A stretch of 64,000 nucleotides of DNA from the NCBI RefSeq assembly GCF_947494875.1, contig NZ_CANLWM010000002.1, positions 62,001 through 126,000 of the forward strand, given 5' to 3'. Made by a program: the position numbers and the translations under genes. The notes under the pieces were generated by a model. That model searched no databases, had not been told where the DNA came from, and worked only from the letters and a program-made list of their open reading frames with translations. The stretch comes from an uncultured Williamsia sp. (GTDB lineage: Bacteria; Actinomycetota; Actinomycetes; Mycobacteriales; Mycobacteriaceae). This document shows, piece by piece, positions 1-64,000 of this stretch (its first letter is position 1; every line of letters starts with the position of its first letter).

Positions 1-1500
1 CACCAGGGACCCCTCGGGCAGCGCGACGCGGGTCAGTCCGCCGGGCAGCACCCACACCGATTCCCCGTCGTTGACGGCGAACGGGCGCAGGTCGACGTGC
101 CGCGGCGCCAGCTTGTCGCCGATCTTGGTCGGGACCGTCGAGAGTTGGACGACGGGCTGCGCGATCCAGCCGCGCGGGTCCGCCTTGATCTTGCGCGCCA
201 GCGAGTCCAGTTCGGCGCCGGTCGCGTCCGGACCGAACACGATGCCGTACCCACCGGATCCCTCGACCGGTTTCACCACCAACTCGTCGATGCGGTCGAG
301 CACCTCGTCGCGCTCGTCGTCGAGCCAACAGCGCAGCGTGTCGACGTTGCCCAGGGTCGGCTTCTCGCCGAGGTAGTACTGGATGATCTCCGGCACATAG
401 GTGTACACGAGCTTGTCGTCGCCCACCCCGTTGCCGACGGCACTGGAGATGACGACGTTGCCGGCGCGCGCCGCGTTGAGCAGACCCGCCACGCCGAGCA
501 TCGAGTCGGGCCGGAACTGCATGGGGTCGAGGAAGTCGTCGTCGATGCGGCGGTAGATGACGTCGACGCGCTGTTCGCCCTCGGTGGTGCGCATGTAGAC
601 GACGTTGTCGCGGCAGAACAGGTCGCGGCCTTCGACGAGCTCGACACCCATCTGACGTGCGAGCAGCGAGTGCTCGAAGTAGGCCGAGTTCGCCACGCCC
701 GGGGTGAGGACGACGACGTTCGGGTCGGCCTCGTTGAACGCCGCGGACGCGCGCAACGCCTTGAGGAGCTGGCTGGAGTAGTCGGCGACCGCGCGGACAC
801 GATGGCTGGAGAACAGGTCGGGGAAGACCCGCGCCATCGTGCGACGGTTCTCCATCACGTAGGAGACACCCGACGGTGACCGGAGGTTGTCCTCGAGCAC
901 CCGGAAGTCACCCTGCTCGTCGCGGATGAGATCGATTCCGGCGACGTGGATCCGGACACCGTTGGGCGGCTTGATGCCGACGGCCTGCCGGTGGAAGTGC
1001 TCACACGAGGTGACCAACCGCTTGGGGACGACGCCGTCCCGCAGGATCTCCTGCTCGCCGTAGATGTCGTCGAGGAACATCTCCAGGGCCTGGACACGCT
1101 GGGTGATGCCGCGTTCCAGTTTCGACCACTCCGCGGCGGAGATGACCCGGGGCACCACGTCCAGCGGGAAGGGACGCTCCTTGCCCGAGAGCGAGAAGGT
1201 GATGCCCTGGTCGATGAAGGCCCGCCCGAGCGCGTCCACCCGGTTCTCCAGGTCCACCCGGTCGCTGGGCGCCAGCGCCTTGTGGATACCGCGATACGGC
1301 GCCCGCACCTCGTCGTCGTGGTCGAACATCTCGTCGAAGGCGTTGACGTAGGGGCCTTTCGAGTAGCCCTCGAACAGACCGGTCGTACCCGACTGCCGCG
1401 GCTTGGACGACCGCGCCGGGGCCGCCTTCTTCGCGGGCGATCGACGCTCGGCGGGCTTCTTGGACGGGGCCTTCTTGTCGACCGAACTCGCGGGGCTCAT
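1..1500 (-). CDS. Circularly permuted ATP-grasp protein (DUF404/DUF407), 3' end outside window
   Basis: The minus strand reads open from an ATG at 1500 to the window edge, so the C-terminus is missing. The start is Lys/Ala-rich (about 30 residues). A long conserved body follows with segments such as RVLEDNLRSPSGVSYV, VVLTPGVANSAYFEHSLLA, DVIYRRIDDDFLDP and VVKPVEGSGGYGIVFGP. These are hallmarks of the circularly permuted ATP-grasp family represented in M. tuberculosis by the gene next to rpsT (Rv2411c). Members are thought to be ATP-dependent peptide-type ligases and usually sit beside an alpha-E protein and a transglutaminase, which would lie left of this window. The substrate is unknown. 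Confidence 0.9.
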   Translation of the reverse strand, partial: MSPASSVDKKAPSKKPAERRSPAKKAAPARSSKPRQSGTTGLFEGYSKGPYVNAFDEMFDHDDEVRAPYRGIHKALAPSDRVDLENRVDALGRAFIDQGITFSLSGKERPFPLDVVPRVISAAEWSKLERGITQRVQALEMFLDDIYGEQEILRDGVVPKRLVTSCEHFHRQAVGIKPPNGVRIHVAGIDLIRDEQGDFRVLEDNLRSPSGVSYVMENRRTMARVFPDLFSSHRVRAVADYSSQLLKALRASAAFNEADPNVVVLTPGVANSAYFEHSLLARQMGVELVEGRDLFCRDNVVYMRTTEGEQRVDVIYRRIDDDFLDPMQFRPDSMLGVAGLLNAARAGNVVISSAVGNGVGDDKLVYTYVPEIIQYYLGEKPTLGNVDTLRCWLDDERDEVLDRIDELVVKPVEGSGGYGIVFGPDATGAELDSLARKIKADPRGWIAQPVVQLSTVPTKIGDKLAPRHVDLRPFAVNDGESVWVLPGGLTRVALPEGSLV

Positions 1501-1560
1501 CTGTCCATCGTGCTACAGATGGCCCGCGGCGGCAGGGGCTTACGGTTCGGCACGCCGGAC

Positions 1561-2679
1561 TCAGGCCGATCGCACCCGCCTCCGCACTGCGGTCAGACGT
1601 CGATGACCGTTTCGCAGAACGGACTTCACACGCCGGGACACGGTCGGCGTGTCGTCGGGCAACGGCATGCGCCGCAACGTCTCGGCGAGGGTCGCGACGG
1701 CCGTCTCGAGCACCGCGTCGGGTGACGGTTCCGCCGCCTCGTCCCCGACGGACGAGGGGTCGACCCGCAGGTCGGCGAGATCACCGACGACGTCGTACCC
1801 GGCCGCGCGGATGTCGGCGACCATCACGTCGGCGCACTGCGCGGCCCAGGCAGCCTGCTCGCGGGTCAGCACCCGCGGGGAGCGGTCGGGGGCCTCGAAC
1901 AGCACCTCGCCGATGAGGAGTCTCTTGACCGCCCGCTCGTAGCGATCCCAGGGGACCGTCGACGGCTGCAGGTGCTCGTTCAGGCGGCGCACCACCTCGG
2001 TCTGCGTCGGCGAGAGCGCGGTGTTCGACGGTGGCACCGGACGGTCCAGCACCGTCGGGTCGACGCCGAGCAGACCGCAGAACCTGTCCCACAGCGTGGG
2101 CCCCGCGGCACCCGGGCGCGGGACGGTCACCACGTGCACCCGGTCGGCGGGCAGGTCGCGACCCCAGGTGCGCAGGATCCCGACGACGTCCTGGAACTCC
2201 CAGAACGGGTCCTGCTCGGCGCGTGGGAGGTCGCGCAGTCCCGTGACGAACTCGTCGAGGGTCGCGCGGTGCTGGTTCTTGACGTTCTCCTGCCACACCG
2301 AGGGGATCTGGCGCGCGAGGTCGCGCACCGTGACGACCACGTGCACGTCGAGGCCCGACAGATCGGACAGGACCCGCGCGACGACGTCGGCGTCGGCGGT
2401 GGCGAACAGTTCGTGCGAGATGACCGACGTGCCCGGCCATCCGCGCACCGCGTCGACGAGGCGCGGCCACGCGTCCGCGTGGGCGGGGTCGACCCAGTCC
2501 AGGTAGCGGGCGGGTTGCAGGTGGACCGCGGCGTGGAAGTGGTCGTCGACGACGTCGCCGGGGTACAGCAGCCCAGCCGAGCGCAGCGCGGTGTCCCGGT
2601 TCCGCCAGAGTCGGTCCTGGAGGTAGGTGGTCCCCGTCTTGGGTACCCCCACGTGCAGGAAGACAGCTGATCGAGACAT
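1561..2679 (-). CDS. Sulfotransferase-like P-loop protein
   Basis: This 372-residue protein starts at ATG 2679. The first residues, AVFLHVGVPKTGTTYLQ, form the PAPS-binding P-loop typical of sulfotransferases (5'-phosphosulfate-binding loop PKTGTT). A later SHELFATADADVV and VTVRDLARQIPSVWQE resemble the 3'-phosphate-binding region (R..R..SxW). The most likely role is sulfate transfer from PAPS to a carbohydrate, lipid or small metabolite. The substrate cannot be told. The frame stays open upstream to 3012, but the P-loop position and weak GGTGA ribosome site favour 2679. It stands alone between the ATP-grasp gene and rpsT and is not part of the usual synteny, so it may be a lineage-specific insertion. 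Confidence 0.8.
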   Translation of the reverse strand: MSRSAVFLHVGVPKTGTTYLQDRLWRNRDTALRSAGLLYPGDVVDDHFHAAVHLQPARYLDWVDPAHADAWPRLVDAVRGWPGTSVISHELFATADADVVARVLSDLSGLDVHVVVTVRDLARQIPSVWQENVKNQHRATLDEFVTGLRDLPRAEQDPFWEFQDVVGILRTWGRDLPADRVHVVTVPRPGAAGPTLWDRFCGLLGVDPTVLDRPVPPSNTALSPTQTEVVRRLNEHLQPSTVPWDRYERAVKRLLIGEVLFEAPDRSPRVLTREQAAWAAQCADVMVADIRAAGYDVVGDLADLRVDPSSVGDEAAEPSPDAVLETAVATLAETLRRMPLPDDTPTVSRRVKSVLRNGHRRLTAVRRRVRSA

Positions 2680-3026
2680 CAGTTCACCGCGGGTGAAACC
2701 ATTGACGACGATGCGGAGTTCACCCTGACGACCATGCCAGATCCGTCCGAATCGGGGGATTGGGACGGTTCGCCTGACAGGTGATCCACAGCCCGGGGAC
2801 AGGTCACCGTCGCGGATTTGGGCGGGGACCTGCGGCGCTGGTAACCTGGCCGGTCGGTGCTCGCACCGGGGCGTACATGCGCTGCCGGGCCGAGCGTGCA
2901 CCACAGACTTCCGTGACGATCCCGTTCGGCGGGACGTCACCGACACACAGACACCGTGGTCACCTGACCGCGACACGATCACCAGCGGCCACCCGGCCGC
3001 GACGACGAGCATGAGGTGCTAGACGC
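2680..3026. other. 347-base intergenic region upstream of rpsT
   Basis: No convincing gene is seen. It separates the divergent sulfotransferase-like gene from rpsT and holds a candidate rpsT promoter (annotated separately). The rpsT ribosome site GAGGTG lies about 10 bases before the GTG at 3027. Confidence 0.5.
2818..2847 (+). promoter_or_regulatory. Candidate rpsT promoter
   Basis: TTGGGC (2818-2823) and TAACCT (2842-2847) are separated by 18 bases, a sigma-A-like arrangement. This would leave an rpsT leader of roughly 170 bases. It is seen by eye only. Confidence 0.35.
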
Positions 3027-3287
3027 GTGGCAAACATCAAGTCGCAGATGAAGCGGATCCGGACCAACGAGATCGCCCGTCAGCGGAACCAGTCGGTCAA
3101 GTCGTCGCTGCGTACCGCGATCCGCAGCTTCCGTGCGGCCGTCGCGGCCGGCGAGAAGGACAAGGCGTCGGACCTTCTCGTCAGCACCAGCCGCCAGCTC
3201 GACAAGGCCGCCAGCAAGGGCGTCATCCACGCGAACCAGGCCGCCAACAAGAAGTCGGCGATGGCTGTCGCGCTCAACAAGCTCTGA
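3027..3287 (+). CDS. rpsT: 30S ribosomal protein S20
   Basis: This 86-residue basic protein begins [15 protein letters not shown] and contains [13 protein letters not shown] and [20 protein letters not shown], the full S20 signature at normal length. S20 binds 16S rRNA early in 30S assembly. The start is GTG with GAGGTG upstream. The gene is transcribed against holA, with a strong hairpin between the two ends. The rpsT-holA pairing is conserved in Mycobacteriales. Confidence 0.98.
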
Positions 3288-3319
3288 TCGACACCCGCCG
3301 CACGGCGGTGTCACCCGAT

Positions 3320-3353
3320 CCGGCCCGGATCCGCGTCTCGCGGACCGGGCCGG
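3320..3353. terminator. Bidirectional hairpin between rpsT and holA
   Basis: A perfect 9-base inverted repeat (CCGGCCCGG 3320-3328, CCGGGCCGG 3345-3353) has an additional inner TCCGCG/CGCGGA stem. There is no T-run, as is common in high-GC actinobacteria. It sits between convergent genes. Confidence 0.65.
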
Positions 3354-3374
3354 AGTCGTCGGTGGGTGGGGCGC

Positions 3375-4352
3375 TCAGCGCCCGGAACGCACGGTCGGGC
3401 GGAGATCGGCGACGGCCGCGACCGCACGCTGCAGGCTGTAGTCGGGGTCGGGCGCCTGCCCCTTCACCTCGCCGTTGAGGGTCGCGACGATGCCCATGGC
3501 GGTGGCGACGGCCTCTGACGTCCATCCCTGCGCCTGACCCGCGACCTTGCGCACCCGCCACGGCGGCATCCCGAGTTCGGCCGCCGAGGAGTTCGCGTCC
3601 CGTCCGCCCACGGACCGCACGCGGGCGATCGCGTGGATCGCCTCGGCGAGCGCGTCGGCGACGAGGACGTGCGGCACCCCGTGGTGTCCGGCCCAGGCGA
3701 GTGCCTCGAGAGCCTCGGCCTTCTTCCCGGTGACGGCGGCGTCGGCGATCTCGAACCCCGTCACCTCGGGACGGCCCGAGTAGTAGACGTCGACGGCGGC
3801 GGCGTCGACCTTGCCGCCGGTGTCGGCCACGAGCTGGCCGCACGCCGCGGCCAACTCACGGAGGTCGGCGCGGACCGTCTCCACCAGACGCGCGGCGACC
3901 TCCCCGGACACCTTCACCCCCAAGGACGAGAACTCGGCGGCCACGAAGGCGATCCGGTCGCCGACACGGGTGATCGGGGCGCAGTCGTGGACCCGCGCCC
4001 CGGCCTTCCTCAGCGTGGCGGGCATCGTCTTCGTCCGCCCTCCCCCGGAGTGCGCGACGACGAGGGTGATGCCGTCGGGCAGGTCCTGCGCGGCCGCGGT
4101 GATCGCGGCGGCGGGTTCCTTCCCGGCGTCGGCGGCGGACTCCACGACCACCATCCGAGCATCACCGAACAGCGACGGGCTGAGCAGTTCCACCAGGTCG
4201 TGCTCGCCGACGTCGCCGGCCCGGATGCGCGAGACCGGCACGTCGCCGCCCGCGTCCCGGACGGCCTCCGCACGGATCGCCGAGACGGCGCGCTCACCGA
4301 GGAAGTCGTCGTCACCGAGGAGGAGGTGCAGCCGGTCGCTCACCCCGCCCAT
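3375..4352 (-). CDS. holA: DNA polymerase III delta subunit
   Basis: The product is 325 residues from ATG 4352, or 322 from the in-frame GTG at 4343. RLHLLLGDDDFLGERAV, a central ITLVVAHSGGGRTK and the C-terminal helical part with ALAWAGHHGVPHVLVADALA and MGIVATLNGEVKGQAPDPDYSLQRAVAA match HolA, the clamp-loader subunit that opens the beta clamp. In related genomes holA follows comEC on the same strand. Here the 3' end of the comEC remnant overlaps the holA start, preserving the ancestral junction although comEC itself is broken. Confidence 0.93.
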   Translation of the reverse strand: MGGVSDRLHLLLGDDDFLGERAVSAIRAEAVRDAGGDVPVSRIRAGDVGEHDLVELLSPSLFGDARMVVVESAADAGKEPAAAITAAAQDLPDGITLVVAHSGGGRTKTMPATLRKAGARVHDCAPITRVGDRIAFVAAEFSSLGVKVSGEVAARLVETVRADLRELAAACGQLVADTGGKVDAAAVDVYYSGRPEVTGFEIADAAVTGKKAEALEALAWAGHHGVPHVLVADALAEAIHAIARVRSVGGRDANSSAAELGMPPWRVRKVAGQAQGWTSEAVATAMGIVATLNGEVKGQAPDPDYSLQRAVAAVADLRPTVRSGR

Positions 4353-4790
4353 GCTGCCAGCGCGCGCCGACAGACTCGCGGGCGGTGCGCCGACGGGACC
4401 ACAGCACCGCCGCGCCCACACCGACGCCGATGATCGCCGTCGCCGCACCCGCCCCCGCCACCCCGTCGGGCACCGTCAGCGTCGCCCCGGGAGCACGGGC
4501 GAGACGATCGGCGACGACGACCATCCACCACAGTTCCGGACCGGTTGCCCGAGCGAGCACCTCGGCGCCGACCGATGTCATGCCCGTGCACACCGCCGCG
4601 GCGGTGCCGAGCACGGTGATCGGCGCGACCACCGGCGCGACGACGATGTTGGCGAGCACCCCCACCACGCTCACCGAGCCCGCGAACAGCACGACGAGCG
4701 GTGTGGTCACCAGTTGCGCGGTCGCGGCGATGGCGACGGGATCGGCGACCACCCGCGGGATCCGTCGGTCCACGGCGAGCAATCGTGCAG
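4312..4790 (-). pseudogene. comEC: comEC 3' remnant (competence domain C-terminal part)
   Basis: The frame encodes ADPVAIAATAQLVTTPLVV, then LFAGSVSVVGVLANIVVAPVV and APITVLGTAAAV, typical of the last third of the ComEC DNA-uptake channel (Competence domain). It ends after one more membrane segment. The preceding several hundred residues are not upstream; the coding signal stops near 4790 at the island junction. The matching 5' piece lies at 12119-12583 on the same strand. The nominal ATG at about 4782 lies inside former coding sequence, so a functional product is unlikely. The ComEC family identity is firm; the exact break point is inferred. Confidence 0.85.
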
Positions 4791-5135
4791 TTAATGTTGT
4801 CGGTGCAGATCGAGCGGGCCGGCGCCGGGCGCCGCGTGTTCGACCCGGATCTCGTCTCTCTGAAGTGGGTCAGCTAGCCCGGCGCACCGCGCGGGCGTCG
4901 CGGATCCGCTGCAGGCGGCGCACCAGCATCGGGTCGACGGCGAGCGCCGCCGGGTCGTCGAGGATGCGCGCGAGCCGCTGGTCGCCAACGGGCACAGGCT
5001 GATCCCGTGGGAGGCCGACCTGATACGCACCGTGCTGGCGGGCGGTCCTGGCGACGTCGCGGCTCGCTGGGGCTCACTCGCCGGTCGACTTTCCGCGGGC
5101 ACTTCGCCGAGCACCTCGCGCCAGGCGGCGTCGAC
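4791..5135. other. Left island edge, mosaic without an intact gene
   Basis: There is no complete gene in this 345-base stretch. On the minus strand, about 5080-4870, a short frame with strongly GC-biased third positions reads GDQRLARILDDPAALAVDP and MLVRRLQRIRDARAVRRAS before a stop. It looks like the C-terminus of a lost gene. On the plus strand 4794-4877 encodes a 27-residue peptide (VQIERAGAGRRVFDPDL), and another open stretch reads IPWEADLIRTVLAGGPGDV. I recognise none of these. The pattern suggests decayed fragments stacked at the insertion junction. Confidence 0.4.
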
Positions 5136-5705
5136 TTACTCCTGCTCGTGCAGCCGAGCTCGCATGTGGTCGAGGACGGCGGCCTGAGCGTCCTGTAGTT
5201 GCGATCCAGCCGCACGCGGATCAAACGGACGTGAGTTCATACCCTCTCGGACAATGGGTTGCAGGTTCAACAGCTTCACGACGAGATCGACGAGCAACGG
5301 CACCGCCCCATTCAGCACTAGTGCGGACGCGGAAGCTGCGAATTCGTAGCTGAGGTGAATCTCCAGCGGCTCCGTGGTGTTCTTGGGTTGCTCGCACTCG
5401 CTGTGAAGATCGCGGAGGGCCTGATCGGTGAGCGGCGGCACGGTCGAGATCAGTTGGATAGGCGTCAGCGGAACAAGCATTGCGGTCTGCAGACGGCTGT
5501 CGGCGGGGTTGCCGCCCACGATGCGACAGATCTCCCGGTAAGCGCTGGCCGCATAGTTGGTCACCGCACGGTTCAGAAGCTTTGCGTCCTGCCCGAGGAA
5601 CCAGTCGACCTTCTGGGGTTCCACGTGCGACGGGTCCACGATGATGTCCGTGACGAGGTCGGCGAGACGATCGACGATCTCCCGGTGCAAGTCCGCGTTG
5701 GTCAT
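5136..5705 (-). CDS. Hypothetical 189-residue island protein
   Basis: The likely start is ATG 5705 (MTNADLHREIVDRL); the frame is open further upstream but looks non-coding there. The protein is mixed alpha/beta, with HVEPQKVDWFLGQDAKLLNR near residue 30 and a hydrophobic stretch around residues 125-150 (ASASALVLNGAVPLLVDLVVKLL). That stretch could be an amphipathic or membrane-associated helix. Codon use is less GC3-biased than the core. It is the last gene of a four-gene minus-strand run starting at 6586, but a strong hairpin (about 5787-5820) separates it from the gene before. Family unknown. Confidence 0.6.
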   Translation of the reverse strand: MTNADLHREIVDRLADLVTDIIVDPSHVEPQKVDWFLGQDAKLLNRAVTNYAASAYREICRIVGGNPADSRLQTAMLVPLTPIQLISTVPPLTDQALRDLHSECEQPKNTTEPLEIHLSYEFAASASALVLNGAVPLLVDLVVKLLNLQPIVREGMNSRPFDPRAAGSQLQDAQAAVLDHMRARLHEQE

Positions 5706-5786
5706 GACAGACAGTGTTCCCGATGACGGGCCGCCCGCCCATAACGCGGAGTTCGAGCGCGCGCCGCCGTCCGGCCACGGGACACG

Positions 5787-5820
5787 AAGGAACCCTCCCC
5801 ACTTCCCCGGGGGAGGGCCT
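5787..5820 (-). terminator. Hairpin after the 75-residue membrane protein gene
   Basis: CCCTCCCC (5793-5800) pairs with GGGGAGGG around 5809-5817, and flanking AAGG/CCTT extend the stem. Read on the minus strand it follows the gene ending at 5855 and is followed by a short T-containing tail. It may terminate that transcript or attenuate into the 189-residue gene. Confidence 0.55.
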
Positions 5821-5854
5821 TCGTCACAGTGCCTCACGTGCGCCGTTACTCGAA

Positions 5855-6082
5855 CTACTTGAAATACCAGAGCCACAGTTGCGCAAGCGCGAAACTCACA
5901 ACAGCATGGCTGCTGCCGGTCACAAGCCCCTGCACCACACGGCCTTTCAGATCTTTCCTCAGCTGCTCACCGAAGTTTCGCCACTCCGCCCGGTGGGCGT
6001 CCAGCATCTGCTCCAGCTCCTCGCGGTCGATGTCCTTCCCGTCATCGTCGTCATGGTCATTCGGAACCGGGTGATCGTTCAT
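5855..6082 (-). CDS. Small membrane-anchored protein (75 aa)
   Basis: ATG 6082 is preceded by GAGGAG at ideal spacing, which fixes the start. The N-terminal half is very acidic (NDHDDDDGKDIDREELEQML). A charged helix follows (HRAEWRNFGEQLRKDLKGRV). The C-terminal 25 residues are hydrophobic with aromatics (SSHAVVSFALAQLWLWYF) and form a single tail anchor. Cytosolic domain plus C-terminal membrane anchor would suit a small toxin or membrane-sensing partner, but that is inference. It follows the ribbon-helix-helix-like gene in the same direction with an 85-base gap. I do not recognise the family. Confidence 0.6.
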   Translation of the reverse strand: MNDHPVPNDHDDDDGKDIDREELEQMLDAHRAEWRNFGEQLRKDLKGRVVQGLVTGSSHAVVSFALAQLWLWYFK

Positions 6083-6167
6083 GGCTCCTCGTGCTGTCCC
6101 TGTTACAGGTCGACGTCGTTCGAAGACCTGGACGCGGATGGGACACGTCCGCAACTCTGTGGGGCGC

Positions 6168-6383
6168 CTAGTCGGCGTCCTCCAGCAGCCCCCGGGCAGC
6201 CGACAGCGTCGCCGCGCGGACGAAGGCAGACTTCGACGTCTTCACCTTCCGGTCTGCGAGCAACGCGAGCGCCCGATCGATCTCCGCCATCTCCTCTGCG
6301 GTGACCTTGCCCTGGACAACCAGATTCAGGGGAGAACGCTCTTCCAGCAGTCCCCTCAACGTGCTAGCCCCCATCGCGCTCAC
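6168..6383 (-). CDS. Ribbon-helix-helix-like small protein (antitoxin-like)
   Basis: This 71-residue product starts at GTG 6383, or at the ATG three codons in. SPLNLVVQGKVTAEEMAEID could be a beta strand leading into a helix. It is followed by ALALLADRKVKTSKSAFVRA and then TLSAARGLLED, the beta-alpha-alpha pattern of Arc/MetJ/CopG-type DNA-binding proteins that often act as antitoxins or autorepressors. The GTG overlaps the TGA of the upstream 68-residue gene (GTGA), showing translational coupling. A role in repressing its own operon is plausible. The fold call is by eye and moderate in confidence. Confidence 0.6.
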   Translation of the reverse strand: MSAMGASTLRGLLEERSPLNLVVQGKVTAEEMAEIDRALALLADRKVKTSKSAFVRAATLSAARGLLEDAD

Positions 6384-6586
6384 CCCCGTTCTTCGATGTA
6401 GTCACTTCGTGTGTCCTTCTCTTCCAGTTGCGTCCGGAGGCACGTTGCCTCCTTCTGTTCGTCTCCCAGAAACAGACTGCAACCCGTTCCCGGGAGGCCG
6501 CCGACTGCCAGATCGGCTACCTCGACCGCTGGCGCGTCCCACGCACGCGCAGCATCGAGGATGGCCAACGGTATACCGATGTCCAT
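6380..6586 (-). CDS. Hypothetical 68-residue protein, first gene of the RHH operon
   Basis: The gene begins at ATG 6586 (MDIGIPLAILDAARAWDAPA) and ends in a polar tail (CLRTQLEEKDTRSDYIEERG). The stop overlaps the next gene's GTG, which supports this as real coding sequence. The frame is open upstream and the gene may be longer or a C-terminal remnant. Nothing in it is recognised. Confidence 0.5.
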   Translation of the reverse strand: MDIGIPLAILDAARAWDAPAVEVADLAVGGLPGTGCSLFLGDEQKEATCLRTQLEEKDTRSDYIEERG

Positions 6587-6643
6587 CCTCGCGTCAACAC
6601 CACATCGAACACCCCGGAACCGGCTCGCCAGTGTCCGCGTCCA

Positions 6644-6742
6644 ATGGGTGTGAGCATCCTCGACGCCTGGGGCACCGCGGCCATGATCGCCGCGTTCGCT
6701 TTCCTGCTGTACCGCTACCTCGTCGGCCCGCCACCGGACTGA
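6644..6742 (+). CDS. Possible 32-residue membrane microprotein, copy A
   Basis: A short frame from ATG 6644 (alternative GTG 6650) encodes MGVSILDAWGTAAMI then AAFAFLLYRYLVGPPPD, a single membrane helix with a short polar tail. Copy B at 10867 differs by two residues, and two of the codon differences are silent. No clear ribosome site is present, and the last 28 bases overlap the oppositely oriented zinc-ribbon gene. Coding status is uncertain. Confidence 0.35.
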   Translation: MGVSILDAWGTAAMIAAFAFLLYRYLVGPPPD

Positions 6743-6930
6743 CGACGCAGTGAGCGCGGCGCGGTAGGGATGTCGTCGGCGGCGGTGACCGCGTCGCACG
6801 TCCGGCAGACCCAGTGGCGGCACGGGTCGGGCCGCTGGTTGCTCCACCCGACGAGATGCGATCGCGGTCGGCGCCAGTCCGCCCCGCACGCCGGGCACGC
6901 GGGCGGCTTCCACTCGATCCACGGCGACAC
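6715..6930 (-). CDS. Small zinc-ribbon protein, copy A (71 aa)
   Basis: GTG 6930 has AGGAGG just upstream. The protein starts MSPWIEWKPPACPACGADW and has paired CxxC motifs at residues 12/15 (CPAC) and 42/45 (CRTC), plus Cys37, consistent with a structural zinc site. It is 63/71 identical to copy B (10938-11153). Function is unknown; zinc ribbons of this size usually bind nucleic acid or act as adaptors. It marks the left border of each of two cassettes in the island. Confidence 0.65.
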   Translation of the reverse strand: MSPWIEWKPPACPACGADWRRPRSHLVGWSNQRPDPCRHWVCRTCDAVTAADDIPTAPRSLRRQSGGGPTR

Positions 6931-7093
6931 GGGACCTCCTCGGCCCGCGAGGAGTGAGTACCACCCTACGAACGACCACAGACACGCCCTGCGATAAGTA
7001 AAGAGTGCGTAACGCTGTCGGTGCCGCTTCATATACAAGTGTTCGGCGCCCGGATCCGCGAGGCCATTCCTTCGCTCGAGAGACTCCACGCGC

Positions 7094-8266
7094 ATGTCTA
7101 CGCCGCCGCCAGATCTGTCCGGGTTCAACTTCGACCGTCCCGGCGACTTGCCGGCCTGGATCCGGCCGCCGAAGAAGCGTCCGAAGTGGCCGTACATCGT
7201 GGCAGTGGTAATCGTGCTGTTTGTGATCATCGGCCTCGTCGCGCCGAAGGAGCAGAAGGACACCCCCACCCAGGCGGCCGATAAGTCCACTGCGCCGACC
7301 TCCGCATCGGCGGCTACGACGACGTCGAGTGCGGCGCCGTCGCCGACACCCGAGAAGCCGCTCGCCGTGGCCCCCGTCGCCGACAAGGTTGAGAACGCCG
7401 CGCCCGCGAATGCCGCCCTCGCGAAGCTGAACGCGCTCGCGGTCAAGGGGCGTGCACCGAAGACCGGCTACGACCGCGCGCAGTTCGGCCAGGCCTGGAC
7501 CGACGACGTCAACGTCGAGTCCGGCCACAACGGCTGCGACACCCGCAACGACATCCTGCGTCGCGACCTCACCGCCACCAAGGTGAAGCCGGGCTCGAAG
7601 GGTTGCGCCGTCACCTCGGGCACGCTGGCGGACCCCTACACCGGCAAGACGATCGCGTTCACCCGCGGGGAGTCGAGTTCGTCCGCCGTGCAGATTGACC
7701 ACGTCGTCGCCCTGTCCGACGCATGGCAGAAGGGCGCACAGCAGCTCTCAGCCGAGCAGCGTCGCGACTTCGCCAACGACCCGCGCAACCTGCAGGCCAC
7801 CGACGGCCCGACCAACCAGAAGAAGGGCGACGGCGACGCCGCCACATGGCTCGTGCCGAACACCTCCTACCGCTGCACATACGTGTCGCGACAGATCGAC
7901 GTGAAGGCCCTCTACAAGCTGTGGGTCACCCAGGCCGAGAAAGACGCCATGGTCCGCGTACTCACGTCGTGCGGCGCCACTCCCCCGCCGGCGCCGACCA
8001 CCTCGTCCGCAGCACCTCGCCCGACCCGCACGTCCACCGCGACACCCGCCCCGGCCTACACATCGCCACCCACCACACGGGAATACGTCCCGGCGCCAGC
8101 CCCCGCGTACACCCCACCGGCACCGGCGGTGGGCGGAGGCGAGCCGTTCTACGCGAACTGCGATGAGGCGAGGGCCGCTGGGGCTGCGCCGATTCTGGCC
8201 GGGGAGCCGGGCTACCGGCTGAAGCTGGACCGCAACAAGGACGGCGTCGCCTGCGAAAGCAGCTGA
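7094..8266 (+). CDS. Membrane-anchored DUF1524 (HNH-like) nuclease with excalibur domain
   Basis: This 390-residue product has a short Pro-rich cytosolic start and one membrane helix (about residues 34-50, YIVAVVIVLFVIIGLVAP). A Ser/Thr/Ala-rich linker follows, then a secreted domain with CDTRNDILRRDL, VQIDHVVALSDAWQKGA and FANDPRNLQATDGPTNQKKG. These are the conserved motifs of the DUF1524/GmrSD C-terminal HNH superfamily (catalytic His in DHV, Asn/Asp in NDPRNL). A Pro/Thr linker leads to a C-terminal excalibur calcium-binding motif (NCDEARAAG...DRNKDGVACE). It is probably an extracellular nuclease. It is cargo of cassette A. A shorter relative lies in the core at 19769-20449. Confidence 0.85.
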   Translation: MSTPPPDLSGFNFDRPGDLPAWIRPPKKRPKWPYIVAVVIVLFVIIGLVAPKEQKDTPTQAADKSTAPTSASAATTTSSAAPSPTPEKPLAVAPVADKVENAAPANAALAKLNALAVKGRAPKTGYDRAQFGQAWTDDVNVESGHNGCDTRNDILRRDLTATKVKPGSKGCAVTSGTLADPYTGKTIAFTRGESSSSAVQIDHVVALSDAWQKGAQQLSAEQRRDFANDPRNLQATDGPTNQKKGDGDAATWLVPNTSYRCTYVSRQIDVKALYKLWVTQAEKDAMVRVLTSCGATPPPAPTTSSAAPRPTRTSTATPAPAYTSPPTTREYVPAPAPAYTPPAPAVGGGEPFYANCDEARAAGAAPILAGEPGYRLKLDRNKDGVACESS

Positions 8267-8279
8267 CCCACACCGGTGG

Positions 8280-8316
8280 AAGCGCCCCACTCTCGAGATA
8301 AGAGGTCGGGGCGCTT
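8280..8316. terminator. Convergent terminator, cassette A
   Basis: AAGCGCCCC (8280-8288) pairs with GGGGCGCTT (8308-8316), with an inner CTCT/AGAG stem. It lies between the converging DUF1524 and lipoprotein genes. The right arm plus following bases (8308-8328) are identical over 21 bases to 11465-11485 at the equivalent place in cassette B. Confidence 0.75.
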
Positions 8317-8363
8317 CTCTGCGTTCGCAGAGCTTCCCTCCCGCTCGCGACGCTACCGAGACG

Positions 8364-8936
8364 TCAGCAGGTGTACTGGTCGGGGAACCGCACGCATAAC
8401 GGCGGTAGAGGCTGATTGGGCCCGTACCCGTCGCCCGAGTTCGGATCGAATGTCGGTTCGATGTGGTTCCATTGCCCGTTCACACACGTTGAGTAGGTGC
8501 CGCCGCCATCATTTCGCACCTCGCCGGCCGCACACTGTGTGGCGGGACTGCCCTGCTTGGCGCCTTGGCCGTATTGGTCGAGAAGGCACTCCGTCGTGTC
8601 ACAGCCGACGTCGCCCACCGGCGCGTCGGCGTCGATCTGCCCGTCGCAGTCCTTGTCCCAATCTGGCCGGATGCCCGGCGGAGGTGTGCACGACGCCTCA
8701 GCGGTCTGCTCGACGGTCGTCTCGGGCGCGACGGCCGCAGGGGTTGTCGTCGCGATCGAAGGCGGCGGAGGTGGCGACGACGTCGCGCTCGGCGCCGATG
8801 ATGACGCAGACGCGGACGAAGACGGCACCAGGTCGCTCGAGGGCGGGTCGGCCGAGCACGCGCCCAGAACGAGCGCGAACATAGCCGCGACGGCCAGCCC
8901 CAGTGCAATTCGCGCGGTACGCGACCGTGTTTGCAT
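8364..8936 (-). CDS. Secreted lipoprotein, cargo of cassette A
   Basis: This 190-residue protein has an Arg-containing N-terminus, a hydrophobic segment and lipobox LGAC with the lipidated Cys at 27. A long Ser/Pro/Ala/Thr linker follows. The C-terminal domain has many cysteines and an acidic motif WDKDCDGQIDAD, resembling calcium-binding loops, then TTECLLDQYGQG and CAAGEVRNDGGG. No enzyme family is recognised. The ATG has no ribosome site but is preceded by TAGATT six bases away, so the mRNA is probably leaderless. It faces the DUF1524 gene across a shared terminator. Confidence 0.7.
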   Translation of the reverse strand: MQTRSRTARIALGLAVAAMFALVLGACSADPPSSDLVPSSSASASSSAPSATSSPPPPPSIATTTPAAVAPETTVEQTAEASCTPPPGIRPDWDKDCDGQIDADAPVGDVGCDTTECLLDQYGQGAKQGSPATQCAAGEVRNDGGGTYSTCVNGQWNHIEPTFDPNSGDGYGPNQPLPPLCVRFPDQYTC

Positions 8937-9040
8937 GCGGGCAATCTACCCAGGTCGGACGAAATTCCAACCAGCCGTTCGTACGATCAGACGACAGTTC
9001 GATGTAATTACGCCCCCAATCGCGTCGTTTCCCCGAGATG
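8930..9040. repeat. Right-border repeat of cassette A with leaderless promoter
   Basis: About 110 bases resemble 12015-12118 (roughly 75% by eye), with a core TTCGTAYGATCAGACGACA. It contains TAGATT (minus strand, 8943-8948) six bases before the lipoprotein ATG. The same hexamer and spacing recur in copy B. Confidence 0.75.
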
Positions 9041-9069
9041 GCATCCGAACAATCTACCGGTCATCCGTG

Positions 9070-9088
9070 CGACATGCCCGATATGTCG
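9070..9088. promoter_or_regulatory. Candidate operator upstream of the three-gene operon
   Basis: An inverted repeat CGACAT-N7-ATGTCG lies about 65 bases before the first start codon of the 9154-10473 operon. A regulator binding here is inferred from symmetry only. Confidence 0.3.
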
Positions 9089-9153
9089 TGTGAACAGCGG
9101 ATCCGGAACTGCGGAACGCCCCCGTTCGTCAGCCCGTCTGTCACTATGTGGCC

Positions 9154-9483
9154 GTGACCCAAGCAGACCCGCAATCGACTGGAAGCGTGCGAGCGGCATT
9201 GCCCGCCTCCTGGCCGGGCGATTTTTCGTTCGACCCCCAGGTCATCAACCAGGTCGCCATCACGTTCGACCAAGGCAACCCGGAGCTTGTGTACCTAATG
9301 TTCGGGCACATCGGCCCGCCGCTCTGGATGACGGACGACGCGGTCGAGCAGGGCATAGCCCAATACGAGGCCGAAGGTGGGGTTCCCGTCACCACGCGCG
9401 GATCGTTCGTTGTTAGCAGGACCCGTGCGATCGAGATTTGGGAATCGATGGGTCGCATGCTCGGGACCCTGCCGGGTCAGTGA
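9154..9483 (+). CDS. Hypothetical protein, first gene of three-gene island operon
   Basis: The chosen start is GTG 9154 (an in-frame GTG also exists at 9148). CACTAT lies six bases before 9154, consistent with a leaderless transcript. The 109-residue product contains VRAALPASWPGDFSFDP, NQVAITFDQGNPELVYLMFG and VVSRTRAIEIWESMGRMLG. No family is recognised. Its TGA overlaps the next gene's GTG (GTGA), so the two are translationally coupled. Third codon positions are less GC-rich than in core genes. Confidence 0.6.
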   Translation: MTQADPQSTGSVRAALPASWPGDFSFDPQVINQVAITFDQGNPELVYLMFGHIGPPLWMTDDAVEQGIAQYEAEGGVPVTTRGSFVVSRTRAIEIWESMGRMLGTLPGQ

Positions 9484-10064
9484 CTTCGTCCAAGCTGGCG
9501 CTGAGTATTGCGGCCGGGCTGATACCCCAGTCGTACGTGCTCAAAGGAGTACTAGACGCTCTCCTAGACCGTCCTCGCCCTGTAGTCGACGCGTACACGC
9601 GACCCACACAAACGACGTACCATTTGTCAACTCGCGCGGTCGGCGTGTCCGGAACAATCGAGTTGCTCGCAACAGCGAGGTCGAACGGGTCGCCGCCGAT
9701 CGAGCGCACCACGACAGCGAGGGAGGTCGTGTTGTCAAAACTGGACGCGATCTCGCGTCTGCAGGACGGTTGGGACGGGCCCGGTAGCAGCCACGTCGGC
9801 CCCCCAATATTGGAGGCCTACCGCTACCTCGTCTCACGCCTGTCGGCCCCGTCGGCGGACCTAGAGCCCATGCCCACGCCGAGCGGCGGGATCCGCATGG
9901 AGTGGGACCGCGGTGATACCAATTACGTGGTGGAGCTAGAGCCCGGTGGCGGTATGTTCCTGTGCTCCATCGGCCCGACTCCCGATGACGACTTCGAGTT
10001 CGAGGCCGAGCGGGTGGACATCAACACCGTCATCGACTTCTACGTTAGCGGCGTCGTTGGCTAG
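9480..10064 (+). CDS. Conserved-type hypothetical protein with DGWDG and PTPSGG motifs
   Basis: This 194-residue product starts at the GTG overlapping the preceding stop. The C-terminal half has LSKLDAISRLQDGWDGPGS (motif at 96-103), then PTPSGGIRMEW (132-142) and YVVELEPGGG. From memory this matches a widespread unnamed family whose members carry a W-D-G motif and a P-T-P-x-G-G-x-x-x-E-W strand, often paired with a small protein like the next gene. That family recollection needs a profile search. Function is unknown. Confidence 0.65.
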   Translation: MTSSKLALSIAAGLIPQSYVLKGVLDALLDRPRPVVDAYTRPTQTTYHLSTRAVGVSGTIELLATARSNGSPPIERTTTAREVVLSKLDAISRLQDGWDGPGSSHVGPPILEAYRYLVSRLSAPSADLEPMPTPSGGIRMEWDRGDTNYVVELEPGGGMFLCSIGPTPDDDFEFEAERVDINTVIDFYVSGVVG

Positions 10065-10473
10065 CCCCTCGCCGGTCGGAACGCTCATCGACCCGTGCGA
10101 CAAACTGCTGTTCCGTCAGATCCACCCGCTCAAGATGAAAGCCGGGCAGCCGGGCGTATCGAACTTCGTTCCCGAGAACAAGGTGAACCTGTCCACCCGT
10201 CGACAGGAGATCACAGCTCAGGGCGCCCACGAAGCGCACGTAGCTATCCCCTTGCAGTCTGCCGGCACCTGGGCGATCACCAGCCAGGAGGCGCACGACG
10301 TGGCGGAGCTGCCTGCGTACGACGACGAAAATTTGGGCGGGAACGGGCCATTCCATGTATCGGTGTGGTTTCCCAGCAACATCACCCGTGGCGCCCGCGA
10401 GCGGATCGCACGCGGCCTTCACGAACGGGCGGTGAAGCGCGGCCGCGGCGGCTGGCTGTACGGGCCCGTCTGA
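10057..10473 (+). CDS. Conserved-type small protein, third gene of the operon
   Basis: The frame from TTG 10057 overlaps the previous stop by eight bases and gives 138 residues; ATG 10135 is a shorter alternative. Motifs are DKLLFRQIHPLK (RQIHP at 20-24), FVPENKVNLSTRR and GTWAITSQEAHDVAELPAYD (from residue 70), then a C-terminal basic helix (RGARERIARGLHERAVKRG). From memory this resembles a widespread small family (RQxxP, PxxKD/N, LSxxR, GxWxxTxxE) found next to DGWDG-type proteins in very different bacteria. This pairing argues for a functional module, possibly defence or toxin-antitoxin. Confidence 0.6.
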   Translation: MASPSPVGTLIDPCDKLLFRQIHPLKMKAGQPGVSNFVPENKVNLSTRRQEITAQGAHEAHVAIPLQSAGTWAITSQEAHDVAELPAYDDENLGGNGPFHVSVWFPSNITRGARERIARGLHERAVKRGRGGWLYGPV

Positions 10474-10493
10474 GGATCCGCCCATAACGCGGA

Positions 10494-10760
10494 CTATGAG
10501 CCCTCGGCCGAAGATGTCCGGCGGCGAAACAGAGGGTAGGCGTTCGATCGCCCCTTCTCATCAGACGAGACGCTCCAGTTCGTCAGCACCCACCCGCGTG
10601 CTTCGACCGCAGAGATGATCTCGGACCATTCGGGCATGCCATGAGTCGAAGAAACGCGCAGTGTTCCGTACAGCTCAGCGGCGAAGACCGTGTGGCCGGC
10701 TTCCTCGACTTTCTTCAGATCGTCGAGCACAACCGCTTCTCCGCTCTTGAACAACCCCAT
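10494..10760 (-). CDS. Hypothetical small protein (88 aa), island
   Basis: ATG 10760 gives MGLFKSGEAVVLDDLKKVEE, and the C-terminus contains SEIISAVEARGWVLTNWSVS then KGRSNAYPLFRRR. The pattern 'I..IE..GW.L......KGR..AY.LFRR' recalls a common small actinobacterial family of unknown role. It converges with the three-gene operon with 20 bases between stops. No ribosome site is obvious. Confidence 0.6.
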   Translation of the reverse strand: MGLFKSGEAVVLDDLKKVEEAGHTVFAAELYGTLRVSSTHGMPEWSEIISAVEARGWVLTNWSVSSDEKGRSNAYPLFRRRTSSAEGS

Positions 10761-10866
10761 ATGTCAGCCAATCTGTTCGATGTTCTCGTCGCACGAGCCG
10801 GTAGATCCTCATAACGAGTCTGCATGAGCGCTCTCAGTGGAACCGCCGCCGACCGCGCTGCGTCCA

Positions 10867-10965
10867 ATGAGGGTGAGCATCCTTGACGCCTGGGGCACCG
10901 CGGCCATGATCGCCGCGTTCACCTTCCTGCTGTACCGCTACCTCGTCGGCCCGCCGCCGGACTGA
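10867..10965 (+). CDS. Possible 32-residue membrane microprotein, copy B
   Basis: It encodes MRVSILDAWGTAAMI then AAFTFLLYRYLVGPPPD. It differs from copy A at residues 2 and 18. It overlaps the 3' end of the minus-strand zinc-ribbon gene by 28 bases, as in copy A. No clear ribosome site is present; coding is unproven. Confidence 0.35.
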   Translation: MRVSILDAWGTAAMIAAFTFLLYRYLVGPPPD

Positions 10966-11153
10966 CGCTTCAGCGATCGCGGCGCGGTCGCGATGTCGTC
11001 GGCGGCGGTGACCGCGTCACACGACCGGCAGACCCAGTCCTGGCACGGAGCCGCGCGCTGGTTGCTCCACCCGACAAGGTGGGATGGCGGCCGGCGCCAG
11101 TCCGCCCCGCACGCCGGGCACGCAGGCGGCTTCCACTCGATCCACGGCGACAC
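10938..11153 (-). CDS. Small zinc-ribbon protein, copy B (71 aa)
   Basis: GTG 11153 lies behind the same AGGAGG as copy A. CPAC (12/15) and CRSC (42/45) are intact. The eight differences from copy A cluster in the loop between the CxxC pairs (residues 34-39), suggesting a stable zinc core with a drifting loop. Function unknown. Confidence 0.65.
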   Translation of the reverse strand: MSPWIEWKPPACPACGADWRRPPSHLVGWSNQRAAPCQDWVCRSCDAVTAADDIATAPRSLKRQSGGGPTR

Positions 11154-11211
11154 GGGACCTCCTCGGCCCGCGACGAGTGAGCGCCAGCCTACGACGTCGT
11201 AGCCTCAGCCC

Positions 11212-11430
11212 ATGGCCGAGGCGAATTTCACCGACGACCCGTGGCACAACCTCGACGAATACATCAAGTGGCACGACCGGCTGAGAGACGTGTCAGACGC
11301 CGAACGCGAGCTGGTTCGGTTCATCGAAGAACTGCATCGGTTCGCTGTAGTTTCACCGAGCATCGGCATCGGTGTCGCACTCGAGAACGTGCGGAGAAAG
11401 CTATCGGACGAACGCCCCCGTTCGTCGTAG
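11212..11430 (+). CDS. Hypothetical 72-residue protein, cargo of cassette B
   Basis: MAEANFTDDPWHNLDEYIKW starts at ATG 11212, preceded by TAGCCT six bases upstream (leaderless type). The product is helical and charged (DAERELVRFIEELHRFAVV), with no signal peptide or cysteines. It occupies the position held by the DUF1524 gene in cassette A but is unrelated to it. Confidence 0.55.
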   Translation: MAEANFTDDPWHNLDEYIKWHDRLRDVSDAERELVRFIEELHRFAVVSPSIGIGVALENVRRKLSDERPRSS

Positions 11431-11439
11431 ACACGAAAC

Positions 11440-11470
11440 CGCCCCACCCTGGAGGTCACAGGGTGGGGCG
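11440..11470. terminator. Convergent terminator, cassette B
   Basis: A perfect 12-base stem (CGCCCCACCCTG 11440-11451, CAGGGTGGGGCG 11459-11470) sits between two converging genes. The downstream flank matches the cassette A terminator flank. Confidence 0.8.
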
Positions 11471-11538
11471 CTTCTCTGCGTTCGCGGGCTTCCCTCTCGG
11501 TCACGCTGTGCCGACGGTAGCGCCCGCCTACGACACGA

Positions 11539-12021
11539 CTAGTTGTCGTTGGTCAGCCTGGCTTCTGCGCTGATCTGCGATCCCTCGTCCTTCGCATCAC
11601 AGGTGTAGCCCGTGTAGCCGTTGTAGCCCCCGAAGCTGTTGCGGGCGTTGACCTCACCTTCGACCTTCCAGGTCTTGCCCGTTGAGGAAGTGATCCGGCC
11701 GTCGCGGAACTGCGCCGAGTCGGGATCCTTCAGCGCATCTTTGACTGCGTTCTGACAGACGGTGAGGATGCGGTCATCGCTCGGTCGATCCGACGGCGAT
11801 GTCCGGGAGTACCCAGAGATCGACAGCAGCACCACTGCCACGATCACCACACCGAAGAACGACGCGATCCATAGCCCCCATCTGCGCTTCTTCTTCGGAT
11901 GCTGCGGCGGCGGCGATCCGGCCTGCAGGTTGCGGGTCGCGCTCGTCCACTGGTTGCCGTCCCACCAGCGCTCGCGTGGGGCACCTTCGGGATCGGGGAA
12001 CCACCCCATCGGTTGAGTCAT
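11539..12021 (-). CDS. DUF2510-type membrane protein, cargo of cassette B
   Basis: The 160-residue product begins MTQPMGWFPDPEGAPRERWW and continues DGNQWTSATR, the DUF2510 motif of actinobacterial membrane proteins. A basic stretch (KKKRRW), one membrane helix (about 48-68) and an exported domain with VCQNAVKDALKDPDSAQFRD follow, a motif common in secreted actinobacterial and phage proteins of unknown role. TAGATT lies six bases before the ATG (12028-12033), so the mRNA is likely leaderless. It takes the place of the lipoprotein gene of cassette A. Confidence 0.75.
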   Translation of the reverse strand: MTQPMGWFPDPEGAPRERWWDGNQWTSATRNLQAGSPPPQHPKKKRRWGLWIASFFGVVIVAVVLLSISGYSRTSPSDRPSDDRILTVCQNAVKDALKDPDSAQFRDGRITSSTGKTWKVEGEVNARNSFGGYNGYTGYTCDAKDEGSQISAEARLTNDN

Positions 12022-12118
12022 GAGAGCAATCTATCGAGGTCGAACGACGTTTCCGGGCAGCGTTCGTATGATCAGACGACACCCTGCCTGTGATGACACC
12101 CTCAATCGAGCCATTTCC
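12015..12118. repeat. Right-border repeat of cassette B, reaching the comEC junction
   Basis: Homologous to 8930-9040. It ends at TTTCCCC immediately before the comEC LLAVSG codons, so the repeat end and the island end coincide. Confidence 0.7.
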
Positions 12119-12583
12119 CCGGACACCGCGAGCAGGTGGGTGAGTCCACACCGCCGGAAGGCCTCGAACAGATCGTCGTCGAGGCCGGAGGTGTCGCCGA
12201 TGACCATGCCGGGCAGCAGGCCCGACTCGCGGGCGGGCAGCGCGGACCGACTGACGGTGGCGAGCCGGTCACGGACCTCGGCGGCCCACCGCTGGTGCAC
12301 CGGGGGTGCCCGGACGTCGCGCGGCGCGCCGGTCGCCCGCAGCGCCGCCGCGGTGAGGTCCCGGCGCAGGGGTGGCGTCACCGTGACGACCGCCAGCAGG
12401 TGCTGCCCGGGCAGCAGGCCCTCCCAGGCGTCGGCCCGTGCGGTGACCACCACCGGGACGCGTCCGCCGTGCTCACCCACCGCGACCGCACGCGCTAGGG
12501 CGGTAGGGCGACCGGACCCGTCCTGGACGACTCCGACGACCGGGATCCTGTGCACCGCGGTGGACCTGGGGAGACCCGGCCGA
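12031..12583 (-). pseudogene. comEC: comEC 5'-side remnant (truncated at both ends)
   Basis: The frame encodes VVVTARADAWEGLLPGQHLL, GLLPGMVIGDTSGLDDDLFE and AFRRCGLTHLLAVSG, the diagnostic start of the ComEC Competence domain. It runs into island sequence after LLAVSG and stops at 12031. On the other side degV ends at 12584, so the ComEC N-terminal membrane segments and comEA, which normally lies between degV and comEC, are absent. comEC therefore lost its 5' end, was interrupted, and lost an internal part. A functional uptake channel is excluded here. Confidence 0.85.
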
Positions 12584-13444
12584 TCAGGTGACGGTGTATC
12601 CCTCGATCGGGTCGAGGCCCGGGCAGACGACGACCCCGACCGCACCGCGACCGGTGTGCGCGGTGAGCACCGGCCCGAGGTCGGTGACGACCGCCGAGGT
12701 CACCACGCGCAGCTTCTCGGTGAGCCGCTCCAGCACGTCGGCCGCGACGTCGACGGCGTCGGCGTGCACGATCCCGACGGTCGTCGGCTGCCGGTCGGCC
12801 GCGGCGACAGCGGTCGACACCATGGAGGTGAGTGCCTTGGAGAACGTGCGCTGCCGCTCGGCGAGCACCAGGCTGCCGTCCACGACGCGCAGCACCGGCT
12901 TGATCGACAGCGCGGTGCCGAAAAGTCGTGTGGCGGCACCGATCCGGCCGCTCGCGCGGAGGCGACCGAGATCGGCGACGCAGACGAGCGTCTCGCTGGT
13001 CGACGCCGCGCGGATGGCCGACTCGTACACGCGGTCCATCTCCCCGCCCGCCCGCGCCGCCTGTGCGGCCGCGACCGCGGCGAATCCGACGGCCAGTCCC
13101 ACCGACCGTGTGTCGACGACGCGGACGCGGCCGGGGAACGCCTCGGCCGCCAGCCGCGCCGAACTCCACGTGCCACTGAGCTTGCGGCTCATCGAGACCG
13201 CCACGACGCCGTCGCCGTCGCTGTCGGCGACGGCCGTCTCGAACACGGCGGACAGGTCGGCCGGCGTCGCTCCGGAGGTGGTGGTGCCGGTCTGGTCGAG
13301 GACGTCCGGGCCGATCTCGTCGACACCCTCGGAGAGGTCGGTGTCGCCGGTCAGGACGTGCAGCGGCACCTGCCGGATGTCGTAGTGCTGCCGTATCGGC
13401 GCGGGGAGCCGTGCCGAGGAATCGGTCACCACGACGACGGTCAC
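12584..13444 (-). CDS. DegV family fatty-acid-binding protein
   Basis: This 286-residue protein starts at GTG 13444, overlapping the octT stop (GTGA). MTVVVVTDSSARLP, TSGATP (56-61) and SRKLSGTWSSA (86-96) are the DegV signatures. These proteins bind a fatty acid and in Firmicutes deliver it to a FakA-type kinase; a DhaL/FakA-like protein is encoded at 22757-24487. Gene order octT-degV matches mycobacteria. A direct FakA partnership is inference. Confidence 0.92.
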   Translation of the reverse strand: MTVVVVTDSSARLPAPIRQHYDIRQVPLHVLTGDTDLSEGVDEIGPDVLDQTGTTTSGATPADLSAVFETAVADSDGDGVVAVSMSRKLSGTWSSARLAAEAFPGRVRVVDTRSVGLAVGFAAVAAAQAARAGGEMDRVYESAIRAASTSETLVCVADLGRLRASGRIGAATRLFGTALSIKPVLRVVDGSLVLAERQRTFSKALTSMVSTAVAAADRQPTTVGIVHADAVDVAADVLERLTEKLRVVTSAVVTDLGPVLTAHTGRGAVGVVVCPGLDPIEGYTVT

Positions 13445-14175
13445 CGCGCCAGCCTAGGTGATGCGACGAGGGGCGCCACCGCGCGCGCGACCTCGTCGGC
13501 GACATCGCGGTGGCAGGCGAACCCCCAGTGGATGCCGTCGGGGTTCTGCTCGCCTCCGGCCGAGAACGCCCGCGCGGTCGCGGGGTAGAAATCGGCCGTC
13601 GCGATCGCGTGGTCGTCGGCCCATCGACGCATCGCCGCCGTGTGCCCGGCGCGGGCGGTGTGCACCCGCGCGTAGTACTCGCTGTCGTGGGTGGACGGCA
13701 GGCACAGCACGATCGGCAGGTCCGGTCGGATCACCGCGACCGCACCGCGGATCTTCTCGAGGTACTCGACGGTCACCCGGGCGGGCAGTGCGACCGGCCA
13801 CCCCAACGGCGCGAACGCGGCCTGCGCCCATCCGTACGCGTCGCGGACGCGCCGGCGCAGCCACTCCGGGCGGAGGTAGCGGATCTGCTCGCGCAGCGCG
13901 GTGGGCAACGGCGACGGGAGGGTGTCCATGCCCCCGATCGCCAGCACGAGCACCTGCGCCCGCGGCACCGCCGCCCAGATGCGCGGGTCCTGGGTCAGTG
14001 CCCACCACACGTCCCGGGTGGTCCACCCGATCCGGCCGAACAGCTCGACCTCGCACCCCACCGCGGCACCGAGCAGATTGGGCCAGATGCGGGGATCGTC
14101 GGCCGGCAGTCCTCCCTCCGGCCCGTAGTAGGCCAGCGAGTCCGACAGCACCAGCAGGTGCCCGTCGGCGCTCAT
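13441..14175 (-). CDS. octT: SGNH-type diglucosylglycerate octanoyltransferase family protein
   Basis: The 244-residue product starts at ATG 14175, overlapping the gpgP stop (ATGA). HLLVLSDSLAYYGPEGGLP carries the GDS-like nucleophile block, and QNPDGIHWG near the end carries the Asp-x-x-His of SGNH acyltransferases. In mycobacteria the orthologue, next to gpgP, octanoylates diglucosylglycerate during methylglucose lipopolysaccharide synthesis. Position beside gpgP supports this; activity here is inferred. Confidence 0.85.
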   Translation of the reverse strand: MSADGHLLVLSDSLAYYGPEGGLPADDPRIWPNLLGAAVGCEVELFGRIGWTTRDVWWALTQDPRIWAAVPRAQVLVLAIGGMDTLPSPLPTALREQIRYLRPEWLRRRVRDAYGWAQAAFAPLGWPVALPARVTVEYLEKIRGAVAVIRPDLPIVLCLPSTHDSEYYARVHTARAGHTAAMRRWADDHAIATADFYPATARAFSAGGEQNPDGIHWGFACHRDVADEVARAVAPLVASPRLAR

Positions 14176-14834
14176 TGGACAGCGGCGTCGGCGTCCGCCG
14201 CGGAGGCGTTCCACACGTCGAGCCGCCAGGTCGGCGTGTCGCCGTGCCCGCTCAGCTGCACCCAGCTCGTGTTGGCCAGGCCGCCGAACACCGGCCACGA
14301 CTCCACCGGGAGGCCGAGCAGCGACGCGGTCATCGCCGCGATCACGCCGCCGTGCGCGACCAGCACCACCGGGTTGTCGGCGTCGGGTCCGCTTCCCCAT
14401 CCCGTCACGGAGTCGACCAGTTCGGCGACCAGCGGTGTACTGCGCTGCGCGACGTCGACACGGCTCTCGCCGCCCGGCGGGCGCCAGGTGGCGTCGTCGC
14501 GCCACGTGGACCGGGCACCCGGTGTGCAGTCGTCGACCTCGGTGTGCGACAACCCCTGCCACTGCCCCAGGTGGGTCTCCCGCAGGCGCCGGTCGGTGGT
14601 CACCACACCGCCGCACGCGTCGGCGAGGGCGACGGCGGTGTCGTAGGCGCGGCGCAGATCCGAGGAGATGATCATCCGCGGCGAGCGGGTGGCGAGCGTC
14701 GCCGCGGCGCCGGCGGCCTGTCGCACACCGAGATCTGACAGGTCGGTGTCGAGCTGACCCTGCATCCGGCCCGTCGCGTTGTACTCGGTCTGGCCGTGGC
14801 GCAACAGGATCAGGCGACGCACGCTCGGCGTCAT
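14172..14834 (-). CDS. gpgP: Glucosyl-3-phosphoglycerate phosphatase (histidine phosphatase)
   Basis: This 220-residue protein has RLILLRHGQTEYN with the catalytic His in RHG (12-14), acid residues in RETHLGQWQG and the second His in LVAHGGVIAAM. These are the phosphoglycerate-mutase-like phosphatase motifs. Between octT and rsfS it corresponds to mycobacterial GpgP, which dephosphorylates glucosyl-3-phosphoglycerate to glucosylglycerate. An N-terminal extension to 14993 is possible but lacks coding character. Confidence 0.88.
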   Translation of the reverse strand: MTPSVRRLILLRHGQTEYNATGRMQGQLDTDLSDLGVRQAAGAAATLATRSPRMIISSDLRRAYDTAVALADACGGVVTTDRRLRETHLGQWQGLSHTEVDDCTPGARSTWRDDATWRPPGGESRVDVAQRSTPLVAELVDSVTGWGSGPDADNPVVLVAHGGVIAAMTASLLGLPVESWPVFGGLANTSWVQLSGHGDTPTWRLDVWNASAADADAAVQ

Positions 14835-14869
14835 CCTCTCGACCGTGCTGTCACCGGAGTCGGGACATC

Positions 14870-15232
14870 TCACCGCAGCGTCTCGGGGTCGACGACGGGG
14901 CAGTCCTTCCAGAGTCGTTCCAGCGCATAGAACTCGCGCTCGTCGCTGTGCTGGATGTGGACGACGATCTCGGCGTAGTCGAGCAGCGTCCACCGGCCCT
15001 CCCGCGCGCCCTCACGGCGCAGCGGCTTGTGCCCGGCCTCGCGCAACTTGTCCTCGACCTCGTCGACGATGGCGCCGACCTGCCGCTCGTTGTTCGCCGA
15101 CGCGATGACGAACAGGTCGGTGATGACGAGCTGCTCGGACACGTCGATGACCACGACGTCGTCGGCGAGCTTGTCCGACGCGGCGTGGGCGGCGATCGCG
15201 GCCATGGCCAACGCCTCGGGTGTCGCTGTCAC
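14870..15232 (-). CDS. rsfS: Ribosome silencing factor RsfS
   Basis: The 120-residue product starts at GTG 15232, behind AGAGGAAC and overlapping the nadD stop. [38 protein letters not shown] and [15 protein letters not shown] are diagnostic for RsfS/DUF143, which binds L14 and blocks 30S-50S joining under starvation. The nadD-rsfS pair is conserved widely. Confidence 0.95.
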
Positions 15233-16029
15233 GGTGTTCCTCTCGTCGTGAGCGGCGGGGTGTGCGCCGGGTCCTGCGATGACTGTTCGCGCTGGGCCGA
15301 TGGGCCGGAGACCCCTCGGCGTCCCGGCGTCGTGCGGTAGAGACGACGTTTGCTGATGTACTGCACCACCCCGTCGGGGACGAGGTACCAGATCGGCCTG
15401 CCGTCGCGGGCCCGGTCCCGGCAGTCGGTGGACGAGATCGCCAGCGCCGGCACCTCGATGAGGTGCAGCGAGTCCGGCGGCAGGTTCTGCAGGTGGGCAC
15501 CGAGGTGCGCGGCACCGAGTTCGTAGCCGGGGCGGCTGACCCCGACGAACGTCGCCAGCGAGAACAGCTCCTCCCAGTCGTGCCAGGTGAGGATCGAGGC
15601 GAGCGCGTCGGCGCCGGTGATGAAGAACTGGTCGGCGTCGGGATGCAGCCGGTGCAGGTCGCGCAGGGTGTCCACCGTGTAGGTGTTGCCCTCGCGTTCG
15701 ATGTCGACGCGGCTCACCGAGAACCGGGGGTTGGCGGCGGTCGCGACCACCGTCATCAGGTACCGGTCCTCGGCGGGACTCACCGGACGCGCCGACCGTT
15801 CCGCCGGGCCGTCGCCCTCGGCCGTCTTCTGCCACGGGCGCCCGGTGGGCACGAAGACGACCTCGTCGAGGTCGAACCGGTCGGCGACCTCGTTGGCCGC
15901 GACGAGGTGCCCGTTGTGGATGGGGTCGAAGGTGCCGCCCATGACGCCGATGCGACGTCGACGCTCGCCTCCGGCAAGGCGGCGCCGTTCGCCGTGGGTG
16001 GTGGGCGCACGGCCGCCGTCGACGGGCAT
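15229..16029 (-). CDS. nadD: Nicotinate-nucleotide adenylyltransferase
   Basis: From ATG 16029 it is 266 residues. [19 protein letters not shown] ([11 protein letters not shown] at 32-42) is the nucleotidyltransferase motif and [13 protein letters not shown] is the ISSTxxR motif, so it adenylates nicotinate mononucleotide in NAD synthesis. An alternative GTG at 16074 overlaps the VWA gene stop (GTGA) and would add 15 Pro-rich residues; coupling makes it plausible. The C-terminal 35 residues are a polar extension. Confidence 0.93.
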
Positions 16030-16070
16030 GCCTGCGGAGTCTACGGGTGGCCCCGGCGGCGGCGGCACGC

Positions 16071-17525
16071 TCACACCGGGAGCAGTCCGCCGATGACCTC
16101 GGCGAGTTGTCGGGCGTTGCGGCACTCGTGCATCTCGATGATGCGCGCGTAGTCCGCGGCCATCGAGTCGCCGGAGTCCCACAGCTCGCGGGACTCGGGG
16201 TTGAGCCAGTACGCGTGACGCGCACGGTCGACGAGTGTGCGCAGAGCCCCGAATCGCGGGTCGTGGTAGTTCGTGCGCCCGTCGCCGAGCACCAGCAGGG
16301 CGCCGCGATGGGTCAGCGAGTCGGCGTGGTCGGCGACGAACCCCTCGAGGGCGTGACCGTAGTCGGAGTGACCGTCGCGCGTGATCAGCCGTGCGCGGGA
16401 GAGCATCTCGTGGATCACCGAGCCGAGGTGGACGTCGGTGTCGGCGCTGCGGGCGAAGTACTCGGTGACCTCGTCGACGGTGTCGACGAAGGCGAAGACG
16501 CGGACTGCCGAGAAGTGCTGTCGCAGAGCGGCCACCAGCTGCAGCGTGAACTGGCTGAACCCCGAGACGGATCCGGACACGTCGCACAGGATCACCAGCT
16601 CCGGGCGACCGGGGCGGGGCTTGCGGTAGGTGAGCTCGATCGGCACGCCACCGGTGGACATCGATGCCCGCAGCGTCTTGCGGACGTCGACGACCCCGCG
16701 GCGGGCGCGGCGTCGTCGGATCTCGAGCTTCGCCGCGAGCAGACGGGCGAGCGGGTCGATGGTCTTGCGCAGCTCGAGGATCTCCGCACGCCCGGCGGAG
16801 AGGAACGCGATGTCCTCGGGCAGCGTCGGCACGGCGTACTCGGCGACGCGGTCACGCCCGGACCGCTCCACCATGCGGCGCCGGGTCTCCTCCGAGACGA
16901 GCTCGCCGAGTCGGTCGACGCGCCCCGCCGCCGATCGGCGGTACCGGGCCTGTGTCCCGCCGTCGTCGTCACCGGACGCCGCGGCCATCGCTGCGGCGAT
17001 GCGCGCGATGAGCGTCTGGGGACGGATGGTCGACATGGCCTGGTAGGTCGAGAAGGCCTCGCCCCGTGCCGACTCGTACCGCCCGATGCGGTCGACGATG
17101 GCCGACACGAGATCGGCCAGCCGCCCGTCGTTCTCGGCGTCGCCGTCGGCGAGCATGTCGGCGACCATCTGCCGGATCTGTTCGACATCGAGGGATCCGT
17201 CGTCGTCGGTGGGCAGGTCGGCCGCGCCGGTGCGGGCACCCGTGCCGGCGGGGAACCAGAGGTCGAACGTGGCGTCGAAGGCGGATCGGTGCATCTGCTG
17301 GGTGAGCAGTGTGCAGGCCAGGCCCTCACGGAAGGAGTTGCGATCCAACAGGTCCAGGGCCGCTGTCGCCGCGGCGGCGTCGATGAGCGCCGACGGGCCC
17401 ACCTCGATCCCCCGGTCCCGCAACGCGTCGACGAATCCGGTGAGCTGGTCGACGACGCCGCTGGGTCCCGGGTCGATCTGCTCGTCCCGGTCGTGCCGTT
17501 CGGCGCCGCGAATCGGCAACCTCAT
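16071..17525 (-). CDS. VWA-domain protein (CoxE-like), MoxR partner
   Basis: This 484-residue protein starts at ATG 17525, overlapping the MoxR stop (ATGA). The N-terminal half is helical; the C-terminal half holds [20 protein letters not shown] with the MIDAS motif DxSxS, then [12 protein letters not shown] and a later [10 protein letters not shown]. MoxR/VWA pairs act as chaperone-like modules for metal-cofactor or membrane-complex assembly. The target is unknown. The same pair sits between nadD and proA in mycobacteria. Confidence 0.9.
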
Positions 17526-18427
17526 CGGCCGAGCTTCAACTCCGCGACCGCCGCGGCCAGGTCGGGGCGATGCTTGAGCACCACGCCGAGAGTGCGTTCG
17601 ACGACGTCGTCGTCGAGGCGGGCGCGTCTGGACTCCGCGACGCCCAACGCCAGCAGGGTCTGACCCCAGTCGATGGTCTCGGCGACCGACGGCTTCTTGC
17701 GCAGGTCCAGCGACCGCAGGACGCCGACGATGCGGATCATCTCCCGCGCGATCGCGTCGGGCAGCTGCGGGACGCGGGAGGCGAGGATCTCGCGCTCCCG
17801 GCTGGCGTCGGGGAAGTCGATGTACAGGTAGAGACACCGCCGCTTGAGCGCCTCGGACAACTCGCGGGTCGCGTTCGACGTCAGCAGCACGACGGGACGC
17901 CGTAACGCGGCGACGGTGCCCATCTCGGGGATGGTGACGGCGAAGTCGCTGAGCACCTCGAGCAGCAGTCCCTCGACGTCGACGTCGGCCTTGTCGACCT
18001 CGTCGATGAGCAGGACCGTCGGGTCCTCCCGGGCGATCGCGCGCAGCAGCGGCCGGGGCAGCAGGAACTCCTCGGAGAAGATGTCCGCCTTCGTGGCGTC
18101 CCAGTCGCGGCTGCCGGTCGACTGGATGTGCAGGATCTGCTTGGCGTGGTTCCACTCGTAGAGCGCCCGCGCCTCGTCGATGCCCTCGTAGCACTGCAGC
18201 CGGATCAGCTCCGCGTCGGCGGTGGTCGCGATGGCCCGGGCCAGCTCGGTCTTGCCGACGCCGGCGGGACCCTCGACGAGCAGCGGCTTCCCGAGGCGGT
18301 CGGCGAGGAACACCGCGGTGGTGGTCGCGTCGTCGGCGAGGTATCCGGTCTCGGCCAGACGCTCGCGGACCTGCGTGGTGTCGGTGAAGAACGGTTCGAC
18401 GGCGGGCCCGGTGGCGGCGGCGGTCAC
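17522..18427 (-). CDS. MoxR-type AAA+ ATPase
   Basis: This 301-residue protein starts at GTG 18427, overlapping the proA stop. Walker A is GPAGVGKTE, Walker B is [11 protein letters not shown], and sensor-like [17 protein letters not shown] follows. It is coupled by overlap to the VWA gene downstream, the standard arrangement for this family. Confidence 0.93.
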
Positions 18428-19716
18428 GCGCGGACCTGGCCGTCGCCCCAGACGACCCATTTGGTCGAGGTGAGTTCGGGCAGTCCCATGGGGCCGCGGG
18501 CGTGCAGCTTCTGCGTCGAGATGCCGATCTCCGCGCCGAACCCGAACTCCTCGCCGTCGGTGAAGGCGGTGGAGGCGTTGACCATCACGGCCGCGGCGTC
18601 GACGCGGTCGGTGAACTCCGTTGCCACGGCGAGGTCCTCGGTGACGATCGCCTCGGTGTGCCCGGTGCCCCACCACTCGATGTGCTCGACCGCGGCGTCG
18701 AGACCGTCGACGACCTTCACCGCGATGTCGAGACTGAGGTACTCGTCGGCCCAGTCCGCGTCACCCGCGGGGACCATCCCGTCCTCGTCACCGTGCACGA
18801 CGACGCCGTGTGCCTGCAACGCCGACAGCAGCCGCGGCAGGGCGGTCTCGGCGATCGCGGCGTCGACGAGCAGCGTCTCGGCGGTGTTGCAGACGCTCGG
18901 CCGGCGGGTCTTTGCGTTCACGACGATCCGCTCGGCGATGTCGAGATCGGCTGCGGCGCCGACGTAGACGTGGCAGTTGCCTGTCCCGGTCTCGATGGTC
19001 GGGACGGTGGCGTCACGGACCACCGAGGCGATGAGACCCGCTCCCCCGCGCGGGATCACGACGTCGACGAGACCGCGTGCGCGGATCAGGGCGGTCACGC
19101 TGGAGCGGTCCGCCGACGGGAGCAGCGACACGCAGTCGGCCGAGAGGCCGTGGGCGGTGAGGGCGTCGCGCAGGATCGCGACGAGCGCGGCGTTGGAGTC
19201 GGCCGCGGACGACGACCCCCGCAGCAGCACAGCGTTCCCGGACTTGCACGCGATCCCGAACGCGTCGACGGTGACGTTGGGCCGGGCCTCGTAGACCATG
19301 CCGATGACCCCGAGCGGCACGCGCACCTGGCGCAGGCGCAGGCCGTTGGGGAGGGTCTTGCCGGCGATCACGTCGCCGATCGGGTCGGGCAGGACGGCGA
19401 CCTGACGCAGCCCGTCGGCGATGCCGACGACACGGTCGGCGGTCAGCCGCAGGCGGTCGAGGAGGCTGCCGGAGGTGCCGGCGGCCTCCGCGCGGGCGAT
19501 GTCGCGGGCGTTGGCGGCGAGGACCTCCTCGCTGCGCGCCAGCAGGGCGTCGGCCGCGGTCGTGAGGACCGCGTTCTTCGTGACGGTCGTCGCGCGCGCC
19601 AGCGCACGGGCGGCGGTCCGGGCCGCACGGGCGGCGGCCTCGACCTGCTCGGTGACCGCGGGGTCGGGACGTGACGTCTCGGAGCCGGCGGCGTCGAGGA
19701 CGGTGGGAGCACTCAC
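18424..19716 (-). CDS. proA: Gamma-glutamyl phosphate reductase
   Basis: The 430-residue product is of normal length. It carries [20 protein letters not shown], the catalytic Cys in [13 protein letters not shown] and the C-terminal [20 protein letters not shown]. It reduces gamma-glutamyl phosphate in proline synthesis using NADPH. GTG 19716 is preceded by TACGCT seven bases away, suggesting a leaderless mRNA. It heads a long overlapping run down to degV. proB is not adjacent here. Confidence 0.96.
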
Positions 19717-19723
19717 GCCGACG

Positions 19724-19729
19724 AGCGTA
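19724..19729 (-). promoter_or_regulatory. -10 hexamer of proA (leaderless type)
   Basis: TACGCT on the minus strand is followed by seven bases and the proA GTG, the spacing expected for transcription starting at the start codon. Confidence 0.45.
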
Positions 19730-19768
19730 ACCCGCGCGACCTGCGCCGCCCGGGGTCGGTCGGGCCGC

Positions 19769-20449
19769 TCAGCACCGCCCCAGCGCGGTCCGCAGCACCG
19801 CCACCGACCGCGCGTCGACGCTCAGTCGATACGTCGCGGCCACCAGCACGAACTGCGCGGCGTACCGGCAGCGGAACGGCGCGTGCGGTGGCATCCACTC
19901 CCCGGGCGGCGAGTCGCTCTTGTCCTGGTTCGAGCGTCCGTCGACGGCCACGAGGTTCGCGGGATCGTTCGCGAAGGTCAGGCGCAGTCGCGGACCCCAC
20001 GCGTGTGCGCCGGCGTCCCAGGCGTAGGCCAGCGGGACGATGTGGTCGATCTGGACCGTCCCGCCGCGCTCACGGCCACGTCGGAAGTCGACGCGGTCAC
20101 CGGTGTACGGGCTGCGCATCTCCCCGGAGGACACCGCCCTCGGGCAGGCGGTGGTGGCGACGTGGGTCGTGTCCCGCAGGTCCCGGTCGAGGATGTCGTC
20201 ACGGGTGTCGCATCCGTTGCCGGCCAGCGCCGCATCCGATCCATCGTCCCAGGCGGGACCGAACGCCGTGCGGTCGTAGTCGTCGCGGTGCGTGCGCGCC
20301 GGGACGGTCGTCAGGGTCGCCAGTGCCGCGAGCGCCGGGGCGGCGTCGGTCCGCGGGCCCGCCGCGGGGCGCGTGAGCACCGACTGCGTGGCGACCGCGA
20401 CGGAGAGCGCCGTGCAGACGGTCAGCGCGAGCCAGGCGCGTGTGCTCAG
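19769..20449 (-). CDS. Secreted DUF1524 (HNH-like) nuclease family protein
   Basis: The mature domain is clear: [34 protein letters not shown] and [20 protein letters not shown] carry the DUF1524 HNH motifs. An N-terminal membrane/signal segment ([19 protein letters not shown]) precedes it. No ATG, GTG or TTG is found before the signal segment. The best candidate is a rare CTG at 20449 (226 residues); a GTG further in would remove the signal. The upstream frame runs into recG. It is probably an extracellular nuclease, related to the island protein at 7094-8266. Confidence 0.7.
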
Positions 20450-20477
20450 CGGGTGGGCGCGTCGGGCGCGCGGGGCG

Positions 20478-22760
20478 TCAGGACTTGTCGAGGTAGGAGA
20501 TCCGCGACGGTCCCATGACGGCGTCGACGAGGTCGGCGAGTGGACGGTGGTCGGCGAGGGTGAGGTCGGCGTGCACGACCTCCGTCGCGAGCCCGCGGGC
20601 GTCGTCGATGACGTCGGCGTCCTCCACCAGCGAGAGGAACCGCAGCGACGACGCCTCACCGGACTGCACAGCACCGAGCACGTCCCCCTCCCGGCGCGTC
20701 ATGAGGTCGACGCGCGCCAACTCGAACCCGTCATTGGACGCAGCGACCGCCCTCAGGCGTTCCATCGACGGCGAGGAGTCTCCCGCGGAGGTGCGCAGGA
20801 AGCACCGTCCGGGCAGCCCACCTCGGCCGACGCGGCCGCGGAGCTGGTGCAGCTGGCTCACCCCGAACCGGTCGGCGTCGACGATCACCATGGTGGTCGC
20901 GTTCGCGACGTCGACACCGACCTCGATGACGGTGGTGGACACGAGGATGTCGATCTCCCCGCGCGTGAAGGCGTCCATGACAGCGTTCTTGTCGTCGGCG
21001 GGCAGGCGGCCGTGCAGCAGCTCGACGCGGTGCCGACCCAGGGGCCCGGCGGTCAGTTCGGCGAACATGTCGACCGCCGAGGTGGTGGGTCGCGCCGCGC
21101 GGTCACCGCCACCGCCCTCGGCGGCGCGCTTGGCCGACCGTTGCCCCTCGGGTGTGCCGTCGTCGCCGATGCGCGAGCAGACCACGTACACCTGCCGACC
21201 CGCACCGACCTCCTCGTCGACGACCTCCCAGAGCCGCCGCTCCCATTTCTCCTTGCCCGCGGGCACGACGTTGGTGGTGATCGGTTGTCGACCAGCCGGC
21301 AGTTCCCGCAGTGTCGAGGTCTCGAGATCCCCGTAGACCGTCATGGCCACCGTCCGCGGGATGGGCGTGGCGGTCATCACCAGCATGTGCGGGACGACGT
21401 CGCCGCGTCCCCGGGAGCGCAGGGTGTCGCGCTGCTCCACGCCGAACCGGTGCTGTTCGTCGACGACGACGAGTCCCAGGTCGAAGAACTCGACCTTCTC
21501 CTCCAGCACGGCGTGGGTGCCGATGACGATCCCCGCGGTCCCGGTGACGGTGGCCAGCATCGCCTCCTTGCGCGCCTGCGTCCGCAACGATCCGGTGAGC
21601 AGCGCGACGGCCGTGGCGTCGGGGTCGGCGCCCAGTTCGCCGGCGATCGCCAGGTCGCCGAGCATGCGGGTGATGGTGCGGTGGTGTTGCGCGGCCAGCA
21701 CCTCGGTCGGGGCCAACAGGACGCACTGGCGCCCGTTGTCGACCATGCGGAGCATGCACAGCAACGCCACGAGCGTCTTGCCCGACCCGACCTCGCCCTG
21801 CAGCAGTCGGCTCATCGGTTCACCCGCCGACAGGTCGGCGCGGATCTCGTCCAGCACCGTCCGCTGGCCGTCGGTGAGTGTGAACGGCAGGCGCTCGAGG
21901 AGACGGTCCTCGAGTCCGCCCGCGACGGGTTCGCACCCCGGACCGGCCCGTCCGCGGTCGGCGAGACGCCGCTGCGCCAGGGCGATCTGCATCGCGAGGG
22001 CCTCGTCGAACCGCAGGCGGTCGGAGGCGCCGTCGATGTCCTCCTGCGCCTCCGGGACGTGGATGGCGCGGATCGCCTCGGCGGTCGTGACCAGGCCCCG
22101 CTGTGCCCGTTGCGCCTCGTCGAGAGCGTCCTCGCCCCACTCGACGGCGTCGAGGACCAGTTGCACCGCCTTCCAGATCGTCCACGTCTGCAGGGCTTTC
22201 GTCGCGCGGTAGATCGGCAGGACGGGCCGGTCGAAGTCGGCGGGGTCGATCTCCACGCCGTCGGCCGAGGCGCCGTTCTTCGACGTGGCGTCCGCGGCCA
22301 TGGCCGCGAGCATCGGCGAGCCGACGGCGTCCAGCCGCGGTGAGCCGGCGTCGGGCAGCACCAACCAGTCCGGGTGCGTGAGCTGGATCTGGTCGCGGAA
22401 GTACCCGACCGTCCCGGCCACCATGAGGCGCACCCCGGGGCGGAGAACCCGTTTGATGACACGGGGGTTGAAGAAGGTGACGACGTAGGTCCGCAGACCG
22501 TCGTCGACGGTCACCGAGAGGAACGTGCCCGACCGCTGCCGCATCCGGCGCTCGTCGGCGCGGGTGACGGTGCCGACCAGGGTGATCCAGTCCCCCTTCT
22601 CCGGCGCGCTGCCGCCGCTGGACTCGCCGCGCCGCACGTACCGCATCGGCGTGTACCGCAGCAGCTCTCCGACGGTGCCGATGCCCAGTTCGTCCGAGAG
22701 CTTCTGTGCGAGAGCCGGACCCACCGCCGCGGCCGGGGAATCGGAGGGACGCAGGGTCAT
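20478..22760 (-). CDS. recG: ATP-dependent DNA helicase RecG
   Basis: The 760-residue protein has the wedge/OB part first (KGDWITLVGTVTRADERRMR) and then Walker A (LLQGEVGSGKTLVALL). A DEQH box (VVVDEQHRFGVEQR) and motif VI near QLHQLRGRVGRGG follow. RecG remodels stalled forks and Holliday junctions. ATG 22760 overlaps the stop of the DhaL gene (ATGA). Two small insertions relative to E. coli RecG are Ala/Gly-rich. Confidence 0.96.
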   Translation of the reverse strand: MTLRPSDSPAAAVGPALAQKLSDELGIGTVGELLRYTPMRYVRRGESSGGSAPEKGDWITLVGTVTRADERRMRQRSGTFLSVTVDDGLRTYVVTFFNPRVIKRVLRPGVRLMVAGTVGYFRDQIQLTHPDWLVLPDAGSPRLDAVGSPMLAAMAADATSKNGASADGVEIDPADFDRPVLPIYRATKALQTWTIWKAVQLVLDAVEWGEDALDEAQRAQRGLVTTAEAIRAIHVPEAQEDIDGASDRLRFDEALAMQIALAQRRLADRGRAGPGCEPVAGGLEDRLLERLPFTLTDGQRTVLDEIRADLSAGEPMSRLLQGEVGSGKTLVALLCMLRMVDNGRQCVLLAPTEVLAAQHHRTITRMLGDLAIAGELGADPDATAVALLTGSLRTQARKEAMLATVTGTAGIVIGTHAVLEEKVEFFDLGLVVVDEQHRFGVEQRDTLRSRGRGDVVPHMLVMTATPIPRTVAMTVYGDLETSTLRELPAGRQPITTNVVPAGKEKWERRLWEVVDEEVGAGRQVYVVCSRIGDDGTPEGQRSAKRAAEGGGGDRAARPTTSAVDMFAELTAGPLGRHRVELLHGRLPADDKNAVMDAFTRGEIDILVSTTVIEVGVDVANATTMVIVDADRFGVSQLHQLRGRVGRGGLPGRCFLRTSAGDSSPSMERLRAVAASNDGFELARVDLMTRREGDVLGAVQSGEASSLRFLSLVEDADVIDDARGLATEVVHADLTLADHRPLADLVDAVMGPSRISYLDKS

Positions 22761-24487
22761 TCGATGCCCACCTGGAGCACCTCACCCGGCTGACCCGTGG
22801 TGTACGCGACGAACTCGACGCCGGGGTGTGCGGAGGAGACGTGCCGCTCGATCGCGTCGACGACGCCGCCGGCGATCTCCGACCCGGCGAGGACGGTGAC
22901 CAGTTCCCCGCCGGTGCCCAGCATCAGGTCCACCAGCGCGGTCGCCGCGGACACCTGATCCGGACCGATCACCAGGACGTCGACGCCGATCAGCCCGAGG
23001 AGGTCACCCGGTTCGCAGGTGCCCGCCAGGGTCAGCGCGGTCTCGGTGGCGGTGACGACCGACCCGCGCCGGGTCGACGCGGCCGCCTCCGCCATCGCGT
23101 AGGCGTCGGCGTCGGGCGAGGCGGAGATGTCATGGACGGCCAGCGCGGAGAGCGCCTGCACCATCGACAGCGTCGGGAGGAACACGACGGCCCGGTGCGC
23201 CGAGCGCGCCGACGCCGCGACGGTCACCAGGTCCTGCGCGGGCACCGCGCCGTTCGCCATGACGACGACGTGCGCCGCGTCGACGTCCCTGATCGCGGCC
23301 GCGATGGCCTCGGCGTCGACCGCCGTCCCGTCGGGACCGGCCCGGACCACGTGCGCACCCTCCGAGGCGAAGAGGTCCGCGGCGCCGTCCCCGGCGACCA
23401 CGGTGACCACGCCGCGGCGGCGCGCCGGCAGTCGGTCGGACGTGTCGACGGACGCCTTGTGCGCGTCGAGGACGAAGCAGGTGATGCGGATGTCGCTGAC
23501 CTCACCGACGGCGAGTCCCGCCTCGACGGCCGCGCCCGCGTCGCACGTGTGGACGTGGACGGAGAACCGCTCGCCGGTGTCCGCGCCGCTGTCCCCGACG
23601 ATCACCACCGCGTCGCCGAGATCGTCGAGTGCGGCCCGCAGCGTCGGGATCCGCGCCGCGGCGGCACCGGTGATCGCGTACATCACCTCGTAGTCCATCT
23701 CCGAGCTGACCTCGTCGCACCCGTCCTCGGCGATGGCGTGGGCTCGGGGATCGCCTCCACCCGACAGTGCCCCCTCGTACCGCCGACGCGGCGTGGCGAC
23801 GCCGGTCAGCACCTCGACCATGGCGTCGAGCAGCACCAGCAGACCGCGTCCCCCGGCGTCCACGACACCCGCCGCGGCGAGTTCGGGCAACTGCTCGGTG
23901 GTGCGGTCGAGCGCATCGGCGCAGGCGTCGGCCACGGCACGCGCGAGGTCCCCGGGCGCCGAGCCGGCCGCCTCGCCGGTGGCGGTGCGAGCGGTCTCGC
24001 GCAGGACGGTGAGCACGGTGCCCTCCCGCGGCTCGCTGACCGCACGCGTCGCCGACAGGCCGGCCAATCCGAGTCCGGCGGCCCAGAGCCGGTTGAACGA
24101 CAGCACGCCGTCGACGGTCTCGATGCCCGCGGCGTCGGCGAGACCGACCAGGACCTGCGAGAGGATGATCCCGGAGTTGCCGCGCGCCTGCGCGACCGCC
24201 GCGTCGGACCCGGCGCGCAGGACATCGGCCGCGGTCGAGCCGGACTCGGCCTCCCGGGCGGCCACCGCCGCGGCGGACATGGTGTGCAGCATGTTGCTGC
24301 CGGTGTCGGAATCGGGGATCGGGAAGACGTTGAGGTCGTTGATCTCGCCGCGCAGCACGGTCAGGCGGTCGACGCAGACGTCGAACCAGTCGCGGAGCAC
24401 CCCGGCGTCCATCCCGGCCGACGAGCCGGCACGGTCGGCCCCGCCGGTGGACCCGGCGTCGGTGTCATTTGGCCCGATCGCGCTCAT
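22757..24487 (-). CDS. DhaL/FakA-like kinase-related protein (YloV family)
   Basis: This 576-residue protein starts at ATG 24487 behind GGAAGG. The N-terminal DhaL domain has [20 protein letters not shown] and [15 protein letters not shown], the ATP/Mg-binding motifs of dihydroxyacetone kinase-like proteins. The remainder matches the FakA-type middle and C-terminal regions ([19 protein letters not shown]). FakA phosphorylates fatty acids presented by DegV proteins; a DegV gene is at 12584. The recG neighbour is conserved. Confidence 0.88.
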
Positions 24488-24579
24488 GCGGCTATCCTTC
24501 CAGGGTTGTCGTGCGGCGCGTCGAACACCTTCGACCGGCCCCGACGAGCACACCTGTCCCCCACCCGAGGAGTTCGACG

Positions 24580-24771
24580 ATGGCTGCCGTCTGTGACGTC
24601 TGTGCCAAGGGCCCCGGCTTCGGCAAGTCGGTCTCCCACTCCCACCGCCGCACCAACCGCCGCTGGAACCCCAACATCCAGACCGTGCGCGCCCAGGTCT
24701 CGCCGGGCAACCGCAAGCGGATGAACGTCTGCACGTCGTGCCTGAAGGCCGGCAAGGTCACCCGCGGCTGA
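24580..24771 (+). CDS. rpmB: 50S ribosomal protein L28
   Basis: This 63-residue protein starts at ATG 24580 behind [42 protein letters not shown] and [10 protein letters not shown] identify L28. Both CxxC pairs (CDVC, CTSC) are kept, so this is the zinc-binding form rather than the Cys-less form used under zinc limitation. It is divergent from the DhaL gene. Confidence 0.97.
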
Positions 24772-24778
24772 CGCTGCC

Positions 24779-25576
24779 GTGACCGAGCAGTCCCCCTCCG
24801 GCACGTCGCTGGTCGACGGGGTACTGCACGTCCGGGTGTCGGCTCCGAGCGCCGGGAACCCGCTCGACCCCGATGCCCTGCGGGCTGCCACCGCCGTTCT
24901 CGCCGATGTCGCCTCCGGTGACGTCCCGGCCGGCGCGGTGCTGCTGCACGGTGCGGGGTCGAACTTCTGCGCCGGCGGTGACGTCCGATCGTTCGCCGCC
25001 GCCCCCGATCGGCCGGTGTTCATCCGTTCCGTCGCCGACGCCTTCCACGCGTTCCTGCGTGGTCTCCACGCCGCCGACGTCCCCGTCGTCGCCGCGGTGC
25101 GCGGCTGGGCCGCGGGTGCCGGCCTCAGCATCGTCTGTCACGCGGACATCGCCGTGGGCGGGCCCGGCACGAACCTGCGCCCCGCCTACCCCGGCATCGG
25201 CCTGTCACCGGACGGTGGCATGAGCTGGATGCTCCCCCGCATCATCGGCCGCGCCCGCGCCCACCACGCCATCCTCACCGACAGCGTCATCACCGCGCAG
25301 GACGCGATCGCGTGGGGTCTGCTCGCCGAGGTCGCCGCCACCGACGACGACGTCCTGCCCACCGCGACAGCCGTGGCGAACGGTCTCGCCGCCGGCCCTC
25401 GGCCCGCGATCAGCGCGGCCCGTCGACTGCTCGCGGCGAGCGCCGAGAGCGGTCTCGACGCGCATCTCGACGCCGAGGCCGACACGATCTCGCACCTCGC
25501 CGGTACGCCCGGCGGCATCGAGGGCGTCGACGCGTTCGTCGAGAAGCGTCGCCCCGACTGGACCATCGGCCGCTGA
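24779..25576 (+). CDS. Enoyl-CoA hydratase/isomerase family protein
   Basis: The 265-residue product starts at GTG 24779, seven bases after rpmB, so the two probably share a transcript. GAGSNFCAGGDVRSF and VVAAVRGWAAGAGLSIVCHA form the oxyanion hole, and PAYPGIGLSPDGGMSWMLPR matches the crotonase region. The usual hydratase Glu is not evident, so isomerase or another crotonase reaction is possible. Substrate unknown. Confidence 0.88.
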   Translation: MTEQSPSGTSLVDGVLHVRVSAPSAGNPLDPDALRAATAVLADVASGDVPAGAVLLHGAGSNFCAGGDVRSFAAAPDRPVFIRSVADAFHAFLRGLHAADVPVVAAVRGWAAGAGLSIVCHADIAVGGPGTNLRPAYPGIGLSPDGGMSWMLPRIIGRARAHHAILTDSVITAQDAIAWGLLAEVAATDDDVLPTATAVANGLAAGPRPAISAARRLLAASAESGLDAHLDAEADTISHLAGTPGGIEGVDAFVEKRRPDWTIGR

Positions 25577-25592
25577 CGCGGCGCCTCCCGCG

Positions 25593-26273
25593 CTACTGGT
25601 CCAGACGCCAGTCCACCGGGTCCGCGCCGAGCTCGGCGAGGGCGGCGTTCGCCCGCGAGAACGGGCGCGATCCGAAGAACCCCCGTGACGCCGACATCGG
25701 CGACGGGTGCGCCGAGGTGATCGTGGGGACGTCGGGCATCCACTCCCGCAGCGAGCCGGCATCCTTGCCCCACAGGATCGCGACGAGCGGCGCGTCCCGG
25801 GCGACGAGTGCCTTGATGGCGCACTCGGTGACCGCCTCCCACCCCTTGCCGCGGTGGGATGCCGGCGATCCCGGAGCGACGGTGAGCACCCTGTTGAGCA
25901 GCAGGACCCCGTTGTCCGCCCACGGTGACAGATCCCCCGACTGCGGGCGGGGCAAACCCAGGTCCTCGGTGTACTCGGTGAAGATGTTCTGCAACGACCG
26001 CGGCACCGGACGGGTGTCGGGTGCAACCGAGAAGCTCAGTCCCACAGCGTGTCCCGGTGTCGGGTAGGGATCCTGGCCGACGATGAGCACCCGCACCTCG
26101 CGCATCGGTCGGGTGAACGCCCGCAGCACCATGTCACCCGGGGGCAGATAGCGACGACCGTCGGCGACCTCGTCACGCAGGAAACGACCCATCGCGGCGA
26201 TGCGGTCCTCGACGGGCGCGAGCGCCTGCGCCCACTCCGGGTCGACGAGGTCGGTGAGCGGACGGGCCGTCAT
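25593..26273 (-). CDS. ung: Uracil-DNA glycosylase (family 1)
   Basis: The 226-residue protein has [17 protein letters not shown] (water-activating Asp68), the Phe/Asn uracil pocket (LLLNRVLTV) and the leucine/His loop [19 protein letters not shown]. It removes uracil from DNA in base excision repair. The ATG overlaps the stop of the hexapeptide-repeat gene (ATGA). Confidence 0.97.
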
Positions 26274-26794
26274 CCGTCGATCCGGCGCAGCGCGGTCCGG
26301 TAGTGCTGCGCGTTCGCGTGGTACATCTCGACGTTCATGGCGATGTGCCCCTCGGGCACCTCGTACCCGTCGCGGATCCTGGCCGGGACGCCCAGTGCCA
26401 TCGCGCGGGACGGGACCGCGAAGCCGAACGGCACCACCGCTCCGGCGCCGACGATGGCACCGTCTCCGACGGTCGCACCGTTCAGGACGACGGACCCCGA
26501 CGCGATGAGGGCGTCGTCACCGACGGTCGCCCCCTCGACGTGGGCGTTGTGGCCGAGCACGCAGCGTTCGCCGATCACCGTCGGGTCGATCGGGGTGCAG
26601 TGCACGACGGTGCCGTCCTGGATGTTCGTCTTCGCGCCGATCGTGATGGTGCCGTAGTCGCCCCGCAGGACCGCGCCGGGCCACACCGACACCCCGGGAC
26701 CGAGGACCACCGCCCCGATCACACAGGCGTCGGGATGGACGTAGGCGTCGTCGGCGATCTCCGGCACGCGGTCGTCGAGGGCATAGATGGCCAT
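26270..26794 (-). CDS. Gamma-carbonic-anhydrase-like hexapeptide-repeat protein
   Basis: This 174-residue protein is built of left-handed beta-helix hexapeptides ([39 protein letters not shown]). Conserved His in [10 protein letters not shown] and GHNAHVEG are the metal-ligand positions of YrdA/PaaY-type gamma-carbonic anhydrases. Carbonic anhydrase or CoA-thioesterase activity is possible; the exact role is unknown. TAGATT lies seven bases before ATG 26794. Confidence 0.88.
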
Positions 26795-26801
26795 GCGGGC
26801 C

Positions 26802-26807
26802 AATCTA
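26802..26807 (-). promoter_or_regulatory. -10 hexamer for the gamma-CA/ung pair (leaderless type)
   Basis: TAGATT on the minus strand is followed by seven bases and ATG 26794. The same hexamer drives the island genes at 8936 and 12021. Confidence 0.5.
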
Positions 26808-27863
26808 TCCGTGGGCGCTCGGGCGTCCCTCGTCGGACGTCGGGGCGTCGCCGAAGCTCGACCACCCGTGCACCTCGGGACCGCGACCGTCGATGCGCAC
26901 CGGGTCGTCCTCGCGGGCTGCGACGACCACACCGATCTCCGACCACCCGTCCGGGACGGACCCGGAGAAAGTGGCCAGCAGCTGGTGGTCCTCGCCGCCG
27001 CCGAGCACCCAGGGCAGCGGGTCGACGCCGAGTGCGTCCGCCGCGCGGGCGAGATCGACGTCGCGGGGGATGCGCGTGGAGTCCACGTCCACCGCGACAC
27101 CGGCCGCCGACGTCATCGTCAGCAGTTCCTCGACGAGCCCGTCGGACACGTCGGTCATCGACGTGGCGCCATGTGCGGCCGCGATGACGCCCTGCGTGAG
27201 GTCGACGTCCGGGACCCTATGCACGGCGACGAGATTCGAGTATTCGCCAACGCCCGCGACGAGCAGCGCGAGGCCGGCGGCCGACGACCCGACGGGGCCG
27301 CTCACCGCGAGTCTGTCCCCGACGACCGCGCCGTCGAGGCGGGTCGCGGGCCGACCTGCGGTGGTGCCGAGGACCGTGACCGTCACGACGATCTCGGTGG
27401 TGGCGACGAGGTCTCCCCCGACCACCGGCACGCCCCAGTCCGCCGCCGCCGCCGCGATCCCCTCGTCGATGTCGAGCAGGACGCCGACCGGCGTCGACGA
27501 CGGACAACCGAGGGAGACGACGATCCCGACGCCCGCGGCACCCATCGCGGCGACGTCCGCGGCGGCCTGGACGGTGGCGCGACGACCCACGTCGTGGGGC
27601 GAACTCCACTCGAGGCGGAAGTGTCTGTCCTGCACCACCGTGTCGGTGCTGACGACCAGGTCCGGGCGGACGGTCAGTGTGGCCGCGTCGTCGCCGGGTC
27701 CGACCACGACCGGATCGGCGGCGGGGTGCTGCGGCCGACGCTCCTGCGCCACGGCACGCAGGCGGTCGAGGATCACCCGTTCACCGACCTCGGCGACCGT
27801 GCGGTCCCGCCACGGCTGCTCCTCCACGCGGGACCCCTCCTCTCGCCCGCCGCGGTGTGACAC
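26805..27863 (-). CDS. thiL: Thiamine-monophosphate kinase
   Basis: This 352-residue protein has VVVGPGDDAATLTV, STDTVVQDRHFRLEWSSPHD, GGDLVATTEIVVTVTVLG and SMTDVSDGLVEELL, the AIR-synthase-like motifs of ThiL. It makes thiamine diphosphate from thiamine monophosphate and ATP. GTG 27863 is the first start in frame. Its 3' end overlaps the promoter of the downstream gene. Confidence 0.95.
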   Translation of the reverse strand: MSHRGGREEGSRVEEQPWRDRTVAEVGERVILDRLRAVAQERRPQHPAADPVVVGPGDDAATLTVRPDLVVSTDTVVQDRHFRLEWSSPHDVGRRATVQAAADVAAMGAAGVGIVVSLGCPSSTPVGVLLDIDEGIAAAAADWGVPVVGGDLVATTEIVVTVTVLGTTAGRPATRLDGAVVGDRLAVSGPVGSSAAGLALLVAGVGEYSNLVAVHRVPDVDLTQGVIAAAHGATSMTDVSDGLVEELLTMTSAAGVAVDVDSTRIPRDVDLARAADALGVDPLPWVLGGGEDHQLLATFSGSVPDGWSEIGVVVAAREDDPVRIDGRGPEVHGWSSFGDAPTSDEGRPSAHG

Positions 27864-27945
27864 CGACGACCCGGGGTGGCCCGGACGTCACGGCGTCGGC
27901 CAGAATCTCGGTTGAGTCTATGCACGTGGGAGAGGAGCCCGACCG

Positions 27946-28461
27946 GTGGCCGACGAACGCCGCAGCCCGGCACTGATCGCCACCCTGGTGGCGATCCCGG
28001 TGGTGGTCGTCGTGCTCTTCATCGTGGTCGCGGCGAACCGCACCGGCTCCGACGACAGGTCGCTCCCGCTGACCTCCGCGTCCGCGACGCCCTCACCCGA
28101 GTGCACCCGACTGCTCGCCGCGCTGCCGCAGACGTTCGACGGGTACGGGAACCGCTCGCAGGACGGCGGTCTCGTGCAGTGGCCCTCGACACGGTCGGGG
28201 TCCGACAACACCGGCCCGGTGCAGCTGCGGTGCGGTGTGGCGCGTCCGACGGGGCTCGCGCCGACGTCGGCGTTGCAGGTGGTGGACCCGGTGCAGTGGT
28301 TCTCCTCGACGCAGGACTCGCGCGGCACCCTGTGGGTCGCCGTCGACCACCGCCCCTACGTGGCCCTCTGGCTGCCGGTGAACGTGGGCAACGGACCGAT
28401 CACCGACGTCTCGACGGTCATCGACCGTGTACTGCCCCGCGCCTCGCTCGACCTCGGGTAG
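27946..28461 (+). CDS. DUF3515 family membrane-anchored protein
   Basis: GTG 27946 follows GAGGAG. The 171-residue product has an N-terminal membrane helix (ALIATLVAIPVVVVVLFIVV) and an exported domain with CTRLLAALPQTFDGY, PVQLRCGVARPTGL and WVAVDHRPYVALWLP. The family is conserved in mycobacteria between thiL and gpsA (Rv2980 region). Function is unknown. Confidence 0.88.
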   Translation: MADERRSPALIATLVAIPVVVVVLFIVVAANRTGSDDRSLPLTSASATPSPECTRLLAALPQTFDGYGNRSQDGGLVQWPSTRSGSDNTGPVQLRCGVARPTGLAPTSALQVVDPVQWFSSTQDSRGTLWVAVDHRPYVALWLPVNVGNGPITDVSTVIDRVLPRASLDLG

Positions 28462-28483
28462 CGGCCGGACACACCCGCCGCGC

Positions 28484-29545
28484 TCACTCCGGCTTCGTGC
28501 TGCGGCTGAGCAGGGCGATGATCGCGTCCCGGACGGGCAGACCCTCGTGGCAGACGCGATGGACGGCGTCGGTCAGCGGCACGTCGACGCCGTGGGCGGC
28601 GGCGAGCGCCCGGACCGACGAGCACGACTTCACACCCTCGGCGACCTGCCCGTGCGTGGCCTGCTGCGCCTCGTCGAGTGAGCGGCCCTCGCCGAGGCGG
28701 GCGCCGAACGAGCGATTGCGCGACAGCGGTGACGAGCAGGTGGCCACGAGGTCACCGACGCCCGCCAGCCCGGCGAAGGTCTCGGGTCGCGCCCCGAGCG
28801 CCTCGCCGAGGCGGATGGTCTCGGCCAGCCCGCGGGTGATGATCGAGGCGAGGGTGTTCTCCCCCAGTCCTGCGCCCGACGCCATGCCGCAGGCGAGCGC
28901 GATGACGTTCTTCACGGCACCGCCGATCTCGCACCCGACGACGTCGGTGTTGGTGTACGGCCGGAAGTACCTGGTGGTGCAGGCGTTCTGGACGGAGCGG
29001 GCAACCGACTCGTCCCGGCACGCGACCACCGTCGCGGCGGGCTGGCGCAGGGCGACCTCGCGCGCCAGATTCGGCCCCGACAACACCGCGATGCGGTCGT
29101 CGGGGGTGCCCGACACGTCGGCGATGACCTCGGTCATCCGCAGGAGGGTGTCGCTCTCGATGCCCTTGGCCAGCGACAGCACCACGGCCTCCGGCGGGAA
29201 CGTGCCCCGCCACCCGGCGAGGTTGTCCCGCAACGACTGCGACGGCACAGCGCACACCACGAGATCGGCACCGTCGAGAGCCTCCTGCACGTCGGACACC
29301 GCCCGGAGCCCGGACGGGAGGTCGATGCCCGGCAGGTAGTCGGGGTTCACGTGGTCGTCGGTGATGGTCCGGGCCAGTTCCGGGCGACGCGCCCAGAGGG
29401 TCGTCGTCGTCCCGGCGTCGGTGAGGACGGCGGCCATGGCGGTACCCCAGGATCCCGATCCCAGGACGGCCGCGCGGGCGACGACGCGGTCCTCGCCGCC
29501 GGCCGCCGCGGATCCCTCCGTCGGCGTCCCTGCGCTGCTCGACAC
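28484..29545 (-). CDS. gpsA: Glycerol-3-phosphate dehydrogenase [NAD(P)+]
   Basis: From GTG 29545, with AGGAGG seven bases upstream, it is 353 residues including about 25 extra N-terminal residues. [15 protein letters not shown] is the dinucleotide fold and [17 protein letters not shown] holds the catalytic Lys; [16 protein letters not shown] completes the signature. It makes sn-glycerol-3-phosphate for phospholipids. Confidence 0.96.
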
Positions 29546-29637
29546 GACGCGGCCTCCTGTTCCCGGTCTCGGCACCCGGCGGGCGCTGCCCGACACCCTA
29601 GTGGTCGCCGTCACGCGGGCAGGCGCATCATGGGCGG

Positions 29638-30324
29638 ATGCTCGTCCCGGCGACCGACGCGTTCACGGTGGTGCTCGCCGTGAAGGGGCTGGCCGACGCC
29701 AAATCACGGCTGGCGCCGGTGCTCGGTCCCGCCGACCGGCGCGATCTCGTGCTGGCGATGCTCGCCGACACGGTGGACGCCGCCCAGGGTGCGGGCGCGA
29801 TCGACGTGGTGGTCGTGACCCCGGATGCGACCGTCGCCGCGGCCGCGCAGGCCGTCGGCGCGCGCGCCGTGGCGGACCCCTCGCCGGGAACCCGGCCCGG
29901 TGCCCCCGGCCCCCTCAACGCCGCCCTCGCGCACGGCGTCGACACCGTGCGCATGTCCGCGCCCTACGCGCACGCCGTGGCCCTGCAGGCGGATCTGCCC
30001 ACCCTGCGCCCGGATTCGCTGCACGCCGCGGTCGCGGCAGCGCACGGACACGGCCGCGCGGTGGTGCCCGACCGCTCAGGTGAGGGCACCGCGGCGCTGG
30101 TGCTCGCCGACCCCGTGGACCGGACCATCCTGTTCGGCATGGGATCTGCTGCAGCACATCGTGACTCAGGCGCCGTCGATCTCACCGACGGGGACGATCG
30201 GTGGCCCGACCTACGCACCGACGTCGACACCGTCGAGGATCTGGCCGCGGCTCGCCGCCTGGGCGTCGGCGTCCGCACCGATCGCGTGCTGCGGGGGCTG
30301 AATGCCCCGGTCTGTGGTCGCTGA
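29638..30324 (+). CDS. fbiD: Phosphoenolpyruvate guanylyltransferase (F420 synthesis)
   Basis: The 228-residue protein has [20 protein letters not shown], a nucleotidyltransferase start, [12 protein letters not shown] for metal binding and [19 protein letters not shown] at the end, matching CofC/FbiD. It activates PEP with GTP for F420 side-chain synthesis. CATCAT lies six bases before ATG 29638, suggesting a leaderless mRNA. Its position between gpsA and ppk is the mycobacterial order. Confidence 0.92.
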
Positions 30325-30402
30325 CCGGCGAACCGTCGCCCCCGCGCGCGTCATGCCACCGTGACCCCACGCGGCACCACGGCGATGCGTCATGATGGTG
30401 CG

Positions 30403-32583
30403 GTGAGTTCCACGGAGAGCCAGCAGACCGAGTCCGCGTCCGGTTCGGTGGAGACGACGAGCCTGCCCGTCGCACCACCGGCGGCCACGCTCCTCCCCGA
30501 CGAGGGCGCGGACCTGCCCGACGATCGCTACCTCAACCGCGAGCTCAGTTGGCTCGACTTCAACTCCCGTGTCCTCGCGCTCGCGGAGGACACCTCGCTG
30601 CCCCTGCTGGACCGCGCGAAGTTCCTCGCCATCTTCGCCTCCAACCTCGACGAGTTCTTCATGGTCCGGGTGGCCGGACTCAAGCGGCGCGACGAGACCG
30701 GCCTCTCCGTCCGGTCGGCCGATGGCATGTCCCCGCGTGAGCAGCTCGCGCTGATCGCGCGTCGCACGCAGACCATCGCCGAGCGGCATGCACGCGTCTT
30801 CCTCGACTCCGTCCGTCCAGCGTTGGCCGACAACAACATCGACATCGTCACCTGGGACGGCCTGTCCGATCCCGAACGCGCCCGGATGGCCGAGTACTTC
30901 CACGACGAGGTGTTCCCGGTCCTCACGCCGCTCGCCGTCGACCCCGCGCACCCCTTCCCCTACATCTCCGGGCTGTCGCTGAACCTGGCCGTCACGGTCC
31001 GCGACGTCACCGAGGGCGGTGAACACTTCGCCCGGGTCAAGGTGCCCGACAACGTGAGTCGGTTCGTCGAGGTCAACCGTCTGATGCCGGCGGTCGACGG
31101 GCCGCCGCGCACCATCCTGCTGCCCATGGAGACGCTCATCGCGGCGAACCTCGACCACCTCTTCCCGGGGATGGAGATCGTCGAGCACCACGTCTTCCGG
31201 ATCACCCGCAACGCCGATTTCGAGGTGGAGGAGGACCGGGACGAGGATCTCCTGCAGGCTCTCGAACGCGAACTGGCACGACGACGTTTCGGGTCGCCGG
31301 TACGCCTCGAGGTCGCCGACGACATGAGCGAGCACATGCTCGAACTGCTGCTGCGCGAACTCGACGTGAACCCCGCCGACGTCATCGAGGTGCCGGGACT
31401 CCTCGACCTGTCCTGCCTGTTCCAGGTCTTCGCCCTCGACCGCCCGCTGCTCAAGGACCGCCCGTTCGTGCCGGCGACGCACCCGGCATTCGGCGAGCGC
31501 GAGACGCCGAAGTCGGTGTTCGCGACGCTGCGCGAGGGCGACGTGCTGGTCCACCACCCCTACGACTCGTTCTCCACCAGCGTTCAACGGTTCATCGAGC
31601 AGGCGGCGTCGGACCCGCAGGTCCTCGCGATCAAGCAGACGCTGTACCGGACCTCCGGTGACTCGCCGATCGTCAACGCGCTCATCGACGCGGCCGAGGC
31701 GGGCAAGCAGGTCGTCGCACTCGTGGAGATCAAGGCGCGCTTCGACGAGCAGGCCAACATCAAGTGGGCGAGGCAGTTGGAACAGGCCGGCGTGCACGTC
31801 GTCTACGGTCTCGTCGGACTCAAGACCCATTGCAAGACATGCCTCGTCGTGCGACGTGAGGGCTCGACGATCCGCCGGTACTGCCACATCGGCACGGGCA
31901 ACTACAACCCCAAGACCGCGCGGCTGTACGAGGACGTGGGCCTGCTCACCGCCGCCCCCGACATCGGCGCCGATCTGACGGACCTGTTCAACACGCTCAC
32001 CGGCTACTCCCGCAAGCAGGAGTACCGAAACCTGCTCGTGGCGCCGCACGGCGTGCGTGCGGGCATCGTCGCGCGCATCCACGCCGAGATCGAGCGCCAC
32101 GCAGCCGGCGACGACCGCGCGCGGATCCGCTTGAAGGCCAACGCGCTCGTCGACGAGCAGGTGATCGACGCGCTGTACCGCGCCTCGCAGGCGGGCGTAC
32201 CGGTCGAGGTGGTGGTACGCGGGATCTGCGCGCTGCGTCCGGGCATGCCCGGCGTCAGCGAGAACATCACCGTGCGCTCGATCCTCGGGCAGTTCCTCGA
32301 GCACTCACGGATCCTGCATTTCGGCGCGCTCGACGAGTACTGGATCGGGTCGGCGGACATGATGCACCGCAACCTCGATCGGCGGATCGAGGTGATGGCA
32401 CAGGTGAAGGACCAGCGGCTCACGCGCGAACTGGGTGACATCTTCGCGTCCGCGCTCGACCCGACCACCCGGTGTTGGGTCCTGGAGTCGAGTGGCAGCT
32501 GGACGGCCTCACCCGCCGCCGGCGAGGACGTGCGCGACCATCAGCAGCAGCTGATGCGTCGGCACCACAGCAGGGCCGACTAG
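30403..32583 (+). CDS. ppk: Polyphosphate kinase 1
   Basis: The protein has 726 residues from GTG 30403, which has CATGAT six bases upstream; the frame is open back to 30361. [20 protein letters not shown] begins the conserved N domain. [20 protein letters not shown] holds the autophosphorylated His, and [20 protein letters not shown] holds the second His. It makes polyphosphate from ATP at the membrane. Confidence 0.97.
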
Positions 32584-32596
32584 GCCGACCGCGGTG

Positions 32597-33493
32597 ATGG
32601 CAGCACAGAAGCGGACCGTGTACGCCGCAGGCGGTGTCGTCTGGCGGCCCACCCACGGCGGTGGCGGGGTCGAGATCGCTCTCATCCACCGACCGCGGTA
32701 CGACGACTGGACCCTGCCCAAGGGCAAGCGGGAGTCCGGTGAGAACCTCGTCGCCACCGCGGTGCGGGAGATCGCCGAGGAGACCGGCAGTTCCACGCGG
32801 CTCGGGCGTCGCGTGGCGACCGTCGGGTACGAGGTGCCCGCCGGACGCAAGGTCGTGCACTACTGGTCGGCACGGTGGTGCGGCGGCGAGTTCACGGTCA
32901 ACGAGGAGGTCGACCGACTCCGCTGGATGTCCCCCGCCGATGCCGCCGGCGGCCTGAGCTACAAGGCCGATCGGAAGGTGCTCGCGGAGTTCACCCGTCT
33001 CCCCGCGGATCTGCACACGGTCCTCGTCGTCCGCCACGCCAAGGCGGGGCGCGCGTCACGATACCGAGGCGACGACCGACTGCGCCCGTTGGAGCGGGTG
33101 GGTCGGCTGCAGGCGGAGAAGATCGTCGACCAGGCAGTGGCTTTCGGCGCCCGGTACGTGCACTCCGCGGACCGCACCCGCTGCATGCAGACGGTGGAAC
33201 CGCTCGCTCGCGAACTCGGCACCGCGATCACCGTCGAACGCGCGCTGTCCGAGGAGGCCTATCGGGCCGACCCCGCGCCCGCGCTCGCCCGGATACGTGA
33301 GATCGCCGCGCTCGACGACGTCCACGTCGTCTGCAGCCAGGGCAAGGTGATCCCGGGCCTCATGCAGGCCTGGGCCGGCTCCGACGGGATCTCGTTGCCC
33401 CGGGCGCGCAACCGCAAGGCCAGCATGTGGGTCGTGTCGATGCTCGACGGCAGGATGGTCGCCGCCGACCACGTCGACAGCCCCCTGCGCTGA
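32597..33493 (+). CDS. mutT1: Nudix plus histidine-phosphatase fusion (MutT1-like)
   Basis: The 298-residue product starts at ATG 32597, or the GTG one codon earlier. The Nudix box GKRESGENLVATAVREIAEE plus TG lies in the N-terminal half. The C-terminal half is a SixA-like phosphatase with VLVVRHAKAG and ADRTRCMQTVEPLA. This two-domain layout is that of mycobacterial MutT1, which hydrolyses 8-oxo-dGTP/8-oxo-GTP and diadenosine polyphosphates. It follows ppk by 13 bases. Confidence 0.93.
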   Translation: MAAQKRTVYAAGGVVWRPTHGGGGVEIALIHRPRYDDWTLPKGKRESGENLVATAVREIAEETGSSTRLGRRVATVGYEVPAGRKVVHYWSARWCGGEFTVNEEVDRLRWMSPADAAGGLSYKADRKVLAEFTRLPADLHTVLVVRHAKAGRASRYRGDDRLRPLERVGRLQAEKIVDQAVAFGARYVHSADRTRCMQTVEPLARELGTAITVERALSEEAYRADPAPALARIREIAALDDVHVVCSQGKVIPGLMQAWAGSDGISLPRARNRKASMWVVSMLDGRMVAADHVDSPLR

Positions 33494-33510
33494 GGCGGAC
33501 CCGGACAGAC

Positions 33511-33551
33511 GACGACCCCCGGACGGTGGGAAGTCCCGTCCGGGGGTCGTC
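33511..33551. terminator. Strong bidirectional terminator, mutT1/hupB
   Basis: A perfect 16-base stem (33511-33526 with 33536-33551) with a 9-base loop lies between converging genes. Confidence 0.9.
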
Positions 33552-33579
33552 GATGTCGTGCGTTCGCCCGTGAGGCGCG

Positions 33580-34245
33580 TCAGCGCTTGCGGGCCGGAGC
33601 CTTCTTGGCGGCAGCCTTCTTCACCGGCGCGGTCTTCTTGGCGACCGTCTTCTTCGCCGCGGTGGCCTTCTTCGCGGGCGCGCTCTTCTTCGCCGCGGTG
33701 GTGGTCTTCTTGGCCGCCGCCGTGGTCTTCTTCGCCGGCGTGGTCTTCTTGACCGCGGTCGCCGTCTTCTTCGCTGCGGCCGTGGTCTTCTTGGCCGCCG
33801 CCGTGGTCTTCTTCGCCGGCGTCGTCTTCTTGGCCGCCGTGGCGGTCTTCTTCGCTGCCGCGGTGGTCTTCTTGGCCGCGGTGGTGGCCTTCTTGGCCGC
33901 GGTCTTCGTCGGCGTGGCGGTGGCGCTGCTGCCGCGCTTCACGGCCGGGCCGGTCGCGCTGAGCTTCTGCTTGCCGGCGACGACGGCCTTGAACTGGGCA
34001 CCCGGGCGGAACGCCGGGACGGACGTCGGACGGACCTTCACGGTCTCGCCGGTGCGCGGGTTACGGGCGACGCGAGCGGCGCGCTTGCGCTTCTCGAACA
34101 CACCGAAACCGGTGATCGTCACGCTCTCACCCTTGTTCACCGCGCGAACGATCGTGTCCACCACGTGCTCGACGGCATCGGTCGCCGTCCGCCTGTCGGT
34201 GTCCAACTTCTTCGTCAGCTCTTCTATGAGCTCTGCCTTGTTCAT
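33580..34245 (-). CDS. hupB: Histone-like HU protein with long basic tail
   Basis: This 221-residue protein starts at ATG 34245 behind GGAGG. Residues 1-90 are a standard HU fold ([48 protein letters not shown]). Residues 93-221 are Lys/Ala/Thr repeats such as [20 protein letters not shown], like the H1-type tail of mycobacterial HupB. It compacts DNA; the tail is a known target of acetylation in mycobacteria. The tail DNA (33590-33930) is internally repetitive and prone to length change. Confidence 0.96.
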
Positions 34246-34413
34246 GGATCAACCTCCGCAAGCTGGTGGCCCACGTTGAGCCAGCTACAGCACACGGTAA
34301 ACGTCGTGGTGGCAAACTTCCATGACCCGCGCACGAAATTCCGGGCGTGGCGCGGTGTTTCTGGTACCCGGATCCTAGAATCCGCCCCCCACAGGGGTTG
34401 TCGGGACCCCGGC

Positions 34414-35001
34414 CTACAGGGTCGCCGGCTTCCAGGCCGGACGGGTCGCCTCGAACTCGGAAATGGCCTCTACCTGCCGCAACGTCAACCCGATGTCGTC
34501 GAGACCCTCCATCAGACGCCACCGCGTGTAGTCGTCAATGCCGAAGCGCACCACCAGGTCACCGACGGTCACGGTCCGATCCTCAAGACTGACCGTGATT
34601 TCCGTCCCCGGAGCCTCCTCGAGGCGTTTCCAGATCAGTTCGACGTCGGACTGCTCGACCTCCGCGGCCACCAGACCGGCCTTCCCGGCGTTGCCGCGGA
34701 AGATGTCAGCGAAGCGTGACGAGATCACCACGCGGAACCCGAAGTCCGACAGGGCCCACACGGCGTGCTCGCGGGAGGACCCGGTGCCGAAGTCCGGACC
34801 GGCCACCAAGACCGAGCCGCGCGACCACGGTTCGTTGTTGAGGATGAAGTCGGGGTCGTTGCGCCACGCGGCGAACAGCCCGTCCTCGAAGCCGGTCCGG
34901 GTGACCCGCTTGAGGTAGACGGCAGGGATGATCTGGTCGGTGTCGACGTTGCTGCGGCGCAGCGGCACGCCGATCCCCGTGTGGTCGATGAACGGTTCCA
35001 T
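34414..35001 (-). CDS. leuD: 3-isopropylmalate dehydratase small subunit
   Basis: The 195-residue protein starts at ATG 35001 behind [45 protein letters not shown] and [18 protein letters not shown] are LeuD motifs. It pairs with LeuC in leucine synthesis and follows it by 39 bases. Confidence 0.97.
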
Positions 35002-35040
35002 TGCGGTGCCTTCCGGTACTGGGTGGTCGGGGCTCAGGTG

Positions 35041-36486
35041 TCAGCGCGCGAGATCCGCAGGGGCGGCGAGCCGTCCCCGGACCGCGGTCGCCGCCGCGAC
35101 GGCCGGGGAGACGAGGTGGGTGCGGCCACCCTTGCCCTGCCGTCCCTCGAAATTGCGGTTCGACGTGGAGGCGCACCGCTCACCGGGTGCGAGCTGATCG
35201 GGGTTCATGCCCAGGCACATCGAGCACCCGGCCTGCCGCCACTCCGCGCCCGCCGCCCGGAACACCGCGTCGAGACCCTCGTCCTCGGCCTGCTTCTTCA
35301 CCCGCATCGAGCCGGGCACCACCAACATCCGGACGCCCTCGGCGACTCGTCGGCCCTCGAGCACTCCGGCCGCGGCCCGCAGGTCCTCGATCCGTCCGTT
35401 GGTGCACGAGCCCAGGAACACCGCGTCGACAGCGACGTCCCGCAGCGGCGTGCCGGGCGTGAGATCCATGTACGCCAGTGCCTTCTCGGCCGACTGCGCA
35501 CGGGTCTCGTCGGCCATCTCGGCGGGGTCCGGGACCGTGTCGCCCAGCGGCGCACCCTGGCCGGGGTTGGTTCCCCAGGTCACGAACGGGGTGAGCGCGC
35601 TCGCGTCGATGTGCACCTCGGTGTCGTACCGGGCGCCCGGATCGGTCCGGAGCGAATCCCAGTGCGCCACCGCCGCGTCCCACTCGGCACCCGTCGGGGC
35701 GTGCGGGCGGCCCTGCAGGTAGTCGTACGTGGTCTGGTCGGGTGCGATCATCCCGGCGCGGGCTCCGGCCTCGATCGACATGTTGCAGATGGTCATCCGC
35801 GCCTCCATCGACAACTTCTCGATGGCGCTGCCGCGGTACTCGAGCACGTGCCCCTGCCCGCCCCCCGTCCCGATCTTCGCGATGATCGCGAGGATCAGGT
35901 CCTTGCTCGTGACACCCTCGGGGAGTTCACCGTCGACGGTGATCGCCATGGTCTTGAAGGGCCGCAACGACAACGTCTGCGTGGCCAGCACGTGCTCGAC
36001 CTCGGAGGTGCCGATGCCCATCGCGATCGCACCGAACGCGCCGTGGGTGGAGGTGTGACTGTCGCCGCACACGATCGTCATGCCCGGCTGCGTGAGCCCG
36101 AGCTGCGGCCCGATGATGTGGACGATCCCCTGCTCGGCATCCCCCATGGGGTGCAACCGGATCCCGAACTCCTCGCAGTTGCGGCGGAGCGTCTCGACCT
36201 GGGTCCGCGAGACGGGGTCGGCGATCGGCTTGTCGATGTCGACGGTCGGGACGTTGTGGTCCTCGGTCGCGATCGTGAGATCCGGCCTGCGCACCGGCCT
36301 CCCGGCCAGGCGGAGTCCCTCGAACGCCTGCGGGCTGGTCACCTCGTGGACGAGGTGGAGGTCGATGTAGATGAGGTCCGGGTCGCGTTGCCCGCTGGCG
36401 TCGGCCTCGCCGGCACGCACGACGTGCTCGTCCCAGACCTTCTCGGCCAGCGTCCGCGGAGCGGTGGTCGTCCCTGCTGTGCTCAT
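35041..36486 (-). CDS. leuC: 3-isopropylmalate dehydratase large subunit
   Basis: The 481-residue protein starts at ATG 36486, or the ATG five codons upstream. The 4Fe-4S Cys are in [14 protein letters not shown] and [32 protein letters not shown] is the aconitase signature. It is transcribed divergently from the IclR gene 85 bases away, which is therefore the likely regulator. Confidence 0.97.
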
Positions 36487-36559
36487 CTGCGTTCCCCACA
36501 TCTCGACGTCTGTCCCGGATCGTCCGGCCCGAATTCGGGCGTTTCAGCATGCGGGACGC

Positions 36560-36565
36560 TAGTAT
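36560..36565 (+). promoter_or_regulatory. -10 hexamer of the iclR gene (leaderless type)
   Basis: TAGTAT is followed by six bases and ATG 36572. The 85-base gap to leuC must hold both promoters and any operator. Confidence 0.5.
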
Positions 36566-36571
36566 CGGCCT

Positions 36572-37327
36572 ATGGGACATCCTAGCGCACCCCCGGCCGC
36601 CTCCGTGGCCGCGTCGGAGATGACGGTGAGCGGCGTCGGCGTCCTCGACAAGTCGGTCGCCGTGTTGTGGGCGATCGCCGAGCGGCCACGGAACCTGGCC
36701 GAACTCTGTTCGTACACCGGGCTGCCACGGGCCACGGCACACCGACTCGCCATGGGGCTGGAGACACACCGCCTGCTCACCCGCGACGGTGCGGGCCGCT
36801 GGTGCCCGGGCCCGGCTCTCGCGGAGCTCGCGGCCGGCGCGGGCGACGCCGTCCGAGACGCGGCACTGATGGTGCTGCCGCGACTGCGCGAGATCACCGG
36901 CGAGTCCGTCCAGCTGTACCGACGCGAAGGCGCGCAACGGGTCTGCGTCGCGGCGATGGAACCACCGACCGGCCTGCGGGACACCGTGCCGGTGGGATCA
37001 CGTCTGCCCATGACCGCCGGCTCCGGCGCGAAGGTCCTGCTCGCATGGGCCGATCCCGCCACGCAGCGCACGCTTCTCCCGGAGAGTGCCTTCACAGACA
37101 GGTCTCTCGTCGACATCCGTCGGCGCGGGTGGGCACAGAGTGCAGGCGAACGTGAACCGGGCGTGGCCAGTGTGTCGGCACCCGTCCGCGACGCCACCGG
37201 GGACGTCGTCGCCGCGATCTCGGTGTCCGGACCGATCGACCGGATGGGTCGTCGCCCTGGTGCGCGGTGGGCGGCCGACCTGCTCGCCGCCGCCGACGCG
37301 ATCCACGCGCGTCTCGTCCACGGATGA
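36572..37327 (+). CDS. IclR family regulator divergent from leuCD
   Basis: The 251-residue protein has an N-terminal winged HTH (VLDKSVAVLWAIAERPRNLA, ELCSYTGLPRATAHRLAMGL). The C-terminal effector domain contains LREITGESVQLYRREGAQRV and the SAPVRDATGDVVAAISVSGP motif. Its mycobacterial counterpart (Rv2989) also sits divergent from leuCD, so control of leucine genes is likely. The effector is unknown. Confidence 0.93.
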   Translation: MGHPSAPPAASVAASEMTVSGVGVLDKSVAVLWAIAERPRNLAELCSYTGLPRATAHRLAMGLETHRLLTRDGAGRWCPGPALAELAAGAGDAVRDAALMVLPRLREITGESVQLYRREGAQRVCVAAMEPPTGLRDTVPVGSRLPMTAGSGAKVLLAWADPATQRTLLPESAFTDRSLVDIRRRGWAQSAGEREPGVASVSAPVRDATGDVVAAISVSGPIDRMGRRPGARWAADLLAAADAIHARLVHG

Positions 37328-37371
37328 CCGGGGCGTAAGTTCGGCGACGAGTCGACCGAGGAGGCCCCGAC

Positions 37372-37869
37372 GTGGGAACCAACCAGCGTGCACAGATCGT
37401 CATGGACGACGACGAGATCGAGGAGTTCCTGCGGCGCAGCCGGACCGCGACGCTGGCGACGCGCGGCCGTGAGGGATCGATCCACCTGGTCGCCATGTGG
37501 TATGCCCTGCTCGACGGGGAGATCTGGTTCGAGACGAAGGCGAAGTCACAGAAGGCGGTCAACATCCGGCGTGATCCCGCGGTCTCGGTGATGGTCGAGG
37601 ACGGACTCACCTACGACCGCCTGCGTGGCGTCGCCGTCGAGGGCACCGCCGAGATCGTCGAAGACCCCGATTCCCTGCTCCGCGTCGGGATCAGCGTGTG
37701 GGAGCGGTACAACGGCGAGTACACCGACGAGGTCCGCCCGTTCGTGGACCAGATGATGCACAAGCGCGTCGCCGTGCGGGTCGTCCCGACGCGTGTGCGG
37801 AGCTGGGACCACGCGAAGTTGGGCCTGCCCGAGATGCCGATCGCGGGGAGCACCGCAGCGTTCCTCTGA
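37372..37869 (+). CDS. PPOX-class F420-dependent oxidoreductase family protein
   Basis: GTG 37372 follows GAGGAGG. The 165-residue split-barrel protein has RTATLATRGREGSIHLVAMW, IWFETKAKSQKAVNIRRDP and YDRLRGVAVEGTAEIVED, the flavin/deazaflavin-binding PPOX pattern. The mycobacterial orthologue (Rv2991) is reported to bind F420. Substrate unknown. The gene for an F420-synthesis enzyme lies at 29638. Confidence 0.87.
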   Translation: MGTNQRAQIVMDDDEIEEFLRRSRTATLATRGREGSIHLVAMWYALLDGEIWFETKAKSQKAVNIRRDPAVSVMVEDGLTYDRLRGVAVEGTAEIVEDPDSLLRVGISVWERYNGEYTDEVRPFVDQMMHKRVAVRVVPTRVRSWDHAKLGLPEMPIAGSTAAFL

Positions 37870-37972
37870 ACAGCCGACAATGCGTGCATGTGGTGCGAAC
37901 GTCGTACTGCACGCACGCCCGAGCCTCGGTAACGTCACGCCCGATCATCGATTCGAGGGGGTTGGCAGAGCC

Positions 37973-38158
37973 GTGGGACACATCGACGAGGTCGGCGAGG
38001 CGCGCGAGGCACGAGCGCAGGACGAGACCATCCACTACGGGTTCGACGGTACGGAGTACGCCCTGACCGTCGACGCCGACGAGGCGGCCCGGTTCCGCGC
38101 GGAGATGGAACCGTACCTGCGGGCATCGCGCCCGGTGCGAGCGCGCCGCGCCGGCTGA
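37973..38158 (+). CDS. Mini Lsr2-like protein (dimerisation domain only)
   Basis: GTG 37973 gives 61 residues, with GAGGGGG upstream. DETIHYGFDGTEYALTVDAD then EAARFRAEMEPYLRAS closely follows the N-terminal dimerisation domain of Lsr2 (pattern ETVxFGLDGxxYEIDL...A..LR..L.PYV..AR). The C-terminal AT-hook-like DNA-binding domain of Lsr2 is absent; a short Arg-rich tail (RPVRARRAG) ends the protein. It could form mixed dimers with full Lsr2 and modulate its silencing (inference). Confidence 0.75.
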   Translation: MGHIDEVGEAREARAQDETIHYGFDGTEYALTVDADEAARFRAEMEPYLRASRPVRARRAG

Positions 38159-38177
38159 CCCGCCCCGTCAGACGACT

Positions 38178-38206
38178 CGAGCCCCCCGACGGTGTCGGGG
38201 GGCTCG
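38178..38206. terminator. Terminator between mini-Lsr2 and tRNA-Glu
   Basis: A perfect 13-base stem (38178-38190 with 38194-38206) has a 3-base loop and serves converging units. Confidence 0.85.
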
Positions 38207-38213
38207 TGCGTTG

Positions 38214-38286
38214 TAGCCCCGACGGGATTCGAACCCGCGCTACCGCCTTGAGAGGGCGGCGTCCTAGGCCGCTAGACGACGGGGCC
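38214..38286 (-). tRNA. tRNA-Glu (anticodon CTC)
   Basis: This is a 73-base cloverleaf. The acceptor is GGCCCCG/CGGGGCT, the anticodon stem CCGCC/GGCGG with loop CTCTCAA (anticodon CTC), and the T-loop GGTTCGAATCC. CCA is not encoded. It is immediately upstream in sequence from tRNA-Gln and gltX. Confidence 0.95.
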
Positions 38287-38402
38287 AGGAACTTCAGTTC
38301 TGTGCTGCTCGGCTCGGCGGGGATGACCCCCCGCCGGGCTCCGAGAAGCCTATCGGCGCGACCCGACCGGACCAAATCTGGCCGATCGGAACTCGCGCGA
38401 CG

Positions 38403-38474
38403 CTGGGGTACCAGGACTCGAACCTAGAATGGCGGTACCAGAAACCGCTGTGTTGCCAATTACACCATACCCCA
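38403..38474 (-). tRNA. tRNA-Gln (anticodon CTG)
   Basis: This is a 72-base cloverleaf. The acceptor is TGGGGTA/TACCCCA, the anticodon stem GCGGT/ACCGC with loop TTCTGGT (anticodon CTG), and the T-loop GGTTCGAGTCC. CCA is not encoded. Confidence 0.95.
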
Positions 38475-38563
38475 ATGGATGCTCTCCTCGGCCGACCTGC
38501 GACCGCGAAAAGCGCCGAGAAGCAGGATAGCAAGGGCGTACACCCTGACCACAAATCGCCTGT

Positions 38564-40051
38564 TCAGGCCGTGTTCTCGCAGTGGTCGCGCCGTGCCGCG
38601 GCGAGGCGGGCCAGGGCGCTGTCGCGGCCGAGCAGCTCGAGGGACTCGAACAGCGGCGGACTGATGTGCGACCCGGTCACGGCGACCCGGATGGGGCCGA
38701 ACGCCTTGCGCGGCTTGAGATCGAGGCCGTCGACCACGGCCTCCTTCAGCGCCGCCTCGATCGCCTCGGTGGTCCAGTCCCCGACCGACTCCAGGGCGCG
38801 GGTGGCGGCGTCGAGCACCGGCGCCGCGTCGGCTCCGAGGTTCTTGCGCGCCGCGGTCTCGTCGATCCGCAGGTCCGCGTCGTCGGTGTAGAGGAACGCG
38901 ATGAGGCCCCATGCGTCTCCGAGCACCTGGATGCGCGTCTGCACGAGGTCGGCGACGGTGGCGAACGCGGTGTCGTCGACCGTCGCCGGCAGCAGGCCCG
39001 CGTCGTCGAGGAACGTCCGTAGCCGCCGGGCGAAGTCGGTGGGGTCGAGGCGCCGGATGTGCTCGGCGTTGATCGCCTCCGCCTTCTTCTCGTCGAAGCG
39101 GGCGGGGTTCGCGTTGACGGAGCGGATCTCGAACGCGGCGATCATCTCCTCGAGCGAGAAGACGTCGTGGTCGTCGGCGATGCCCCAGCCCAGGAGGGCG
39201 AGGTAGTTGAGCAGACCCTCGGGGATGAAGCCGCGGTCGCGGTGGTGGAACAGACTCGACTGCGGATCGCGCTTCGAGAGCTTCTTGTTGCCCTCCCCCA
39301 TGACGAACGGCAGGTGGCCGAACTGTGGCACCGCGTCCGCGCGGCCGATCCGGATGAGCGCCTCGTAGAGCGCGATCTGGCGCGGCGTGGACGACAGGAG
39401 GTCCTCGCCCCGCAGCACGTGGGTGATCTTCATCGCCGCGTCGTCGACCGGGTTCACGAGTGTGTACAGGGGACGCCCGTCCCCCCGGGTCAGGGCGAAA
39501 TCGGGCACGGTGCCCGCGCGGGCGGTCTGGGGCCCGCGCACGAGGTCGTCGAAGGTGATGTCGCGGTCGGGCATCCGGAGCCGGATCACCGCCGTTCGGC
39601 CCTCGGCGCGGTACCGCTCGCGATCGGCGTCGGTGAGGTCGCGGTCGACGTTGTCGTAGCCGAGCTTCGGGTCGCGGCCGGCGGCACGGTGACGTGCCTC
39701 CACCTCCTCTGCGGTCGAGAACGCCTCGTACGCCTCACCGGCGGCGAGCAGCTCGGCGACGACCTCGCGGTGCAGGTCCGCGCGCTCGGACTGGCGATAG
39801 GGCGCGTAGGGCCCACCCACTTCCGGCCCCTCGTCCCAGTTCAGCCCCAGCCATCGGAGGGCGTCGAGGATCGCCTCGTAGGACTCCTGCGAGTCGCGCG
39901 CGGCGTCGGTGTCCTCGATGCGGAAGACGAAGTCCCCGCCCGTGTGTCGCGCGTGGACGAAGTTGAACAGCGCCGTGCGCACCAGTCCGACGTGCGGGGT
40001 GCCGGTCGGGGACGGACAGAAGCGGACGCGGACGTGGGACGGTGCGGACAT
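38564..40051 (-). CDS. gltX: Glutamyl-tRNA synthetase
   Basis: The 495-residue protein has the class I HIGH variant [20 protein letters not shown], a KLSKRD (KMSKS) motif and [15 protein letters not shown]-like substrate segments. It charges tRNA-Glu and, in actinobacteria lacking GlnRS, also mischarges tRNA-Gln for GatCAB to amidate. Both tRNA genes lie just downstream on the same strand and gatB is at the right edge. Confidence 0.97.
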
Positions 40052-40056
40052 GCCCG

Positions 40057-40887
40057 TCAGGCTATCGCCCGCCCCAAGAAGTCGATGAGGAGCCGGTTCA
40101 CCTCGTCGGGCTGCTCGAGATAGCCGTAGTGTCCGGCCCTCGCGACCTCGCGGTACTCCGCGGTGGGGATCGCCTCGGCGACCTCGCGGGCGAGATGCGG
40201 CGGCAGAGTGCGGTCATCGGCGAAACCGATCACCATCGTCGGACGCGAGATCGACCGGTACGCCGAGAGTCGGTCGGCCTCGTGGTCGTGCAATTGCATC
40301 TGTGCACGCACACCGCGTGCGCGCGTCTGCCCGGAGAACTCGATGATGTCGAGCCAGTCCCGTGCCGCGGCGTCGTCGACGAGGGTGTGCGGTGAGAGGT
40401 TCAGGTGTGCCGTGATCGCGGCGGAATAGGCCTCCGGGAGGACGATGCCCTTGTCGAACATCTCCCGCTCCCCCGCCGATATCGCCTCCTGGACAGGGGT
40501 GCTGCGGCCGTAGGTCGCGATCAGCGCCGCGCAACGGACGAGGTCCGGGCGGGCGAGCGTCAGCTCCTGGGTGATGCGGGCGCCGAGTGAGGTCCCCACC
40601 ACCGCAGCCGGTCCCGCGCCGAGGTGCTCGATCAACGCGGCCGTGTCGGCGACCATGTCGTCGAGGGTGAAGCCCTCGGGACACTCGCTGGAGGGCGCGA
40701 TGCCGCGGTTGTCGAAGGTGACGACGCGATGTCCGGCGCGGACGAGTGCGGGTTGCTGGTGCGCCTTCCACACCCGGCCCGGGCTGCCCGTGCCCATCAC
40801 CATCACGACGAGCGGACCCGATCCCGCGTCCTCGTAGGAGATCGAGATCCCGTTGACGGACGCGGTTCTCGGTGGCGTCGGCGGCAT
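40057..40887 (-). CDS. Alpha/beta hydrolase
   Basis: The 276-residue protein has the oxyanion region [13 protein letters not shown], nucleophile elbow [10 protein letters not shown] (Ser), acid in [12 protein letters not shown] and His in [14 protein letters not shown]. It begins one base after the FAH gene stop, so the two are co-transcribed and may act on the same ring-cleavage or acylpyruvate-type compounds. Substrate unknown. Confidence 0.88.
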
Positions 40888-40888
40888 G

Positions 40889-41662
40889 TCAGTTCCGGTC
40901 GACGACGGGGTTGGTGAGGGTGCCGATGCCCTCGACGACGACGGAGACCTCCTGCCCCGCCGTCATCGGTCCGACGCCCTCCGGGGTCCCGGTCAGCAGG
41001 ACGTCGCCGGGCAGCAGCGTCATGATCGAGGAGATCCACTCCACGATCGCGCCGATGTCGTGGACCATCAGCGACGTGCGACTGCGTTGCACGACGGCGC
41101 CGTCGAGCTCGGTGCGGATCTCGAGGTCGGACGGGTCGATCTCGGTCTCGATCCACGGGCCGAGCGGGCAGAACGAGTCGAATCCCTTGCCCCGGGTCCA
41201 CTGTCCGTCGGCCTGTTGCAGGTCGCGGGCGGTGACGTCGTTGGCGACGGTGTAGCCGAGGATGGCGCTGCGGGCCTGCGCGGCCGGGACGTCCTTGCAC
41301 GGCCGACCGATGACCGCGGCCAGCTCACCCTCGTAGTCGACGCGAGACGAACTCGGCGGACGGACGATCGGGACGCGGGGCCCGACGATCGAGGTGTTCG
41401 GCTTGATGAAGATGACGGGGTCGTCGGGCGCCTCGCCCCCCATCTCGGCGATGTGCGCTGCGTAGTTCTTGCCGATGCAGACCACCTTGCTGGCCAGGAT
41501 CGGCGCCAACAGGCGGACGTCGGAGAGCGGCCACGACCGCCCTGTGAAGGTCGGCGTTCCGAAGGGGTGTTCGGCGATCTCCTTCGCCCGGGCGTCCCCG
41601 TCGTCACCCTCGATGGCCACGAAAGCCACGCCGTCCGGACTCGCGATTCGTCCCAGTCGCAT
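40889..41662 (-). CDS. Fumarylacetoacetate hydrolase family protein
   Basis: This 257-residue protein contains VVCIGKNYAAHIAEMGGEAP, VDYEGELAAVIGRPCKDVPA, YTVANDVTARDLQQ and LLTGTPEGVGPM, the FAH-fold motifs with metal-binding Glu/Asp. Likely reactions are acylpyruvate hydrolysis or oxaloacetate decarboxylation. It lies between gltX and leuB, as in mycobacteria. Confidence 0.92.
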   Translation of the reverse strand: MRLGRIASPDGVAFVAIEGDDGDARAKEIAEHPFGTPTFTGRSWPLSDVRLLAPILASKVVCIGKNYAAHIAEMGGEAPDDPVIFIKPNTSIVGPRVPIVRPPSSSRVDYEGELAAVIGRPCKDVPAAQARSAILGYTVANDVTARDLQQADGQWTRGKGFDSFCPLGPWIETEIDPSDLEIRTELDGAVVQRSRTSLMVHDIGAIVEWISSIMTLLPGDVLLTGTPEGVGPMTAGQEVSVVVEGIGTLTNPVVDRN

Positions 41663-41772
41663 GACCCGACCCTATCCCACCGGTCGGGACGCGCGGTCGC
41701 GGGCGGTCACCAGACGGTACTACTATCTGAAACCACTGTCCCACTGATTGAGACCCAACCCAGGAGGCGGAC

Positions 41773-43059
41773 ATGGAACCCTCGTCGGCGACACCGACGG
41801 TCGGCGCGGTGCGGCGCTGGGCCATGCTCGTCGCCTCGGTCCTCGCCGCGATGGCCACGACATGCGCGGTGTCCGGCGCGGGCTTCCTGATCCCCACGCT
41901 GCACACCGACGAGGGCCTCTCCATCGCGGCCGCGTCCACTCTGGCGACGGCACCGACGGTCGGACTGATGGTCTCGATCATCCCCTGGGGCGCAGCCCTC
42001 GACCGGTTCGGGGAACGACGGATCCTGGTGCTGTCGTTGACGCTCACCGTGCTGGCGACGGCCGCGGCGGTGGCGGTGGCCGCCGCGGGAGTCGGGTATG
42101 TCGCCCTCGCGGCGACGTTGGTCGCCGGAGGCGTGGTGTCGGCCGCGACGAACGGCGCCAGCGGCCGGATCGTCGTCGGCTGGTTCCCCCCGCGCTCCCG
42201 TGGGACGGCGATGGGGGTCCGACAGACGGCGCAGCCGTTGGGGATCGGACTGTGCGCGTTGAGCATCCCGGTGCTCGGCGCCGACCACGGGATCACCGCA
42301 GGCCTCGTCGTACCCCTCGTCGCCGCGGTGGTGGCGCTCCTCGCGGTGGCCGTCTGCGTCGTCGACCCACCGCGCGCCACCGCCACCCCGGGCTCGGTTG
42401 CCGCGGGCGAGAACCCCTATCGCACATCGTCGTTCCTCCCCCGGGTGCACGCCGTGAGCGTCCTGCTCGTGATCCCGCAGTCGACGCTGTGGACGTTCTC
42501 GTCGGCGTGGCTGATCGTGGGACACCACTGGTCGCCGGCGGCGTCGGGCGTGGTGGTCACCGCGGCCCAGTTCCTCGGCGCCGCGGGCCGCGTCGCCGCA
42601 GGCCGCTGGTCCGACGTCTGGGGATCGCGGATGCGACCGATCCGGGTGATCGCGCTCGCGGCGGCGGCCATGTCGCTGCTGTTGGCCCTCACCGACTGGC
42701 TGTCGAGTCCCGTGGCCGTCGTGCTCATGGTGGTGGCCACCGTCGTCACCGTCGCCGACAACGGGTTGGCGTTCACCGGCATCGCCGAGTACGCGGGCCC
42801 ACGGTGGAGTGGTCGCGCCCTCGCGGTGCAGAACACGGGGCAATTCCTCGCCACCGCAGCGACGACCCCCGCGCTCGGCGCGGCGATCGGGGCGTTCGGG
42901 TTCCCGGCGGCGTTCCTGGCGATGGCGATCGCCCCGGCCATCGCTCTGCCGCTCGTCCCGTCGGACCCGCCGGGTGCCTTCGCGTCAGGTGGCGGTCGAC
43001 GCGACGACGATGTGGCCGCCACCGGCGTCCCCGGCGGGCGGGAGTCCCAGCAGCCGTGA
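41773..43059 (+). CDS. MFS transporter
   Basis: ATG 41773 follows AGGAGG. The 428-residue protein has about 12 hydrophobic helices, and the loop 2-3 signature LDRFGERRILVLSL (GxLaDrxGrk/r type). The cargo cannot be predicted. Its last 75 bases overlap the 3' end of the oppositely oriented methyltransferase gene. Confidence 0.9.
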   Translation: MEPSSATPTVGAVRRWAMLVASVLAAMATTCAVSGAGFLIPTLHTDEGLSIAAASTLATAPTVGLMVSIIPWGAALDRFGERRILVLSLTLTVLATAAAVAVAAAGVGYVALAATLVAGGVVSAATNGASGRIVVGWFPPRSRGTAMGVRQTAQPLGIGLCALSIPVLGADHGITAGLVVPLVAAVVALLAVAVCVVDPPRATATPGSVAAGENPYRTSSFLPRVHAVSVLLVIPQSTLWTFSSAWLIVGHHWSPAASGVVVTAAQFLGAAGRVAAGRWSDVWGSRMRPIRVIALAAAAMSLLLALTDWLSSPVAVVLMVVATVVTVADNGLAFTGIAEYAGPRWSGRALAVQNTGQFLATAATTPALGAAIGAFGFPAAFLAMAIAPAIALPLVPSDPPGAFASGGGRRDDDVAATGVPGGRESQQP

Positions 43060-43815
43060 GCGGATGGCGGGTCGGTCGAGGTCGTCGATCGTGACGAACC
43101 CGGCGCCGGTGAGGATCTCGCGCATGTCCTCCGGAGGCAGGGGGTCGGTCAACGGCTCCCCGACGGCGGCGACCCTCCTCTCGAGCGACGTCACACGGTC
43201 GAGGTCGACGGGGTCGGGGGTCGAGATCAGCGGCGCGCGGTAGTCGGCGACGACCTCACAGGACAGGGATCCGAGCGCACCCAGGGTCGCGGCGACCGAC
43301 CGCCGCGTGAGGTAGGGGATCACACCGAGCCACATCGCGACGACAGGCCTGTGCGTGTCGACGCCGGCCGTGCTGAGCGCGCCGACGAGGTCGTCGTGAT
43401 CGAAGTCGACCCCGAGGTGGCGGACGTGGCCCGGGACGTCGATCCCCGCCTCATGCAGTCGTTCTCGCTTCCAGGTGCCGGTCGCGGGGTGGTCGACCTC
43501 GACCACCGTGACGCCGGGGTGATCCATGCGGTAGGCGAAGGTGTCGAGGCCGGCGCCGAGGACCACCACCTGATCGACGCCGCCGGCGATGGCGGCGTGC
43601 ACGCGATCCTCGGCGCAGCGGTGTCGCGCCGCGATGAACCACCGCAGCGCACGATGGGCGTCGTCACCGACACCGGCCAGGATCGCGTGCCTGTCGACGC
43701 CGAGGATCCGCCACGCGAGAGGGTCGCGGAACACCGCCGCACCATCGAGGTCCTGGTGCAGCGCTCGATGGCGCGCCGCACCGAACGCCGTGTGACTGGG
43801 CTGTCCGTCTCGCAC
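42985..43815 (-). CDS. SAM-dependent methyltransferase (LCM/TIGR00027 type)
   Basis: The 276-residue protein has FRDPLAWRILG, a tripartite start ALRWFIAARHRCAEDRV, then VDQVVVLGAGLDTFAYRM, the SAM-binding loop of leucine carboxyl methyltransferase-like proteins expanded in mycobacteria. VVEVDHPATGTWKRERL and WLGVIPYLTRRSV fit the family. Substrate unknown. The 3' end overlaps the MFS gene. Confidence 0.9.
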   Translation of the reverse strand: MRDGQPSHTAFGAARHRALHQDLDGAAVFRDPLAWRILGVDRHAILAGVGDDAHRALRWFIAARHRCAEDRVHAAIAGGVDQVVVLGAGLDTFAYRMDHPGVTVVEVDHPATGTWKRERLHEAGIDVPGHVRHLGVDFDHDDLVGALSTAGVDTHRPVVAMWLGVIPYLTRRSVAATLGALGSLSCEVVADYRAPLISTPDPVDLDRVTSLERRVAAVGEPLTDPLPPEDMREILTGAGFVTIDDLDRPAIRSRLLGLPPAGDAGGGHIVVASTAT

Positions 43816-43846
43816 GGCCGTCAGGGTAGCCGCGTGACCGGTGGCT

Positions 43847-44854
43847 CTACAGCCGTGCGCGGATCCGGGTTCCCGTGTCGGCGGTGCTCACAGGACCGGT
43901 GCGCTCGGCGAGGTCGGCCGCGACCGCCTGCTCGACGCGCTCCGCGGCCGCCGTGTCACCGAGGTGGCGCAGCAGCAGCGCCACCGACAGGATCGCGGCC
44001 GTCGGGTCCGCCTTCCCCTGTCCCGCGATGTCCGGCGCGGAACCGTGCACCGGCTCGAACATCGAGGGGTTGGTGCCGGTGGCGTCGATGTTCCCCGACG
44101 CCGCCAGCCCGATCCCACCGCTGACCGCGGCCGCGATGTCGGTGATGATGTCGCCGAACAGGTTGTCGGTGACGATCACGTCGAACCGTCCGGGATCGGT
44201 GACCATGTGGATGGTGGCCGCGTCGACGTGGCAGTAATCCGTTGTCACGTCGGGGTATTCGCGTGCGACCTCGTCGACGGTGCGCTGCCACAGCGACCCC
44301 GCGTAGGCCAACACGTTCGTCTTGTGGACCAGTGTCAGCTTCTTGCGGCGGACCTGTGCGCGTTCGAAGGCGTAGCGCACCACGCGCTCCACCCCGAACC
44401 GGGTGTTCAGGCTCACCTCGGTGGCCACCTCGTGTGGGGTGCCGGTCCGGATGGCGCCTCCGTTGCCGGTGTACGGCCCCTCTGTTCCCTCGCGCACCAC
44501 CACGAAGTCGATCGACGGGTCTCCCGCGAGCGGGACGGGCACATTCGGGTAGCGCACGCTCGGGCGCAGGTTCACGTGGTGGTCGAGCGCGAAGCGCATC
44601 GTGAGCAGCAGACCGCGTTCGAGGACTCCCGACGGCACGGACGGATCGCCGATGGCGCCCAACAGGATCGCGTCGTGCTCGCGGATCGACGCGAGGTCGC
44701 TGTCGGTCAGCAGTTCGCCCGTGCGGTGGTAGCGACGCGCCCCAAGGTCGTACTCGGTCGTCTCGACGCCGTCGACGACGACGTCGAGCACCTGCAGCGC
44801 CTCACCGATGACCTCGGGTCCGATGCCGTCGCCGGCGATGACGGCGAGTCTCAC
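43847..44854 (-). CDS. leuB: 3-isopropylmalate dehydrogenase
   Basis: The 335-residue protein starts at GTG 44854, overlapping the serA stop (GTGA). [29 protein letters not shown] and [20 protein letters not shown] are the isopropylmalate/isocitrate dehydrogenase motifs. It oxidises and decarboxylates 3-isopropylmalate. It is translationally coupled to serA. Confidence 0.97.
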
Positions 44855-46446
44855 GTCAGGTCCACCTGACGGATCAGGGTCGCGGACACGGCCTCGCCGA
44901 TGGCGTCGACGACGGCGGAGGGGATCTCGCGGTCGACGCGCAGCAGCACGGTCGCACCGCCGCCCTCGGCGTCCTGCGACAGCCCCGCCGCGGCGATGTC
45001 GATGCCGGCGTTGCCGAGCAGTGTGCCGATCTTTCCCAGCGATCCCGGCTTGTCGCCGTAGCTGACGACCAGGTTGCGGCCCTCGGCGCGCAGGTCGAAG
45101 TTGCGGCCGTTGATGTTGACGACCTTCTCCACCTCGGCCGGTCCGCTGAGGGTGCCGGCGACGTTGACCGTCGACCCGTCCCCGAAGACGGCCTTCACGT
45201 CGACGAGGCTGCGGTGGTTCGGGCTCTCGGTGGCCGTGACGACCTCGCTGCTGACGCCGCGCTCCTGGGCGACGGTCGGCGCGTTGACGAAGGTCACCGG
45301 GTCCTCGAGCACCGCGGAGAACAGACCGCGCAGGGCGGACAGTCCGAGGACGTCGACGTTGCGGACGGCGAGTTCGCCGCGGGCCTCGACCGTGATCGAG
45401 GTCGGGATCTGACCGGAGACCGCGCCGACGAGCACACCGAGCTTGCGGACCAGTTCCAGCCAGCCGCCGACCTCCTCGTCGACCGGGCCGCCGGTGATGT
45501 TGACGGCGTCGGGGACGAAGTGTCCGGCGAGCGCGAGGCGGACGCTCTTGGCGACATCGGTTCCGGCGCGGTCCTGCGCCTCCGACGTCGACGCGCCGAG
45601 GTGCGGGGTCACGACGACCTCCGGCAGCTCGAAGAGGGGGCTGTCGGTGCACGGTTCGGTGGCGAACACGTCGAGTCCCGCGCCACGGACCTGACCCGAC
45701 TTGATGGCGTCGGCGAGTGCGGCCTCGTCGATGAGCCCGCCGCGGGCGGCGTTGACGAGGATGACGCCCTTCTTCGTGCGGGCGAGCTGCTCGGCCCCGA
45801 TCATTCCCAGGGTCTCCGGGGTCTTCGGGAGGTGCACGGTGACGAGGTCGGCGCGCTCCAGGAGTTCGTCGAGCGACACGAGCTCGATGCCGAGCTGCGC
45901 GGCCCGCGCCGGGGAGACATAGGGGTCGTAGGCGATGATCTGCGTCTCGAACGCCGCGAGGCGCGCCGCGACGAGCTGGCCGATACGGCCGAGGCCGACC
46001 ACACCGATGGTCTTGCCGAAGATCTCGACGCCGTTGAAGCTCGACCGCTTCCACTCGTGGTTGCGCAGCGTCGCGTCGGCCGCAGGGATCTGGCGGGCCG
46101 CGGCGAACATCAGGGAGATGGCGTGCTCGGCGGCCGTGTGGATGTTCGACGTCGGCGCGTTGACGACCATGACGCCGCGCTCGGTGGCCGCGGGCACGTC
46201 GACGTTGTCGAGGCCGACGCCGGCGCGGGCGACGATCTTCAGCTTCGGAGCCGCGGCGAGCACCTCGGCGTCGACCGTGGTCGCCGAGCGGACGAGGATC
46301 GCGTCGGCGTCGGTGACCGCGGCGAGCAGCGCCGGGCGATCGGGACCGTCGACCCAGCGGACCTCCACGTCGTCGCCGAGTGCCTCCACCGTCGACGGTG
46401 CGAGTTTGTCGGCGATCAGGACGACTGGTCGACCGGAAGTGCTCAC
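44851..46446 (-). CDS. serA: D-3-phosphoglycerate dehydrogenase
   Basis: This 531-residue protein starts at GTG 46446 behind AGGAGAA. It has [17 protein letters not shown] (NAD fold), [14 protein letters not shown], the catalytic region [17 protein letters not shown], then the intervening domain and a C-terminal ACT domain ([20 protein letters not shown]). This is the long, serine-inhibited type. It catalyses the first step of serine synthesis. Confidence 0.97.
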
Positions 46447-46665
46447 GCGGGGTTCTCCTGTGGATGTCGGTGCTGTGGGGCCCGGGCGGACGCCCCGCTC
46501 AGCTTAGAGGTGACGGATTCGACGCCGACACGCGAGCATCCTGCGGCGAGCAGGTACCGGACCGGTCACGAAGTGGCGGTGTGACGACGGTTACGGATAC
46601 ATTGCCCCTGACCCCGTGTAGGACGGGTGTTCGACGCTGGGCCGGGGACGAGAGTGGGAGCACCC

Positions 46666-47325
46666 ATGGAGAAGAAGTTGGCAGCACTGCTTGCCGTCGT
46701 GGCGGCAGCGCTGCTGTCCATGGTGGGAATCGGGACGGCCTCCGCCGCACCGACCATCCCGCTGGGCGGGGGTTCCGGGATCATCATCCCGACCTCGGGC
46801 AACTCCGGTGACGCCTGCACGTTGACCACCATCGGCAACGACAGCGCGGGACGCCTGGTCGGCCTCACGGCCGGGCACTGCGGAAACGTCGGCCAGCTGG
46901 TCTACTCGGAGCGCTTCGGCAACCAGGGCCCGGCGGGCCGGATCATCGTGAAGAACTCCGAACTCGACTTCGCGGTCATCGCGTTCGACCGATCGAAGGT
47001 CGCCCCGCTGCGCACGGTCGGGAACGTGACGATCCGCTCCATCCAGACCGCCGCACCGCAGTTCCCGTCGATCCTGTGCAAGACCGGACGCACCACCGGG
47101 TCGACCTGCGGTGTGACGTTCTTCTCCGACAACGTCTCCCACTTCAGCGCGGTCTGCGTCGCCGAGGGCGACTCCGGCAGCCCCGTCGTGATCGGTGACC
47201 GTCTCATCGGCATGGTGAACGCCTACTACTTCACCGCCTGCATCGGCCCCGAGACCGGTTCCAACATCGGCCCGATCCTCGCCGCCATGAGCCGCGCCGG
47301 CGTGAACAACTTCCGTCCGATCTGA
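46666..47325 (+). CDS. Secreted trypsin-fold serine protease
   Basis: The 219-residue protein starts at ATG 46666 (GGGAG upstream). The signal peptide is about 1-27 (ending ASA). The catalytic triad is visible: His71 in LTAGHCGN, Asp101 in ELDFAVIAF and Ser170 in EGDSGSPVV. Paired cysteines near the His and Ser suggest disulfides. The size and layout resemble streptogrisin-type exported proteases without a large propeptide. The substrate is unknown. Confidence 0.88.
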   Translation: MEKKLAALLAVVAAALLSMVGIGTASAAPTIPLGGGSGIIIPTSGNSGDACTLTTIGNDSAGRLVGLTAGHCGNVGQLVYSERFGNQGPAGRIIVKNSELDFAVIAFDRSKVAPLRTVGNVTIRSIQTAAPQFPSILCKTGRTTGSTCGVTFFSDNVSHFSAVCVAEGDSGSPVVIGDRLIGMVNAYYFTACIGPETGSNIGPILAAMSRAGVNNFRPI

Positions 47326-47340
47326 TCGCCTGACAGCTCG

Positions 47341-47380
47341 CGACGAGAGCCCCCACCGGATCCGGTGGGGGCTCTCGTCG
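47341..47380 (+). terminator. Protease gene terminator
   Basis: A 40-base perfect palindrome (two 20-base arms) lies 15 bases after the stop. Confidence 0.9.
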
Positions 47381-47645
47381 TCTCCGGGAGCGAGATCCCG
47401 CCTGAACATGGGCGTTTCGCCCGCCGGATGTGTCGGGTGACATCGACACGCGGTGGCGAGCCGGCGACTCCGCGAGCGAAGCCTCGAGGACTTGCACGGT
47501 CGAATGCCCTTCGCACGCACACGTGCCGTTCGCATGCCCCCGGCGCCCTGCGAACGACGCGACGACATGCGAACAGCACGACGGCACGCGAACGCGCGGA
47601 CCCACCGAGACTCTCCCGAGTCAGAGAGGGCCTTTCGTACACAGC
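47381..47645. other. Non-coding stretch between protease terminator and repeat array
   Basis: No gene is seen. Four copies of a GCGAAC-type hexamer occur irregularly between about 47525 and 47600. Open frames here carry no recognisable protein. Confidence 0.4.
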
Positions 47646-47732
47646 GGCGACTTCCGCCCGCTCGGCGAACATTTTCTGCCCGCTCGGCAAGGGGTTTCGG
47701 CCCGCTCGGCGGCTGGTTTCGGCCCACTCGGC
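47646..47732. repeat. Four tandem 21-22-base GCCGAG repeats
   Basis: Read on the minus strand, four units begin GCCGAG(C/T)GGGC and continue with a GAAA-containing variable part (units at 47646-47666, 47667-47688, 47689-47710, 47711-47732). A related array lies at 61298-61370, also between convergent genes. Confidence 0.75.
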
Positions 47733-47750
47733 GGGGTGCCCGACAACGCA

Positions 47751-47786
47751 CGAGAGCCCCCGTCGACGATGCGACGGGGGCTCTCG
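47751..47786 (-). terminator. ilvC terminator
   Basis: A perfect 15-base stem (47751-47765 with 47772-47786) with a 6-base loop follows the ilvC stop in the direction of transcription. Confidence 0.9.
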
Positions 47787-47809
47787 GTACGAGCAGAGTG
47801 CCTTCTGCG

Positions 47810-48859
<1,050 letters not shown>

Positions 48860-49363
48860 TCAGCGGGTGGCCGAGATGCTCTTGGGTCCACGCCCGAGCG
48901 CGACCGCGCCGGACTGTGCGATCTCGCGGATACCGTACGGATCGAGCATCCGCAGCAGCGCCTCGAGCTTGTCCGTCGTCCCGGTCGCCTCGATGGTGAC
49001 CGACTCGGTGGACACGTCGATGACCTTCGCGCGGAACAGGTCCACGATCCCGGTCACCTCGGTGCGCGTCGACGCGTCGGCGCGCACCTTGATCATCATC
49101 AGCTCCCGCGACACCGAGGACTCCGGGTCCTGCTCGACGATCTTGATGACGTTGATGAGCTTGTTCAGCTGCTTGGTCACCTGCTCGAGCGGGAAGTCCT
49201 GCACGGAGACCAGGATCGTCATCCGGGAGACGCCCTTGAGCTCGGTCGGACCGACCGCGAGGGACTCGATGTTGAAGCCGCGCCGCGAGAACAACGACGA
49301 CACGCGGGCGAGGACGCCGGGACGGTCCTCGACGAGAACGCTCAGGGTGTGGGTGGTCTTCAC
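48860..49363 (-). CDS. ilvN: Acetolactate synthase regulatory subunit
   Basis: The 167-residue protein starts at GTG 49363 (GGAGGAGA upstream), overlapping the ilvB stop (GTGA). [20 protein letters not shown] and [17 protein letters not shown] form the ACT domain for valine feedback; the C-terminal domain follows. It is coupled to ilvB for stoichiometric synthesis. Confidence 0.97.
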
Positions 49364-51306
49364 AGCGACTCTCCTCCGGACGTCGTGGCGGCTCCCCCGG
49401 TGGTCGGGATGGCCGGGTCGGCGACGGCGTTGACGTCGATCGACTCCGCGGCCGACTCGTCGTCGTCGAACAGCGGACGGATCCCCTTGGCCGCCATGAT
49501 CTCGTCGTTGCCCGTACCCGCGGCCACCATGGGCCACACCTGGGCGTCGGCACCGACGATGAAGTCGATGACGACGGGGCGGTCGTTGATCGCCCGCGCC
49601 TGCGCGATGACGTCGTCGACGTCGGCCTCGTTCTCACACCGGAACGCCGCGCACCCCAGGGCCTCTGCCAACTTCACGAAGTCGGGGATGCGCCGCGAGT
49701 GCGTCGCGAGGTCGGTGCTGGAGTACCGCTCGTCGTAGAACAGCGTCTGCCACTGGCGGACCATGCCGAGGTTGCCGTTGTTGATCAGCGCGACCTTGAT
49801 CGGGATGCCCTCGATCGCGCAGGTCGCCAACTCCTGGTTGGTCATCTGGAAGCAACCGTCACCGTCGATCGCCCAGACCTCTTTCTCCGGGGCGGCCATC
49901 TTGGCCCCCATGGCCGCCGGGACGGCGTAACCCATGGTCCCCAGGCCGCCGGAGTTGAGCCAGGTGCGCGGCTTCTCGTAGGAGATGAACTGTGCCGCCC
50001 ACATCTGATGCTGTCCGACGCCGGCGCAGTAGACCGCGTCGGGGCCACCGGCCTTGCCGACCGAGGAGATGACGAACTCCGGCGACATCGACCCGTCGGA
50101 CGGACGGTCGTAGCTCAGCGGATAGGTGCGGCGGATGCCGTCGAGGTAGGACCACCACTCCGTGAGATCGGCCGAGCGGTTGCTCGTCGCGCGCTCGTCG
50201 CGGATCGCCTCGATGAGCTCGACGATCACCGCGCGGCAGTCGCCGACGATCGGGACGTCGGCGTGCCGGTTCTTCCCGATCTCGGCGGGGTCGATGTCGG
50301 CGTGGATCACCTTGGCGTCCGGGGCGAACGACGACAGCTGACCGGTGACGCGGTCGTCGAACCGGGCACCGAGCGTGATGAGCAGGTCGCTGCGCTGCAG
50401 ACCGGCGACCGCCGCGACGGTTCCGTGCATGCCCGGCATGCCGAGGTGCTGCTGATGGCTGTCGGGGAACGCGCCGCGCGCCATCAGCGTGGTGACGACC
50501 GGGATCCCGGTGAGCTCGGCCAGCTCCAGCAGTTCCTCCGACGCCTCCGCCTTGATGACACCGCCACCGACGTAGAGGACGGGCTGCTTCGCCGCCGCGA
50601 TGAGGCGTGCCGCCTCGCGGACCTGCTTGCCGTGGGGTTTGGTCACCGGCCGGTAGCCCGGCAGGTCGATCTGCGGCGGCCACGAGAACGTCGTCTGCGC
50701 CTGGAGCACGTCCTTCGGGATGTCGACGAGGACGACGCCCGGGCGTCCGCTCTCGGCGATGTAGAAGGCCTCCGCCATCACCTGGGCGATCTCCGCCCCC
50801 GACGTGACGAGGAAGTTGTGCTTGGTGACCGGCATCGTGATGCCGGTGATGTCGGCCTCCTGGAAGGCGTCCGTCCCGATCAGTGCGCGGCCGACCTGCC
50901 CGGTGATCGCGACGACGGGGACGGAGTCCATCTGCGCGTCTGCGAGCGGGGTGATCAGGTTGGTCGCACCCGGACCGGAGGTGGCCATGCAGACACCGGC
51001 ACGGCCGGTGATCTGGGCGTATCCGGTGGCGGCGTGGCCGGCGCCCTGCTCATGACGGACCAGGACGTGGCGGACCTTCTGCGAGTCCAGCAGTGGGTCG
51101 TACACGGGCAACACGGCCCCACCGGGGAGACCGAACACGACCTCGACACCGAGCTCCTCGAGGCTGCGGACCACGGCCTTCGCTCCGCTGACGCGCTCGG
51201 GCGCCACCGTGGCGGCACCGATCGTGCGGGGACGGGCGGACGGGGAGGGCTTCGCCGACGGACGGTCGGCGGAGGTGTCCGCAGGCCGAGTTGCTGGTGC
51301 GCTCAC
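49360..51306 (-). CDS. ilvB: Acetolactate synthase catalytic subunit
   Basis: The 648-residue TPP enzyme has [16 protein letters not shown], the catalytic Glu in [19 protein letters not shown]-region motifs and the TPP motif [16 protein letters not shown]...[11 protein letters not shown]. The first 35 residues are an extra Ala/Ser/Pro-rich tail. It makes acetolactate/acetohydroxybutyrate. An attenuator lies just upstream. Confidence 0.97.
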
Positions 51307-51355
51307 TGCACTTTCCTCTGCTGGTCAAGGAGTCGAGAACGAGGTGTCGGGCAAC

Positions 51356-51391
51356 AAAAAACCCCCGACAGCCGGTGGCTGTGCGAGGGTG
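51356..51391 (-). terminator. ilvB attenuator terminator
   Basis: On the minus strand ACAGCC-ACC-GGCTGT is extended by CCTCG/CGGGG and followed directly by six T. It lies between the leader peptide stop (51427) and ilvB (51306), the position for transcription attenuation. Confidence 0.88.
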
Positions 51392-51426
51392 GCGCGTCTG
51401 CTTCGTGAGGTCTCGTCGAAACCCGG

Positions 51427-51474
51427 TCAGGCGATGACGCGCCGGCCGAGTACGAGAATGTCACGAAGGATCAC
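51427..51474 (-). CDS. ilvB leader peptide (15 aa)
   Basis: GTG 51474 to TGA 51427 encodes MILRDILVLGRRVIA, with eight of fifteen residues Ile, Leu or Val. Ribosome stalling at these codons when branched-chain aminoacyl-tRNAs are scarce would prevent the downstream terminator. The -10 TACCTT lies seven bases before the GTG, so the leader is probably translated from the 5' end of a leaderless mRNA. Confidence 0.88.
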   Translation of the reverse strand: MILRDILVLGRRVIA

Positions 51475-51481
51475 GTGGGCA

Positions 51482-51511
51482 AAGGTAGGTCTGCGCACGT
51501 GTGCGAGTCAA
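51482..51511 (-). promoter_or_regulatory. Promoter of the ilvBNC operon
   Basis: Minus strand: -35 TTGACT (51511-51506), 18-base spacer, -10 TACCTT (51487-51482). It lies seven bases upstream of the leader peptide GTG. Confidence 0.75.
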
Positions 51512-51571
51512 CTTGCTGGTCAGCGCGTCCCACATCCTGGGAAAGCCGCCCGCGGATGCCACAATCGGTTC

Positions 51572-52051
51572 GTGTCGACACCCGATCACGAGACCGCTCC
51601 CGACGACGCCACGACGGCTCCGTCGCAGGTCACCGCGTCGATCGCGGTGTTCCGGATCGGCGGGCTCGCCTACTTCGGTCCGCTGATGATGATGGTGACC
51701 GCGCTGATCCTCGCCGGGACGTCGCTGGTCTACCTGGGCTGGACCCTCGTCGTCCCGCTCGTCGTCGCCTACTGGATGTACCGCATCCGCACGGTGGCCG
51801 ACGCCGACGGCGTGCGCGCGGTCGGGACCTTCCGGACGAGGACGTTCACGTGGGCGGACCTGCGTGGACTGTCGTTCCCCCGCTGGGGTTCGGTGCGGGC
51901 CGAACTGACCGACTCCTCGCGCGTCCGACTCCCCGCGGTGTCGTTCCGCGACCTCCCGCGACTGTCCGCGGTGAGCGGCGGGCGCATCCCCGACCCCTAC
52001 GCCGCCGGGAACGCCACCGAGGCCGCCTCGTCGGACAGCCCCGGCACCTGA
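51572..52051 (+). CDS. PH-domain membrane protein (Cfp6-like)
   Basis: GTG 51572 gives 159 residues. Two hydrophobic helices (LMMMVTALILAGTSLVYL, LVVPLVVAYWMYRI) are followed by a bacterial PH-like strand set (RAVGTFRTRTFTWADLRGLS, VRLPAVSFRDLPRL). The mycobacterial gene divergent from ilvB (Rv3004, low molecular weight antigen Cfp6) has the same design. CACAAT lies six bases before the GTG. Function unknown. Confidence 0.82.
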   Translation: MSTPDHETAPDDATTAPSQVTASIAVFRIGGLAYFGPLMMMVTALILAGTSLVYLGWTLVVPLVVAYWMYRIRTVADADGVRAVGTFRTRTFTWADLRGLSFPRWGSVRAELTDSSRVRLPAVSFRDLPRLSAVSGGRIPDPYAAGNATEAASSDSPGT

Positions 52052-52183
52052 CCCACTCGTCCGTCGCGCGCCATGACCCTGACCGCGTGGTCTCAGGGCG
52101 GCGTACGCTGACCCCCGGCCTCCGCGGCCGTCATCGCGCGTCGCGATCGGCCCCGCATCCCACCATCTGATCGAGGTGTCCCC

Positions 52184-54031
52184 ATGCCGCCGTTGAGATC
52201 CCGCACCACCACTCACGGACGCAACGCCTCCGGCGCCCGCTCACTGTGGCGCGCCACGGGCATGACCGACGACGACTTCGGCAAGCCCATCGTGGCGATC
52301 GCCAACTCCTACACCCAGTTCGTCCCCGGCCACGTCCACCTCAAGGACGTCGGTGAGATCGTCGCCGAGGCCGTCCGCGCCGCCGGCGGTGTCCCGCGCG
52401 AGTTCCACACCATCGCCGTCGACGACGGGATCGCGATGGGCCACGACGGCATGCTCTACTCGCTGCCCAGCCGCGAGATCATCAGCGACAGCGTCGAATA
52501 CATGGTGAACGCGCACACCGCCGACGCACTGGTGTGCATCTCGAACTGCGACAAGATCACCCCGGGCATGCTCAATGCCGCGATGCGCCTGAACATCCCG
52601 ACGGTGTTCGTCTCCGGCGGACCGATGGAGGCCGGCAAGTCGGTCGCCGTCGACGGTGTCGTGCACCCGTCGTCGGACCTCATCACCACGATCTCCGCGT
52701 CGGCGAACGACGCGGTCGACGACGAGGCCCTCGCCGAGGTCGAACGGTCCGCCTGCCCGACGTGTGGCTCGTGCTCGGGCATGTTCACCGCGAACTCGAT
52801 GAACTGCCTCACCGAGGCGCTGGGACTGGCGTTGCCGGGCAACGGGTCGACGCTGGCGACCCACGAGGCCCGTCGCGCGCTGTTCTCCCGCGCGGGCGAG
52901 GTCGTCGTCGACGCCGCCACCCGCTGGTACCGCGACGACGACGCGAGCGTGCTGCCGCGGAACATCGCCACCGCCACCGCCTTCCGCAACGCGATGGCCC
53001 TCGACGTCGCGATGGGCGGGTCGACGAACACCGTCCTGCACATCCTCGCGGCGGCGCAGGAGGGTGAGGTCGCCGACTTCGACCTGTCGGTCATCGACGA
53101 GATCAGCCGTCGGGTGCCGTGTCTGGCGAAGGTCTCACCGAACTCCGACTACCACATGGAGGACGTGCACCGGGCCGGTGGCATCCCCGCCATCCTGGGC
53201 GAACTCCGGCGAGCGGGCCTCCTCGACGACACCGCGAGCACCGTCCACTCCCCCACGCTCGGAGACTTCCTCGACGACTGGGACATCCGCGGTGGTTCCG
53301 CCACCGCGGACGCGCTCGACCTGTTCCACGCGGCACCGGGCGGCGTCCGCACCACGACGCCGTTCTCGACCGCCAACCGGTGGAGCTCGCTCGACACCGA
53401 CGCATCCACCGGGTGCATCCGAGACCTCGAGCACGCCTACACCGCCGAGGGCGGACTGTGCGTACTCACCGGCAACCTCGCCGTCGACGGCGCCGTCCTC
53501 AAGACCGCGGGGATCGACGAGGACCTCTGGCACTTCGAGGGTCCCGCGCGGGTCGTCGAGAGCCAGGAGGCGGCCGTCCAGGTCATCCTGAGCAAGACCA
53601 TCCAGGCCGGCGAGGTGCTCGTCGTCCGCTATGAGGGCCCGTCGGGCGGACCCGGGATGCAGGAGATGCTGCACCCCACCGCGTTCATGAAGGGCACCGG
53701 GATGGGCAAGAAATGCGCCCTCGTGACCGACGGACGGTTCTCCGGTGGCTCGTCGGGCCTGTCGATCGGTCACGTCTCGCCCGAGGCCGCCGCCGGCGGC
53801 GACATCGCCCTCGTCGAGGACGGCGACCCGATCGTCATCGACGTGAAGACCCGTCGGCTCGAGATCCTCGTCGACGACGAGGTGCTGGCCGAGCGTCGCG
53901 CCAAGATGGAGGCCTCCGAACGGCCGTGGCAGCCGCGGGAACATCGCGAGCGGAAGGTCACCACCGCCCTGCGGGCCTACGCGAAGCTGGCGACGTCGGC
54001 CGACCGGGGAGCCGTCCGCAGGGTCGACTGA
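52184..54031 (+). CDS. ilvD: Dihydroxy-acid dehydratase
   Basis: The 615-residue protein has [20 protein letters not shown], Fe-S Cys in [12 protein letters not shown] and [17 protein letters not shown], and the C-terminal [20 protein letters not shown]. It converts dihydroxy acids to the keto acids of valine and isoleucine. It lies close to but divergent from ilvBNC. Confidence 0.97.
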
Positions 54032-54054
54032 CGCCGCCGCGTCGTCACGAGGAG

Positions 54055-55413
54055 CTACCCCGCGGCGACGAGACCCCCGGCGCGTTCGGCGTCGGCCACC
54101 GGATCGAGATCGAGATGACCGCGCAGCGTGTCCGCGGTGTACTCGGTCCGGAAGAGGCCCCGGCGACGCAGTTCCGGGACCACGTAGTCGACGAAGTCGT
54201 CGAATGTGCCCGGTGACTGGGCCGCGGACAGGATGTAGCCGTCGGCCTCTCCCCCGGTGAACCCGGCCTCGATCTGGTCGGCGATGTCGGAGGCCGTCCC
54301 CACGAACTGCGGCAACAGAACGCCCTGGGCGTACAGCTTCCCGATGTCGCGCAGGGTCAGGTTGTCCCGCTGCGACAGCCGACGCGCGACGTCGAACAGG
54401 CCCTGTGTGCCCTGGACCTCGACCTGCTCGACAGGGGCGTCGAGATCGTGCTCGGAGAAGTCGTGGTCGGTGTGCACCGACAGGGTGATGAGGCCCGAGA
54501 TGGGGTCGGCCAGTTCGTTGTGGAAGGCCTGCTTCTCGCGGGCGATGGACTCGGTCTCGCCCACGAACGGGATGAACGACGGCAGGATCTTCACGTCGTC
54601 GGGGCGCCGGCCGAGGTTCACCGCTCGCGACTTGACGTCGTCGTAGTACGCCCGACGGCCTTCGGGCGTCGGGTCGATCTCGAAGATGGCCTCCGCCCAC
54701 CGCGCGGCGAAGTCCTTGCCCTTGTCCGACGACCCGGCCTGGATGAGCACCGGACGCCCCTGTGGTGACCGAGGGACGTTCAACGGTCCGCGGACGGTGA
54801 AGAACTCGCCGTCATGGTCGATCGTGTGGACCTTCTCCGGGTCGGCGAACAGGCCCGACGCGCGGTCCTGGACGAGCGCGTCGCGCTCCCAGCTCGACCA
54901 CAGTTCCAGGGTCGTCTCGACGAACTCGGTGGCCCGGACGTAGCGCTGGTCGTGCGGGAGGTGTTCGGCGAACCCGAAGTTGACCGCCTCCGCCTGCGAC
55001 AACGACGTCACGATGTTCCACGCGACGCGACCGCGAGACATGTGGTCGAGGCTCGCGAAGGTCCGGGCGACCTCGTAGGGGTGGAAGTAGGTGGTGGACT
55101 TGGTGATCGCGATGCCCAGATTGCGGGTGACGGCGGAGATCGACGCGGCGACGACCGTCGGGTCCAGGGTCGCGGTCGCCTGTGTCCCCCGACTGATCGA
55201 CACGTCGAGTCCGGAACCGAACCGCGTCGGGGACGCGAGAAGGTCGGCGAAGAAGACGAAGTCGAAGGTGCCGCGCTCGAGCGTGCGGCCGACGCGGTGG
55301 TAGTACTCCGGGGTCAGGAAGCCCGGGTCGGTGCCGGGGTGTCGCCAGGCGGCGTGCGAATGCGTGACGTGCGAGGCGATCTGGAAGCCACCGAGGTGGA
55401 GTTGACGAGGCAT
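54055..55413 (-). CDS. NtaA/SnaA-type flavin-dependent monooxygenase
   Basis: The 452-residue protein begins MPRQLHLGGFQIASHVTHSH and contains GTFDFVFFADLLA, ASLDHMSRGRVAWNIVTSLS and GRPVLIQAGSSDKGKDFAAR. These are signatures of the NtaA/SnaA/DmoA subgroup of luciferase-like monooxygenases, which use FMNH2 from a partner reductase to attack sulfur or nitrogen compounds. No reductase gene is adjacent. Substrate unknown. Confidence 0.9.
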   Translation of the reverse strand: MPRQLHLGGFQIASHVTHSHAAWRHPGTDPGFLTPEYYHRVGRTLERGTFDFVFFADLLASPTRFGSGLDVSISRGTQATATLDPTVVAASISAVTRNLGIAITKSTTYFHPYEVARTFASLDHMSRGRVAWNIVTSLSQAEAVNFGFAEHLPHDQRYVRATEFVETTLELWSSWERDALVQDRASGLFADPEKVHTIDHDGEFFTVRGPLNVPRSPQGRPVLIQAGSSDKGKDFAARWAEAIFEIDPTPEGRRAYYDDVKSRAVNLGRRPDDVKILPSFIPFVGETESIAREKQAFHNELADPISGLITLSVHTDHDFSEHDLDAPVEQVEVQGTQGLFDVARRLSQRDNLTLRDIGKLYAQGVLLPQFVGTASDIADQIEAGFTGGEADGYILSAAQSPGTFDDFVDYVVPELRRRGLFRTEYTADTLRGHLDLDPVADAERAGGLVAAG

Positions 55414-55605
55414 GTCGGGAGTTCTACGGATCTCCCGGGCGCCCGCCCACGCTTGCGCTCACGACAATCGCAACGGCACCCGGTGTCGTACACTTCTCCG
55501 CGCCGCACCAGGGAGGGGTGTGCGGCCCACCGATCGGCCTGGGGAGGGCGATCGGTGCGGGTCCCGCGTGGACCGGCACGTCAGCTCGGGGGGGGAAGTC
55601 ACGGC

Positions 55606-57276
55606 ATGGATCGCCGCACGTTCATGAAGTTGTCCGCTGCCACCGCGGCGGGGGTCGCGGTGCCGTCGGCGCTCGGCACCGCGACGGCAGGGCTCGCGTC
55701 GGCGGCGCCGCCTGCCCGCGGTCGCTACGAGCGCCTGGTGCCGGAGATCTTCCGTCCCGTGCCCGCACCGCCCCAGCACTCCGAGGCCATCGTCATCGGC
55801 TCCGGCTTCGGCGGCGCGGTCAGCGCACTGCGCCTCGCCGAGGCGGGCATCCAGACCACGGTCCTCGAGCGTGGGTCACGGTGGCCGCACGACCCCTGGC
55901 GTGAGGTGTTCGGATCCGACGGCCGCCAGTACTGGCACGCCCAGCGCTCGGTCGCGGAGCAGTCGCTGGACTCCACCCTGTCGCTACCGGCCTACGGTTT
56001 CGCCGCGGCGGCGATGGCCGGTATCGACGACTTCGGCGGTCTGTTCGAGGTCAGCTGGCACCGCAACGCCGCCCTCATGTGCGCCGCGGCGGTCGGGGGC
56101 GGCTCGACGGTGTACATTGGGATCACCGTCGAACCCGAGCGCACCCCGTTCGACGAGGTGTTCCGGGGCGTCGTCGACTACGACGAGATGCACCGGCTCT
56201 GGTACCCGAAGGCTCTGGCGGGTCTGGGCGCGACGATCACCCCGCCGGATGTGTTGGCCGACAGGCACTTCGACAACGTCCGCGACTTCGAGCGTGTCGC
56301 CCGCGCCGCGGGCTACTCCCCGCACCTGGTCCCCGGGAACTGGAACTGGGACGTCGTCCGCGCCGAGATCGCCGGGCGCGCCCGACCGGAGTCCATCGTC
56401 TCGTCCGCGACGAACTCCAACGGTTCCCTGCACTCTCTGCAGTTCTCCTATCTGCCCCGCGCCGAGGCGACCGGGAGGGCCACGATCCACCCGCGGCACC
56501 AGGTGACCGGCATCCACAAGGACAAGTCGGGCCGGTACGTCGTCGAGGTCGAGTACCTGAGCCCCTACGGCGACGTCCTGACACGTCGCGTCCTCACCAC
56601 CGACCGCCTCGTCCTCGCGGCGGGATCGCTGGGCACCAACCGACTGCTCGTGACCGCGCGCGAGACCGGCACCCTGCCGGACCTCGGCGAGGAGATCGGC
56701 ACGGGGTGGGGCAACAACGGCAACGCCAACATCGACGTCGCGATCGGCAACGCGCGCAAGGGTCCGCAGTCGGCGGTCGGGGCCTCCTGCTTCTACGACA
56801 CCGACGGCCCGTTCGCCCGCGTGGTCGTCAACAACACCTACAGCCTCGGCCCGCTCGACGACGTCGCCGCCGCGGCGAACGTGTCGGCCTTCAAGACCGG
56901 CATCACATCGGTCGACCCGACCCGCGGCGCGTTCCGGTTCGACCGGGCGTCGAAGAACGTGGTGCTGCACTGGCCGGCCGGCGGCAACGGCGTGGTCGAG
57001 GCGAACTCGCTGCGGATCGGTCACCGCCTCGCCGAACGGTCCGGGTTGCCGATCGCCGCCGTCGCCTACGAGCCCGACCTGTTCTGGGCGCACATGTGCG
57101 GCGGCGCCGCGCTCGGCGCGGGCACCGACACGCACGGACGCGTGAAGGGGTACAAGAACCTGTACGTCGCCGACGGGTCGATGCTGCCCGGGTCCTCCGG
57201 CGCGTCGAACCCGTCGCTGACGATCACCGCCCTCGCGGAGCGCAACATGGCCGCGATCATCGCCGCCGGCGGCTGA
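55606..57276 (+). CDS. Cholesterol oxidase (GMC family, Tat-exported)
   Basis: ATG 55606 follows a G-rich ribosome site. The 556-residue protein has a Tat signal (MDRRTFMKLSAATAAG), then VIGSGFGGAVSALRLAEAG (FAD fold, GSGFGG 65-70), GGGSTVYIGITVEPERTPFD and a C-terminal HMCGGAALGAGTDTHGRVKG and LPGSSGASNPSLTITALAER. Layout and length match secreted class I (non-covalent FAD) cholesterol oxidases of Streptomyces and Rhodococcus/Gordonia. These convert cholesterol to cholest-4-en-3-one. Confidence 0.92.
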   Translation: MDRRTFMKLSAATAAGVAVPSALGTATAGLASAAPPARGRYERLVPEIFRPVPAPPQHSEAIVIGSGFGGAVSALRLAEAGIQTTVLERGSRWPHDPWREVFGSDGRQYWHAQRSVAEQSLDSTLSLPAYGFAAAAMAGIDDFGGLFEVSWHRNAALMCAAAVGGGSTVYIGITVEPERTPFDEVFRGVVDYDEMHRLWYPKALAGLGATITPPDVLADRHFDNVRDFERVARAAGYSPHLVPGNWNWDVVRAEIAGRARPESIVSSATNSNGSLHSLQFSYLPRAEATGRATIHPRHQVTGIHKDKSGRYVVEVEYLSPYGDVLTRRVLTTDRLVLAAGSLGTNRLLVTARETGTLPDLGEEIGTGWGNNGNANIDVAIGNARKGPQSAVGASCFYDTDGPFARVVVNNTYSLGPLDDVAAAANVSAFKTGITSVDPTRGAFRFDRASKNVVLHWPAGGNGVVEANSLRIGHRLAERSGLPIAAVAYEPDLFWAHMCGGAALGAGTDTHGRVKGYKNLYVADGSMLPGSSGASNPSLTITALAERNMAAIIAAGG

Positions 57277-57300
57277 ACAGGCCCGTCCCGGACGATGCCC

Positions 57301-57306
57301 TAGGCT
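57301..57306 (+). promoter_or_regulatory. -10 hexamer of the crotonase gene (leaderless type)
   Basis: TAGGCT followed by seven bases and ATG 57314. Confidence 0.45.
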
Positions 57307-57313
57307 GCGGGAC

Positions 57314-58135
57314 ATGACCGACTGGCGCGCTTTCACCGTCGACATCGCCGACCACGTCGCCGAGGTGACACTGATCGGCCCGGCCAAGGGCAACGCCATG
57401 GGCCGGGACTTCTGGGCCGAGCTCCCGCAGGTGTTCGCCGAGCTCAACGCGGACGACGACATCCGCGCCGTCGTGCTCGCGGCGTCGGGCAAACACTTCT
57501 CGTTCGGCCTCGACCTCGCCGAGATGGGCGGCGAGTTCGCACCGCTTCTCGCCGACCAGGCACTGGCGGGACCGCGCAGCCGGTTCCACAAGCTCGTCGA
57601 GTCGATGCAGGCGTCCGTCACGGCCGTCGCCGAGAGTCGCGTACCCGTCGTCGCCGCCATCCAGGGCTGGTGCATCGGCGGCGGCGTCGACCTGATCGCC
57701 GCCGCGGACATCCGCTACGCGAGCGCCGACGCACAGTTCAGCGTGCGGGAGGCCAAGGTGGGCATCGTCGCCGACATCGGCTCCCTGCAGCGCCTGCCCG
57801 CCATCATCGGCGAGGGCAACCTGCGCGAACTGGCGTACACCGGCAAGGACATCGACGCGCACCGGGCGCTGCGGATCGGCCTGGTCAACGACGTCCTCGA
57901 CGACGTCGAGGCCACGCTGGGCGCCGCCCGGGCCACCGCTGCCGAGATCGCCGCGAACCCGCCACGGGTCGTGGAGGGCGTCAAGAACGTGCTCGACCAC
58001 CCGCGCCGCGGACCCGTCGCCGACGGTCTGCGCTACGTCGCCGCATGGAACTCCGCGTTCTTGCCCTCCCACGACCTGACCGAGGGCATCACCGCCGTGT
58101 TCGAGAAGCGCCCGCCGGTCTACCGGGGAGAGTGA
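57314..58135 (+). CDS. Crotonase family, dienoyl-CoA isomerase-like
   Basis: The 273-residue protein has ASGKHFSFGLDLAEMGGEF, AAIQGWCIGGGVDLIAAADI and REAKVGIVADIGSLQRLPAI. The Glu and Asp in the last block match delta3,5-delta2,4-dienoyl-CoA isomerases rather than hydratases. It probably acts in beta-oxidation of unsaturated acyl chains. It has its own promoter after the cholesterol oxidase gene. Confidence 0.9.
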   Translation: MTDWRAFTVDIADHVAEVTLIGPAKGNAMGRDFWAELPQVFAELNADDDIRAVVLAASGKHFSFGLDLAEMGGEFAPLLADQALAGPRSRFHKLVESMQASVTAVAESRVPVVAAIQGWCIGGGVDLIAAADIRYASADAQFSVREAKVGIVADIGSLQRLPAIIGEGNLRELAYTGKDIDAHRALRIGLVNDVLDDVEATLGAARATAAEIAANPPRVVEGVKNVLDHPRRGPVADGLRYVAAWNSAFLPSHDLTEGITAVFEKRPPVYRGE

Positions 58136-58163
58136 CCGCCCCGCGTTCCCGGGGGCCGGCCGA

Positions 58164-58856
58164 TCAGCGCTCGAGTTCGCCGGCCACACGCCGCTCGAGT
58201 TGGGCGTAGACCACGGCAGGCAGGGTGACCAACCCCTCGAGCTCGTCGAGCGCCCGCTTGTAGGCCGACTGCCGCTCCTGCGGCGTCGCGCCGGTGTCCA
58301 TCGCCAGTCGCAGCAGACTCTGCGCCCGCGTCAGGCGTGACTGCTCCTCGGCGCTGAAGTCGCCGCGACGACGCCGCTTCGCCTCCGACTCGGCCGCGTC
58401 GAACGCGATCGCGTAGTCGTGCACCGCGGTCCGGTAGGCGGCCTGGACCCCGGGGTCGCCGACGATGTCCGCCGGGGCGGACGGTCGCAACGAGTCCGCC
58501 TCACGCCGCGCGCGATGGAACGCCACGGTGAGGGGCTCGCGCATGTTCGTCATCATCGGGAACTCGAGCAGAGACACGACGTCGGTCTCGTAGGCGAACC
58601 ACCGCCCGTCGACGGTGTCGTGTTCTGTCATCAACCGGGCGATGGTGCGGTTCTGCGCCTCGGCGTCGACCCGGGTCTTGCCCGCCGCCTCCGCGGCCGC
58701 GATCTTCGCCTGCTGCTTGAGCCGGTACCGCTCCTGGCGTCGCTGCGCGCGACGCTCGTTGGCCGCCCCGATCGCGCGGAACCCACCGAAGATCGTCCCG
58801 CTGAACGGGAACACCAGCCACCAGTAGTCGCGGGCGATGTCGAGTACCGCGTTCAC
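58164..58856 (-). CDS. Hypothetical membrane-anchored coiled protein
   Basis: The 230-residue protein has an N-terminal membrane segment (YWWLVFPFSGTIFGGFRAIG) and a strongly basic helix (NERRAQRRQERYRLKQQAKI). A helical cytosolic part follows with FAYETDVVSLLEFPMMTNMR and RLTRAQSLLRLAMDTGATPQ. It resembles conserved actinobacterial proteins of unknown function next to the DoxX gene. Confidence 0.7.
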   Translation of the reverse strand: MNAVLDIARDYWWLVFPFSGTIFGGFRAIGAANERRAQRRQERYRLKQQAKIAAAEAAGKTRVDAEAQNRTIARLMTEHDTVDGRWFAYETDVVSLLEFPMMTNMREPLTVAFHRARREADSLRPSAPADIVGDPGVQAAYRTAVHDYAIAFDAAESEAKRRRRGDFSAEEQSRLTRAQSLLRLAMDTGATPQERQSAYKRALDELEGLVTLPAVVYAQLERRVAGELER

Positions 58857-58886
58857 GCGCCGGGCCTGCTCTGCACCTCCGCCAGG

Positions 58887-60068
58887 CTAACCAGACGTGG
58901 GGTTGCCCGGCGAGTGGAACGGGTTGGTGCCGTTGAGCAGGATCCAGATCGCCACGGGTGCCGCGATGCCGATCACCAGCCAGGCGACCGACCCCACGAA
59001 CGGTCTCGTCGCCCATCCCCGACCGAAGTCGAGAGAGATGCGGCCGGGTCCGGTGAGGATGATGACCGCCGCGGCGATGCCCAGGAACACCTCGTACTCG
59101 ATCCCCGGACCGGCCTGACCCGAGGCGAAGAACCAGACGCCGCCGGCGAGCGTCGCCTTGTAGGTGGCGGCGATGATCATCACGCCGAGAACCGCCGCGC
59201 CCGCGATCGGGGTGAGCAGCCCGAGCACCAGCATCAGTCCGCCCAGCGACTCCGACAGCGCACCGACGATGGCCAGGGGCTTCGTCGCGTCACCGCGGAA
59301 CCCGATGTTGGGGTTCGGGTTGTTGGCCAGGAACGCCTCGAAGCCGCTCAGCCGCGGTCCGTTCCACCAGCCGAACAGCTTCTGGGCGCCGTGGGCCATC
59401 GCGATGAGCCCCACCGCGACGCGCAGCGCTAGGAGTCCGAGGTCGGTGGTCCCGCGCCGGGCAGCGGCCTGTGCCGCCGCCAACTCGTCCTCGTCGACGC
59501 GTGCGACGCGGTCACGGTCGCGGTCTCTGTCCCGTCTGCGGCGCAGTCCTCGTCGCGTCGCCGGGGCCTCCTCGAACTTCTCGGTGCGCTCGTCGGCCCA
59601 CCGGTCGTCGTCGTGTCCGGCCAGGTCGTCGTGGGTGAGCTCCGGCAGGTCGTCGTCGGCGCCGAGGTCGCGCTCGGAGTAGGCCATCGTGCGGCTGTCG
59701 TCGTCGAAGGCCGCGCGGCGGTTGTGCTCGCGGTGGAACGCGTCGCGGTCGATGGCGGTCGTCGGGGGTGCCGACTCGGTGGCCGGGCTGTCGGTCTCCG
59801 AGTCGGGACGGTCGGCGGCGGGGGTCGCGACCGTGGGCGCGGCGTCGGCATCGGATCCGGGTCGACGGTAGGGCTGATAGCCCACGACGCCGGAGTCGTC
59901 GGTGCCCGAGTCGCCGGTCACCGCGTCGTCTCGGGTCGTGTCGGGGGTGGTGTCGCCGCGCGTCGTGCGGTCGCGGTCGGCGAGATCGCGCGGCACACGG
60001 AAGGTCTCGGTCGGCTCGTCGTACGGGCTGGCCCCCTGGGCGCGGGGATCCCGTTCTCGTTCGCTCAC
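58887..60068 (-). CDS. DoxX family membrane protein with long charged N-terminus
   Basis: In this 393-residue protein about 200 N-terminal residues are acidic, low-complexity and probably disordered, ending in an Arg/Asp run (RRRRDRDRDRDRVARVDEDE). The C-terminal 185 residues are the four-helix DoxX domain (LLALRVAVGLIAMAHGAQKL, ALSESLGGLMLVLGLLTPIA). DoxX proteins in mycobacteria form a membrane redox complex with SodA and a thiosulfate sulfurtransferase. The role of the N-terminus is unknown. Confidence 0.88.
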   Translation of the reverse strand: MSERERDPRAQGASPYDEPTETFRVPRDLADRDRTTRGDTTPDTTRDDAVTGDSGTDDSGVVGYQPYRRPGSDADAAPTVATPAADRPDSETDSPATESAPPTTAIDRDAFHREHNRRAAFDDDSRTMAYSERDLGADDDLPELTHDDLAGHDDDRWADERTEKFEEAPATRRGLRRRRDRDRDRDRVARVDEDELAAAQAAARRGTTDLGLLALRVAVGLIAMAHGAQKLFGWWNGPRLSGFEAFLANNPNPNIGFRGDATKPLAIVGALSESLGGLMLVLGLLTPIAGAAVLGVMIIAATYKATLAGGVWFFASGQAGPGIEYEVFLGIAAAVIILTGPGRISLDFGRGWATRPFVGSVAWLVIGIAAPVAIWILLNGTNPFHSPGNPTSG

Positions 60069-60145
60069 GGGCTCACCCTAGGCGTCGGATGGGCGCCGGA
60101 CGCGGACGCGGAGGGAGTGTCCGTCGATCACCTACCCTGGGGCGC

Positions 60146-61282
60146 ATGCCGGCCCGTCCCCGACGCGTACGCGTCACAGTCGCCGCGGTGGGTGCCGTAG
60201 TGCTGATGCTGAGCGCGGGCTGCGCCGACTTCGGCGCTCAGGACCGCGAACGGGCCGCGGGACCCTTCAGTTCCGAGACCCTGACGCCCGTCGCCCCGTC
60301 GCCGACGGAGCCGTCGCAGCCGCCGACGAGCGACGGACCGCCGCCGAGCGGCCCCTGCGTCGACCCGGACCCCGCCGTCATCGCGACCTGTCTCGACGCG
60401 ACGAGCTCGGTGATGGTCGGTGACGCCCAGGGCGAGTCCACGATGGTGGCCGAACGCACCACCGGGAAGATCATCCTGACCGCGCGCGACGCGCCGAAGA
60501 AGACGATCGCCTCGTTCGACGTGGACGCATCCGGCGACGGCGGCCTGCTCGATTTCGCCATGTCGCCGACCTACGACCAGGACCGGCTCGTCTACGCGTT
60601 GGTGTCGACGCCGAGCGACAACCGCGTCGTGCGGATCGCACCCGGTGACGTCGCGAAACCCATCCTCACCGGGATCCCCCGCGGCGCGACGGGCAACGTC
60701 GGGTCGATCCGGTTCCGCACCCCGGGCGAGCTGCTCGTCGCGACCGGCAGCACCGGCGACCCGGCCGCGGCGAACGACCCGTCCTCGCTGGCCGGGAAGT
60801 TGCTGTCGGTGACGGATCTGGCGTCGGGGTCGACGGCGCGTCCGCGCGTGCTCGCGTCGGGCCTGGGGACGAACGCCACCATCTGCGCCAACGCGTCGAG
60901 CGGCCGGCTCTACCTCACCGACCGAGCTCCCACCGCGGATCGTCTGCAGATCATCGACCCGTCCGGCGGTCTGCGGCCGCTGTGGACGTGGCCCGACCGT
61001 CCGGGGATCTCGGGATGTGCCGCCGCCGGCGGCAGCGTCCTGGTGTCCGAGGCCGGGCGCCAGCGCGTGGAACTCCTCGGCGAACCCACCCGTGAGAACC
61101 CGACGGTCACTCCCCCGGTGACGGTGCTCGAGCGGCGCTACGGGGTGCTCGGACGGATGGACGCGGCGCCGTCGGGACTGTTCCAGGTGGGCACGCTCAA
61201 CAAGCAGTCGGGTCGGCCGGTCGCCACCGACGACCGCGTCGTCCGCTTCCTCCCGCCGAACGGGTCGCAGAGCCGGGTCTGA
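60146..61282 (+). CDS. Lipoprotein with glucose/sorbosone dehydrogenase-type beta-propeller
   Basis: The 378-residue protein starts at ATG 60146; TACCCT lies seven bases upstream (leaderless type). The signal ends with lipobox LSAGC (Cys26), then a Ser/Pro linker. The domain shows GGLLDFAMSPTYDQDRLVYA, GNVGSIRFRTPGELLVATG and KLLSVTDLASG, the repeating blade motifs of the GSDH family. The PQQ-binding His/Arg are not clearly all present, so it may be a sensor or binding protein. Confidence 0.83.
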   Translation: MPARPRRVRVTVAAVGAVVLMLSAGCADFGAQDRERAAGPFSSETLTPVAPSPTEPSQPPTSDGPPPSGPCVDPDPAVIATCLDATSSVMVGDAQGESTMVAERTTGKIILTARDAPKKTIASFDVDASGDGGLLDFAMSPTYDQDRLVYALVSTPSDNRVVRIAPGDVAKPILTGIPRGATGNVGSIRFRTPGELLVATGSTGDPAAANDPSSLAGKLLSVTDLASGSTARPRVLASGLGTNATICANASSGRLYLTDRAPTADRLQIIDPSGGLRPLWTWPDRPGISGCAAAGGSVLVSEAGRQRVELLGEPTRENPTVTPPVTVLERRYGVLGRMDAAPSGLFQVGTLNKQSGRPVATDDRVVRFLPPNGSQSRV

Positions 61283-61297
61283 CCCGGGCGCCGCCCC

Positions 61298-61370
61298 GCC
61301 GAGCGGGCCGAAACCCACCGCCGAGCGTGCAGTCGATCTCGCCGAGCGTGCAGTCGATCTCGCCGAGTGG
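61298..61370. repeat. Tandem GCCGAG repeats, second locus
   Basis: Units at 61298 (22 bases, same type as 47646-47732) and two identical 21-base units at 61320-61340 and 61341-61361, followed by a partial unit. They lie between convergent genes. Confidence 0.75.
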
Positions 61371-61377
61371 CATCGGG

Positions 61378-63015
61378 TCAGTGGACGACCGCCTTCTCCG
61401 CGCCGACGCCGGTGAGCGAGCGGACCTCCATCTCGGCCTGCTTCGCACGATCCTCGGTGTCCGAGGAGGTCCACGTCCCGATCGCCCCGAGCAGGAACGC
61501 CAGCGGGATCGACACGATGCCGGGGTTCGACAGCGGGAACCAGGCGATGTCGACGCTGGCGATCATCGCCGTCGACGACCCGGTGACCGCCGGGGAGAAC
61601 ACGATGAGCACGACGGTCGAGATGAGCCCGCCGTACATGCTCCACAGCGCACCGCGAGTGGTGAACCGGCGCCAGAACAGCGAGTAGAGGATCGTCGGGA
61701 GGTTGGCCGCCGCGGCGACCGCGAACGCGAGCGCGACGAGGAACGCGATGTTCTGACCGTTGGCCAGGATGCCGAGGCCGATCGCGACGAGGCCGATGAC
61801 CACCGCGGCCACGCGGGAGACGCGGACCTGTTCCTTCTCGTCCACGTCGCCCTTCTTGATCACCGACGCGTAGATGTCGTGGGCGAACGACGCCGACGCG
61901 GTGATGGTGAGTCCGGCGACCACGGCGAGGATCGTCGCGAACGCCACCGCCGAGATGATCCCGAGCAGGATCACCCCGCCGAGCTCGAACGCCAGCAGCG
62001 GCGCGGCCGCGTTCTGGCCACCGGCCGCGGCCAGGATCCGGTCCGGCCCGACGATCGCCGCGGCTCCGTACCCGAGCACCAGGGTGAACAGGTAGAACGC
62101 GCCGATCAGCACGATCGCCCAGACGACGCTGCGTCGTGCGTCGCGGGCGGTGGGCACGGTGTAGAACCGCATCAGCACGTGCGGCAGACCGGCGGTCCCG
62201 AGGACGAGCGCGAGCCCGAGCGACACGAAGTTGAGCTGGCTCTCCCAGGAGCCGCCGTACTGGGCGCCGGGCGCCAGGATGTCGCGCGCGGCGACCTTCT
62301 CCGACGTCGACCCGGCCACCATCGCCTGCGCCTCACCGAGCATCCCGGAGAAGTCGAAGCCGAACTTCACGAGCACCATCACCGTCATCACAGCGGCACC
62401 GGCGATCAGCAACGCCGCCTTGATGATCTGCACCCAGGTGGTGCCCTTCATCCCGCCGACGAGGACGTAGACGATCATCAGGACGCCGACGACCGCGATG
62501 ACGACCGACTGGCCGGCACGGTCGGAGATGTCGAGGAGCAACGCGACGAGTCCGCCGGCACCGGCCATCTGCGCCAGCAGGTAGAACAGCGACACCGCGA
62601 GCGTCGTCACGGCGGCCGCGGTGCGCACGGGCCGCTCCCGCAGCCGGAAGCTCAGCACGTCGGCCATCGTGAACTTGCCTGTGTTGCGGAGCATCTCGGC
62701 CACCAGGAGCAACGCGACGAGCCAGGCGACGAGGAAGCCGATCGAGTACAGGAACCCGTCGTACCCGTACACCGCGATCGCGCCGGCGATGCCGAGGAAG
62801 CTCGCCGCCGACAGGTAGTCACCCGCGATCGCGACGCCGTTCTGGGGACCGGAGAACGCGCGCCCGCCGGTGAAGAAATCCGCGGCGGTGGCGTTGTTCC
62901 GACTCGCGCGGATGACGACGACGAGGGTGACCACGACGAACAGTCCGAAGATGGCGATGTTCGCCGCCGGGTTGCCGACGGTCTCGCCGGCGGCGGTGGT
63001 CAGCGTCGCGCTCAT
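61378..63015 (-). CDS. actP: Sodium:solute (cation/acetate-type) symporter
   Basis: This 545-residue protein has about 13 membrane helices. FFTGGRAFSGPQNGVAIAGD, YLSAASFLGIAGAIAVYGYD and MRFYTVPTARDARRSVVWAI are the ActP/MctC signature. It probably takes up acetate, propionate or pyruvate with sodium or protons. ATG 63015 overlaps the DUF485 stop (ATGA), the usual yjcH-actP arrangement. Confidence 0.93.
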   Translation of the reverse strand: MSATLTTAAGETVGNPAANIAIFGLFVVVTLVVVIRASRNNATAADFFTGGRAFSGPQNGVAIAGDYLSAASFLGIAGAIAVYGYDGFLYSIGFLVAWLVALLLVAEMLRNTGKFTMADVLSFRLRERPVRTAAAVTTLAVSLFYLLAQMAGAGGLVALLLDISDRAGQSVVIAVVGVLMIVYVLVGGMKGTTWVQIIKAALLIAGAAVMTVMVLVKFGFDFSGMLGEAQAMVAGSTSEKVAARDILAPGAQYGGSWESQLNFVSLGLALVLGTAGLPHVLMRFYTVPTARDARRSVVWAIVLIGAFYLFTLVLGYGAAAIVGPDRILAAAGGQNAAAPLLAFELGGVILLGIISAVAFATILAVVAGLTITASASFAHDIYASVIKKGDVDEKEQVRVSRVAAVVIGLVAIGLGILANGQNIAFLVALAFAVAAAANLPTILYSLFWRRFTTRGALWSMYGGLISTVVLIVFSPAVTGSSTAMIASVDIAWFPLSNPGIVSIPLAFLLGAIGTWTSSDTEDRAKQAEMEVRSLTGVGAEKAVVH

Positions 63016-63386
63016 CGGGTGCCCTCCATCTGCTCACGGATCTCGGTGGCGCGCGGGTCGATCTCGCGATTGGCGTAGCGGACGTAGAGGCCCGTGATCA
63101 GGAACGTGGTGACGAACTGCGCCAACCCCAGCAGCAGTCCGACGTTGACGGTGCCGGCGACCGTCGTCGCCATGAGGTCGTGCGCGTAGGCGCCGAGCAG
63201 CACGTACGCGAGGTACCAGGTCAGGAACGCCACGGCCATCGGGAAGACGAACCTGCGCAGTCGGCGCTTGAGCTCGACGAACTCCGGGCTCGCCTGGACG
63301 GCGACGAACTCCTCGGCCGTGGGGACGTGGGGGGCGTGCGGATCCGCTGCGCCGGTCGCGCGCGGGGACTCCGTGTCGCTGGTCAT
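63012..63386 (-). CDS. DUF485 membrane protein, partner of ActP
   Basis: ATG 63386 follows GGAGGAGA. The 124-residue protein has FVELKRRLRRFVFPMAVAFL, YLAYVLLGAYAHDLMA and VTTFLITGLYVRYANREIDP, the two-helix DUF485 (YjcH) family. It is translationally coupled to the symporter and probably needed for its assembly or activity. Confidence 0.93.
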   Translation of the reverse strand: MTSDTESPRATGAADPHAPHVPTAEEFVAVQASPEFVELKRRLRRFVFPMAVAFLTWYLAYVLLGAYAHDLMATTVAGTVNVGLLLGLAQFVTTFLITGLYVRYANREIDPRATEIREQMEGTR

Positions 63387-63505
63387 CGTTCTCCTCCGAT
63401 TCGACCGTGTGGGTCGGATCGGACGCTAGCGAACACAGAGCCCGCAAAAGGGACGAACGGGACATTCCGTGTCCCGCTCGTGTCCTACCGGGCGGTAGCC
63501 TCGCC

Positions 63506-64000
63506 TCAGCTGCAGGCGGCGATGACGAGCTCCTTGACGCGGGCCGGATCCGCCTGTCCGCGTGTGGCTTTCATGACATCACCGACGATCTTGCCGGCCG
63601 CGGCCACCTTGCCACCACGGATCTTGTCGGCGATGTCGGGGTTGGCCGCGAGAGCGTCGTCCACGGCCTTCTGCAGCGCGGAGTCGTCCCGGACGACCTC
63701 CAGACCGCGGTCGGCGACGATCTGGGCGGGCTCACCCTCCCCGTCGAGCACGGCGACGGCGACCTGCTGGGCCAGCTTGGTCGTGAGTGTGCCGTCGTCG
63801 ACCATGGCGACGATCTCGGCCACCTGCGTCGGCGTGATGGCGAGACCGTCGAGTTCGACGCCGCGTGTGTTGGCCTGCTGCGCGAGGAAGCTGACCCACC
63901 AGCTGCGTGCCGCCTCGGGCGTCGCGCCGGCGTCGACGGTGGCGATGACGAGGTCGATCGCGCCGACGTTCACAAGGTCGCGCATCACCTCGTCGGAGAC
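63506..64000 (-). CDS. gatB: Asp/Glu-tRNA(Asn/Gln) amidotransferase subunit B, C-terminal part
   Basis: The frame runs off the right edge; about 164 residues of the C-terminus are present. [39 protein letters not shown] and [20 protein letters not shown] then [13 protein letters not shown] form the GatB/YqeY tail that binds tRNA. With gltX and tRNA-Gln in the window this fits the transamidation route to Gln-tRNA. Confidence 0.96.

Follow-up and report, generated by a model that had tools for sequence, protein, structure and literature searches.

Two matching cassettes inside a broken comEC gene of an uncultured Williamsia sp. probably derive from two related serine-integrase prophages

We analysed a 64,000-nucleotide stretch of an uncultured Williamsia sp. 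genome (hereafter the window) in which two gene cassettes, A and B, share matching borders and carry different cargo. The island that holds them very probably represents two decayed, related serine-integrase prophages with a Jujuvirus-like layout, whose attachment (att) site is the LAVSG codons of comEC. The two prophages probably integrated in tandem. What carries this reading is observed directly: the split of comEC at the same codon in other genomes, integrase and DUF3263 stubs in the island, a match to the layout of known phages and an empty site in W. serinedens.

The island occupies approximately positions 4,774-12,117 of the window as an insert within a broken comEC (Table 1). The N half of comEC stops at LLAVSG (12,118-12,135) and the C half restarts at 4,773, with 112 codons absent; the same genome holds a single N-half match and a single C-half match to comEC. 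GC content in 1-kb segments is 63-68% across 5-12 kb, compared with 72-74% in the two segments on each side. The window integrase is present only as a 34-residue C-terminal stub, also recovered in a whole-genome search, and is followed by the end of a DUF3263 gene. Their order and relative strands are those of W. deligens, in which the homologue of the DUF3263 remnant contains PF11662. A tblastn search with 11 phage proteins returned no island match besides the integrase and DUF3263 stubs; three tail/lysis proteins had no tblastn match there, and the IrrE-like protein of W. deligens had none in 4774-12118. The island ORFs that were scanned included no recognisable capsid, tail or repressor gene, and we therefore regard the island as a remnant and not an intact prophage.

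Table 1. Features of the island and its comEC flanks (window positions)
Feature	Position	Strand	Evidence or content
comEC C-terminal half (gene fragment)	4312-4773	-	Pfam Competence 2.5e-15; W. deligens C half 77% over 91 aa, E 1e-40
Serine integrase stub, last 34 residues	4773-4874	+	65% identity to W. deligens integrase residues 447-480, E 1.5e-11
DUF3263 gene, C-terminal remnant	4873-4980	-	86% over 36 aa to W. deligens gene after integrase, E 1.5e-16
Rest of element A	4981-6636		ORFs 5136-5705(-), 5855-6082(-), 6168-6383(-); no known family
Border A	6637-6971		zinc-ribbon gene 6715-6930(-), 32-residue peptide 6644-6742(+); 90% to border B and W. serinedens prophage-like stretch
Cargo A+: predicted GmrSD_C (DUF1524) HNH-type nuclease with Excalibur domain	7094-8266	+	PF07510 2e-23, PF05901 2e-15
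Hairpin terminator A with conserved flank	8280-8349		folds on both strands
Cargo A-: lipoprotein (lipobox by eye)	8364-8936	-	related in its C-terminal part to gp36 of Jujuvirus Blueberry
Leaderless-type promoter repeat and phage arm, ending at att-like core (internal junction)	8934-9037	-	75% to 12019-12121
Element B start: small gene 9148-9483, then candidate defence pair	9148-10473	+	PADLOC
88-aa ORF	10494-10760	-	no family match
Border B	10860-11194		zinc-ribbon gene 10938-11153(-), 32-residue peptide 10867-10965(+); self-comparison
Cargo B+: 72-aa protein	11212-11430	+	no family match
Hairpin terminator B	11437-11505		folds on both strands
Cargo B-: DUF2510 protein with membrane segment (by eye)	11539-12021	-	PF10708 1e-11; phrog_2320 4e-21
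Promoter repeat and phage arm of attR	12019-12117	-	82% over 67 bases to W. serinedens comEC-side arm
comEC N-terminal fragment, ending ...THLLAVSG at junction	12118-12555	-	Pfam Competence begins there, 1.7e-5

An earlier note on this DNA had described two cassettes with matching borders in the same order and had proposed comparing the island with itself. Comparison of window region 4,001-13,500 with itself upheld the description, returning three direct repeats that are collinear and alike in order and strand in both cassettes: the borders (335 bp, 90.1%, 456 bits), the terminators with their flanks (70 bp, 81%, 65 bits) and 8934-9035 against 12019-12121 (104 columns, 75%, 61 bits). Across 50 first-order Markov resamples of 4781-12118, the highest score of a non-self direct match was 32.8 bits, which rules out a chance origin of the similarity. 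The 21-base identical flank reported beside the terminator, GGGGCGCTTCTCTGCGTTCGC, is found in both cassettes, and the two cargo proteins of A are indeed unrelated to the two of B (best blastp E=0.014 over 23 residues). The zinc-ribbon genes are likewise present in both borders; their name comes from two CxxC pairs seen by eye, and neither protein A nor protein B reaches the cut-off of any Pfam model (Pfam lines below cut-off were left out of counts). The B protein had no match among 50,697 phage records, and no confirmed relative was found in viral contigs. Relatives in the genome scan were restricted to W. serinedens and W. deligens, and a family search matched at E<=0.001 in 30 of 301 genomes, many of these matches being short and weak. 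In an eight-genome search, seven genomes had any match and four, the source genome included, had a match of at least 200 bases; matches shorter than 65 bases were left out of the counts. The 32-residue peptide in both 335-bp blocks resembles, by eye, a membrane segment.

Both terminator hairpins fold with z of -3.9 to -5.7. We read the third repeat as a putative leaderless promoter because TAGATT lies a few bases ahead of ATG in A, B and W. serinedens. A consensus promoter scan found one site where 0.5 was expected, and a sigma-70-type promoter is therefore without support. The third repeat stops within a few bases of the junction between phage and comEC sequence (LLAVSG codons), which the earlier note had missed. 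At the internal junction, the left half (9038-9150) shows no resemblance to comEC or to the W. deligens att arm: by eye, it could not be matched to the left arm of W. deligens, and a search of the other seven genomes of the genus gave no match, returning only the query itself. The reading of 9037 as a tandem att site is therefore unproven.

The plus-strand passenger of cassette A is a predicted HNH-type nuclease of the GmrSD_C (DUF1524) kind, with a full-length PF07510 match, a membrane segment at the N-terminus (by eye) and similarity to gp27 of Gordonia phage Finkle (55% over 281 aa), in which the DHV...N...NQ.K segment is kept. The minus-strand lipoprotein matches Blueberry gp36 (39% over 76 aa, blastp E 1.4e-11) and Frokostdame gp38 (E 2.7e-14 over 51 aa); its place in cassette B is occupied by the DUF2510 protein. 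PADLOC matches to PDC-M32B (within 9946-10473, 3e-15) and to a PDC-M32A-like protein (9480-10064, 2e-5, C-terminal part of the model only) point to a candidate PDC-M32 defence pair at 9480-10473. Scans of Pfam, PHROGs, PADLOC and NCBIfam returned no match for the 88-aa ORF or ORF 5136-5705 and nothing above cut-off for the 72-aa protein; ORF 6168-6383 had no match in Pfam, PHROGs or PADLOC, and ORF 5855-6082 had none in PHROGs, the sole database scanned for it.

The comEC gene of W. deligens is split by a prophage (loci L027 and L040) at the same codon as in the window, and the insert encodes a 480-aa serine integrase (PF00239, PF07508, phrog_95), then a DUF3263 gene and an IrrE-like gene. This prophage resembles the window island in its comEC codon, its serine integrase, its DUF3263 gene and a zinc-ribbon gene near attR. 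Unlike in the window, its integrase is intact, its passengers all run in one direction and are seemingly unrelated, and toxin and HicB-like antitoxin genes adjoin the zinc-ribbon gene. The break in comEC follows LAVSG in the window, in W. deligens, in a W. serinedens fragment and in G015 and G263, two genomes of another genus; in G140 (also another genus) both comEC pieces stop at contig edges at the LAVSG point, which suggests that comEC is split there as well. The four best integrase matches (61-100% identity) sit in W. deligens, G263, G015 and G140. Our integrase survey gave 33 places, and loci were scanned for 30 of them, several shortened by contig ends; comEC lay within 1.5 kb of the integrase in three (W. 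deligens, G263 and G015). One place outside these 30 loci (G001:C5) had no comEC in the 12 kb of sequence covered there. Both W. deligens and G015 have a full-length integrase at the same comEC codon, and that of G263 carries an in-frame stop. In G015, 40 kb separate the comEC halves, and tape-measure, minor-tail and endolysin genes lie in this interval. Genes in the relatives' loci were called with a home-made codon-usage caller, which can miss small genes; the names HolA and transposase/IS were given by eye, and ComEA-like is based on helix-hairpin-helix and SLBB matches. The integrase adjoins the N half of comEC in G015 and G263 and the C half in W. deligens, a reversal that was counted against the prophage reading. 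Also counted against it were the in-frame stop of the G263 integrase, the intact comEC of W. serinedens, the lack of phage matches for zinc-ribbon protein B and the missing lipoprotein in phage Toast.

In a prophage-like stretch of W. serinedens the border directly joins the terminator, and this stretch is an empty site for the plus-strand cargo. Relative to it (0-based offsets), A-left stops at 73 and A-right restarts at 74, and B-left stops at 58 and B-right restarts at 63. The insertion points of A and B thus differ by some 10-15 bases, and therefore no single fixed site was used. In W. serinedens, the gene adjoining the comEC junction resembles cargo B in its N-terminal part (37% over B residues 4-81, gapped, E 4e-15), and the similarity is not significant beyond these residues (best E 0.42). 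Together with the empty site, this gene supports the view that borders are kept and cargo differs. The W. serinedens border lies just within a 95-bp perfect direct repeat whose other copy is 42.3 kb off, and the fetched part of the sequence between the copies has endolysin and tail-fibre matches. This repeat has a tRNA-like 3' sequence, and we claim nothing more of it: a complete tRNA gene ending in the repeat was rejected as a reading, since ARAGORN finds no tRNA in that stretch, and it places a tRNA-Val near the other copy. An intact comEC is kept in W. serinedens alongside the split fragment.

The att-proximal accessory region of Jujuvirus Gordonia phages (Blueberry, MissRona, Fenry, Frokostdame, Wocket and Jalammah) is similar to the island, and Toast (Fairfaxidumvirus) has a similar layout more loosely. 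A broad layout is common to six Gordonia phage regions: tail genes, a small minus-strand gene, variable cargo (RelBE annotated in three of the six), a minus-strand lipoprotein, the serine integrase and a small minus-strand DUF3263/HTH gene. The phage lipoprotein is related to that of cassette A in five of the six regions, over ~40-75 C-terminal residues; Toast has no such lipoprotein. By annotation, a metalloprotease follows only in MissRona, Toast and Blueberry, with a peptidase note in Fenry. The conserved small gene of the Jujuvirus phages differs from that of the window, being a 75-aa protein and not a zinc ribbon; no comEC-like arms were discernible by eye ahead of the Gordonia phage integrase genes; and the window copy, unlike these phages, is a remnant. 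Variable cargo just inside the attachment junction is also described for the polymorphic toxin-immunity cassettes of M. abscessus prophages, which are lysogenically expressed and in the given example run against most phage genes (PMC8092301). Those cassettes carry WXG-100 toxins and immunity proteins, whereas the window carries the HNH-type nuclease, the lipoprotein, the DUF2510 protein and the 72-aa protein. A further parallel, from PMC12637031, is the breakage of the DNA-uptake genes comYC and ssbB by pneumococcus prophages; the gene broken in the window is comEC and the integrase is a serine recombinase.

The presence of both copies in one island in identical order would also fit an in-place duplication of the right end of a single prophage remnant, with the cargo of one copy replaced later. 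This is unlikely, as borders A and B are as distant from each other as either is from the W. serinedens copy (304/336, 305/338 and 304/335; informative sites 11, 13 and 11), and the phage arm at 9037, over its first 22 bases, differs at one position from the W. serinedens comEC-side arm and at four from the island's own attR arm. Equidistant borders fit an origin of A and B from two related, independent phages and not from one local duplication. We consider element B (9038-12117) quite unlikely to represent a phage satellite or chromosomal island integrated beside a prophage of the same att specificity. Element B is short and has the candidate defence pair, and phage-inducible islands with serine integrases are mentioned for mycobacteria in PMC10654092; however, the scanned ORFs of element B included no recognisable integrase, primase or packaging-interference gene, and its border also occurs inside the 42-kb prophage-like stretch of W. 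serinedens.

The earlier note's own reading, a dedicated cassette system with the borders as cargo-swapping recombination sites, appears highly improbable. Unlike cargo framed by the same borders and the clean-edged empty site in W. serinedens favour it, but the insertion points of A and B are not the same, the integrase stub is the sole recombinase recognised, genes lie within the borders and the outer flank is an att junction. No tyrosine integrase, as part of an integron signature, was found among the ORFs scanned with Pfam, and the borders are 335-bp gene-bearing blocks. They are better described as parts of a prophage end (phage arm, promoter-like repeat, terminator and zinc-ribbon gene), and the cassettes sit in an island inside comEC and not in a free-standing array. 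The proposed modular exchange is partly right, in that borders are kept, cargo differs and an empty site exists, and is best understood as phage mosaicism at an att-proximal accessory locus. Because mosaicism explains the cargo differences, no dedicated exchange mechanism is needed.

According to the two-prophage reading, two related phages would have inserted at the LAVSG codons of comEC, probably in tandem, and then decayed, with each cassette representing the att-proximal accessory locus of one phage. This locus would comprise, in order, the zinc-ribbon gene and small peptide, the plus-strand passenger, the bidirectional terminator, the minus-strand exported or membrane passenger and the phage arm of att. 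The minus-strand passenger would be driven by its own leaderless-type promoter on the att side, which would allow it to be made in the lysogen with the lytic genes silent, and the terminator would shield it from the opposing transcript. Passengers would differ because such phages swap genes at this locus. We infer that the passengers may be expressed in the lysogen of this host and may help to exclude other phages or foreign DNA. More tentatively, and with considerable doubt, we propose that, in at least two genera of the family, comEC could serve a clade of serine-integrase prophages as a recurrent dedicated att site; insertion would stop DNA uptake, so that the prophage could not be removed by transformation, and the att-adjacent passengers (exported HNH-type nuclease, lipoprotein and DUF2510 protein) would form a surface barrier to other phages or foreign DNA.

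With this reading, a puzzling pair of cassettes becomes a legible series of phage events, and exchangeable passengers in actinobacterial prophages may be sought between the tail genes and the integrase. Blueberry 36 and its homologues are named as possibly defence-related in a passage on lysogen-expressed genes (PMC6426606), and because this Blueberry protein is a relative of the cassette A lipoprotein, such cassettes may provide a shortlist of phage-defence candidates. The repeated use of comEC in two genera makes the disabling of a DNA-uptake gene by prophages open to testing in Actinobacteria.

The GTDB genus of the window's genome includes Williamsia serinedens (G005) and W. deligens (G001). 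In the window, comEC is interrupted by the island, and the Pfam Competence model matches both of its halves as well as the intact W. serinedens comEC. Counted in the latter, 112 residues between the break points are absent from the window, and comEC here also lacks its 5' part on the degV side. Because the window's own genome gave a single match to each half, no intact comEC was found in it. Across 5-12 kb, GC content per 1-kb window is 63-68%, against 72-74% in the two windows on either side. In W. deligens and W. serinedens a ComEA-like gene lies between degV and comEC; here there is no counterpart between degV and the comEC fragment (12118-12600; the other comEC piece is at 4312-4773).

Features of the interrupted comEC and of the island between its halves
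Feature	Position	Strand	Basis or remark
comEC N half	last six codons 12118-12135, ending THLLAVSG	minus	reads from the degV side (Pfam DegV)
comEC C half	resumes at 4773	minus	Pfam Competence
candidate phage-defence pair PDC-M32A/B	9480-10473, between the cassettes		PADLOC

The comEC of W. deligens is broken at the codon where the window's copy is, and its other half, on a separate contig, adjoins a serine integrase of 480 residues (Resolvase, Recombinase, phrog_95) accompanied by one DUF3263 and one IrrE-like gene. On the W. deligens right side lie the zinc-ribbon gene, a GDSL gene that weakly matches a tail fibre, and genes encoding toxin and HicB-like antitoxin. At the window's left end we found stubs of two of these genes, namely the last 34 residues of the serine integrase (65% to the W. 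deligens integrase, E 1.5e-11) and the last 36 residues of the DUF3263 protein (86%, E 1.5e-16). Their order and relative strands are those of W. deligens, and therefore the island is a prophage relic; its integrase and attL have been lost, together with the middle part of comEC.

We searched 351 genomes of the family with the W. deligens integrase (E<=1e-80) and obtained matches in 31 genomes at 33 places. Scanning flanks of up to 1.5 kb at 30 integrase loci placed comEC beside the integrase at three (W. deligens and two other genomes, G263 and G015), and in all three comEC stops directly after LAVSG. We infer that another genome, G140, is a fourth split at this point, as its integrase and comEC fragment each reach a contig edge there and its arm resembles that of G263. 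These four genomes hold the four top integrase matches (61-100% identity); the next-best, including a second W. deligens integrase (58%), lie elsewhere or have no demonstrated comEC placement. The integrase adjoins the comEC N half in G263 and G015 (loci L103 and L104) and the C half in W. deligens (L040), at the same codon with opposite polarity. An in-frame stop interrupts the G263 integrase. In G015, 40 kb separate the comEC C half from the integrase side, the part of this interval that was analysed contains tape-measure, minor-tail and endolysin genes, and gene fragments at the C-half junction include a lipoprotein tail like that of the Jujuvirus lipoprotein (29 residues, E 5e-8).

W. serinedens has an intact comEC and a second comEC fragment beside a full degV; the fragment ends in a phage arm of this same type, behind which lies a DUF2510-type gene. 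On one contig (L042 9959-12806) a ComEA-like gene and a 3' piece of degV come after the intact comEC, and on another (L041 1-2444) the fragment lies beside the complete degV. These loci are a partial duplication of the comEC/degV locus. By eye, both contig ends carry transposase-like sequence.

The earlier note had described two cassettes alike in frame but different in cargo, and this description was correct. Comparison of 4,001-13,500 with itself gave three direct matches in collinear order, 6637-6971 with 10860-11194 (335 bp, 90.1%, 456 bits), 8280-8349 with 11437-11505 (70 bp, 81%, 65 bits) and 8934-9035 with 12019-12121 (104 columns, 75%, 61 bits), against a top non-self direct match of 32.8 bits in 50 first-order resamples of the island. 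Cassettes A and B encode unrelated cargo proteins (best E 0.014 over 23 residues). Each hairpin between the convergent cargo genes folds better than 200 of 200 shuffles (z -3.9 to -5.7). Two further repeats common to the island halves are near chance level (5735-5758/10478-10501, 24 bases, 87.5%; 9114-9130/11410-11426, 17 bases, exact), and an imperfect palindrome (6556-6591, 36 bases, 89%) lies immediately left of border A.

W. serinedens provides an empty site, in which the sequence beside the zinc-ribbon gene passes directly into the terminator. Aligned to it, cassette A matches on its left up to offset 73 and on its right from 74, and cassette B on its left up to 58 and on its right from 63. 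The two plus-strand passengers therefore occupy points that are close together but not identical. The minus-strand B protein and the product of the W. serinedens comEC-side gene resemble each other at the N terminus (37% across residues 4-81 of B, gapped), past which there is no significant similarity. The three borders (A, B and that of W. serinedens) are mutually equidistant (informative sites 11/13/11), which speaks against a local duplication and in favour of two related phages as the source of A and B. Tandem integration of these phages is at most the best reading of the sequence, because the junction at 9037 has a phage arm on one side and neither comEC nor a known att arm on the other, 9036-9160 has no match in the other seven genus genomes, and 11 phage proteins searched against the island (tblastn) matched only the integrase and DUF3263 stubs.

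The top phage matches to the integrase, among the best 15 of 190 records, are Gordonia phages. We viewed regions of MissRona, Toast, Fenry, Frokostdame, Wocket and Jalammah, as well as Blueberry. In the first six, the tail genes come first and then a minus-strand gene of 75 residues that is conserved. Variable genes follow, with RelB/RelE in Fenry, Frokostdame and Jalammah; next are a lipoprotein on the minus strand (five of six; Toast has other genes in its place), the serine integrase and, last, a small HTH gene, also on the minus strand, that is annotated as DUF3263 in Blueberry. Cassette A likewise ends in a minus-strand lipoprotein; in its C-terminal part this protein is related to the Gordonia phage lipoprotein (Frokostdame gp38, E 2.7e-14; Blueberry gp36, E 1.4e-11). 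In PMC6426606, Blueberry 36 and its homologues come up in an account of lysogenically expressed genes as candidates for a defence role, if the gene numbers used there follow the sequence record. Its plus-strand cargo, a DUF1524/Excalibur protein, has a relative in Gordonia phage Finkle (55% identity) between the tail genes and a tyrosine integrase. The W. serinedens border sits at the inner margin of a prophage-like stretch that contains an endolysin (phrog_2998, 7e-118) and tail-fibre matches, and adjoins a 95-bp perfect repeat with a second copy 42.3 kb away. Since at L171 1291-1540 a tRNA-Val gene lies about 170 bases from the repeat copy that has a tRNA-like 3' end, several copies of such an end occur close together at this locus.

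On integration, each minus-strand passenger would probably come to lie immediately inside att; it has a promoter-like repeat of its own, with TAGATT shortly ahead of the ATG by a few bases, and a terminator at the gene end. In lysogeny the gene could be expressed independently of the lytic programme. Loci of a comparable kind have been described, namely the att-adjacent, lysogenically expressed toxin-immunity cassettes of M. abscessus prophages (PMC8092301) and the central genes of the Gordonia phages viewed here (PMC6426606); in this host such expression is presumed. The nuclease, the lipoprotein and the PDC-M32 pair may plausibly help to exclude other phages; PDC-M32 is a hypothetical defence system in a passage of PMC12429752, and the PDC-M32A protein matches only the C-terminal part of the PADLOC model.

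Serine integrases that land in and disrupt open reading frames (a passage of PMC8092301) and prophages in competence genes (a passage of PMC12637031) are known. Among the publications listed, none concerned comEC as an attachment site in Mycobacteriales by its title or abstract opening, a weak result given that subscription journals were thinly covered. The attachment site, comEC, is noteworthy; the element itself belongs to a known kind.
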